Source of the DNA: a virus
IMG/VR virus record: IMGVR_UViG_3300022890_000064
Location: 1-35,884 of that record
Reading direction: 5' to 3' (one strand)
Length of the DNA: 35,884 nucleotides
The translations under genes and the position numbers were made by a program. How positions within the stretch are numbered: the stretch's first letter is position 1; each line of letters opens with the position of its first letter. The notes beneath the pieces were generated by a model, which made no database searches, had not been told where the DNA came from, and saw only the letters and a program-made list of their open reading frames with translations. Shown in pieces: positions 1 through 35,884 of this stretch.

Positions 1-35
1 AAAAAAAAAAAATTAAGAGAAGAAGCTTTGCTTCT
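1..35 (-). terminator. Possible terminator of the leftward small-gene cluster
   Basis: Read leftward, AGAAGC (35-30), a 3-nt loop and GCTTCT (26-21) form a 6-bp hairpin, followed within about eight bases by an uninterrupted run of twelve T (positions 12-1 on the minus strand). The T-run is not immediately next to the stem, as it would be in a canonical intrinsic terminator. The poly-A could also be a contig-end artefact, so the call is tentative. Confidence 0.35.
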
Positions 36-120
36 ACTACTATCAGCTTACCTAGAACTTACCTACCTGATTTTTGCCACTCTGAAAAGGGTACACACGC
101 CACATTGCGCAGGGGGGTGC

Positions 121-136
121 ATAATTATATAATTAT
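121..136. repeat. Perfect 16-bp AT palindrome
   Basis: ATAATTATATAATTAT reads the same on both strands. It lies downstream of the leftward gene cluster, in a stretch without genes. It could be a regulator binding site or simply AT-rich sequence; nothing here decides. Confidence 0.45.
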
Positions 137-330
137 TCAGTAGGTGGAATTGTATAATTGGCTCCATAGGCCGCACATGGTAACGTCTCACGGTTGTAGA
201 GAGGTTTAAGGACTTAAGGTGATGGAAAAAATGTGTCACCTTAGAGGTCATGAAACGCTCTCAAAAGCCTTTGTGTCTGATTTTCAAAGAACGCTGCCTA
301 TGCCATGCCCTGAAAGCCCTGGCCCTTTTT

Positions 331-370
331 TCATGCTCTCACGCCTTCTCACGCCTTCTCATGCCCTTTT
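331..370. repeat. 10-bp-period tandem repeat
   Basis: Two exact copies of ACGCCTTCTC (341-350 and 351-360) are flanked by degenerate copies at 331-340 and 361-370, giving four units in register. The repeat begins just beyond the stop codon of the leftward gene at 396-650. Its role is unknown; a protein-binding or RNA-processing site is possible. Confidence 0.5.
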
Positions 371-395
371 ACCTATCTTTTTCTCCATCCCTTAT

Positions 396-650
396 TTAAC
401 CAAGCCACTTTTGGACTTCTGCACAACCTGTCACAATAACCATTCCGAACTCACCTTTTGGATAAAACGAGAAGCAAGTACTACGAACGAGATTGTAAGA
501 AAGACCTGAGATTCGTACAAAGTTATTCAACCATGCTTGCGGTAAGGCATAGTCAAAGCATTCATCCTTCAAGCCTATTAACGAAGCAAGCTCAGCTTTC
601 GTTATCTCAGCTTTTTCAATCTCTCTGATTGTATAAAGTTTACCTTTCAT
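396..650 (-). CDS. Small hypothetical phage protein (84 aa)
   Basis: I do not recognise this protein. It is last in the leftward small-gene cluster. Its ATG is preceded by a purine-rich AGGGGGGAAAGA ribosome site, and it overlaps the end of the upstream gene (stop at 640) by 11 bases, which suggests translational coupling. The N-terminal half is charged, with many Lys and Glu, and the C-terminal half is more hydrophobic with three scattered Cys residues. No signal peptide or membrane segment is evident. The position in a block of short accessory genes suggests a host-takeover or regulatory role, but that is only inference from context. Confidence 0.7.
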   Translation of the reverse strand: MKGKLYTIREIEKAEITKAELASLIGLKDECFDYALPQAWLNNFVRISGLSYNLVRSTCFSFYPKGEFGMVIVTGCAEVQKWLG

Positions 651-1224
651 TCTTTCCCCCCCTTTTATGGGTCTTTATGACTTCCTGCTTATATTCTTTG
701 ATAGCGTAATTGATAGCTCCCTCTGCTTCCGTAACCATATAATCCGTTTCACCAAAAAAACCCCAACAGCTATCTTCACATTCAATTGATTTATTTCTTT
801 CAGTGGGTTCTATGGTATATCCGTATACTTGACCTGTTAAAAACTGGTCATACATCTCAACTTCACCTTGCATGTATTTGATAGCTTGTTCTTCAGTCCA
901 TGATTCTTTGGCTATTTCCTCTTTCGTCATGTAAATGTAACCGACTTGACCCGAATCCCAAGGGCATGAAAAAGGACCACAACTCATAGTTACACCGCTA
1001 TGGTCATAAAGGTAAAGAGGTAATGATACGTTATCAGGGTTATCAACGATATCTTTTAATCCTTCTTGTGTTAAGTCGTGTTTATCTCCTAAATCATATC
1101 GACCATGAAAACAGACCATGTGTCCCGCTGGTTCAGATTCTTCACGTGGATTGAAAGGTTCAGTGTCGTAATGAACATTGATGTTAAAACCTCTATATTC
1201 TATTTGTTCGTATAAATTATCCAT
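640..1224 (-). CDS. Conserved phage protein with YDHSG/WDSGQVG signature (194 aa)
   Basis: The protein contains the signature LYLYDHSGVTMS, then CGPFSCPWDSGQVGYIY, around residues 70-98. I recognise this combination from a family of uncharacterised proteins common in phages and mobile elements; no function is established as far as I know. The product is acidic and has no signal peptide or membrane segment. The conserved Asp, His, Ser and Cys residues in the signature could form an active or metal site, but this is speculation. The start overlaps the end of the 79-codon gene upstream (1217) by eight bases, as expected in a tightly packed leftward operon. The GAGGAGGTAACAAATG sequence around the start gives a strong ribosome site. 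Confidence 0.82.
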   Translation of the reverse strand: MDNLYEQIEYRGFNINVHYDTEPFNPREESEPAGHMVCFHGRYDLGDKHDLTQEGLKDIVDNPDNVSLPLYLYDHSGVTMSCGPFSCPWDSGQVGYIYMTKEEIAKESWTEEQAIKYMQGEVEMYDQFLTGQVYGYTIEPTERNKSIECEDSCWGFFGETDYMVTEAEGAINYAIKEYKQEVIKTHKRGGKNER

Positions 1225-1456
1225 TTGTTACCTCCTCTTCAGTTAATGAAACACGGTCAAGATATTGTTCTGTCAAATAGTCATAGGTGTAAAGGCCATG
1301 TTTAATTGGGACCTTGACCTTATCAGGTGATCGTTTCCAAAGTTTGACCTTACCATTTACACGCCACCTTTGAGGTGCACCATCGGCATTGACTTCATGT
1401 GTGTGATAAAGTATATCTCCTGGTCTTAACTGTTTAGCTTGTTCTAATGTAATCAT
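1217..1456 (-). CDS. Conserved small phage protein with LRPGDILYH / WRVNGKVK motifs (79 aa)
   Basis: This belongs to a small-protein family I have seen in many unrelated phages, recognisable by LRPGDILYH near residue 11, RWRVNGKVKLWKR near residues 30-42, and KHGLYTYDYL towards the C-terminus. The function is unknown; the compact, basic, beta-rich look is that of a nucleic-acid-binding or regulatory small protein, which is inference. The ribosome site is GAAGGAGACAAC immediately before the ATG. The start codon overlaps the stop of the 54-codon gene upstream in an ATGA arrangement, and the 3' end overlaps the next gene, so all three are probably co-translated. Confidence 0.82.
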   Translation of the reverse strand: MITLEQAKQLRPGDILYHTHEVNADGAPQRWRVNGKVKLWKRSPDKVKVPIKHGLYTYDYLTEQYLDRVSLTEEEVTNG

Positions 1457-1617
1457 GTTGTCTCCTTCAGCATGTCAATCATTACATATTGCATAATCTT
1501 CCTGCCACAGACTACTTTTTTTATCAATCTATGTGATAAGACTTCATCATCATAGAATACTGTGTATGTATTATCTGGATACGTCACGATGTATTTATAG
1601 CGTTTATTTTCTGGCAT
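1453..1617 (-). CDS. Small basic protein (54 aa)
   Basis: This short frame starts MPENKRYKYIVTYPDNTYTV and ends KETT. It is supported by an AAGGAG ribosome site eight bases before the ATG, an ATGA overlap with the next gene (its TGA shares bases with the ATG at 1456), and the same strand and tight spacing as its neighbours. The N-terminal half reads as paired beta strands and the C-terminal half as a basic helix with KKVV and RKI. I do not recognise the family. A small regulatory or DNA-binding protein would fit the size and charge, but nothing proves it. Confidence 0.68.
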   Translation of the reverse strand: MPENKRYKYIVTYPDNTYTVFYDDEVLSHRLIKKVVCGRKIMQYVMIDMLKETT

Positions 1618-1700
1618 CTTGTATGTCTCCTTATAGCTTGTACCATATTTTCAGGGAGTGCGTGAACTCTCTCTCTCCGACTTCCGTCTCCGTCTCTCCC

Positions 1701-1880
1701 TTAGTAACCAAGCCAACCTTTCAATTCTTGCTTGCTCATCCCAGTTATAAGCTTTGGTTCCACTTCCATAAGATCGGTGTTTCTGTTATAGGCAACATCT
1801 TCGGCTATGACCTGGCCTTCGATGACTTCAAAGCCTATGCTATGGTTGTTCAGGATATGTTCTATGGTTTTCCTTGTCAT
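1701..1880 (-). CDS. Conserved small phage protein ending in WLGY (59 aa)
   Basis: I place the start at 1880, where AAAGGAGCAAGCA gives a strong ribosome site. An in-frame ATG at 1940 would overlap the upstream 44-codon gene and has no such site. The product begins MTRKTIEHILNNH and ends MSKQELKGWLGY. That layout, with a helix, a V.G.VIAEDV strand and a C-terminal helix closing in WLGY, matches a family of small uncharacterised proteins found in many phages. No function is known to me. The next gene downstream starts 83 bases away across a purine-rich spacer on the minus strand. Confidence 0.78.
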   Translation of the reverse strand: MTRKTIEHILNNHSIGFEVIEGQVIAEDVAYNRNTDLMEVEPKLITGMSKQELKGWLGY

Positions 1881-1896
1881 TGCTTGCTCCTTTGTT

Positions 1897-2031
1897 TTAT
1901 TGGTTATACAGCATCCAGGGCAAGTTAAGCCCTTTGGCATTGTTCATCATGTCACGGTAGCGTTTCCATACGGTCTTGTCATGTCTTAAGTGGTTTGAGT
2001 AAACTCCGCTTGAAAAGTGTAGATAGAACAT
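1897..2031 (-). CDS. Small hypothetical protein (44 aa)
   Basis: The frame starts MFYLHFSSGVYSNHLRHD and ends LPWMLYNQ. It is backed by a near-perfect AAAGGAG ribosome site seven to eight bases before the ATG, and by a gap of only 16 bases to the next gene of the cluster. It has many aromatic and basic residues and no membrane segment. It appears to be the first gene of the leftward cluster. I do not recognise it. An overlapping 33-codon frame at 1979-2080 lacks a proper ribosome site and is less likely. Confidence 0.6.
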   Translation of the reverse strand: MFYLHFSSGVYSNHLRHDKTVWKRYRDMMNNAKGLNLPWMLYNQ

Positions 2032-2207
2032 TCTTTAACTCCTTTGGTTGATTGTTATCTACAAGGATTGCATACGCCATGCCAAGTCAGCAGAAATCTT
2101 TTAACTCCTTGTAATCACAAGGGATATTAATTCTTTGTTCACTTATATAACCAGAGTGTTACATCTTATCATCACTTATTATTGTCACTATAGTTCAGTC
2201 ATGCTGA

Positions 2208-2236
2208 ATTATACCCACTATCCTTAATCATTACAG
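2208..2236 (-). promoter_or_regulatory. Candidate promoter for the leftward small-gene cluster
   Basis: Read leftward there is a perfect TATAAT at 2213-2208, with a weak -35 (CTGTAA at 2236-2231, three of six consensus bases) 17 bp upstream. It lies about 180 bp before the first small gene. The -10 box is good but the -35 is poor, so a phage activator might be needed, or the match may be chance in AT-rich sequence. Confidence 0.35.
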
Positions 2237-2291
2237 TATGTTCACAAACTGCATGCTACCTGCACTTTCCACCGAATCGACCTACAACCTA

Positions 2292-2354
2292 ACTTAGCCT
2301 ACCTTACCTGACTTAGTTAGTCTTACCGAACTTAGATAGATTTCAATGACTTAG
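2292..2354. repeat. Iteron-like array: four ACTTAG motifs at exact 19-bp spacing
   Basis: ACTTAG begins at 2292, 2311, 2330 and 2349, three successive intervals of exactly 19 bp. CTTACC begins at 2303 and 2322, also 19 bp apart. On the minus strand the units read CTAAGTY followed by more variable sequence. The regular spacing suggests repeated binding sites for one protein, as in replication iterons, terminase packaging sites or multi-site operators. It lies about 300 bp upstream of terS. No partner protein can be assigned. Confidence 0.65.
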
Positions 2355-2410
2355 CCAGTTTCTCTAACTCCATAAGCTCCATCTAACTAAGTTTCTCCCC
2401 TCTAACTTGA

Positions 2411-2423
2411 CCCCCTTGGGGGG
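2411..2423. other. GC-rich hairpin, possible terminator or end-cleavage site
   Basis: CCCCC, TT, GGGGGG forms a very GC-rich hairpin in an otherwise AT-rich region. It is followed by ATTTACTTTTT and, 16 bases later, by another G-run (GAGGGGG) that could pair with the same C-run. It could be a rightward intrinsic terminator, but no gene ends here. A structure or terminase recognition element is the alternative. Confidence 0.4.
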
Positions 2424-2488
2424 ATTTACTTTTTCGCCGAGGGGGAGAGAACGTGGAATTTAGACAAATGGATTTGAAAAGTCAGAGG

Positions 2489-2540
2489 TCTGAGGGGCAG
2501 GATAGGACTCTGAGGTAGAGGGATAGAACTTAAGGGGTCA
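2489..2540. repeat. Imperfect 20-21-bp purine-rich tandem repeat
   Basis: TCTGAGG begins at 2489 and again at 2509; GATAG begins at 2501 and 2522. A third, weaker unit (ACTTAAGGGG) follows from 2528. The spacing is close to two helical turns. It lies between the iteron-like array and the terS promoter candidate, and may belong to the same packaging or regulatory region. Confidence 0.4.
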
Positions 2541-2587
2541 GTAGAAGTGGGTAGATGATCCCAAGCCCTTTTTGCTACAGAAATGTG

Positions 2588-2616
2588 TTGTTTTTGACGT
2601 AGATATGTGTTATTAT
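2588..2616 (+). promoter_or_regulatory. Candidate extended -10 promoter before terS
   Basis: TTGTTT (2588-2593) is followed after 17 bp by TATTAT (2611-2616), preceded by TGT, which makes an extended -10. A TTGACG at 2594-2599 is closer to the -35 consensus but sits too near this -10. The following TAGGTAAAG (2617-2625) also appears just after the stronger promoter at 16136-16164, which supports a shared late-promoter layout. Confidence 0.42.
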
Positions 2617-2651
2617 TAGGTAAAGCTTAGGAGAAGGCAAGGAGGTCCACG

Positions 2652-3131
2652 ATGGGAAGGCACAGCGAAGGGAAAAGTCCAATAATTCAACAAGTTACGC
2701 CACGACATTGCTCTATGGCTCGCGCACTTGTAGCCGGTGGCCTCACACCCTCGGATCTTGCACGTCTTTACGGGATGACGAAGAGTCAAGTCAGCATTGT
2801 TATAAACTCCCCGGCGTTCCTTACGGAAAGAGCCAGGATCGAGGGCGGTGCAGACAAGAATGCAATGGAGCTTGGAGAAGAGATCATTGCGCTGAGGGAT
2901 ATGGCTCTCCGGAACGTGTCAGAAGATCTCAGGATGACGGTTGTTGATGATAAAGACCGGGCTTTACGTCAGAAGGCTACGCTCGCAGCACTTGAGATGA
3001 GCAAGCTCCGTGGCTCCGGCGGCATCACAATTAAGGGGGATGTCATTCAGAATCAGCAGAACAACAATAAGTTCACGTTGAAGCAGCTTCAAGATAATGT
3101 TTTTAATCTCCTGGACGATGAGGAAGAATAA
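2652..3131 (+). CDS. terS: Terminase small subunit
   Basis: The protein recognises the packaging site on phage DNA and recruits the large subunit. It is 159 aa, a usual size for the family. A helix-turn-helix is visible at about residues 31-54 (LTPSDLARLYGMTKSQVSIV), followed by a long helical region suited to ring assembly and an acidic tail (DDEEE) that could contact the large subunit. The family assignment rests on this architecture and on the position three bases before terL, not on strong sequence identity. An AAGGAGGT ribosome site precedes the ATG. The non-coding region upstream, with its 19-bp repeats, is a candidate substrate. Confidence 0.82.
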   Translation: MGRHSEGKSPIIQQVTPRHCSMARALVAGGLTPSDLARLYGMTKSQVSIVINSPAFLTERARIEGGADKNAMELGEEIIALRDMALRNVSEDLRMTVVDDKDRALRQKATLAALEMSKLRGSGGITIKGDVIQNQQNNNKFTLKQLQDNVFNLLDDEEE

Positions 3132-3134
3132 GGG

Positions 3135-5051
3135 ATGTCAACAGAACTTGCTGGAACATATGAAGATCCGAAGCTTCTTTGGATGCTTGAAGAGCTGGAG
3201 AAGGTTAAGTACGGACAGGCAGGTTCGACGTTGGTCTCCACAAAGTACCCAAAAGATCTTAAAGGGAATTTAAGCTATCGGAGTAAAGTCCTTGCTAAGG
3301 CAAAAGTGGACCCGGAATATCGAAGTCAAGTCAAAGCGTTGTTCTTCAAAGATCCAGTCTTTGCATTTAACACTTTTTTCTTCACCCTCGATACTCGCAA
3401 ACGACCTTTCCATAACCAACCTTTTTGTACTTACGCTTATCAAGACATTCTTATACAGATCATAGTCTACTGCATAGATAACAAGTTAGATCTTCCGATT
3501 TTGAAGTCCAGAGACATGGGCTTGTCGTGGATCTTGATGCTCGTAGCTGAGTGGATGTGGCTTAATCCTGATGGCGGAGCCGACTTCCTCTTTGGTTCTA
3601 GAATTGAGACTTATGTAGACAAGAAAGGTGATCCTAGGGCGCTCTTTGAGAAGGCCCGTTATTGCCTCTATAAGCTTCCTTCTTGGCTCAGACCGAAGGG
3701 CTTTTCAAAGAATAAACACGACAATTCAATGAGGATTATAAATCCTGAAGCAGGGACAGCCCTCACTGGTGAGACATCGAATCCTAACTTCTCTACAGGT
3801 GGCCGTTATGCTGCCGTCTTCTATGATGAGTTTGCAAAGTGGCTTGAAGATGTTCCAGCTTGGACTGCCGGAGGCGATGCTACACCTTGCAGGATAGCTA
3901 ACTCAACACCGTTTGGCGCAGCAGGTCAGTTCTATGATCTCACCACCGGAGATAATCCCGTTGCCTCTATACATTGGACCTTACATCCTGAGAAGTCTTA
4001 CGGAGCTTACTGTTTTTATCCGAAAGAAGAAGATCCAGTTGATGAATTGATAGGAAAGGTTAGAAGTCCTTGGTATGATCGGGAGTGTGTGAGGCGGCAA
4101 GGTAAAGGCATGTCGGCTAAGGAAGTAGCACAAGAACTTGACATGGATTTCATTGGAGCAGGTGCGCTGGTCTTCGATGGTTCTGCCCTCACAAGGACGA
4201 AGGCACTCCTAAAGAGTAAGAAGCGTCCAATCGGTTACTATTCTCTTGACCTTCAGCTTATGCAGCTTGACAAAGTTCTTAAACCTCGCGACAATGAATA
4301 CCACCTTTGTGTCTTTGAAGATCTCGACAAGTCTACCTGCTATACGATGGGTGTAGATGTTGTTGAAGGTCTGGAGCAAGGTGATAACGCTGTTGTGAAG
4401 TTGATGAATCGTAAGACCGGAGATCTCGCTGCTTCTTACTATGGGCGTATAGACGAAGTTCTTCTTGCACGTATAGTAGGGATCATCGCTAAGACCTATG
4501 CTTTTGAACACAAAACCCGGAGGATGACGCGGATCATAAGTCCGTGGATCGGTATAGAAACTAATGGCCCAGGACTCGCAACTTTTGATCTCTGTGCTCT
4601 GGCTCAAGTTCCGAATCTGTTCATGATGCCGAAGTATGATGCCACGACAGACACAGAGAGTGTTTCCAAAGGATGGAAGACCACGACTATCAGTCGCAAT
4701 GTTCTTGTCTCCACTGTGCGTACATGGCTCCAAGAAGGTGAAGGTTTCGTCGATAAGAGAGCAGCCAAGGAATTTGTGACTTTCGTTAGGAGCAAAAGTG
4801 GGAAGCCAGAGGCTAAGGCCGGGTGTAATGACGATGAAGTCATCGCCTGGGGCATAGCTCTCCAGATTCATGAACAAGTTCCGATGGAGGAGGTTATTGA
4901 AGATGGTGCGTTGATGGAAAGTGGACTTCCGGCAGAGATGTTTGGGCCTTATGTTCCTTCAGATGTTCCAACACTCTACGAGCGAGGACTTGCTTCAATA
5001 GCTGCTAAGAAGCAGAACGGTGGTCAGAAAGGGATAGGCTTTGTGATATGA
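3135..5051 (+). CDS. terL: Terminase large subunit (packaging ATPase/nuclease)
   Basis: This is the motor that threads DNA through the portal and cuts it. All key motifs are present in order. A deviant Walker A KSRDMGLSW lies at about residues 124-132, Walker B AAVFYDEFA at 226-234 with catalytic Asp-Glu, and a coupling motif ANSTPFG near 255-261. The RNase H-like nuclease follows, with acidic residues in GVDVV (about 408), IGIETNG (about 475) and CNDDEVIAW (about 566). The 638 aa length is slightly long for the family, mainly through its N-terminal part. It follows terS directly, and its stop overlaps a possible 27-codon frame. A long antisense frame at 4209-4877 is only a shadow. Confidence 0.97.
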   Translation: MSTELAGTYEDPKLLWMLEELEKVKYGQAGSTLVSTKYPKDLKGNLSYRSKVLAKAKVDPEYRSQVKALFFKDPVFAFNTFFFTLDTRKRPFHNQPFCTYAYQDILIQIIVYCIDNKLDLPILKSRDMGLSWILMLVAEWMWLNPDGGADFLFGSRIETYVDKKGDPRALFEKARYCLYKLPSWLRPKGFSKNKHDNSMRIINPEAGTALTGETSNPNFSTGGRYAAVFYDEFAKWLEDVPAWTAGGDATPCRIANSTPFGAAGQFYDLTTGDNPVASIHWTLHPEKSYGAYCFYPKEEDPVDELIGKVRSPWYDRECVRRQGKGMSAKEVAQELDMDFIGAGALVFDGSALTRTKALLKSKKRPIGYYSLDLQLMQLDKVLKPRDNEYHLCVFEDLDKSTCYTMGVDVVEGLEQGDNAVVKLMNRKTGDLAASYYGRIDEVLLARIVGIIAKTYAFEHKTRRMTRIISPWIGIETNGPGLATFDLCALAQVPNLFMMPKYDATTDTESVSKGWKTTTISRNVLVSTVRTWLQEGEGFVDKRAAKEFVTFVRSKSGKPEAKAGCNDDEVIAWGIALQIHEQVPMEEVIEDGALMESGLPAEMFGPYVPSDVPTLYERGLASIAAKKQNGGQKGIGFVI

Positions 5052-5131
5052 ATAAATTTCAGAACGACACCGCTTCGGCTAATTGGTGTAACTACCTAGC
5101 TGATTGGTACGAACATACAAACAGTAACTAA
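5048..5131 (+). CDS. Possible 27-aa micro-protein
   Basis: An ATG that overlaps the terL stop (ATGA) opens a 27-codon frame starting MNKFQNDTASANWCNYLADW. It fills most of the 92-base gap to the next gene. The only ribosome-site-like sequence, AAAGGGA, is rather far upstream at about 14 bases, so translation would depend on coupling with terL. I do not recognise the product. It could equally be non-coding leader sequence. Confidence 0.35.
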   Translation: MNKFQNDTASANWCNYLADWYEHTNSN

Positions 5132-5143
5132 AGGAGTTTTAAA

Positions 5144-5419
5144 ATGGCGAATACACTTACAGGGAACACATGGCGGATAGACACCGCTGCCACGATCACC
5201 AGGGAACCAATCACCATCGTGGGCATGGTTTATAAACCGGCGGCAACGTCTAACGACCTTACGATCACAGATGGCAACGGGGATATGCTCTGGGATGTGG
5301 ATGCACTTGCCGCAACACCGGCAGGGGATCAGATCTATGACCAGGCTGAGAAGGTACGAAAGAATGGTTTCATTGTCACAGTTATAGATGGTGGTGTTCT
5401 GTGGGTAGAGGTAGAGTGA
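5144..5419 (+). CDS. Small phage structural-type protein (91 aa)
   Basis: A good ribosome site (AAAGGAGTTTTAAA) precedes the ATG. The product opens TGNTWRIDTAATITREPITI and alternates short beta strands with small loops, including a DGNGDMLWDV turn and a terminal VIDGGVLWVEV strand pair. I have seen similar small beta proteins next to capsid or fibre genes in environmental phages, and a decoration or fibre-accessory role is likely, but no function is established. There is no signal peptide, unlike several genes that follow. Its stop overlaps a GTG that could start the small membrane-segment frame downstream. Confidence 0.75.
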   Translation: MANTLTGNTWRIDTAATITREPITIVGMVYKPAATSNDLTITDGNGDMLWDVDALAATPAGDQIYDQAEKVRKNGFIVTVIDGGVLWVEVE

Positions 5420-5514
5420 AGAAGGTTCTTTTTGTTGTTAGTTCTGTGTTCTTTCTGTTGGTCTTGTACCTCTATATAAGGATAACAAAAGTGGTGATAT
5501 GGGTTCGAAAATAG
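5416..5514 (+). CDS. Possible 32-aa single-span membrane peptide
   Basis: A GTG overlapping the previous stop (GTGA) opens a 32-codon frame starting VKKVLFVVSSVFFLLVLYLY, a Lys-Lys start plus a hydrophobic stretch of about 17 residues, then a basic tail. It looks like a small membrane protein or an uncleaved signal anchor. It overlaps the next gene (ATG at 5499) by 16 bases in another frame, where it sits exactly like the export leaders of the genes from 6391 onward. It may be a micro-protein, a frame-shifted leader of the 5499 gene, or chance. Confidence 0.42.
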   Translation: MKKVLFVVSSVFFLLVLYLYIRITKVVIWVRK

Positions 5515-6389
5515 GGTTCATAATAATTGAAGAAGTGGATGGTGCGCCGACTGCTGCTGTCTATAAACTTAAAGTCACAAATGATATGCTGACTGACAAT
5601 GGTGATGGATCAGCTACGATAGATTTGGGAGGTGCGCTTGGAAGCAAAACAATCAAAGCTATGTTCTTTGCAACAATTAGCAGTGGAACAACGTCCGGTA
5701 CGATTACAAAGCCAGCAGGGACGAATGCGACACTTATCATGGATGAGTGGGGGACTTCAACGGATGCTATTCTTTCGACTATGGAGAATGGGAAGCCCAC
5801 GTTTGTCTCGCCGAGAGACTCATCAGGTGCTGTTATCACTACTACGTTTAACACGTCGGGAGACTATGCTTTCTCTGCTACTCCTAGTCCTGCTGCTGAC
5901 CATGCTCTTGTCTTCGTCTATACTGCGGGACTTGGTGACTTTCTTGTAGCAGAGACTCTCGGAGAGAGTGAGCTTGTTCCTGAAGACAGCACAATGATTA
6001 TTCCTACCACAGATCATACGGCCGGTGATGGATCGGCAAAGATAAGCCATGCGGTTGGTGAAACTGTAGTTTTTGGGCAGATCGGAATATTTAGTGGCGC
6101 TGACTTGGAATATATGCTTGCAGATGCAGACGCATCAACCAGCTTGTTGGAATGTGTAATGTTTATAGAAGGTAAGGGCAACGGTGAAGTTTGTGAAATG
6201 GTTACAAAAGGATTTGTAATGGATGAATCATGGAGTCTTACCCCAGGTGAGCCAATTTACGCCAGTACAACAGCAGGGGCAATAACACAGACCCCACCAT
6301 CAACAGGGGTGCAAGAGTATCTTGGTTATGCAGTTAGAACAAATATTATATATTTTAAACCATCACCGATAACTTACAGGACAAACTAA
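5499..6389 (+). CDS. Fibre/decoration protein without signal peptide (296 aa)
   Basis: The start MGSKIGFIIIEEVDGAPTAA followed by LKVTNDMLTDNG is a module I associate with phage fibre or head-fibre N-termini. It matches the start of the mature protein from 11491-13155 at roughly half of 30 positions. The middle is Thr/Ser/Ala-rich beta sequence. The C-terminal third (TPGEPIYASTTAGAITQTPP, then EYLGYAVRTNIIYFKPSP) has the look of a small capsid- or fibre-associated beta barrel. No signal peptide is in frame, although the hydrophobic frame at 5416-5514 ends just inside it. The likely role is an adsorption or virion-surface protein. Confidence 0.7.
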   Translation: MGSKIGFIIIEEVDGAPTAAVYKLKVTNDMLTDNGDGSATIDLGGALGSKTIKAMFFATISSGTTSGTITKPAGTNATLIMDEWGTSTDAILSTMENGKPTFVSPRDSSGAVITTTFNTSGDYAFSATPSPAADHALVFVYTAGLGDFLVAETLGESELVPEDSTMIIPTTDHTAGDGSAKISHAVGETVVFGQIGIFSGADLEYMLADADASTSLLECVMFIEGKGNGEVCEMVTKGFVMDESWSLTPGEPIYASTTAGAITQTPPSTGVQEYLGYAVRTNIIYFKPSPITYRTN

Positions 6390-6390
6390 T

Positions 6391-7224
6391 ATGAAACGAT
6401 TTTTGATATTTTTGATATTTTTAATTTTGCTTCCTTTGGATGCCTTTGCGCTCCATACCATGACCTCTGATAATACAAATGCAACTTATTGTTATGTTGT
6501 CGGAGATGGGTATTCGCTTAGATTTGATAAAACAACATATATGCTTAATTATGCTCAAATTAGAGAAGGAGCAAACGGGTCATTAATTAGGTTTAACACT
6601 TTGTCATTACATAATGGTGCAGACCCTTTTTCAATTGGGTATGGTGATAGAACGCTCACAGTTACGGAAACTAACGATAGTCGAGTTGTCATTACTATGG
6701 TCGGAGGGCTTTATGATTCTTCACAGAATCAACTCAGCACTCATGTAGTTACCGAAATTTATACTTGCTATCCTGATAGATTTACATATTGGCTATCAAT
6801 TGATGTTGTTACTTCTGATATAGTCATTACGAGCAATTCTGTTTATAATCGTATGGGTGGTATCCTTGCAGCACAAGCCGCAATCACCGGGGAAGCTGTT
6901 ATTTATGAAGGATCGGGTTCAGAGTCAACCGCTTCTGATGATACAGATTACAACACCGCAGATTATCTCGCAATTACTTCAGATGAGTGTAATTTTCTTA
7001 TTTCGAATCTTCTCTGTGATGGGACGTTACAGCTGAGATATGACCTTTCCGGTACAAATATGATTTTAAACGTCAGGATGTCGGGAACACTGACAGCCGG
7101 AATCACTTACGACCATGTTAATGTTATTTGGGTTGATCATGAAGATAGGGACGATACGCAACTTTACGACCTTGAAGCTGACAGAATAATCATAGGAAAT
7201 CAGAATGCCGATGATAGTATTTAG
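6391..7224 (+). CDS. Exported beta-rich protein with Sec signal peptide (277 aa)
   Basis: The N-terminus is a classic signal peptide: MKRFLIFLIFLILLPLDAFA, with cleavage predicted after residue 20. The mature part is beta-rich, with long alternating strands and at least four Cys (in TYCYV, YTCYP, DECNF, LLCDG) that could form disulfides after export. The pattern loosely recalls the beta-supersandwich domains of polysaccharide-active enzymes, but I see no catalytic motif and do not claim an activity. The AGGA ribosome site nine bases before the ATG supports this start and thus the leader. Its last 20 bases overlap the start of the next exported gene. Confidence 0.78.
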   Translation: MKRFLIFLIFLILLPLDAFALHTMTSDNTNATYCYVVGDGYSLRFDKTTYMLNYAQIREGANGSLIRFNTLSLHNGADPFSIGYGDRTLTVTETNDSRVVITMVGGLYDSSQNQLSTHVVTEIYTCYPDRFTYWLSIDVVTSDIVITSNSVYNRMGGILAAQAAITGEAVIYEGSGSESTASDDTDYNTADYLAITSDECNFLISNLLCDGTLQLRYDLSGTNMILNVRMSGTLTAGITYDHVNVIWVDHEDRDDTQLYDLEADRIIIGNQNADDSI

Positions 7225-10200
7225 ATATCTCTTAATATTTTTACTGTTTGCCCTTCCTGTTCATGCTGGAATCACGCAGGGAACGGCACAGACAGCCTTG
7301 TCAGATCCACTTTCAATCGGTTCTGAAGGGCTTACGAGTGATGGTGCTTGGCATATTGCAATAGACAGTAGTGCAGTTATTGTTGATTGGGCAACAGCTC
7401 AGAAACAACCGACTCTGTATATTTCCGGTTGCGGAAGCGAAACACCAGTTTTTTATATTGGTTCTACTTTACAGGTGGATGGCACAGATTACCAAGCTGA
7501 AGATTTGGGGAGTGGGGATTGGTTATTTTCTCAGACTTCAAACGCCGCAGTTAATGACATTTGGACTATTGCCATAACCCCAAACACAATAACAACAGGG
7601 ACTCCGGTTATTTTTCAAACAGATCCCATAAGCCTTGGAACTGAGGGGAGGGCCAGTGATGGTGCTTTCCATATCACGCCGGAATCTAATTCAATCGTTG
7701 TAAATTGGAGCGATACCAGAAAAGTTCCGATAATTGTTGTGCATGGCGAGTATGGCATTCGGTCATTAAAAATTGATTCAACATACGCTGTTCGTGGAAC
7801 CGGATATCAAGCCACAAATTTGGGATCTAACAAATGGATGGTATCTCAAGCTGGTAATGTCACTAATTCAACTACCTGGGAAATCACCACTTTTGATAAT
7901 GGCGATCAAACCGTTTCTTTGAGCGCATCCCCGACAATCAACTCAACTCCTGATGTAAATATCTCAGCAGAGATCGACACGGTATCACACGCGAATGCCT
8001 ATAACTATCCATTCCAGCGTAATTTTTTATGTGATGGTTCCGGCTGCACTTACTATTATTACGACGGAACCGGAACAGACGATGCGGTCAGGTATGTAGC
8101 ATTCTCGACAGACGATTACGCCATGACTCCCAAGGATATCATGGTTGATAAAGACGATACGGCAAGGCAGATCATTGGAAACTATGAAATTGCCGGTGCG
8201 GTAGGGTGGGGTACATATTTAAGACAAGGGCTTTATAATGCCTCTGACAACGAAGCTTTTGAGGTTTGGAGAGCAGATACAGACGATAACACGCTTGCTA
8301 ATCGTGATGATACTTACGGTCAACTCAGAGGCGATGTTTTCAACACTGAAAACTTTGATACATATCCTTCCCTTGCAATAGACAATCAATCAGCACCATA
8401 CGGTTATATTGCCGCAAATACGGGATCGGCCATTGAAGTTTTGGCGATGGATGGTAGTAATTATGCCTCCTGGGAAGCTTCTGCAACAGTTATCAGGGCA
8501 ACAACAACCGGCGCAGGTTGCATGGTTGGGTTTCAATCATATGATATGGGTTGTGTTTATTCTGATGGTACGGATTTATTTTTTAAATTTTTTGATAAAT
8601 CAGCCGGAACATGGGGAAGCGAAGAGACTGTATCGGCAGATTTAAAATCTGAAACTGCTTTTACTGCTATCACAACATCTCGATATACTTTGGTTGTATT
8701 CTGGATTGATGGAACGGACAACGATTTATATTACAGAACCAGAACACAAGCAGGATCATGGGGAACCGCAACCGTATTTGCTTCTGACATGCAAACCGGA
8801 ATTGATAACGGATTTACAGCTTCTTCTCTTTTCAACGATGATTCGGAACCTGGGGCCGTTGTTGGATATTGGGACGGAACTGATATAAAAATAAAGGAGT
8901 GGATAGAAGATACGGGAACCCTTGGAACCGGAACCCTTGGAAGTGCAACGGAATTTGTTTCAGGCCCGACCTTGCAAGACACTTACTTTACATCGAACGC
9001 CAAAACATACACTGATTTCGCAGTAGTTTACAGAACATCTGACAATACTATTCGGGTACGGGCAAAAGAATACGATCTGACAGAAACCATTAGTGACCTT
9101 GGAGGTATAGAAACCAACCACTTTGGCAGGGTTGGGGATTACATGGGGTATACAAAACCTGTTACAAATGGGACTCTCACAGTTGTTCCTTCTATTGGTT
9201 TTGGACATATCCCCCATGCTGCTATTTATGATCATGATAAAGAACGATTTGTCAAAGATTGGCAACAGATTGATATCAGATATTGGGATTTGCACAATAA
9301 AGCTTTTTTTCAACTTGGGAATGATGGGTATGTCTGGTTTATTTCTGGTGGGCGTAACAATGTAGGCGAGTCTCATTATATCTATATAAAAAAGAGTCCG
9401 TATCTTCTTGCAGATCCACGCTTTGATATTGATGTGGATGATTGGACAGATGTTTCACCTACACTTGATGACGGTAATGCAGACAGCGTTTCTGACTCAT
9501 GTACTCGCGGATATAAAGAAATTTTCATTGATGATAATGGGGTTCTATTCCTTTTCACGGAAAGCAGTTATTCAATCCATGTACGGGCTTATGACGGTAC
9601 TACATGGTATGATCCTGTTACAGTTGCGACTTCTCCGGAGTTAGGTATTTATTGGTCGGGAAACGGGCTTGCAATCGGCAACGAAACCGAATCGCAACAA
9701 ACCCTTCATGTTTTTAATTCATATTCTCTTGCTGCTTTGGGCGCTGGTTATGCGTCTGATGTTGGGTACTGTAAATTAGTTTATCAGGGGGATGGTACTT
9801 TTTTGGCTTATCGTTCAGACGGTGCAAGTCTTACCCTTCCGCTTTCTCCATCTAATAATGATATCGTTGTCCGGTGCGATGATGCCTATTCGTATTCTGA
9901 AAGAGCCAATTCAACGGCTTATGCTGAAGATGATGTGAGGTATTGTGACGGTCACTATTACATCTGCACCACGGCAGGAACGAGCGCAGGAAGCCCTCCG
10001 ACATTCGATACAGACCATTATGCCACAACCACAGATGGTACGGCGGTATGGACTGAGCAAGGTCATTACACGACTGATTACATTCCTGTTGTCAACGGTT
10101 CAGCAGATATTCTCAGTTCGGCAACACCGTCCCTGATTCAGAAATTTTCGAACTCAAGTGGAGTTTTTCAGGGTTGGAGTTTTTATAAGTATTCCAGTGA

Positions 10201-10555
10201 TGAATGGTATCAAAACGAGTATACCACTGATTCAGATGATGCCTACTTGGACAATCTTAAAATCTATAGCTCTGGCTTAATATTCGCTGTTGGTATGGGG
10301 GCTGGTGGAAACAACATAACCTACCTTGTATCACATGACGAGGGTGTAACGTGGTCTGCTCAAAGTAACGGATTGTCTGGATTATGGGGTGATCAAACCA
10401 CGATGAATAATTTTGGTGGAAACTCAGTAGTAATTTTGTCTTACAAAAACGTGACTCCTTTTTTGTATAAGTATCAAATGGGAGTCCTTAGCTTAACCAC
10501 GCCTATTAGGGTAATGGGTACAGGAAATGCTGTATATGGATTTATATTACAATAA
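7205..10555 (+). CDS. Large exported BNR/Asp-box propeller-type adhesin (1116 aa)
   Basis: A Sec signal peptide (residues 1-21, ending LPVHA) precedes two tandem homologous beta domains at about residues 32-122 and 139-228. Each holds a SIGSEG/SLGTEG start, an SDGA.HI strand and a DYQAEDLG/GYQATNLG loop. A long repetitive region follows that resembles BNR-type propellers (YPSLAIDNQ; DGYVWFISGGRNN). A domain at about 895-952 (HYYICTTAGTSAGSPP, then DGTAVWTEQG) resembles small carbohydrate-binding modules of phage fibres. A canonical Asp-box, SHDEGVTW, lies near 1043. Glycan binding or a sialidase-like fold is likely; I cannot identify the catalytic residues of a true sialidase. It overlaps the preceding gene, indicating coupled translation. 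Confidence 0.83.
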   Translation: MPMIVFRYLLIFLLFALPVHAGITQGTAQTALSDPLSIGSEGLTSDGAWHIAIDSSAVIVDWATAQKQPTLYISGCGSETPVFYIGSTLQVDGTDYQAEDLGSGDWLFSQTSNAAVNDIWTIAITPNTITTGTPVIFQTDPISLGTEGRASDGAFHITPESNSIVVNWSDTRKVPIIVVHGEYGIRSLKIDSTYAVRGTGYQATNLGSNKWMVSQAGNVTNSTTWEITTFDNGDQTVSLSASPTINSTPDVNISAEIDTVSHANAYNYPFQRNFLCDGSGCTYYYYDGTGTDDAVRYVAFSTDDYAMTPKDIMVDKDDTARQIIGNYEIAGAVGWGTYLRQGLYNASDNEAFEVWRADTDDNTLANRDDTYGQLRGDVFNTENFDTYPSLAIDNQSAPYGYIAANTGSAIEVLAMDGSNYASWEASATVIRATTTGAGCMVGFQSYDMGCVYSDGTDLFFKFFDKSAGTWGSEETVSADLKSETAFTAITTSRYTLVVFWIDGTDNDLYYRTRTQAGSWGTATVFASDMQTGIDNGFTASSLFNDDSEPGAVVGYWDGTDIKIKEWIEDTGTLGTGTLGSATEFVSGPTLQDTYFTSNAKTYTDFAVVYRTSDNTIRVRAKEYDLTETISDLGGIETNHFGRVGDYMGYTKPVTNGTLTVVPSIGFGHIPHAAIYDHDKERFVKDWQQIDIRYWDLHNKAFFQLGNDGYVWFISGGRNNVGESHYIYIKKSPYLLADPRFDIDVDDWTDVSPTLDDGNADSVSDSCTRGYKEIFIDDNGVLFLFTESSYSIHVRAYDGTTWYDPVTVATSPELGIYWSGNGLAIGNETESQQTLHVFNSYSLAALGAGYASDVGYCKLVYQGDGTFLAYRSDGASLTLPLSPSNNDIVVRCDDAYSYSERANSTAYAEDDVRYCDGHYYICTTAGTSAGSPPTFDTDHYATTTDGTAVWTEQGHYTTDYIPVVNGSADILSSATPSLIQKFSNSSGVFQGWSFYKYSSDEWYQNEYTTDSDDAYLDNLKIYSSGLIFAVGMGAGGNNITYLVSHDEGVTWSAQSNGLSGLWGDQTTMNNFGGNSVVILSYKNVTPFLYKYQMGVLSLTTPIRVMGTGNAVYGFILQ

Positions 10556-10565
10556 GGAAACGATT

Positions 10566-10967
10566 ATGAAAAAAACAAGTGCAGTATTATTCTTTTTGGT
10601 TTTACTTTTAGTATCCACGCTCTGTTTTGCAGAATATGAAGGAACGTATGAGATTGATAAATATATAACCTTTGCAGCCCCGGCGCATAACCCTAATACA
10701 TCGTTTGATGTGGATCTCGATGACCCTCCAACTTATCGGATTTACGAAGACGATACTGAAACTCCCGTTGCTACTGGATCAATGATCTTATTTGATGATG
10801 CCAATACTACTGGATATTATAAAAAGAGATTGCAGTTATCAGCAGCAAATGGATTTAGTGTAGATCATGATTACCATATTCGTATTTCTGGTTTACTTAC
10901 CGGCACAGCGTCTAAAGTAATTAAATTTAAAATCGAAACCAAGGCGAAACTTGGCCCGTTTGAATAG
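10566..10967 (+). CDS. Small phage virion-type protein with signal peptide (133 aa)
   Basis: The ATG at 10566 follows AAGGAAACGATT and opens with a signal peptide, MKKTSAVLFF onward to CFA, with cleavage after about residue 22. An upstream ATG at 10527 would overlap the previous gene and bury the leader. The mature part has the signature DPPTYRIYEDDTETPVATGS and a closing GFSVDHDYHIRISG, a pattern I know from small beta-sandwich proteins common in phage virion gene sets, where no leader is expected. CFA is preceded by a Cys, but the sequence before it does not fit a lipobox. The role is unknown; a fibre or adhesin partner is likely. Confidence 0.76.
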   Translation: MKKTSAVLFFLVLLLVSTLCFAEYEGTYEIDKYITFAAPAHNPNTSFDVDLDDPPTYRIYEDDTETPVATGSMILFDDANTTGYYKKRLQLSAANGFSVDHDYHIRISGLLTGTASKVIKFKIETKAKLGPFE

Positions 10968-10975
10968 GAGTAAAA

Positions 10976-11455
10976 ATGAAAAGGTTTTTCACAACAATAT
11001 TGACATTTTTCTTTTTGACTGTTTCGGCTTTCGGAACATCAAGCATGTTCACGAATCGGTATCTCTCTGATTTACATAAAGGGGGAGTTGATTGGTCAAA
11101 CGATTCATTTAAAATCATCTTAATGCAGAGCAGTTATACGTTTGATTATGACACTCATGACACATATTCAGACGTTTCCGCTTCGGAATTGGCAACTAAT
11201 TATGGATACACTCAAAACACTAAAACGCTCGCAAGTGTCACAGTCACAGAAAGCAGTAGCGGTGATTTTTCACTCACGTTTGCTGATGTGACTTGGACTG
11301 CAAGTGGGGGAGAAATTGGGCCAGTATCATGCGCTCTAATCATAGATGATACCCACGCCTCTGATATTGTTGTCGGGTGTATTTGGTTTGGGGCAAATAG
11401 GACAGCAGCCGATGGGACGGAATTTGCGATTCGAGGTAATTCGTTAGGTCGGTAA
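10976..11455 (+). CDS. Small phage virion-type protein with signal peptide (159 aa)
   Basis: An AGGAGTAAAA ribosome site precedes the ATG. The N-terminus MKRFFTTILTFFFLTVSAFG is signal-peptide-like, with cleavage near residue 18-20. The mature part, with TNRYLSDLHKGGVDWSNDSF, LMQSSYTFDYDTHDTYSDVS and VTWTASGGEIGP, belongs to a beta-rich family I have seen in many phage structural gene sets, usually without a leader. The final residues AIRGNSLGR suggest a folded C-terminal strand. The function is unknown, though association with fibres or capsid is the usual guess. The leader makes it part of the exported block. Confidence 0.76.
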   Translation: MKRFFTTILTFFFLTVSAFGTSSMFTNRYLSDLHKGGVDWSNDSFKIILMQSSYTFDYDTHDTYSDVSASELATNYGYTQNTKTLASVTVTESSSGDFSLTFADVTWTASGGEIGPVSCALIIDDTHASDIVVGCIWFGANRTAADGTEFAIRGNSLGR

Positions 11456-11490
11456 TGACAGTACATACAAACCCTAACGGGAGAGGAAAT

Positions 11491-13155
11491 ATGAAAAGTT
11501 TTATAGGAATTTTGACAGTAATTTTAGTTTTATCGTTTACCGGAAATGCTTCTGCTAGGTCCGCCATTGGACTCATAAAAGTAACTGAAGCTGATGGAAG
11601 TCCTTCTGCTTATGTTAATGAGATCGTTGTACCTAATGATACACTCTCAACAAGTGGAGCTGTTGGAACACAGACTCTTCCGGCGACACTAGGAACACTT
11701 AATGCTATTACCTACTCAGCTAATACACAGTCTCTTCTTGCTGCTGCTGATTATGCAGCTATGAAAGTTCTTCTTGGTCTTGCTGATGTTATACAGACTC
11801 CATTGAACGTGGATAATGAAGATGCGGTGACTCTTGACGCTGGCGATGTTGTGTTCCTGGCGATGACCGGAACAGGAGAGCCAACGAACTTCACGATGAC
11901 TGAGACTAATGCTTCTGAGGGACAGATTGGGATTCTCTTTAATGCAGGAACTACGAGTCTTAAAACCGGAGATGATGCAGGGGTTCTTGAATTGGATGGT
12001 AATACTATAATTCCCCCAGGGAAATTCTTGATAATTAAATATGTCACAGATCGTTACTACGGCTATGGTGGTTACGGACTCAGCGAAGTGTGGAGTGCAA
12101 TCAATCTTGCTCCAAGTGGAATCGGTCAATTTAATAAGAAAATAATAAATTCAGCCGTAGATTATAATCTAATTCCAACTGAAATGGATAGTACTATTTT
12201 TATGACAGCAGGGGGAAGGGTCAATATTCCTGATAGTTCACTAATCTTGTCAGGCGCTTTTATAAGATGTTTTAAAATAGGCACAGCAGATACATATGTA
12301 AGATCACTTAATGCTTCTCATGTTATCACTAACTATGAAGGAACCGCTTTTACTGCTGCTGATATGGTTAAGCTTGATGATGCAAGTGGGAGTATGGTCG
12401 AGCTGACTTACCGAACTACTAATGACTGGAGAGTTACGGATCGAGAAGGGGTTCCAGCAGACGGAGGCGTACCAGGAGGAGGGGCTGCAACATATATCGC
12501 TGACGGTAATGCCATTGCTGCTTACCTTTTTGAGAATGATCTAACAGATGAGACAGCAAATAGTAATGATCTGACTGATTCTGGTACTATAACTTACGAG
12601 ACTGCTACACCAGCACCGCCAAATGGAACTTACTCTGCTCTTTTTGTGGCAGCAAGTTCTCAATACGGATATTCTGCAAGTGCTGATTTCGATTTCACGA
12701 CTACTTTTTCAATATGTGGACGGGTGTACTTTAACAGTGATGATTATTCACCTATAGCTGCAAAAGGTACATCAGTCGATAGCGGTTATTTAATCCGTAG
12801 GCATGGCGGTAATAACGCATTTCAATTTCAAATATCAAGTGATGGTACAGCTACAGAAAGTCCACAAACCGCTACAGACTCAGCACCTACAGGAGAATGG
12901 ATTTTCTTTGCTATTACTAATACTGGTACAGCAATGAAATTTTATATTGCCGGTTTACCTCACGATGGCGGGTCGTTCCCATCCGGTTCTTATGCTTACT
13001 CAGGTGGAGTCAATGACACCGTAGGTAATTTCATGGTAGGAAGAAGTGAGGATATAGGTAGTTATATGGATGGTAATCTTAAAGATCTCTATGTAACTAA
13101 TGACGTTCTTAGTGACGCTGAGATTTATGATATAGAGATAAATGGATTACAATAA
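11491..13155 (+). CDS. Exported fibre with LamG/ConA-like C-terminus (554 aa)
   Basis: The start at 11491 follows GGGAGAGGAAAT and yields a signal peptide (residues 1-22, ending GNASA). Directly after it, RSAIGLIKVTEADGSPSA repeats the N-terminal module of the fibre gene at 5499. A fibre-typical AADYAAMKVLLGL segment lies near residue 85, then a beta-rich shaft. From about residue 330 a LamG/concanavalin-like lectin domain follows (IAAYLFENDLTDETANSNDL; GEWIFFAITNTG; YMDGNLKDLYVTNDVLSDAE), typical for carbohydrate binding. An ATG at 11455 in the same frame has no matching ribosome site and would displace the leader. It is probably an adhesin. Why it is exported is unclear. Confidence 0.85.
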   Translation: MKSFIGILTVILVLSFTGNASARSAIGLIKVTEADGSPSAYVNEIVVPNDTLSTSGAVGTQTLPATLGTLNAITYSANTQSLLAAADYAAMKVLLGLADVIQTPLNVDNEDAVTLDAGDVVFLAMTGTGEPTNFTMTETNASEGQIGILFNAGTTSLKTGDDAGVLELDGNTIIPPGKFLIIKYVTDRYYGYGGYGLSEVWSAINLAPSGIGQFNKKIINSAVDYNLIPTEMDSTIFMTAGGRVNIPDSSLILSGAFIRCFKIGTADTYVRSLNASHVITNYEGTAFTAADMVKLDDASGSMVELTYRTTNDWRVTDREGVPADGGVPGGGAATYIADGNAIAAYLFENDLTDETANSNDLTDSGTITYETATPAPPNGTYSALFVAASSQYGYSASADFDFTTTFSICGRVYFNSDDYSPIAAKGTSVDSGYLIRRHGGNNAFQFQISSDGTATESPQTATDSAPTGEWIFFAITNTGTAMKFYIAGLPHDGGSFPSGSYAYSGGVNDTVGNFMVGRSEDIGSYMDGNLKDLYVTNDVLSDAEIYDIEINGLQ

Positions 13156-13156
13156 T

Positions 13157-15037
13157 ATGAAAAAGTTACTCATAATATTAAGCTTCCTGCTGATTCCTCT
13201 CCAAGCTTTTGCAGCAGCGTACTATGTTAGTACAAGTGGTTCTGGTACAGGAGTTGGCTCAGAGGGAGATCCCTTTACTATGGCTCAAGCTAATAGTAAG
13301 TCGGACTATGTTGCAGGGGATGATATTTATTTTAAAAGAGGCGACACATTCCCAGGTGTGATATTTACGGTTGGTCATTCTGGAGTTGATACTGATAACT
13401 ACGCTATTATTGGGGCATACGGAACAGGAGATAAACCGATTTTCGATGGGGAGTATGTATTTCCACTGGATAGAAATGATGGGCTAATTGAGTCTCACTA
13501 CCAAGAGTATATCTTAATAACAAATATAAGTCTTAAGGATTCACTAGGACATCACATGGTGGTGGATAACGCGAGTTACATAAACACCGTTGATGTTGAC
13601 TGTAATAAAGCTTTTAATGCTGGGATAAAATACTATAATATCGACCACGGTGTGATCCAAGGATGCACTGTGACGGATACAGGAAGAAAAAGAGTTGAAG
13701 ACTTAGGATCGGATTACCCGGCAGCAATCGCTGTCGTGAGCTATAGTAATAATGTCACTGTTTCAAAGAACACTTCATATCATAACCACGGTGAGGGAAT
13801 AGGATTCTTTAATTATAACGATACTGGTTTAGTTGCTGAAGATAATATTTTGTATGGGAACAAGGTTGGTATTTATGTCGGATCGACAAAGGGTGTGATT
13901 ATCCGTAGAAACCTTGTTTATGGCACAGGAAATGCAACTTACAATCTTGATACAAATCCGTCAGATGGAATTGGCTTGAATAATGAAAACAGTAATGATC
14001 CTTATACTGAGGACGTACAAATCTATGGTAACTTTATAGCTTATTGTTACAGAGGAATATTTATAAATTCAGCGAATGTAGCTGGCTACGTTAAGGATGT
14101 TAAGGTTTATAATAACGGAGTAGTCTTCTGTGATATCAATTTCTATTCTTACGTTGGTCTTGGTTCAAGTCAATATGTTAATAATGAAGTTAAGAATAAT
14201 TACTTCTATGGTTTTACTAATGTGCAAGCACAAGTGCCTTATCATAATGATGGGATTGACTTTGATTACAATCTGTGGAGTTCAGAGCCAGTAGCTAATG
14301 CTAAGGGAACGAATGATCTCTCTTATGCTGCGCCTGGGTTGGTAGAAACAACTTCAGTATGGTGGAGAGATAAAGACGGTGATGATCTCACTATTCAGGA
14401 TTTTGCCCTTCAAGATGGCTCAGCAGCAGATAATACAGGTTTAGATTTAGGGGACACTTGGGATGATGTTACCGATGTTGAGCAGTCACTATCGTATCCA
14501 ACAACCACCACAACAGTAAGCCAAGATACTTTCGGTTGGGACATAGGGCCGGATGCCTTGACGGGTGGTGCAGTTGCCTCCGGGACCATAAGCCCTGTTG
14601 GATATCTACCAGAAACAAATATCGTAGACGGTGGGAAAACAATAATTCTTACACTTACAAATGCAATATGGCATGTGGATATTGGAACCGACTGTTCGCA
14701 GACCACAGACCTACTTGCAGGAATAACAAGCTCAGGAACAGAAACCTATGGATGGACTAATGTTGTAGCTTTAACCTATGCTCACGTTGTCAGAACGAGT
14801 ACTACGGTTGTAACAATCACACTTCCCGCTTTTGCAACATATGACATAAGCCTATCAGAATTAATCTCAATTATCATACCTGCAACAGCAACTAATGCAG
14901 GGGCAGCTATAACGGCAAGCGGAACGATCTATGTTTCCTTTATTGAAGCAGATGTGTTTCGTAAAGAGATATTACATAGTTCAGATCCTACTAAAGTAGT
15001 AGGGTATTCATCGACCGGAAAAGATATTAATTACTAA
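13157..15037 (+). CDS. Exported parallel beta-helix protein with Ig-like C-terminus (626 aa)
   Basis: I choose 13157 over the ATG at 13142 because it starts exactly at the signal peptide (MKKLLIILSFLLIPLQAFA, cleavage after 19). The ribosome site is weak for both, so coupling to the preceding gene is likely. Residues 20 to about 430 show the start (AYYVSTSGSGTGVGSEGDPF) and many short strand-turn repeats (VTVSKNTSYHNHGEGIGFF; GVIIRRNLVYGTGN) of a right-handed parallel beta-helix, the fold of many polysaccharide lyases, hydrolases and tailspikes. About residues 490-595 form an Ig-like domain that is common in environmental phage adhesins (DGGKTIILTLTNAIW; TTVVTITLPAFATYDIS). Glycan cleavage or binding is likely; catalytic residues cannot be assigned. 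Confidence 0.84.
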   Translation: MKKLLIILSFLLIPLQAFAAAYYVSTSGSGTGVGSEGDPFTMAQANSKSDYVAGDDIYFKRGDTFPGVIFTVGHSGVDTDNYAIIGAYGTGDKPIFDGEYVFPLDRNDGLIESHYQEYILITNISLKDSLGHHMVVDNASYINTVDVDCNKAFNAGIKYYNIDHGVIQGCTVTDTGRKRVEDLGSDYPAAIAVVSYSNNVTVSKNTSYHNHGEGIGFFNYNDTGLVAEDNILYGNKVGIYVGSTKGVIIRRNLVYGTGNATYNLDTNPSDGIGLNNENSNDPYTEDVQIYGNFIAYCYRGIFINSANVAGYVKDVKVYNNGVVFCDINFYSYVGLGSSQYVNNEVKNNYFYGFTNVQAQVPYHNDGIDFDYNLWSSEPVANAKGTNDLSYAAPGLVETTSVWWRDKDGDDLTIQDFALQDGSAADNTGLDLGDTWDDVTDVEQSLSYPTTTTTVSQDTFGWDIGPDALTGGAVASGTISPVGYLPETNIVDGGKTIILTLTNAIWHVDIGTDCSQTTDLLAGITSSGTETYGWTNVVALTYAHVVRTSTTVVTITLPAFATYDISLSELISIIIPATATNAGAAITASGTIYVSFIEADVFRKEILHSSDPTKVVGYSSTGKDINY

Positions 15038-15052
15038 CAAGTGGAGTTTCTT

Positions 15053-15310
15053 ATGTCAGAAGATCTTAAAACTTTGTGCATAGAACATGGAAAGACACTG
15101 GAAAGGGTAGTTGTTCTGATAGAAGAAGGGAATAAGCAGCATCTTACTATCTTCGATAAACTTAAAGCTATTCCTAAACTAGATAAAAGAATAGTTGTTC
15201 TTGAGACCAAAGAAGCAACACAACCTTCAGCTAAGAGAATAATGACTTTTGCTTCTATTGCTGGTGGGATGACCACTGCAATGATGTGGATTGCAAAGAG
15301 GTTGCTATGA
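15053..15310 (+). CDS. XhlA-like coiled-coil/TM protein, holin candidate (85 aa)
   Basis: The ATG at 15053 has GTGGAG seven bases upstream and is preferred over the GTG at 15041. About 60 residues of charged, heptad-like helix (LKTLCIEHGKTLERVVVLIE and following) end in one C-terminal membrane segment (IMTFASIAGGMTTAMMWIAK). This layout matches the XhlA-type lysis helpers and small phage membrane-associated proteins. It overlaps the endolysin gene downstream (ATGA), which supports a lysis role. A true pore-forming holin usually has more membrane segments, so it may be an accessory to the holin candidate at 15738. Confidence 0.68.
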   Translation: MSEDLKTLCIEHGKTLERVVVLIEEGNKQHLTIFDKLKAIPKLDKRIVVLETKEATQPSAKRIMTFASIAGGMTTAMMWIAKRLL

Positions 15311-15723
15311 CAGCTTATGAATGGTCACAGATAGTCCATTTTAAGCCAACACTGACAGGTGATAAATTCGGTGATCCTGTGAGGATGGATTTCGAACTTA
15401 TGCAGACGCTTGATGCTTTCAGAACTTACGAAGACAAGCCAGTTATTGTTCATTGCGGCTATGAAGATCGAAAGACTGGTTGGCATCCAAAGGGCAAAGC
15501 CATTGATCTTCATGTTGTGGGTGTGAGTGTTATGAACCAGTTTTTAGCAGCACAGCGTTTTCCAGGCTTCACTGGCATAGGAATCTATTCTTGGTGGAAC
15601 AGTCCTGGGTTACATCTTGATAACAGACCGAGAACAAAGAATCAACCCCGAAGTTTTTGGGGATCACCGTCACCAGGGAAATACGTTCCTGTGACAAGAG
15701 AGTTTTTATATAGAACACTTTAA
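15307..15723 (+). CDS. Endolysin, M15-type zinc peptidase (138 aa)
   Basis: The predicted role is to cut peptide cross-links of peptidoglycan at the end of infection. The zinc-site signature of M15/VanY-type peptidases is visible: HPKGKAID at residues 60-67 (His60, Asp67), then GLHLD near 101-105 (His103). It has the compact single-domain size of phage M15 peptidases, with no separate binding domain and no signal peptide, so it needs a holin for access. The start is the ATG at 15307 that overlaps the previous stop. The ATT at 15286 further upstream is less plausible. It sits between two membrane-protein genes, as expected for a lysis cassette. Confidence 0.85.
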   Translation: MTAYEWSQIVHFKPTLTGDKFGDPVRMDFELMQTLDAFRTYEDKPVIVHCGYEDRKTGWHPKGKAIDLHVVGVSVMNQFLAAQRFPGFTGIGIYSWWNSPGLHLDNRPRTKNQPRSFWGSPSPGKYVPVTREFLYRTL

Positions 15724-15737
15724 AGAAGGAGAAGACA

Positions 15738-16112
15738 ATGGGACTTGAACTATTAATTCCGATACTCGGAACAATACTGACAATGGCTACATCGTGGGGG
15801 CTGGCTGAACTGAGCAAATGGGTGGCTAGTCGAACAAAGAATGAAAACGCAGCAGCAGCGATGAAGCATATTGCTTTGACAACTGAGACTGTTGTGAAAG
15901 GTCTTACGCAATCCGTGGCGAAGTACTACAAAGAACAAAACGTAGATGGTAAGCTTAACAAAGACCAGAGGGATGCTTTGAAGAACATGGCTATTGCTAA
16001 GGTCAAGGCTCAGGTTCCTTTGAGTGTTAAAGCTCTCTCTGCGTTGGCTATTGACTCCTTAGATGACCTGATTTCATCTCAAGTTGAAAGAGTCATACAT
16101 GATGGGAAGTAA
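15738..16112 (+). CDS. Holin candidate of the phage LL-H type (124 aa)
   Basis: An AAGGAGAAGACA ribosome site precedes the ATG. The N-terminus is one membrane segment (LELLIPILGTILTMATSWGL), followed by a long, charged helical cytoplasmic part with Lys/Asp-rich turns and a C-terminal VERVIHDGK. This layout resembles the holin family typified by Lactobacillus phage LL-H (Phage_holin_6_1). It directly follows the endolysin. It could instead be a small virion or membrane anchor protein, but the position favours lysis. A new promoter lies just after the gene. Confidence 0.68.
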   Translation: MGLELLIPILGTILTMATSWGLAELSKWVASRTKNENAAAAMKHIALTTETVVKGLTQSVAKYYKEQNVDGKLNKDQRDALKNMAIAKVKAQVPLSVKALSALAIDSLDDLISSQVERVIHDGK

Positions 16113-16135
16113 GCAGGTGTTTTTATAAAAAATTA

Positions 16136-16164
16136 TTGACAAAAGCTTGTTAACCTGGTAGAAT
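16136..16164 (+). promoter_or_regulatory. Strong sigma70-type promoter before the portal operon
   Basis: TTGACA (16136-16141) and TAGAAT (16159-16164) are separated by the ideal 17 bp. An AT-rich stretch with the palindrome TTTTTATAAAAA lies upstream, like an UP element. Transcription would start near 16171, within TAGGTAAAG (16167-16175), a sequence also found after the candidate promoter upstream of terS. It should drive portal, scaffold, capsid and tail genes using host RNA polymerase. Confidence 0.78.
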
Positions 16165-16197
16165 TATAGGTAAAGGGACAGCAAGGAGAATAATCAG

Positions 16198-16404
16198 ATG
16201 TTTGCAAAGACAAAGTTAATAAAGCTACTACTTGCAGAAGTTGAGCGTAAAGATAAGATCATTGAAAGATTAACTAGCAGGATAGTCATGATGGACTTTG
16301 GGACACCGAAAGAGAAGATAGAAGTAAGTGGTTCTTCCGATGACGGAATCCCTATTGATCTTGAGTCCATGATAGGAGAAGTTATCCCTTATGCGCCTGA
16401 ATAA
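16198..16404 (+). CDS. Small hypothetical protein before portal (68 aa)
   Basis: This is the first gene after the promoter, with an AAGGAG ribosome site ten bases before the ATG. The first half is a basic amphipathic helix (KLIKLLLAEVERKDKIIERL), the second half is short and acidic. It overlaps the portal gene start by 14 bases. I do not recognise it. A short coiled-coil assembly helper or a portal-linked chaperone would fit size and position, but there is no direct evidence. Confidence 0.68.
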   Translation: MFAKTKLIKLLLAEVERKDKIIERLTSRIVMMDFGTPKEKIEVSGSSDDGIPIDLESMIGEVIPYAPE

Positions 16405-18319
16405 GATACCTAAAGCACCAGAAAGTTCACGTCCTGCGGTGAAGAAGCCAGAAGGTAAGGATGATCTGTGGAGTGAGGTCAAGAACAAGGTCGATGATGG
16501 ACTTGACACACGAAGACCATTCGAATGCTTCTGGATTTTGAACCTCGCGTTCTTACATGGGCGACAGAACGTCTTCTTTAACAGTGCAGCTCATATGCTT
16601 CAACAAGTTCTCCCGACTAAGAACAAATATAAGGTCGTTGATAATCAGCTTTTTCCAAAGTGGAGACGGCAGGTTAACGACCTCATAAGGGCAAGACCTT
16701 CGATGTCCGTGGTTCCTAATTCAGATGAAGATTCTGATATTCAAGCAGCTAATGCCGGGGATAAGTTTCTTAAGCACTTCTGGCGTAATGGTAAGATGGC
16801 TAAGAAGACTCGAAAGTTAGCTGCTTGGGTCCATTCTTGTGGGAGTGGATTTTTAGTGGATAGTTGGAATAAGAAGCTCGGACCAGAGGCAGTTGAAGAA
16901 GGCTCCGGTAAGATCGTTTACCAAGGTGATGCCGACGTTAGTGTCTGGAGTCCCTTTGAGATCTTAGTTCCGTCAGCAGCGCAGGATGACTGTGACGATG
17001 GTGATTGGATTATCAAAAGAAGATGGCATACGTTGGAATGGATTTCTGCTTATGCTAAGAGAGGCTCCGAAGTACCGGCAGAAGACAGGTTGACTCATAC
17101 CTTCGAGCATGTCTACCTTCTTGATCAAGTCGGTGGTGTAGGAAGTGGAAAAGAAGAAGGGGCTTTTGTGGTAGATCTTTACATGAAGCCTTGTAAGAAA
17201 TATCCAAAAGGAAAGTTTATCTCTGCTGCTAACGGGGTTATTCTCAGCAGCAGAGATTATCCACACTTGTACTACCCGATTGAACAGTTCAAAGATATCG
17301 AAATGCCTGGACTTTTCTGGGGTGTTGCCACTATGGGATTTGGAATCATTCTTCAGAAGATTTGGAATGACACACTCAGTGATGTCTACGAATACAATAG
17401 TACAATGGCAAGAGGGAAGTGGTTAGCTCCGAGAAATTGTCACATGGGAGAAGGGCCGGATAGTTCTCATGGTGAAGTCGTAGAGTATGATGTTGTTCTA
17501 GGAAGAAAGCCTGAACATCTTACGCTTAAAGGACTCACTGCGACATACAATGATATTCTCGGTATTATCGCCAAGTCATTGAACGATCTGTTCTCACAAC
17601 ATGAGGTCTCCCAAGGAACGAACAAGAGTGATCTCAGAAGTGGGAGCATGGTAGGTCTGCTGCTTGAGCAAGATGCGATGGGTGGAATCGGAACTCATGC
17701 TATTCATGAAGAGAGTCTTGAAGCAACGATGACCAGGGTTCTTAGACGTGTCCAAGGTGGATATACTGCTCAAAGAATGATTAAGATTCGTGGACAAGAA
17801 GGTGACTTTGAAGTTCTTGCTTTTCAGGGAGCTGATCTTAAGGATAACACCGATGTTCATATAGTTAAACAAAGTACAATCTCAGAGTCAAGAGTCGCTA
17901 AGGAACAGCAAGTTCTTGCTAAGTACGAAGCCGGTCTCTACGGTGATCCAGCGAATCCAGAAGTCCGCCGTCATGTCATGAAGATGTTGGAAGATGCAGT
18001 TGTTAAAGATATCTATTCAGATGACATCCTTGACGAGTCTTACGCAAGATGGGAGAATAAGATTATCGCAGCAGAAGAACAAGTGATTCATCTTGTTAAT
18101 ATGTATGACAACCATAGTATTCATATAAAGGAACATACCCACTACAGGAAGTCTTTGGAGTATCAAAAGGAGAAGCTTGATCCTGAGAAGCAACAAGAGT
18201 GGACAGCTAAAGATCTCAGATTTACTGAACATGAGAAGTTGCATCAAGAATTTCTCCAAGATCAGATTAATGCTCAGTTAGAACGACAAGCAACGATGGA
18301 AGGCAAAGGGAGAAAATAA
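16391..18319 (+). CDS. Portal protein, P22-like (642 aa)
   Basis: The portal is the ring at the capsid vertex through which DNA enters and leaves and to which the tail joins. Length and pattern fit the P22-like portal family: an N-terminal region with FHG-type contacts (LAFLHGRQNVFF), a VVDNQLFPKWRRQVNDLIRA segment, a beta-rich wing with VWSPFEILVPSA, a helical stretch with SQGTNKSDLRSGSMVGLLLE near residues 408-427, and a long C-terminal helical region (LEYQKEKLDPEKQQEWTAKD) that could extend a barrel. It lies upstream of scaffold and capsid genes, the standard order. The C-terminal end shares one base with the next start codon (TAATG). Confidence 0.92.
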   Translation: MRLNKIPKAPESSRPAVKKPEGKDDLWSEVKNKVDDGLDTRRPFECFWILNLAFLHGRQNVFFNSAAHMLQQVLPTKNKYKVVDNQLFPKWRRQVNDLIRARPSMSVVPNSDEDSDIQAANAGDKFLKHFWRNGKMAKKTRKLAAWVHSCGSGFLVDSWNKKLGPEAVEEGSGKIVYQGDADVSVWSPFEILVPSAAQDDCDDGDWIIKRRWHTLEWISAYAKRGSEVPAEDRLTHTFEHVYLLDQVGGVGSGKEEGAFVVDLYMKPCKKYPKGKFISAANGVILSSRDYPHLYYPIEQFKDIEMPGLFWGVATMGFGIILQKIWNDTLSDVYEYNSTMARGKWLAPRNCHMGEGPDSSHGEVVEYDVVLGRKPEHLTLKGLTATYNDILGIIAKSLNDLFSQHEVSQGTNKSDLRSGSMVGLLLEQDAMGGIGTHAIHEESLEATMTRVLRRVQGGYTAQRMIKIRGQEGDFEVLAFQGADLKDNTDVHIVKQSTISESRVAKEQQVLAKYEAGLYGDPANPEVRRHVMKMLEDAVVKDIYSDDILDESYARWENKIIAAEEQVIHLVNMYDNHSIHIKEHTHYRKSLEYQKEKLDPEKQQEWTAKDLRFTEHEKLHQEFLQDQINAQLERQATMEGKGRK

Positions 18320-18621
18320 TGATTTTAAAAGATAAGAGGACTGTCGAGTTGATAAAGACTTGGCAAGAGTTCTGCATAACCTTTAAGGAGTTACAAAAGC
18401 TTTGGGAAAAGGTCAATGAGCTTGCAGATCAGGAGTTAGTGGAGAGAATCCCTGATAATCAGATTCAGAAAGTTCTTAGCTTGGTCCCATATAGCATGAA
18501 ATTCCGCCTTGGAGTTCCTAAGTTTATAAGACAGTTAAGCTTGGTAGGTGGGCTTGAAACTTTTATTATAGGCAAAGAAGTAAGTTTAAAAGAAAAGAAA
18601 AAGGAGAAGAAAGATGGGTGA
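18319..18621 (+). CDS. Hypothetical helical protein between portal and scaffold (100 aa)
   Basis: The start overlaps the portal stop (TAATG). The product is mostly helical, opening MILKDKRTVELIKTWQEFC, with a very basic Lys-rich tail (SLKEKKKEKKDG). I do not recognise it. Its last eight bases overlap the scaffold gene, so the three genes are likely translated together. A role in head assembly, perhaps as a portal or scaffold cofactor, is inferred from position only. Confidence 0.72.
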   Translation: MILKDKRTVELIKTWQEFCITFKELQKLWEKVNELADQELVERIPDNQIQKVLSLVPYSMKFRLGVPKFIRQLSLVGGLETFIIGKEVSLKEKKKEKKDG

Positions 18622-19384
18622 AGAATCTGGGGAAGACAAAGGTGGGGAAGACAAAGGAATCAAAGTCGGTGAAGAAACTTTTACCGTTGAGATGGTAGCT
18701 GCTATGGCAGAAGAAAATAAAACTCTTAAGACCGGCACAGAAGCTGTTGCAGAAGTTACGGCTTTTACTGCTAAGCATAACATAACATCGAAACAGTTTA
18801 TTGAGCAGTCAGAAGAAGCTTTTACTGTTCTTAATGGACTGATAGAAGGTGGTGTTATTGACAATGAAGGGAAGGTTGTTGTAAAAGAATTGAAAGCATT
18901 GGACCTTGACAAGAAGAAACTTGGTGGTGAAAAGAACGAGGATGATGTATTGACTCTGGATACAGTAAAAGAGCTTATGGAAAAGACTCTTAAGCCGTAT
19001 AAGGACGAGATCGTCAATCTTAAGGGTGACAACAATAAGCTTTATACCCACGCTCTCCAGAGTTCTATCTCTAAAGAATATCCTGATGCTACTACAGAGC
19101 AGATAGCACAAGCTATCGCAAGAGGCAATCGTGATAAGACCAAGAAGATCTTCGGGCATGTGGATGATGTTCTCGTTGAAGCAGTGAAGACTGGTGCTGC
19201 CGCAGAAGAAGCATTCGCAAAGAAATATGGACTTGATCTTAACGAATTAAAAGAACAAGGTGGTGATGTAACTGCGGAGACAATCGTGGGTAAGAAGAGG
19301 TTGAGCTTCAAGGGTGGTGAAGGAACATTGACTCCACGCGAAGCAGTTACAGCGTTCTTTAAAGGTAAAGGAATGAAGGGGTAA
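18614..19384 (+). CDS. Scaffolding protein (256 aa)
   Basis: The protein should guide capsid shell formation and then leave or be degraded. Evidence: its place directly before the major capsid gene, an acidic N-terminus rich in Gly, Glu and Asp, a long charged helical middle (VKELMEKTLKPYKDEIVNLK) and a small basic C-terminal tail (FKGKGMKG), the usual capsid-binding layout. The sequence itself is not diagnostic, so the call rests on composition and gene order. The start follows AAAAAGGAGAAGAAAG and overlaps the preceding gene's end. Confidence 0.82.
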   Translation: MGEESGEDKGGEDKGIKVGEETFTVEMVAAMAEENKTLKTGTEAVAEVTAFTAKHNITSKQFIEQSEEAFTVLNGLIEGGVIDNEGKVVVKELKALDLDKKKLGGEKNEDDVLTLDTVKELMEKTLKPYKDEIVNLKGDNNKLYTHALQSSISKEYPDATTEQIAQAIARGNRDKTKKIFGHVDDVLVEAVKTGAAAEEAFAKKYGLDLNELKEQGGDVTAETIVGKKRLSFKGGEGTLTPREAVTAFFKGKGMKG

Positions 19385-19389
19385 GATAA

Positions 19390-20787
19390 ATGGCCTATAC
19401 AGGAAGTACTGCTGCTATTCTGAGTAACTATGATGAAGTCTTGAAGACTTTTTATCTGGAAGCAATTCAGGAGCAGCTAAATCATGATACTTTTCTCAGT
19501 GATGTTATTGATACGAATGAGACAGATATCAGTGGAAAAAATGCGACTATTGAGTGCCACTACGGAAGAACTGGTGGTCTTGGTGCAAGAGCTGATGGCG
19601 GTGCATTGCCTGAAGCCGATTACCAGAAATATAAGAAATGTACTGTTCCGACAAAGTACAACTATGGTAGGGTTACTTTCAGTGGGCCTACGATTAAAGC
19701 GACTGCCGATAGCAAGGGTGCTTATGCAAGGGTGATTGATACAGAAATCACTGGCGCTATGGTGGATATGCAGAAAGATATTAACCGGCAACTCTGGGGA
19801 GCTGGCTACGGTCTCCTGGGAAGATGGCGTTCTTCTGAGAGTGGAACATCTTATACTTTGCAAAAGAAGTATCGTGGGAATAGCGTTGGTGGTGATGCCT
19901 TTGGGAGTGGCTTCGGTGCGAAGTATTTTAAAGAATTCACCAAAGGTGTTCCGGTTGTTCTAACACTGAGTAGTGGAACTACTGCTGCTGTTGTTGATGG
20001 TACGAATATCGCAGTAAGCGCAGTTGATGATACCACTAGTGGAGACTACGATACTATCACTGTGACTGATCCAAGCGTTACAGAAGCTGCTTCTACTTTC
20101 TATGTAAGACCTGCTAATATGGTGAGCTTGACAAGTACAAGTGGAGCTGGTGCAGGTAGGTTGGAAATGATGGGACTCAGGGGGGTTGTTACAAACACGA
20201 ATCTGGATGACATCTCTTTTACTGACGGTGCTTCCAATGTCGGCTTTGCCTCTGCAAGTGCTCCGACAGAGGACAGTCTCCAAGGTCTCAGTGTAGACAC
20301 TTACAGTTGGTTTAAGTCCACTGTTAAGTCTTCTTCCGCTGGTCGTTATAAAGGTCAGAGACAATTGACTGAAGATCTGATGCAGAGAACTTTTGACGAT
20401 GTTGAGATTGCTGTGGGTGCTGGTAAAGGTCCGAATGTTATCCTTACGACTCATGCCATTCGGCGAGAATATCTGGCTATGATGAGAGCTGCTGAGATCA
20501 AGGTTAATACCATGAAGCTCAGTGGGGGGTGGACAGCACTTGATTATAACGGGATTCCGCTTATGGTAGATACAGATGCTATTGACGGGGAGATTTATTT
20601 CCTCTCAACGCAGTATCTCAACATCTACCGGATGAGTGACTACGAGTGGATGTCTAAAGACGGTGCGATTCTCAGTCGGATCACAGGCTACGATGCTTAT
20701 GAAGCTGTCATCTTCCGATATGCAGAGCTTGGTACGACACGTCGGAATGCTCATGGTGTTTTGACTGATCTCAGTTATTCTAATTAA
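19390..20787 (+). CDS. Major capsid protein (465 aa)
   Basis: This is the likely main shell protein, HK97-fold. Typical features are the N-terminal DEVLKTFYLEAIQEQLNHDT segment, an early beta-rich part with TVPTKYNYGRVTFSGPTIKA, then ITGAMVDMQKDINRQLWGAG, which strongly resembles the spine-helix region of environmental podovirus capsids. A Ser/Thr-rich insertion (about residues 180-260) could be a surface domain. The C-terminal half contains NVILTTHAIRREYLAMM and a closing axial-domain pattern, ILSRITGYDAYEAVIFRYAE. It follows the scaffold after five bases and is expected to be highly expressed. Confidence 0.92.
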   Translation: MAYTGSTAAILSNYDEVLKTFYLEAIQEQLNHDTFLSDVIDTNETDISGKNATIECHYGRTGGLGARADGGALPEADYQKYKKCTVPTKYNYGRVTFSGPTIKATADSKGAYARVIDTEITGAMVDMQKDINRQLWGAGYGLLGRWRSSESGTSYTLQKKYRGNSVGGDAFGSGFGAKYFKEFTKGVPVVLTLSSGTTAAVVDGTNIAVSAVDDTTSGDYDTITVTDPSVTEAASTFYVRPANMVSLTSTSGAGAGRLEMMGLRGVVTNTNLDDISFTDGASNVGFASASAPTEDSLQGLSVDTYSWFKSTVKSSSAGRYKGQRQLTEDLMQRTFDDVEIAVGAGKGPNVILTTHAIRREYLAMMRAAEIKVNTMKLSGGWTALDYNGIPLMVDTDAIDGEIYFLSTQYLNIYRMSDYEWMSKDGAILSRITGYDAYEAVIFRYAELGTTRRNAHGVLTDLSYSN

Positions 20788-20799
20788 GAAGGATTAAAA

Positions 20800-20826
20800 G
20801 GGGCTTGTCGGGAGGCTGGCCCCTGG
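20800..20826 (+). other. Hairpin after the capsid gene
   Basis: AGGGGC (about 20799-20804) and GCCCCT (about 20819-20824) form a 6-bp GC-rich stem in the gap after the capsid stop. It is not followed by a T-run, so it is more likely an mRNA-stabilising or attenuating hairpin than a full terminator. It lies just before the ribosome site of the next gene. Confidence 0.4.
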
Positions 20827-20837
20827 GAGGAAAAGAT

Positions 20838-21452
20838 ATGGCTCTTGGAAATGAAAAATTTGCTTGGAAGCTAAGACGGAAAACCTTCTATGCAAAAGAT
20901 GCTCACGACGTTATTGGAACGGCAGGAGCAGATATAGGTGGAGGTGCTGGTGCGCCAGTGGTGACAATCCAAGGTGGTGCTGGAGTTCTCGGTGCTGTTT
21001 TTATAGGTGCAGATGCCGATGAGGTTCATTGGTTTATTCCTGTACCTTGGGATTGGGACACTGGCACACAGATGCTTGGAAGAGTTTTCTTCTGTCATAG
21101 TGCTACTGATGCCGATACTCCGGTTTTTACCATAAAGACTAAGTTCCATGCGAAGCAAGCTACAGTCGTGGACATGGATACTGCCGATGACAAAAGCGTG
21201 GCATTCGATGCACACACTTGTTCCACTACTGCTGAAAGTCTTGAGATGACAGATTGGGCTGATCTAGAGTGGGATGCTGCTTTTGCAGAAGATGACGCGA
21301 TGGTTGGGATTATTCTTATCTGTACCACTATGAGTGGAAGTGCTAATGAGATCGAACTCCTTGGCTTCCAGCTTATGTACGAGGCTAATCGCTTTGACAA
21401 GTGGGGTAGGAAACAAACATCGGCTAATGCTATTAATGAGCAGCCGGTATAA
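20838..21452 (+). CDS. Head-associated protein, possible decoration (204 aa)
   Basis: I choose the ATG at 20838, which has a GGGAGGAAAAG ribosome site. The ATG at 20805 would begin inside the hairpin region. The product is beta-rich with many Ala/Gly/Asp: VHWFIPVPWDWDTGTQMLGR, then alternating strands and a final ELLGFQLMYEANRF. Position right after the major capsid gene and the beta composition suggest a capsid decoration or second head protein; a similar protein often lies here in environmental podoviruses. No catalytic motif is seen. Confidence 0.74.
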   Translation: MALGNEKFAWKLRRKTFYAKDAHDVIGTAGADIGGGAGAPVVTIQGGAGVLGAVFIGADADEVHWFIPVPWDWDTGTQMLGRVFFCHSATDADTPVFTIKTKFHAKQATVVDMDTADDKSVAFDAHTCSTTAESLEMTDWADLEWDAAFAEDDAMVGIILICTTMSGSANEIELLGFQLMYEANRFDKWGRKQTSANAINEQPV

Positions 21453-21475
21453 CTAAGGACGGTGCTGGCTTTTCT

Positions 21476-21516
21476 AGAGTCCCTCGGCCTATAACTGAGG
21501 GTGTATTCTCCACTCT
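21476..21516 (+). other. Nested RNA hairpin between head genes
   Basis: CCCTCGG (21481-21487) pairs with CTGAGGG (21495-21501) around a 7-nt loop, with one G-U pair. An outer 5-bp helix, AGAGT (21476-21480) with ACTCT (21512-21516), would close it. There is no T-run, so it is not a normal terminator. It could slow transcription, stabilise capsid mRNA or be a processing site. This is the largest gap (105 bases) in the head gene block. Confidence 0.42.
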
Positions 21517-21557
21517 GGGAAGGCTGACATCGACCTCAACGAAAAGGAGAAAGTAGA

Positions 21558-22352
21558 ATGGAACAGAAAAAAGAACTTTGTCTGTACGACTCGAATAGAA
21601 TGATTGATATCTTGGCTCCAGTCGCAAGTGCTTTACAAAAAGGTGACTGGTATATGAAAGGTGGATTGATCTACTACGCGACGATAAGTCCGGTGAATAG
21701 TGGATGGAACCAAACGATTCCTTGCCCAGATAGAGACTGCATAAGGTGGTTACATATCTTCTTTAATGCTTATAACATAGTACCAAAGCCTTGTTTCGGT
21801 TGCTTTAAAATCGTGACAATGCCTCAGACAGTCAAGGATCTTATGAGAGTTAAGACCGTACAAGAACGTATGGGACTTCCTGCGAAGTGTGGGATCGAAG
21901 AACGTGGCTACGTTGAGAGGAACTACGGCGGTTACTGGTATGCACCATTAGGAAAAGGTCTTAAGGTTGCCAGAAGGCTGTTGAACGAGGTGAAGAAGCA
22001 GCTTGTGTTTGAGTTCGGCGAAGAAGCCGCGCCACATACGATTCTTAAGAGAGGTTGTACTGAGATGGAACGATCTTGGGGACCGTCGCATGAGTGGGGT
22101 TATGATGTAAGACTTGAGATGTTGTATGAACTTCTCGAAGCTGGCTATGCAAAGATTCCGGTAGACCACAAAGATCCTTCGATGAAGATGCCTCATACGT
22201 TGAATCGTTGGATTGAATTTGCAGCGTCTATAGGAGATATGACCTATAAAGAGTTTAAACCAGTGCTTCATCCAAGTCCAGTAGATTATACTTTTGAGAA
22301 TCATGGTGTTGAGGAAGAAGAGATTGTGGTGATCGGAGGCGATGATGAGTAA
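21558..22352 (+). CDS. Cys-containing hypothetical phage protein (264 aa)
   Basis: An AAAAGGAGAAAGTAGA ribosome site precedes the ATG. The N-terminal part carries spaced Cys residues (IPCPDRDCIRWLH, then PKPCFGCFKIV at about residues 78-88), consistent with a metal-binding or structural zinc motif. The middle and C-terminal parts are mixed helical, with an acidic tail (GVEEEEIVVIGGDDE). I have seen proteins of this general kind near capsid genes in environmental phages but know no function. A head-assembly role is inferred from position. The end overlaps the next gene's ATG by 11 bases. Confidence 0.72.
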   Translation: MEQKKELCLYDSNRMIDILAPVASALQKGDWYMKGGLIYYATISPVNSGWNQTIPCPDRDCIRWLHIFFNAYNIVPKPCFGCFKIVTMPQTVKDLMRVKTVQERMGLPAKCGIEERGYVERNYGGYWYAPLGKGLKVARRLLNEVKKQLVFEFGEEAAPHTILKRGCTEMERSWGPSHEWGYDVRLEMLYELLEAGYAKIPVDHKDPSMKMPHTLNRWIEFAASIGDMTYKEFKPVLHPSPVDYTFENHGVEEEEIVVIGGDDE

Positions 22353-22821
22353 CATAATCCTTGATGCGAACACAGCGAAACAGAAGGAATGGAAGCGTTC
22401 CAATGATGTTGCCATGATTCCAGACAAAGGTTTTACTAAGCAACTCAAGAAGCTCGACGATGAGTATGAAGTTATCTGGGACTGTGTTTCTTGTAAGTGG
22501 GAGATCTGGAAGCTGCCAAAGGCTTCTGGTCAGACACCTTACCATGTTCTCACGGTACAGACAGAGGGTATGAGTTATAAGGATCTGGGTCAGCATGTGC
22601 TGCTTAAGCTCACGGAGTATAGCTGGGATCGCTACACTGCTGCTCAGCTTGCAGATTACCTGGATGAGCTTGATAACCAAGTCCAACGACGTAAGATGAA
22701 AGATTTTAGCAACAAGATCGAAGCGATTGCACTTGATACTTACAATCTCTCACATGGGATTTTGAGTGTGCAGGTTCCGAGGAAATACAAAATTGAAAGG
22801 ATCGTGAAAGAGGATGGGTGA
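22342..22821 (+). CDS. Conserved phage structural-block protein (159 aa)
   Basis: Two ATGs in tandem (22342 and 22345) follow GGAGGC; either could be used. The product has LKKLDDEYEVIWDCVSCKWE, a WEIWKLP strand and a long C-terminal helix (AAQLADYLDELDNQVQRRKM). I recognise this pattern, with a long helix and alternating strands, from many phage structural gene clusters, though it has no assigned function. It overlaps the genes on both sides. A role in head completion or connector assembly is a guess from position. Confidence 0.74.
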   Translation: MMSNIILDANTAKQKEWKRSNDVAMIPDKGFTKQLKKLDDEYEVIWDCVSCKWEIWKLPKASGQTPYHVLTVQTEGMSYKDLGQHVLLKLTEYSWDRYTAAQLADYLDELDNQVQRRKMKDFSNKIEAIALDTYNLSHGILSVQVPRKYKIERIVKEDG

Positions 22822-23431
22822 GGAGAATAAGTCTAATCTTCAGAGTATTATAAAAAGCGTCTTGGGTAGAAATACTGATAAGCCCTTTGTTAAGCGTATA
22901 TTAGATCCTAATCGTAAATCAATAAAGAATGAGGATGGAACTGAATCCACACATCTCATGGCATGGGGATCTGTTGATAACAAGCATATTGTTTATCCGA
23001 CTATCACTGAGACTGACGGTGTGTTAAAGAAGCATGGAGACAAAGAAGCCATAACTAAAGCATTAAAAGAAGATAACTTTATAGAATTTAAAACTCCTGC
23101 TGCTGCTGATCTGTTTTCCAAGGCTTATAAACTTGGTACAAATCAGCCTAACGGATTTAAGAAAGGAGCTGATACTTTGGCTAACAAAGAACAAATAAAA
23201 CCGTTTCAACAGACAAAGGAAAAGAAGTCTTTCTCTCAACAGTACGTCAAGGCTACTAAGTTAGAACAATTCCTTAAGACGAGAGTTGAGGCTGGTGAGC
23301 AGAGGCTCATGAGCGACAAGGATCTTTTGAAACAGACACAGAGTGGAATGGCTCTTATGATTAAGCATGCTGAAGGCCATATTATTAATAAGAAAGAATC
23401 TCTTGACGGGATGGAAGGTCTTCGAGAATGA
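22814..23431 (+). CDS. Virion-associated protein with THLMAWGSV / VYPTI domain (205 aa)
   Basis: The first half carries a domain seen in phage tail and internal virion proteins: KPFVKRILDPNRKSI, then THLMAWGSVDNKHIVYPTIT, then FKTPAAADLFSKAYK. It often sits next to lysozyme-like or ejection modules, though the precise role is not established to my knowledge. The second half is a basic, Gln-rich helical tail. The start overlaps the previous stop by eight bases and its own stop overlaps the adaptor start (ATGA). A tail- or ejection-associated role is plausible. Confidence 0.75.
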   Translation: MGEENKSNLQSIIKSVLGRNTDKPFVKRILDPNRKSIKNEDGTESTHLMAWGSVDNKHIVYPTITETDGVLKKHGDKEAITKALKEDNFIEFKTPAAADLFSKAYKLGTNQPNGFKKGADTLANKEQIKPFQQTKEKKSFSQQYVKATKLEQFLKTRVEAGEQRLMSDKDLLKQTQSGMALMIKHAEGHIINKKESLDGMEGLRE

Positions 23432-24264
23432 ACTCTGCTTATCTACTTGAAGAACTCAGGGCTAATGTCGGAGAGACTGATGCGGAGAAGCATTGGACTG
23501 ATGCAGAGTTGCTGAGGAAGCTTAGTTTCTCGCATAAGAAGGCCGGATTCATGGTGAGTGCTTCTGATGGGGATAGGCTTCAGAAATCTACTGATCTTAT
23601 ACCTTCGAGTTCCATTGTCACACTACCGAGTGATTTCTCTAAGTTCAACTACATGGAAGAGAAGGTCTCTGGCAGAGAGATTCCTTTGGTTAATACAGTG
23701 CGAGAGCGTAGGGTGAACCGGAGCTATGCTACTGGTCTGGATCTCGGAACGCTCTCGTGCTACTTCTCTGGAGACACTATTGAGATTAATCATGATGACT
23801 ACAGCACAGTCGTGACTCTGTGGTATGAACCAAAGATCATAAATCTTCACGCTGGCATAGGCTTCACAGGTAGCACAACGAATACTATAGTCTTTGAGGT
23901 TGCTAATGATCCAAGTTTCGTAGATGATTATTACAATGACACATCTTTTACAATCATAGCTGGAACCGGATTAGGAACGACGGTAGCAGTCAGTGACTAC
24001 GTTGGAGCTACTTACACAGCTACACTTGCCGGGACATTTAGCACCAGTTCCGTTTACGGATCTATTTCTCCGTTGCCAGAAGAATGCGCTGAGTTCATAG
24101 TTCTTGACGCAACAGTAAGTGCAATGGCTAAACCTTCGGCTGCTCTTGATCCAAAATATTTTGAATACTTCCGTAGCCGTCTTGCCGATGCAAGAAGACT
24201 CTTAGATGGATGGCTTGCGGTAAGATCTAGAGGGAATAAACACATAAGATACTCAGGGAGTTGA
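23428..24264 (+). CDS. Head-tail adaptor, P22 gp4-like (278 aa)
   Basis: The adaptor ring closes the portal and receives the tail hub. Evidence: the N-terminal helices with HWTDAELLRKLSFSHKKAGF, the typical LPSDFSKF turn after a strand, and C-terminal helices (PEECAEFIVLDATVSAMAKP), plus position directly before the hub-like gene. A beta-rich insert at about residues 140-220 (TTVAVSDYVGATYTATLAGT) is longer than in many adaptors and may be an added domain. The start shares bases with the previous stop. The gp4/gp11 assignment is by architecture; identity to P22 is likely low. Confidence 0.76.
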   Translation: MNSAYLLEELRANVGETDAEKHWTDAELLRKLSFSHKKAGFMVSASDGDRLQKSTDLIPSSSIVTLPSDFSKFNYMEEKVSGREIPLVNTVRERRVNRSYATGLDLGTLSCYFSGDTIEINHDDYSTVVTLWYEPKIINLHAGIGFTGSTTNTIVFEVANDPSFVDDYYNDTSFTIIAGTGLGTTVAVSDYVGATYTATLAGTFSTSSVYGSISPLPEECAEFIVLDATVSAMAKPSAALDPKYFEYFRSRLADARRLLDGWLAVRSRGNKHIRYSGS

Positions 24265-24265
24265 G

Positions 24266-26662
24266 ATGTCTAATAAGATCAGTAAGGAAGTCTTTTCAAA
24301 AGGTTTTGACAGTAACAACGCACCGTTGCTTCTTGACTCTGGAGAGATAGCCGGAGGAGAAAATCTTAGGGCAGTTGGAAGTCGTGGTGGATGGAAAGGC
24401 AGGAAGGGCTGTACATTGAGGAACACTACTGCTGCCGGAAGTGCCGTTGTGGAAGCTATTCCTTATGAGAATCCGGTGTCTGATTACTTCAGGGTCTTGT
24501 ATCACTATGGAGACTACTTCTACGCCGGGGCAGCCCCATTGACACAGGCAGCAGGACTTGGTTCCACTCTTGGTCTAGACATCGGAGCTTCAGTCGGCTC
24601 TTCTTGCATGATAGGTGAACAACTTTATTATGCTAACGGCGAGGAGAGACCTTCAGTTTATTCCGGAGATGCTATAGCATGTAGAGGATTTGTTGTAAAT
24701 GATAACGTTGTATGGAGTGATTTTACTAAAGAAGTGGTAGATCAAAAAACTACTACTCATGGAAGGATGCTTTTTACAAACGGTGTAGGAACTGATGCTA
24801 TCTATGTTTGTGGACATGAGAAAATGTCTGCAATTTTAATAACTCTTGGAACTGCTTACAATGTAATTGACACAACTACCATAGTTGTCTCTGCATGGAG
24901 AAGTGGGGCATGGGCAGCTACGGCTGCTCTCTCTGATGGAACAACTGCGGGAACTACCACTTTTAGGCAAAGTGGGACTATCTCTTGGACTGCTTCAGAT
25001 CTAGACGAGATGAAAGTTATCGCAGGAACTATGGGTTATTGGTATAAGATTACTTGTGCTAATACCACTTCAGCTATTCATATTACTGATTGTAAAGTTA
25101 CTTCTCCTTTCTCATTCATGACTAACAAGTGGGACGGAATTTATGGTTATTCTGCTGGAGCACTTTTTTACGACTTCACCGGGACCGTTTACTACGAAGG
25201 ACTTGGCGCAGTGTCTAATGAATCTGAGGCTACTTACCTAGACATAGGAGCAGGAACAAGTTCAGATTTTCTCTATATCAAAGGAACTTCTCCTCTTGCT
25301 GGAGTAGGCATAGGACTTGTTACAGGAAAAGAGAATATCATAGCTTCAGTTATTGATGATGTGGAAGTCTGGGAAGATACTGGTTGGTCTTCTATTGCAG
25401 GAATTGATGATGGAACTTCTGATGGGACAAGTTCTTTCCATCAGTCAGGTCAGATCTTCTGGGATTTCTCTTCTGTAACGCCGGTTAGAAGGAGTTTTAA
25501 TTCTGATAATCTTGCTGGTTATTGGTATAGAATCTCTTGGGATGTTACATTGACTAATGAGGTTCAGATTTACCTAATAGTTGTGGCACTTGCTCCGACA
25601 GAGATTTCATATGCTTCTGGTTGCGTGGAATTTGACAGTAGGTTAATGCTCTGGGGAGACCCTCTTTATAGAAATAGACTTAAATATTCTACTAAAGGGA
25701 AACCTGATAACATTGGGAGTAGCAGCTCAGGCTACACTGGTATATTTGGAAAAGGAGATGAGGTTACTGTAGCTAAGTCTTTTTCTGAATATCTTTTAGT
25801 TGGTAAAGAAACAGGAGTTTATTTATTGGCTAAGAGCTTCGATATAAAAAAGGTAACTTCTGAAGTAGGGATTGTCTCTCCAGATACGCTGCAAATTGTA
25901 GAAGTGGGTACGTCAAATATGCAGAAAGAGTTGATTATTAATGTTGCTATTTGGCTCGATGCAGATGGTGTTTATCAGTATGACATGGAAGGTGTTGCAA
26001 AGATCTCACTTCCGATAGACAACTATTTTAATTCTAACTCTTCAGACTATCTTACGATTGCTGCTATCGCAGCAGCTAAGAGTTTCATAGATCAAGAAAG
26101 GAACGAATATCATCTTCTTATAGGCTCTACAGAACTTGTTTATAACTATGCTTACCAAAAATGGTATCCACCTTGGGACAGAGAGATCTCACTGCTTAAT
26201 GGTGTGTCTTTTAGGGCAGACGATAAGGCTTTCTATTCTCTTGGAATGTCTACCTCCGGTTTCGTAATGGAACTAGAAAATGCCACTTCAGATAGATCTG
26301 TTACTAATGTAGCAACTCCAATTACACAGATGATAAGAACCAGAGTTCTCACTTCTGATGAAAATGGACTTTCAATTTTCTTTAATCTTAGGCATATATG
26401 GCTTGTAGTTAAATCTGATATCTCAGCATATATCACAGATCTTACTGTGAATCTTTATAAGAACTTTTCTCTTACTCCTAGTACAATTGATACTATTAAT
26501 CTTAATGTAGCCAATGTGACTTATACTATTATCAAAATTGACGTTTCTGAAACGGACTGCACTGCTTTTGAGATCTTATGTACTATAGGACAGGTAAACA
26601 GAACATTTGAAATTCATGAGATTATTTATGAGTATGAACAAAGAAGTATTATTTTAAGTTAA
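24266..26662 (+). CDS. Tail hub/tube protein, P22 gp10-like (798 aa)
   Basis: The N-terminal FSKGFDSNNAPLLLDSGEIA and the following GGENLRAVGSRGGWKGRKGC match the start of gp10/tubular-B-like hub proteins of podoviruses. The body is beta-rich with propeller-like repeats. Two homologous domains lie at about residues 175-280 and 335-442, each with an SDGT...F-QSG-I-W stretch and a GYWYKIT/GYWYRIS strand, so this hub has a duplicated, possibly receptor- or fibre-binding insert. It follows the adaptor by one base. The P22-like order adaptor, hub, ejection proteins supports the call. Confidence 0.83.
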   Translation: MSNKISKEVFSKGFDSNNAPLLLDSGEIAGGENLRAVGSRGGWKGRKGCTLRNTTAAGSAVVEAIPYENPVSDYFRVLYHYGDYFYAGAAPLTQAAGLGSTLGLDIGASVGSSCMIGEQLYYANGEERPSVYSGDAIACRGFVVNDNVVWSDFTKEVVDQKTTTHGRMLFTNGVGTDAIYVCGHEKMSAILITLGTAYNVIDTTTIVVSAWRSGAWAATAALSDGTTAGTTTFRQSGTISWTASDLDEMKVIAGTMGYWYKITCANTTSAIHITDCKVTSPFSFMTNKWDGIYGYSAGALFYDFTGTVYYEGLGAVSNESEATYLDIGAGTSSDFLYIKGTSPLAGVGIGLVTGKENIIASVIDDVEVWEDTGWSSIAGIDDGTSDGTSSFHQSGQIFWDFSSVTPVRRSFNSDNLAGYWYRISWDVTLTNEVQIYLIVVALAPTEISYASGCVEFDSRLMLWGDPLYRNRLKYSTKGKPDNIGSSSSGYTGIFGKGDEVTVAKSFSEYLLVGKETGVYLLAKSFDIKKVTSEVGIVSPDTLQIVEVGTSNMQKELIINVAIWLDADGVYQYDMEGVAKISLPIDNYFNSNSSDYLTIAAIAAAKSFIDQERNEYHLLIGSTELVYNYAYQKWYPPWDREISLLNGVSFRADDKAFYSLGMSTSGFVMELENATSDRSVTNVATPITQMIRTRVLTSDENGLSIFFNLRHIWLVVKSDISAYITDLTVNLYKNFSLTPSTIDTINLNVANVTYTIIKIDVSETDCTAFEILCTIGQVNRTFEIHEIIYEYEQRSIILS

Positions 26663-26677
26663 TGGGAGGGGATCAAG

Positions 26678-27373
26678 ATGGCACAAGGAGATTTTACGCT
26701 CTTTAGCCCTGCTGAAAGTGCATTTCAAGAACCAGGGCAGTTTGAGGCAAGTCTTAAAGCTGAAGGAACACGGAAGGCTACTTACACAAGTCAGATGGAT
26801 CAGTTCTATGGTGAACTTGAGGAAACTCAAAGGCAGTTCGACATAGGAACTGAGCTGACGAAAGGAACACAACGTTTACAGAAACGTGGACTTGAGTTGG
26901 AAGCAGCCAGTATCAAAGAAAGCACAAGACAGTTCGATCTTGGGTATGATCTTCTCTCTGAAACAGAAGAAGAAGATACAAGACAGTTTGATTTGACTTT
27001 CGGACTTGAATCTGCAAGGTTATTAGAAGAAGGAAGACAATTTGATACTGAAGCAGGTTTAATACAGGCAGAACTTGCTATTACTGGAAAACTTACAGAT
27101 GCACAGATAGAACATCTTGGCGCGGTGACTGGACTCACAGGAGCACAGACAAAAAGTTCTGGTATAGCTGATACTATTGGGATTCTAGGACTCATGCTTG
27201 GTAGTAGTAAGCTCTTGTTCGGTAGTGAAAAGGGTGGTGGTATGGATATCGGGACTGATGACGTTGGTAAAGCCTTTGAAGGTCTTAGCAATCTTGGAAC
27301 TGGTATCTATGACTGGGGAGATAAAACTTTTGATATTGACATTCCAGAAGATCAAGACTTTTCTTGGCCTTGA
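26678..27373 (+). CDS. Internal virion protein with 18-residue RQFD repeats (231 aa)
   Basis: A GGGAGGGGATCAAG ribosome site precedes the ATG. RQFD occurs at about residues 52, 84, 102 and 120; the last three are exactly 18 residues apart, that is five turns of an alpha-helix, so the motifs would stack on one face. The C-terminal part has a Gly-rich hydrophobic stretch (TIGILGLMLGSSKLLFG) that may enter a membrane. This layout fits small ejection proteins that form part of a trans-envelope channel. The stop codon lies inside the terminator hairpin at 27348-27377. Confidence 0.72.
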   Translation: MAQGDFTLFSPAESAFQEPGQFEASLKAEGTRKATYTSQMDQFYGELEETQRQFDIGTELTKGTQRLQKRGLELEAASIKESTRQFDLGYDLLSETEEEDTRQFDLTFGLESARLLEEGRQFDTEAGLIQAELAITGKLTDAQIEHLGAVTGLTGAQTKSSGIADTIGILGLMLGSSKLLFGSEKGGGMDIGTDDVGKAFEGLSNLGTGIYDWGDKTFDIDIPEDQDFSWP

Positions 27374-27381
27374 TCTTTTTT
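27348..27381 (+). terminator. Intrinsic terminator inside the ejection gene group
   Basis: AAGATCAAG (27348-27356) and CTTGATCTT (27369-27377) form a perfect 9-bp stem around a 12-nt loop, ending in six T (27376-27381). It overlaps the 3' end and stop codon of the preceding gene. This is the best terminator in the window. It would limit expression of the three following ejection genes unless transcription reads through. Confidence 0.82.
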
Positions 27382-27407
27382 AATAACATAAGTTTTTGGA
27401 GATATAA

Positions 27408-28307
27408 ATGGCAGCTATAGCAAGAAGTCTTATGAAAGGTATCGTTCCTAAGAGAGCGGGTGAGAAGGCACAAGGGTATAGGAGTCCAGGATCAGATCCA
27501 TTGTATAGTGGTTTCTCAGATCTTGGTGAAGCTATGCTCGTAGGGGCAGCAAAGTCTGTCCTTACGGTAGGGGCCATAGGCGGTGTTGCCAAGGCGATGG
27601 GTGCTCCTACGAGCCAGGTTGTAGATGCTCTTATGCCGGTTGCAATGCGTAAAGGTCTCTTCGGTGGGATTGTTGGGCCGACTAAAAACAAGGACTACAT
27701 GAAAGAGGCTGGCTTCGTAGGGAAGTTCGCCAAGATAGGGCAGACTCTTGGGGGCATGCTTGGGAAGTTTACACCATTTGGTGTTGTTAGCTCTTCTGTA
27801 ATAGCACCAATTGCAGGTTTAGTCGCGGATAAATTCGGTGATCTTTTTAATCTCAGAGAAGGTGAAGAATTAAGAGATGCTATCGGGGATAATGAAGATC
27901 TGGCGTCAATGCTCGCTGCTGCTGAAGGTAATCCAGTTCTTGCTGCAGAACTTCAACTCCAGGGAGTAGGTTCTCTTTTAAAGACAGGTGAAGAGCAACA
28001 GGAAGAAGCAGCAGAGGCTCAGAAGAAAAGTGGCTACTTCGGAAATCTTGCCTCCGATATGTTGAACTCTGTGTTCAGTCTAGTCAGCACAGAAGACCTT
28101 AAAGAAGAAACTATTCCAGAGCCTAAGAAGAAGTTCGAAGATACTCCTGGAAGTGGCGCTTTTGGTTTTTCTAAGTCAGAAATAGAGAGAGGGACCGTCG
28201 GTGGAAGTGCTAGAAGCGGCAGAGGTAAGAACGGTAGCGGTGGTTGGGCAGGTGGTGGCATGAGTACTGGATCAGATGCCGGTAGTGGTGGCAGTAGTTT
28301 CGCATAA
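27408..28307 (+). CDS. Ejection/internal virion protein with Gly-Ser tail (299 aa)
   Basis: A TTTGGAGATATAA ribosome site lies before the ATG, just after the terminator. The first half is hydrophobic and Gly/Ala-rich (AMLVGAAKSVLTVGAIGGVA; FTPFGVVSSSVIAPIAGLVA), suggesting membrane contact. The middle is helical and acidic, and the last 50 residues are almost only Gly, Ser and Arg (GGSARSGRGKNGSG). Ejection proteins of podoviruses often have this kind of mixed membrane and disordered layout. I recognise no catalytic motif. Its neighbours are all of the same class. Confidence 0.7.
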   Translation: MAAIARSLMKGIVPKRAGEKAQGYRSPGSDPLYSGFSDLGEAMLVGAAKSVLTVGAIGGVAKAMGAPTSQVVDALMPVAMRKGLFGGIVGPTKNKDYMKEAGFVGKFAKIGQTLGGMLGKFTPFGVVSSSVIAPIAGLVADKFGDLFNLREGEELRDAIGDNEDLASMLAAAEGNPVLAAELQLQGVGSLLKTGEEQQEEAAEAQKKSGYFGNLASDMLNSVFSLVSTEDLKEETIPEPKKKFEDTPGSGAFGFSKSEIERGTVGGSARSGRGKNGSGGWAGGGMSTGSDAGSGGSSFA

Positions 28308-28322
28308 GAAGGGGAAAGAACA

Positions 28323-29852
28323 ATGAGCCAAGCAGGTGATGCAGCAAACAAACTTATGAACTCTCTTAATGTCATCATGGAGTCTAACCGTCAAGTTCGA
28401 CAAGGCGAGATAGACAGAAAGGAGAATCTGCGTAGGTTTGAGTTAATGCAGAAGAATCAGAAGTCAGAGGCGTTATTCCAGAAGTCTTCTGCTATTGGAG
28501 AAAGTTTCCTTAAGTGGCATGATAATGCTAAAACTACAACAGAACAAGATCACGCTCGTGCAAAGTGGGATTCTTACAAGACCACATTAGCGGCTGACCC
28601 AGAGATAGTTAAGGCACTTGACGGTAGATTCAGTCGTACATCTTTTGGTAATATAAAAACTAGAGAGAGATTTGCCGATGATAAGATTGGGAAAGTTACA
28701 CCTAATCTTATAGACCCAAAGGCAAATCCGTTAGCCTGGCATGTGAAAGAAATGGCTAATAAAGAAATCGCCGGTAATCGAAATGCCTTTGTCCACGGTA
28801 TTACTAAACCTAAAACACCTGCTATGATTGTCACGAACATAGGAGAGATAGATTATTATGCTAAGCGTTCACCGGATGGTGCTTGGGGACTTACTAAAGT
28901 CGGAGAGGAAGATGCTCAAGCTTTAGCTGGTAAATACAACACAACTGTTGCTGCTATTCATGCACAGACTCCTATCACACTTGGTACTTCTCGACATAAT
29001 CTAGGAGGAACTTCAATGGATAGGTTTGAAATGTTAAATCCTAGTACAGAAGAGGTTAACATAGTTTATAAGGAGTCTAAGTTCCAAGGTAAGATCATCG
29101 ACACAACAAATGCAAAAGGAAAGACTGCGGCTGCTGAACTTAGTAAAGATGAGAAGGCTTTTCTTATAGGCGCTGCTGGAACAAACACAAATGGAGAGAT
29201 GGGGAAGCACGGTAAATGGCTTGAAAAACAGGCGAATATGTTATTGGCTACTGGTGCTTACGAAGATAGATTTGATGATCATGCTTCGGAAGAATTTAAA
29301 GCTGATTTAGCTGGTAGGGTGAATCTGTTATATCCAAATATGATGGTTACGTTTGTAGGTGAGATTGAATTAGATGATCCTTGGGTTAATGGTGCGGAGA
29401 CTTTCTCAGGAAACGACGGTTGGGGTATGATAGGGGTAATAGGACAGCCCAGAGAGTTTTCAAGAAGTGATGGTACATCAGTAGTCTATGCAGTACATCC
29501 TGTTACACAGACTGTAAGAGATAAGTCCGGGAATCCGCTTGGTACAATAGAAGAGGTTACAAATAGTACAGCACTTACCAAAGCACCGACAAGGGTAGCA
29601 ACTCCGACAGATACACCTAAGAAAGCTGGACGTAATTTTCTTCAGGCGTTCACAGAGAAGAAGGCTAAGAGTAGGGAGAAAAAGGAAGTTGCTAAAAAGA
29701 AAAAAGTAGATGAAAAGAAAAAAGAAGAAGATCGGATAAGGAAATATTGGGCTGAGTCTGATAATGCTGAGTCTGCTTTTGCCAAGTACCTTGCTGATAC
29801 ATTTGGAATCGGCAGAGAAAAGCGACATTATGCTGATCTTCCTAAAAAATAG
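28323..29852 (+). CDS. Ejection/internal virion protein with Lys-rich helix (509 aa)
   Basis: The product begins with a helical region (MSQAGDAANKLMNSLNVIME) with charged, heptad-like repeats, then a mixed middle domain (WHVKEMANKEIAG; DYYAKRSPDGAWGLTKVGEE), and a very basic helix near residues 430-480 (EKKAKSREKKEVAKKKKVDE) before an acidic-aromatic end. The size and position between other ejection proteins fit an internal virion protein; the Lys-rich helix could bind DNA in the capsid. I do not recognise a named family. Confidence 0.7.
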   Translation: MSQAGDAANKLMNSLNVIMESNRQVRQGEIDRKENLRRFELMQKNQKSEALFQKSSAIGESFLKWHDNAKTTTEQDHARAKWDSYKTTLAADPEIVKALDGRFSRTSFGNIKTRERFADDKIGKVTPNLIDPKANPLAWHVKEMANKEIAGNRNAFVHGITKPKTPAMIVTNIGEIDYYAKRSPDGAWGLTKVGEEDAQALAGKYNTTVAAIHAQTPITLGTSRHNLGGTSMDRFEMLNPSTEEVNIVYKESKFQGKIIDTTNAKGKTAAAELSKDEKAFLIGAAGTNTNGEMGKHGKWLEKQANMLLATGAYEDRFDDHASEEFKADLAGRVNLLYPNMMVTFVGEIELDDPWVNGAETFSGNDGWGMIGVIGQPREFSRSDGTSVVYAVHPVTQTVRDKSGNPLGTIEEVTNSTALTKAPTRVATPTDTPKKAGRNFLQAFTEKKAKSREKKEVAKKKKVDEKKKEEDRIRKYWAESDNAESAFAKYLADTFGIGREKRHYADLPKK

Positions 29853-29863
29853 GAGAGTGACCA

Positions 29864-32800
29864 ATGACAATCGGAGAAGGATTTAACATACGCAGACCCA
29901 ATATAGGGGAAGCAGACAGGGACAGAGGCTTTGCTACATCGCAGGGTGGCAGCGAGAGTGGTAAGCTGTTCGGAATAAAGTTCAGTGGTGTAGAGAAGAA
30001 TCCACCGGAGCTTCCTTTGTGGCGAGATAAAGCCATGATGGGTAGATTTCCGAATCTCTATGGTACAGCAGGTGCTATCACTAGGACGATCATCGACGCT
30101 ATCCCTTACGCTAAGTACGGTTTGTCAAAGAATAGAGAGAAGTTCATGGCTTTGCCAAAGGAACAACAACATGCTGCATTGATGTATGATATGTTAGAAG
30201 CTGAGTTGTATTTCGTTGCTATTCCGGCAGCGTTCAAAGGTGTTGGGATGGCTTCTAAGCACTTCATGAAGAGGATATCTAACAAAGGAACTAAAGTCAT
30301 GCAGCCGGTTGAGGATACAATCGGAGCTATCCAAGGAGCTAGAGGCGGTGTGTGGGAGAGCTTTAGTTACACAAGAGCCGCTGAGAAAGTTCTCACAGAC
30401 AAGAAGCTTGCCCAGGATGAAGCATCTGTCATAGTGGGTGCTCTAAAGTCCAAGAATAACACAAGACTCACACAGTTCCACAGAGAGAAGGCGCTTCGTG
30501 CCACTGAAGGGGTGACACCGGCGTTTGAGAAGAACATGAAGTCCACTTTTCTCGAAGGGACTTACCTCTCAGATGACCTTGTGAAGGAGCTTGACTTTAA
30601 CACTTTGCAGGCAAAGCATTGGCAAGAGCTTTATAAGACAAACATGAAGGCTGCTGGCTTTAGTTCTGAATATTCTAAGCAAGTCTTTAAAGGACAAGCA
30701 CAACAGTTTTTCGATAAAGAAGCTATGAAGAAGGTATCCTGGGGAGAAATCACGGAAGAACAGTCTGGGAATATGATTAAGCAGATGTTTCATGATCCGA
30801 TTCCTATACGCAAGATGCTTTCTCTTGGCTCTGGTAGAGTTTCAATTCCAAAGATACAACCACAAAGAAGTCTCTTCGGTGCTGGTGAAGATCTCTTTAA
30901 GACGAAAACCTTGATCTATGATGAGGTTAAGAGTGCGACTGCCGTCGCCAATGGTTATAAGCTTGATCTACAGAACTTTGCTGCAAGGATGCTGGAAGAA
31001 AGAGGCTTCGGGAAGTTCGTTAGCAAGGCTACAGGGAACAGGTTCAAGAAAAATAACAAGACTCTGACGAAGGAAGTTGAAGAATATACCAACGGAATGC
31101 TCACGAAGGTAGATAATCTTACTAATAGAGCTTTGCTTGAGAAAGATACGACGAAAGTCCTTGAGTTAAGGAAAGAACTTAGTGGGATGCTGAAGGGAGT
31201 TCATGAGAAAGGTGGACCGGAGAGTCAACTCTTCAGTTTCTACCGGACCTTCCACGATAATCTTTATGCTGATGCTATGAGAAGGAAGATTCCACAGTTG
31301 TTCAACAGAGCTGGCGTAAGTGCTGAAGGTGTGAAGTGGGTAGATGACATCATGAAAGGTCTTGAGCCGAAGTTACAGCACCACTTTAATTCTGCTCCTG
31401 GTCGTCCATACGATCAACAACTTGCCTTTGTAGAGAACACTTTCAAAGGACTCAGGAGTCTTCTTAAGGTGAAGACGAAAGACGGTGGGCATCTCTGGTT
31501 CGGAAAGAAAGGTAAAGACCTGGAGGCTGCTATCAAGGGGCTTTCTGTGGAACTTACACCTGGGGTGAAGGGTGGCTTTCCAGGATTGTTCGAGAACTAT
31601 GCTGCAAGGATTGGAGCAAGTGGTGCAAGGATGGATGCTGCGGCGAGCAAGAGCTTACGTGGAGAGATGCACGGAGCTTGGACACACCTACGGCAGAGTC
31701 CTGTTGCAAAGCACAGTGATGTGGACTTCTTCACCAGGCTTGAAGGTCGTATAAGTGCTCAGGCTAGAGATCTTTATCTTTACCCAGCCCTCGAAAAAGT
31801 GGCGGCGAATGCTAAGAAGTTGCCGCAAGTTTGGCAGAATCAGACTGATTATCTTATAGGTAGGGTCTTGAATAGGCCGTCTAATCTTGATCATTGGGTG
31901 GCTAACGCTCTGGAGAATACACTTGGTAAGGCTCAACAGGCTTTTACAGGTAGTCGGACAGAGGGTATCTGGGACGTAGGAAGAGTCCAAAGGCTTGCAC
32001 AATCTATTAATAATTTCACATATATGGGATTCCTAGGCTTTAAGCCAATGGCCACGACAAGAAATCTGTTCCAACCGTATGTTACCGGACCAACGGACCT
32101 TGGCAGAGTCACTGACATCGGAACGGTTATGCGCGGTGCAGCCAGGGCTATGAACCCTAAGACTAGGGCCGAGATCAAACGGATGGGAGCTATCACAGAC
32201 TTTGTTCCAGAGATGTCTCACAGTCCTATGTTTCCGAAACGTGGTGCTATGGGTAAGATCAATGAGGTTAAAGATCTTTCCATGTGGACATTTCGAATGG
32301 CTGATAGGTGGAATCGTTACACAATGGGTGGAGCTGCTATGATCAAGTGGGAAGGAGCTATCGCCAAGCATGGTGCGCCCACTTCCAAGAACATTGGAGG
32401 CTTCTTCTCTAAGACAGGGATCTCAAATAGGAATCCGTGGATCGTCAGTGATATAGAAGACAAGATCCTTAAAGGGAATGTCGCCGAAGCAAGGGAGTTG
32501 TTCATAAAAGACATCATAGCTGACACGCAATACCTTTACGGGGCGATAGAATCGCCTACCGGCGTTGGCATGGGTGGATCTACCGGCAGAACTGCTATGG
32601 TTTTTCAGAGTTGGTGGATGAACTACGGTGCTGCTATGGAAAAGTGGATGCGGACAGCGCAAGGACCAGGTGGAAAGACCGAAAGATTGATTACTTTTAT
32701 GATGAGTAGTGCTATAGCGGAACAGAGCATGGAAGCTATGTGGGGCAGGACTACGGCCTTACGGCAAGTAGGCTTCGGACCGCTTCCGATGGAAGGACTT

Positions 32801-33079
32801 GGAATGCCCCCTGCTTTTGCAATGATCTTTGATACGCTCAAAGCGGTGAAGGCAGGAGCAGCAATTCCTTTCGGTGGTGACCCCGCAGAAGCAGAGAAAG
32901 ACTTCATAAATGTTGTCAAGAAAAGTGGGAATTTCCTGCCAGGTGGGAATCAAATCATGAGTTCTCTGCGAGCTTACCAAGAAGAAGGAACTAAGGGACT
33001 CGCAGAGAGCACCATGATGTTTCATAAGAAGAAAGAGCCTAGTGCTGTTGAGAAGTTTCTGGGGAGGAAGAAGTTATGA
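29864..33079 (+). CDS. Large internal virion/ejection protein (1071 aa)
   Basis: This is the largest ejection-class product, comparable in place to large internal core proteins of podoviruses. An AGGAGAGTGACCA ribosome site overlaps the previous stop. The N-terminus (RRPNIGEADRDRGFATSQGG) is basic and flexible; long helical stretches follow; the C-terminal third has a Trp/Met-rich part (AMVFQSWWMNYGAAMEKWMR) that resembles the C-termini of other phage large virion proteins and may contact membrane. No transglycosylase Glu motif is obvious. Its stop shares bases with the next ATG. The function is to enter the host and help DNA transfer, by analogy only. Confidence 0.76.
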   Translation: MTIGEGFNIRRPNIGEADRDRGFATSQGGSESGKLFGIKFSGVEKNPPELPLWRDKAMMGRFPNLYGTAGAITRTIIDAIPYAKYGLSKNREKFMALPKEQQHAALMYDMLEAELYFVAIPAAFKGVGMASKHFMKRISNKGTKVMQPVEDTIGAIQGARGGVWESFSYTRAAEKVLTDKKLAQDEASVIVGALKSKNNTRLTQFHREKALRATEGVTPAFEKNMKSTFLEGTYLSDDLVKELDFNTLQAKHWQELYKTNMKAAGFSSEYSKQVFKGQAQQFFDKEAMKKVSWGEITEEQSGNMIKQMFHDPIPIRKMLSLGSGRVSIPKIQPQRSLFGAGEDLFKTKTLIYDEVKSATAVANGYKLDLQNFAARMLEERGFGKFVSKATGNRFKKNNKTLTKEVEEYTNGMLTKVDNLTNRALLEKDTTKVLELRKELSGMLKGVHEKGGPESQLFSFYRTFHDNLYADAMRRKIPQLFNRAGVSAEGVKWVDDIMKGLEPKLQHHFNSAPGRPYDQQLAFVENTFKGLRSLLKVKTKDGGHLWFGKKGKDLEAAIKGLSVELTPGVKGGFPGLFENYAARIGASGARMDAAASKSLRGEMHGAWTHLRQSPVAKHSDVDFFTRLEGRISAQARDLYLYPALEKVAANAKKLPQVWQNQTDYLIGRVLNRPSNLDHWVANALENTLGKAQQAFTGSRTEGIWDVGRVQRLAQSINNFTYMGFLGFKPMATTRNLFQPYVTGPTDLGRVTDIGTVMRGAARAMNPKTRAEIKRMGAITDFVPEMSHSPMFPKRGAMGKINEVKDLSMWTFRMADRWNRYTMGGAAMIKWEGAIAKHGAPTSKNIGGFFSKTGISNRNPWIVSDIEDKILKGNVAEARELFIKDIIADTQYLYGAIESPTGVGMGGSTGRTAMVFQSWWMNYGAAMEKWMRTAQGPGGKTERLITFMMSSAIAEQSMEAMWGRTTALRQVGFGPLPMEGLGMPPAFAMIFDTLKAVKAGAAIPFGGDPAEAEKDFINVVKKSGNFLPGGNQIMSSLRAYQEEGTKGLAESTMMFHKKKEPSAVEKFLGRKKL

Positions 33080-33309
33080 TTCTTAAAATGGGTGAAAAAA
33101 TTCTTACTATAGATGATACTCTTAAGGAAGACGCTGCGTTTCTTTATTTAATGGACTATAGTATTACTGATCGTAAAAAGTGTGATCTTACTATTCATCC
33201 TTCCCACCTCCTGTCTCCTCCGTTGTCTCTTCCCAAATACGCTCATAATATTTTAACCTCTTACTGGTACAAGTTAGTGGGTAAACTTCTCGTACTTTAT
33301 AATTTTTAA
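33076..33309 (+). CDS. Possible small protein at the end of the late operon (77 aa)
   Basis: The ATG overlaps the previous stop (ATGA) and follows GGGGAGGAAGAAGTT, a good ribosome site. The first 38 residues (MILKMGEKILTIDDTLKEDA onward) look protein-like. The last 40 codons run antisense through the end of the peptidase gene on the other strand, which stops at 33191. I do not recognise the product. Either it is real and the two operons overlap tail to tail by 119 bases, or the frame has decayed or is chance. Confidence 0.42.
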   Translation: MILKMGEKILTIDDTLKEDAAFLYLMDYSITDRKKCDLTIHPSHLLSPPLSLPKYAHNILTSYWYKLVGKLLVLYNF

Positions 33310-33679
33310 GTGATTGTGGAATCTTATTAAGTGGGTCTAGAACTTGCTTACCGTTCCATAGAACAGCGTGAAATAAACCTTCAGTAATTGGACTGTCTAC
33401 AGTTATGTAGGCAAGTCTGTTAGCTAATGTATAAAGAATTTTTATTTCTGTGTCAGCTGTGATCTTAATTCCTTTGCCGTTGTTTCCTAGTTGTGTCAAA
33501 TCAGCATAATTACCAAAGAATACCCCATGATTGGCTAGGAAAACCATTGCATCCTCATCTGATATAGGAGGGACGATAGGAAAAAACCAATCTAAAACAT
33601 AATGTTCGTCTTCTCCTATTATCATGGCTAGCACAGCCATTAAGCAGGAATTATTTCTTGATTGTAGAATTACTTTCAT
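33191..33679 (-). CDS. C39-like cysteine peptidase domain protein (162 aa)
   Basis: The N-terminus has Gln6 and Cys12 in LQSRNNSCLMAVLAMIIGED, and a later HAVLWNGKQVLDP places His104 and Asp115. This is the Gln/Cys/His/Asp pattern of papain-like C39 peptidases and their relatives. It is a bare domain without transporter or signal peptide. It is last in the leftward early/replication operon and overlaps the DUF1737 gene by 29 bases. Possible roles are cleavage of a host or phage protein early in infection, or a non-catalytic fold; no target can be named. Confidence 0.7.
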   Translation of the reverse strand: MKVILQSRNNSCLMAVLAMIIGEDEHYVLDWFFPIVPPISDEDAMVFLANHGVFFGNYADLTQLGNNGKGIKITADTEIKILYTLANRLAYITVDSPITEGLFHAVLWNGKQVLDPLNKIPQSLKNYKVREVYPLTCTSKRLKYYERIWEETTEETGGGKDE

Positions 33680-33857
33680 TTCTTATCTCCTTCGTCATGG
33701 CTTGATAGAACTGTCCTCCTCCATTTGTAATTCCACCCCGTAGTAGCCAGTCGTTCTGTAAGTATTCATTTACTGAAGCAACCAGGGCTTGATAAGTTAA
33801 TTCTTGCAGTATAGTATACTGAAGTGGTTTCTTTGTTTGTTTCTTAGCTATCTTCAT
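33651..33857 (-). CDS. DUF1737 domain protein (68 aa)
   Basis: The pattern YTILQELTYQALVASVNEYL, then NDWLLRGGITNGGGQFYQAM matches the small DUF1737 fold: a strand, a helix, the G.. W . . . GG turn and a terminal QAM strand. The family is widespread in bacteria and phages and has no established function. It has a good AAGGA-type ribosome site inside the end of the ATPase gene (overlap of 14 bases), and overlaps the peptidase gene downstream. Coupled translation in the operon is likely. Confidence 0.86.
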   Translation of the reverse strand: MKIAKKQTKKPLQYTILQELTYQALVASVNEYLQNDWLLRGGITNGGGQFYQAMTKEIRNESNSTIKK

Positions 33858-35076
33858 CCTTCTCCTCCTTTCCGTTAACTAATGTCATTCCTTCTTCATC
33901 GAAGTCTTTTAGTTTGTTATAAGTGAATGTTCTCTCCGCGCCTTCAGTCCCACTTTTGATAAACCTCCCTGCGATAAGCGTGTCTATCATCTCGTTGATC
34001 TGACTTTTGTCCGCATCTTGGTAGTTAAGTCTCACGATCTCCGAGAAGGTGACAGTCCCAAGGTCTCTTATTTGGCCCAGGATTCTATTAGTTTCTTCTG
34101 ACATTGTACTCTTACCATGACCTCCGAAGGCCATCGGTGCTTTCTTCAGCGTCGCCTCAAGCATGAAGATAGCTTTAGCGATATCTTTCGCGGTCAGGAC
34201 CAGCCTGTCGGAATAAGAAACATGATAACACATGGCTACCTTCAGGACCATGACGTGTATTCTTCCGATGAAAGGTCTTAGTCTCCGGTCTTTTGTCAGT
34301 TTAATAAGTTGGCCAAGGCCGTTGTACCAGTCTATGAAAAAGTTCTTTGCTTCCTGGGTGAACTCAAACTCCCCTACGAGTTGCGAGATCTTGGCAAGGT
34401 CTATAAGAAGCTCTTGTCTTAAAGCCATGTTAGGAGGTGGTGGTATGGGAACACTCTTGTAGATCTTTCTCTCTGAGACTATTACAATTCGTGAAGTGAA
34501 GCCACCGCCTACGGCCTCTTCCGGTAGATTAGCTGCAAGCCAAGATGGTGTTGTAGCGAAGAAACAGTTGACACAAAGGTTGTAGAGTTTGTCTTCTCCT
34601 TTCTCTGAGGTCTTGTAAGCCCACTCATCGTGGGAATCCCATAGATCGGTGAGACCTTCGATCATTCCTTTGAGATCTATAGCAAGGAAGGAAGAGAGTT
34701 CTTTAGAGATCAAAGCTATGGAAGACATTGGCCGTTGTGTTCCTTCGTAGGTGAAGGCTCTCTCCTCGCAGTTGACTGCAAGCTGCTTGGTCAGCGCCCT
34801 CTTCGTAGGGGAGTCTACAAACGCTGGAAGTTCAATCTCGTTAAGGAACTTCTTGGAAAGACCAACCGGCGGACCTTTACGACAGACAGCAGGTGGTGCG
34901 ACAAGCATTACATAGAGATTCGGATAGACCGGCTCAAGGCCATAGGGAACCCAGACCTTACGCTCAAGAGCAGCAGCAAGTGTAAAGATCCCACTCCATA
35001 CCCAGAAAGATCGTGGGGACTCAGTGTCTTCGACGAAAGTCTGAAGCTGTTTTAGCCAATTGCGCCGTTTAGTCAT
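33844..35076 (-). CDS. DUF3987-like replication ATPase with altered P-loop (410 aa)
   Basis: The protein fits the DUF3987 class of P-loop ATPases often found in phage or plasmid replication modules. The P-loop region is PNLYVMLVAPPAVCRKGPP at about residues 52-70: Lys67 is kept but the usual Gly before it and Ser/Thr after it are changed. A strand with ALISKELSSF (about 121-130) is at the Walker B place; ATTPSWLAANL (about 174-184) and GGGFTSRIVIV (about 190-200) give sensor- and arginine-finger-like motifs. The C-terminus has a winged-helix-like stretch (FSEIVRLNYQDADKSQINEM). It probably acts as helicase or loader with the polymerase. It overlaps both neighbours. Confidence 0.75.
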   Translation of the reverse strand: MTKRRNWLKQLQTFVEDTESPRSFWVWSGIFTLAAALERKVWVPYGLEPVYPNLYVMLVAPPAVCRKGPPVGLSKKFLNEIELPAFVDSPTKRALTKQLAVNCEERAFTYEGTQRPMSSIALISKELSSFLAIDLKGMIEGLTDLWDSHDEWAYKTSEKGEDKLYNLCVNCFFATTPSWLAANLPEEAVGGGFTSRIVIVSERKIYKSVPIPPPPNMALRQELLIDLAKISQLVGEFEFTQEAKNFFIDWYNGLGQLIKLTKDRRLRPFIGRIHVMVLKVAMCYHVSYSDRLVLTAKDIAKAIFMLEATLKKAPMAFGGHGKSTMSEETNRILGQIRDLGTVTFSEIVRLNYQDADKSQINEMIDTLIAGRFIKSGTEGAERTFTYNKLKDFDEEGMTLVNGKEEKDEDS

Positions 35077-35534
35077 TCAGAAGCCTTGTTAATATGTTTA
35101 AAAAGAAGAAGTGGGTTCTGATTTTTTAATAGAAAAATCTTACTTACTAATTCCGTAAATTTTACTCCTTCTGGAATAGGAAAAGAAATAAATTCTTCTA
35201 GTTCTTTTGGTAATAACATCAAATCACCATCTTTCAATGAATACCCCTGTCTATTAGCAAATTCTTCGAATGGTTCTTTATATTTGCCAACTAACTTAAC
35301 AGCTTTTTTAAATACTTCAAGCGATAGTTGTTTTTCTAAATTCTGCTTTTCTTCAAGTTTCTCTTGCTCTTCTTTTTCGAGTTCTCTTTTTAGTTCCTTT
35401 CTCCTTTCTTTACATAATTTTGGATCTTTACTTTCCCATTCAGAATTATAATAACATAACCAGCCCTTTCCTGAATGGGGATTACACTTTTTGTCGTAAT
35501 AGCAATTATAGCATTCACATCCTATTCCTGACAT
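35073..35534 (-). CDS. Cys-rich coiled-coil protein in replication operon (153 aa)
   Basis: The N-terminus holds Cys at residues 6, 8, 11, 17, 27 and 41 with a His at 20, probably a small zinc-binding domain. A highly charged helix follows (ELKRELEKEEQEKLEEKQ, about residues 47-64), then a helical C-terminus with a hydrophobic patch (LVSKIFLLKNQNPLLLF). I do not recognise the family. It overlaps the end of the polymerase gene by 13 bases and the ATPase gene by four, so it is translated with them. A role as polymerase or ATPase accessory factor is inferred from position. Confidence 0.72.
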   Translation of the reverse strand: MSGIGCECYNCYYDKKCNPHSGKGWLCYYNSEWESKDPKLCKERRKELKRELEKEEQEKLEEKQNLEKQLSLEVFKKAVKLVGKYKEPFEEFANRQGYSLKDGDLMLLPKELEEFISFPIPEGVKFTELVSKIFLLKNQNPLLLFKHINKASE

Positions 35535-35884
35535 AACTCAACCTCCTCCAATCTTCCCCAATCCGGTCCAACCTTAAAGTCAACCGGGATTATAAGTTCT
35601 TTGCCATGTATGGTCAATGGGATCTCCATACAGCGTTTCACTTCTTTCATTACAGCAAGACGATCTTTTGGGTCGCTCTGTACAATGACCTCATCGTGGT
35701 TGTTCAGCATGATTTGACATAGTGGAACCTCTGCGTTGATTGCTTTGATCCCGTCTTCAACGATCTCACCAACAGTACTCTGCGGAGAAAAGGCGTAAGC
35801 ACTTCGGAAGAGACTGTCATTGAGCCTACCAAGGAACTGACGTTTCCGTCCGTAGGAACTGATGAGCGTTCTGGTTGCTCTGAT
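35522..35884 (-). CDS. DNA polymerase, family A (C-terminal 120 aa; 5' end outside window)
   Basis: The frame is open to the right edge, so only the C-terminus is present and the gene starts beyond the window. It has the family A features in order: RTLISSYGRKRQFLGR, as in the GR.R segment after the fingers, then FRSAYAFSPQSTVGEIVEDG, the conserved A..(P)Q helix, and motif C as NNHDEVIVQ, where the His-Asp-Glu carries a catalytic metal ligand. After motif C comes a short palm region ending in a Trp-Gly turn. This is the phage replicative polymerase. An ATG at 35710 is internal and not the start. Confidence 0.93.
   Translation of the reverse strand: MRATRTLISSYGRKRQFLGRLNDSLFRSAYAFSPQSTVGEIVEDGIKAINAEVPLCQIMLNNHDEVIVQSDPKDRLAVMKEVKRCMEIPLTIHGKELIIPVDFKVGPDWGRLEEVELCQE

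Follow-up and report, generated by a model that had tools for sequence, protein, structure and literature searches.

Consecutive fibre-type genes with Sec signal peptides form a recurring block between terminase and portal in a podovirus-like phage

The analysed stretch of DNA, hereafter the window, spans 35.9 kb and is the virus record of a podovirus-like phage. Between its terminase and portal genes, directly ahead of the lysis genes, lies a block of six consecutive genes (Table 1; genes are named by their start position). Left of the small terminase candidate (~2.6 kb), few convincing genes were found in positions 1-2650; one is located at 640-1224 on the minus strand. Lysogenic conversion was considered and dropped; no integrase was recognised among the window genes examined.

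Table 1. Features of the window, with family matches and predicted signal peptides (sequence, following residues, cut position and caller score)
Position	Strand	Feature	Evidence
3135..5051	+	Large terminase subunit; borders the cassette on the left	phrog_2/phrog_24361, E 4e-14 / 5e-16; 47% identity to L002
5144..5419	+	91-aa protein, first gene of the cassette	No signal peptide; placed where relatives have a small decoration-like gene
5499..6389	+	296-aa fibre-type protein	No signal peptide; phrog_4368 (function unknown), E 5e-8
6391..7224	+	277-aa signal-peptide protein	MKRFLIFLIFLILLPLDAFA, then LHT; cut after residue 20; score 11.2
7205..10555	+	1116-aa signal-peptide protein	MPMIVFRYLLIFLLFALPVHA, then GIT; cut after residue 21; score 10.7
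10566..10967	+	133-aa signal-peptide protein	MKKTSAVLFFLVLLLVSTLCFA, then EYE; cut after residue 22; score 9.7
10976..11455	+	159-aa phrog_644 protein with signal peptide	MKRFFTTILTFFFLTVSA, then FGT, alternatively cut between AFG and TSS; 18-20 residues; phrog_644, E 7e-18, residues 25-152
11491..13155	+	554-aa signal-peptide protein, C-terminal LamG	MKSFIGILTVILVLSFTGNASA, then RSA; cut after residue 22; score 10.6; Laminin_G_3, 3e-13
13157..15037	+	626-aa signal-peptide protein, right-handed beta-helix	MKKLLIILSFLLIPLQAFA, then AAY; cut after residue 19; score 11.8; Pfam Beta_helix, 2.5e-10
15041..16112	+	Lysis region	89-aa protein, M15-type endolysin, holin-like protein
within 15041..16112	+	89-aa lysis-region protein	Hydrophobic segment at the C-terminal end
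15286-15723	+	M15-type endolysin	phrog_894, E 2e-6
15738-16112	+	Holin-like protein	phrog_36209, E 0.003
16391..18319	+	Portal protein; borders the cassette on the right	phrog_156, E 7e-14
19390		Major capsid	Family match
23428, 24266		Tail-tube-type genes	Position and conservation only
29864		1071-aa ejection-type protein	Position and conservation only

Signal peptides were identified by a home-made set of rules that asks for a basic n-region, a hydrophobic core free of charged residues, and small residues at positions -3 and -1. The gene caller was likewise home-made, and the contigs are incomplete. As a positive control, textbook signal peptides of E. coli were entered by hand, and all 13 were recovered. 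An earlier note on this DNA had claimed Sec signal peptides for all six genes of the block. A complete Sec-type signal peptide was indeed found at the start of each, and the scores (9.7-11.8) lie in the range of the E. coli controls. The start codon of all six genes is ATG, and purine-rich ribosome sites are present for most. The ribosome site of 13157 is weak; an in-frame alternative start at 13142 would retain the hydrophobic segment. The mature parts of all six are free of membrane helices by hydropathy. The remaining window genes have no convincing signal peptide, as the earlier note had claimed for the portal, capsid, adaptor, hub and ejection genes, and only 33191 was weakly called (6.6). 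Signal peptides are also absent from 5144 and 5499, the neighbouring fibre-region genes of the same cassette. To set the background, 80 unrelated phage contigs were scored: 7 of their 1094 genes (~0.6%) reach ≥8.5, as do 15 of 5646 internal 60-mers. At the background rate, the chance of finding six or more signal peptides among 31 genes is ~4e-8, with consecutiveness left uncounted.

The mature proteins differ in what could be recognised. The parallel beta-helix in 13157 (~3e-10) and the LamG/concanavalin-like domain in 11491 were proposed in the earlier note and are supported by Pfam. The BNR-type propeller proposed for 7205 and the Ig-like domain proposed for 10566 found no Pfam match and are thus not supported. 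For 10566, there was no match among PHROGs, Pfam or phage records, and for 5144 no family match in PHROGs or Pfam. No homologue of 6391 was found in phage records or IMG/VR. Phage records held no relative of 7205, and residues 899-950 of this protein weakly match a head-decoration family (E 6e-4). When solved structures were searched by sequence, 7205, 11491 and the A4 profile gave no usable match. The same type of search linked 13157 to a lacto-N-biosidase over one weak stretch only (E 0.0026, 85 residues), and this candidate was set aside. No virion-attachment domain was recognised at the N-terminus of 13157 by Pfam or PHROGs (absence in these libraries is not proof), nor any dedicated virion-binding domain in 6391, 7205, 10566 and 13157.

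The sharpest evidence for added export signals on fibre-type proteins comes from 10976. None of 63 phrog_644 homologues sampled in 80 contigs has a signal peptide. In the homologues that were aligned (CcrColossus gp090, gp6 of the satellite MiniFlayer, podovirus ctype202 and L008; handles beginning with L denote relatives and their contigs), the start codon is at or within ~2 residues of the predicted mature N-terminus of 10976. MiniFlayer gp6 adjoins the MiniFlayer capsid gene. The closest homologue found (45% identical, E 1.7e-31) is encoded in the terminase-portal interval of a sister phage, L220; it begins near the position of the predicted mature N-terminus of 10976, and has a strong ribosome site and no signal peptide from any possible start. 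A LamG-containing protein adjoins this L220 homologue; homology with 11491 was tested and none was found. By sequence comparison, 10976 is a member of a phage-protein family, and its signal peptide is an addition.

The AlphaFold model of mature 10976 (pLDDT 89.8) had 13 phage-protein matches in BFVD at E ≤ 1e-3, one of them an annotated structural protein of Agrobacterium phage 7-7-1. Many tail-collar fibre proteins followed at weaker E-values. A fold search of the PDB gave nothing significant; the Bxb1 tail tip (probability 0.95, E 0.2) was suggestive at most. As modelled, the mature fold is virion-type and tail-collar-like.

Relatives of the window phage were obtained from scans with capsid and portal alignments, which are pattern scans and not an exhaustive search. 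The fibre-like block with export signals that the earlier note had described is, on good evidence, a genomic fact and it recurs: the same gene arrangement was found in the terminase-portal interval of the contigs L016, L022 and L201/L232. The interval of L016 has signal-peptide genes of 157, 72 and 713 aa, that of L022 has genes of 157 and 1148 aa plus a lipoprotein, and that of L201/L232 has six consecutive genes (151, 1140, 67, 1747, 346 and 565 aa; the score of the 346-aa gene is 6.7 only). The three signal-peptide genes of L217 (168, 182 and 1310 aa) are located immediately upstream of the terminase. L036 and L040 are more distant relatives (~30% capsid identity). Signal peptides are found on a 2120-aa tail fibre and on 358-aa and 496-aa proteins in L036 and its continuation L083. 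In L040, two fibre-like paralogues have differing signal peptides and an identical mature N-terminus (RDTGSRDSYRN). When the L040 fibre N-terminus was used as a scan query, it matched nothing but itself. L016 and L198 are identical in the genes compared, and so are L203 and L219.

Signal-peptide proteins of three relatives match tail families, namely phrog_4492 (tail fibre, 4e-56) in L036, phrog_5668 (tail fibre, 1e-18) in L022 and phrog_5939 (tail protein, 3e-30) in L217. The last match covers only positions 372-730 of 801 of the profile, meaning that the usual first half is absent behind the L217 signal peptide.

Two features of these contigs were observed in passing. L040:11377-12339 is homologous to L036:11394-12470; the signal peptide is N-terminal in L036. 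The L040 protein begins with a charged N-terminal domain, followed internally by a comparable hydrophobic segment that includes an AxA site. Both ends of the 50.8 kb L016 contig (L070:119-4422 and L072:4246-8549) have the same 420-aa and 832-aa genes. As repeated ends indicate long terminal repeats or a circular overlap, the true genome size of L016 is ~46 kb.

In many relatives, the interval between terminase and portal has just two or three small genes. In L220, L214/L235, L017 and L009, interval genes look structural or fibre-like and have no signal peptide. Because similar proteins without signal peptides occupy the interval of these other sisters, the signal peptide switches on and off. 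On the portal tree, at least four signal-peptide changes are needed when the window phage, L016, L022, L036 and L040 are labelled as signal-peptide phages. L016 and L017 are sisters on this tree; the L017 contig begins inside the interval, and its cassette may be incomplete. Two homologous pairs span the switch: 10976 and its L220 homologue, and the 157-aa protein of L016 (signal peptide) and a 133-aa protein of L214 (none; 6e-5). Moreover, the N-terminal domain of 5499 has a counterpart in the 2120-aa L036 fibre (14801; phmmer E 2.5e-5), where it follows a signal peptide. By permutation, signal-peptide content is clustered by phage (p 0.003; score 6.5; lysis genes included).

Most relatives have a gene of 378-599 aa after the tail-tube genes. 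It is absent in the window, L022 and L201, all of which have signal-peptide blocks, and the exported proteins may therefore be the main adhesins of these three phages. There are counterexamples: L016 has both a signal-peptide block and the post-tail gene, and L015 and L222 have neither the post-tail gene nor a visible signal-peptide block.

Other gene types were seen in the interval of relatives. Directly before the portal gene of the L214 phage lies a signal-peptide protein of 276 aa (L235:10786-11616) that, like a c-type cytochrome, has a CxxCH motif. Methyltransferase-like genes and a glycosyltransferase-like gene were noted by eye in L017:1258-3227.

The host was left unnamed. One relative, L069, is a contig of an uncultured bacterial MAG, and it may be a mis-binned virus; 7205 had no match in 195 genomes of the phylum of this MAG. 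Small lipoproteins with a lipobox adjoin the lysis genes in L022:5354-5605, L017:5174-5536 and L009:1707-2042, which suggests outer-membrane spanins and a diderm host. No lipobox lipoprotein was recognised in the window.

Given the signal peptides, the 10976 homologues without one and the signal-peptide proteins of relatives that match tail families, we consider Sec export of the six window proteins probable.

The cassette proteins resemble known systems in part. Mature 10976 and the L036, L022 and L217 proteins resemble tail-fibre and tail-collar families, from which 10976 differs by its signal peptide. No signal peptide was found in the fibre-region proteins checked in other phages. A parallel beta-helix, predicted in 13157 and in signal-peptide genes of relatives, is shared with the virion tailspike depolymerases of podoviruses, and glycans are plausible targets. 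The described virion tailspike depolymerases are tail components and are assembled in the cytosol, whereas 13157 has an export signal.

The earlier note knew of no described phage system of this form. This is nearly right: searches of the open full-text library turned up no account of an exported fibre cassette in a tailed phage. As most subscription papers and all preprints were outside this scope, the result is weak evidence of absence. Two precedents qualify the statement. Porphyromonas gingivalis phages (proposed Nixviridae) have genes with host-type Sec signal peptides, for which the host secretion route was proposed; they encode capsid proteins, spanins and five proteins of unknown function (PMC10367356). 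Signal peptides are common to both systems, but the Porphyromonas phage genes are not described as forming a fibre cassette in the terminase-portal interval (PMC10367356). The mosaic adhesive trimer (MAT) fibres of Bdellovibrio are phage-tail-fibre-like adhesins that have a signal peptide, are exported and serve in prey recognition (PMC10769870). The signal peptide is shared with the window proteins. Unlike the cassette, MAT fibres are encoded by a predatory bacterium, and many have an S74 chaperone domain, for which (S74 chaperone/protease) there was no Pfam match at E ≤ 1 in any of the window six.

We tentatively read the terminase-portal interval of this phage lineage as a swappable adhesin/fibre cassette adjoining the lysis genes; for the whole chain, up to and including virion attachment, the chance falls a little short of even. 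In the window phage and several relatives, most or all of the large fibre-type proteins in this interval have an N-terminal Sec signal peptide. We infer that the adhesins would be expressed late in infection, that the host Sec machinery would carry them across the inner membrane and that signal peptidase would cleave them. Head and tail would meanwhile assemble in the cytosol. The mature adhesins would form a pool outside the cytosol until holin and endolysin open the cell. They would then meet the particles, and adhesins with a virion-binding domain would attach to them outside the cytosol. It is possible, though somewhat doubtful, that the lineage in general exports its fibres by Sec, folds them there and loads them onto cytosol-built particles at lysis, with relatives switching between the two forms by gain or loss of the signal peptide.

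The earlier note had proposed three uses of the exported proteins: freeing progeny from matrix, blocking re-adsorption and loading fibres outside the cytosol. The evidence leans to the loading of fibres, because 10976 has a virion-type, tail-collar-like fold and signal-peptide genes in L036, L022 and L217 have matches to families of tails or tail fibres. These virion-type domains argue that at least some cassette products end up on particles. Hence, virion loading at lysis is favoured over free action. The beta-helix, LamG and L217 proteins also fit free effectors.

Free action is the best of the alternatives, although we consider it rather unlikely. The proteins would be exported and never be on virions, acting free in the periplasm and, after lysis, in the surroundings. 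There, they would bind or cut glycans and thereby release progeny from matrix, cut back or hide the receptors on debris, or keep competing phages out. LamG and beta-helix folds are often glycan-active, the nearest matches of 13157 are bacterial beta-helix proteins bearing signal peptides, with no homologue in phage records, and in L217 a tail-family match lacks its usual first half behind the signal peptide. However, the virion-type domains of 10976 and of the L036 and L022 proteins would be needless for free effectors, no catalytic residue was identified, and proteins with no outer-membrane exporter would be periplasmic until lysis.

Less probable still is that the N-termini only resemble signal peptides and are inner-membrane tethers during assembly or are cut by a phage protease at virion maturation. 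All three regions (n, h and c) are complete in the six, which score as high as the E. coli controls, and the 10976 homologues manage without the segment. PHROGs family searches recognised no prohead protease among the window genes, and fibres are not normally substrates of this protease. Nevertheless, a weak signal-peptide-like start was seen behind a strong ribosome site in a phrog_334 major head protein (E 1e-8) of the L008 contig (L087:7772-9091, minus strand). The gene next to it (L087:6775-7740, minus strand) has a weak start of this type and a strong ribosome site too. A hydrophobic N-terminus alone is therefore no proof of export. For the capsid proteins of Porphyromonas phages, the authors likewise ascribe the signal peptides to the prohead protease (PMC10367356).

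We regard it as improbable that the block consists of captured bacterial genes for secreted surface proteins, which would alter the surface of the infected cell and have no virion role. 13157 does resemble exported bacterial beta-helix proteins, and the bacterium Bdellovibrio has its own phage-like fibres, which it exports (PMC10769870). On the other hand, 10976 belongs to a phage-protein family, the block adjoins the lysis cassette in a late-gene region, and homologues without signal peptides occupy the same place in sisters.

With home-made gene and signal-peptide callers and an unfinished metagenomic record, one might suspect a chance result, misplaced start codons or a chimeric assembly, but this is very improbable and already contradicted: chance is negligible at the background rate, collinear terminase and portal genes flank the block, and the same layout is found in L016, L022 and L201/L232.

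Virions of tailed phages are held to be completed in the cytosol. Export-tagged fibre-type proteins would be an unreported use by a tailed phage, and there is a real chance that the way of assembly in this variant of phage fibre cassettes is new. If adhesins leave the cytosol first, this would imply one of two things: that assembly has a step at lysis or later, or that the phage secretes effectors with a role comparable to that of viral neuraminidase. Either outcome would bear on host range, biofilm release and competition between phages. As signal peptides are easy to screen, the claim is testable across viromes. At one and the same genomic location, some homologues have a signal peptide and others lack it; this is a natural experiment on the purpose of export.
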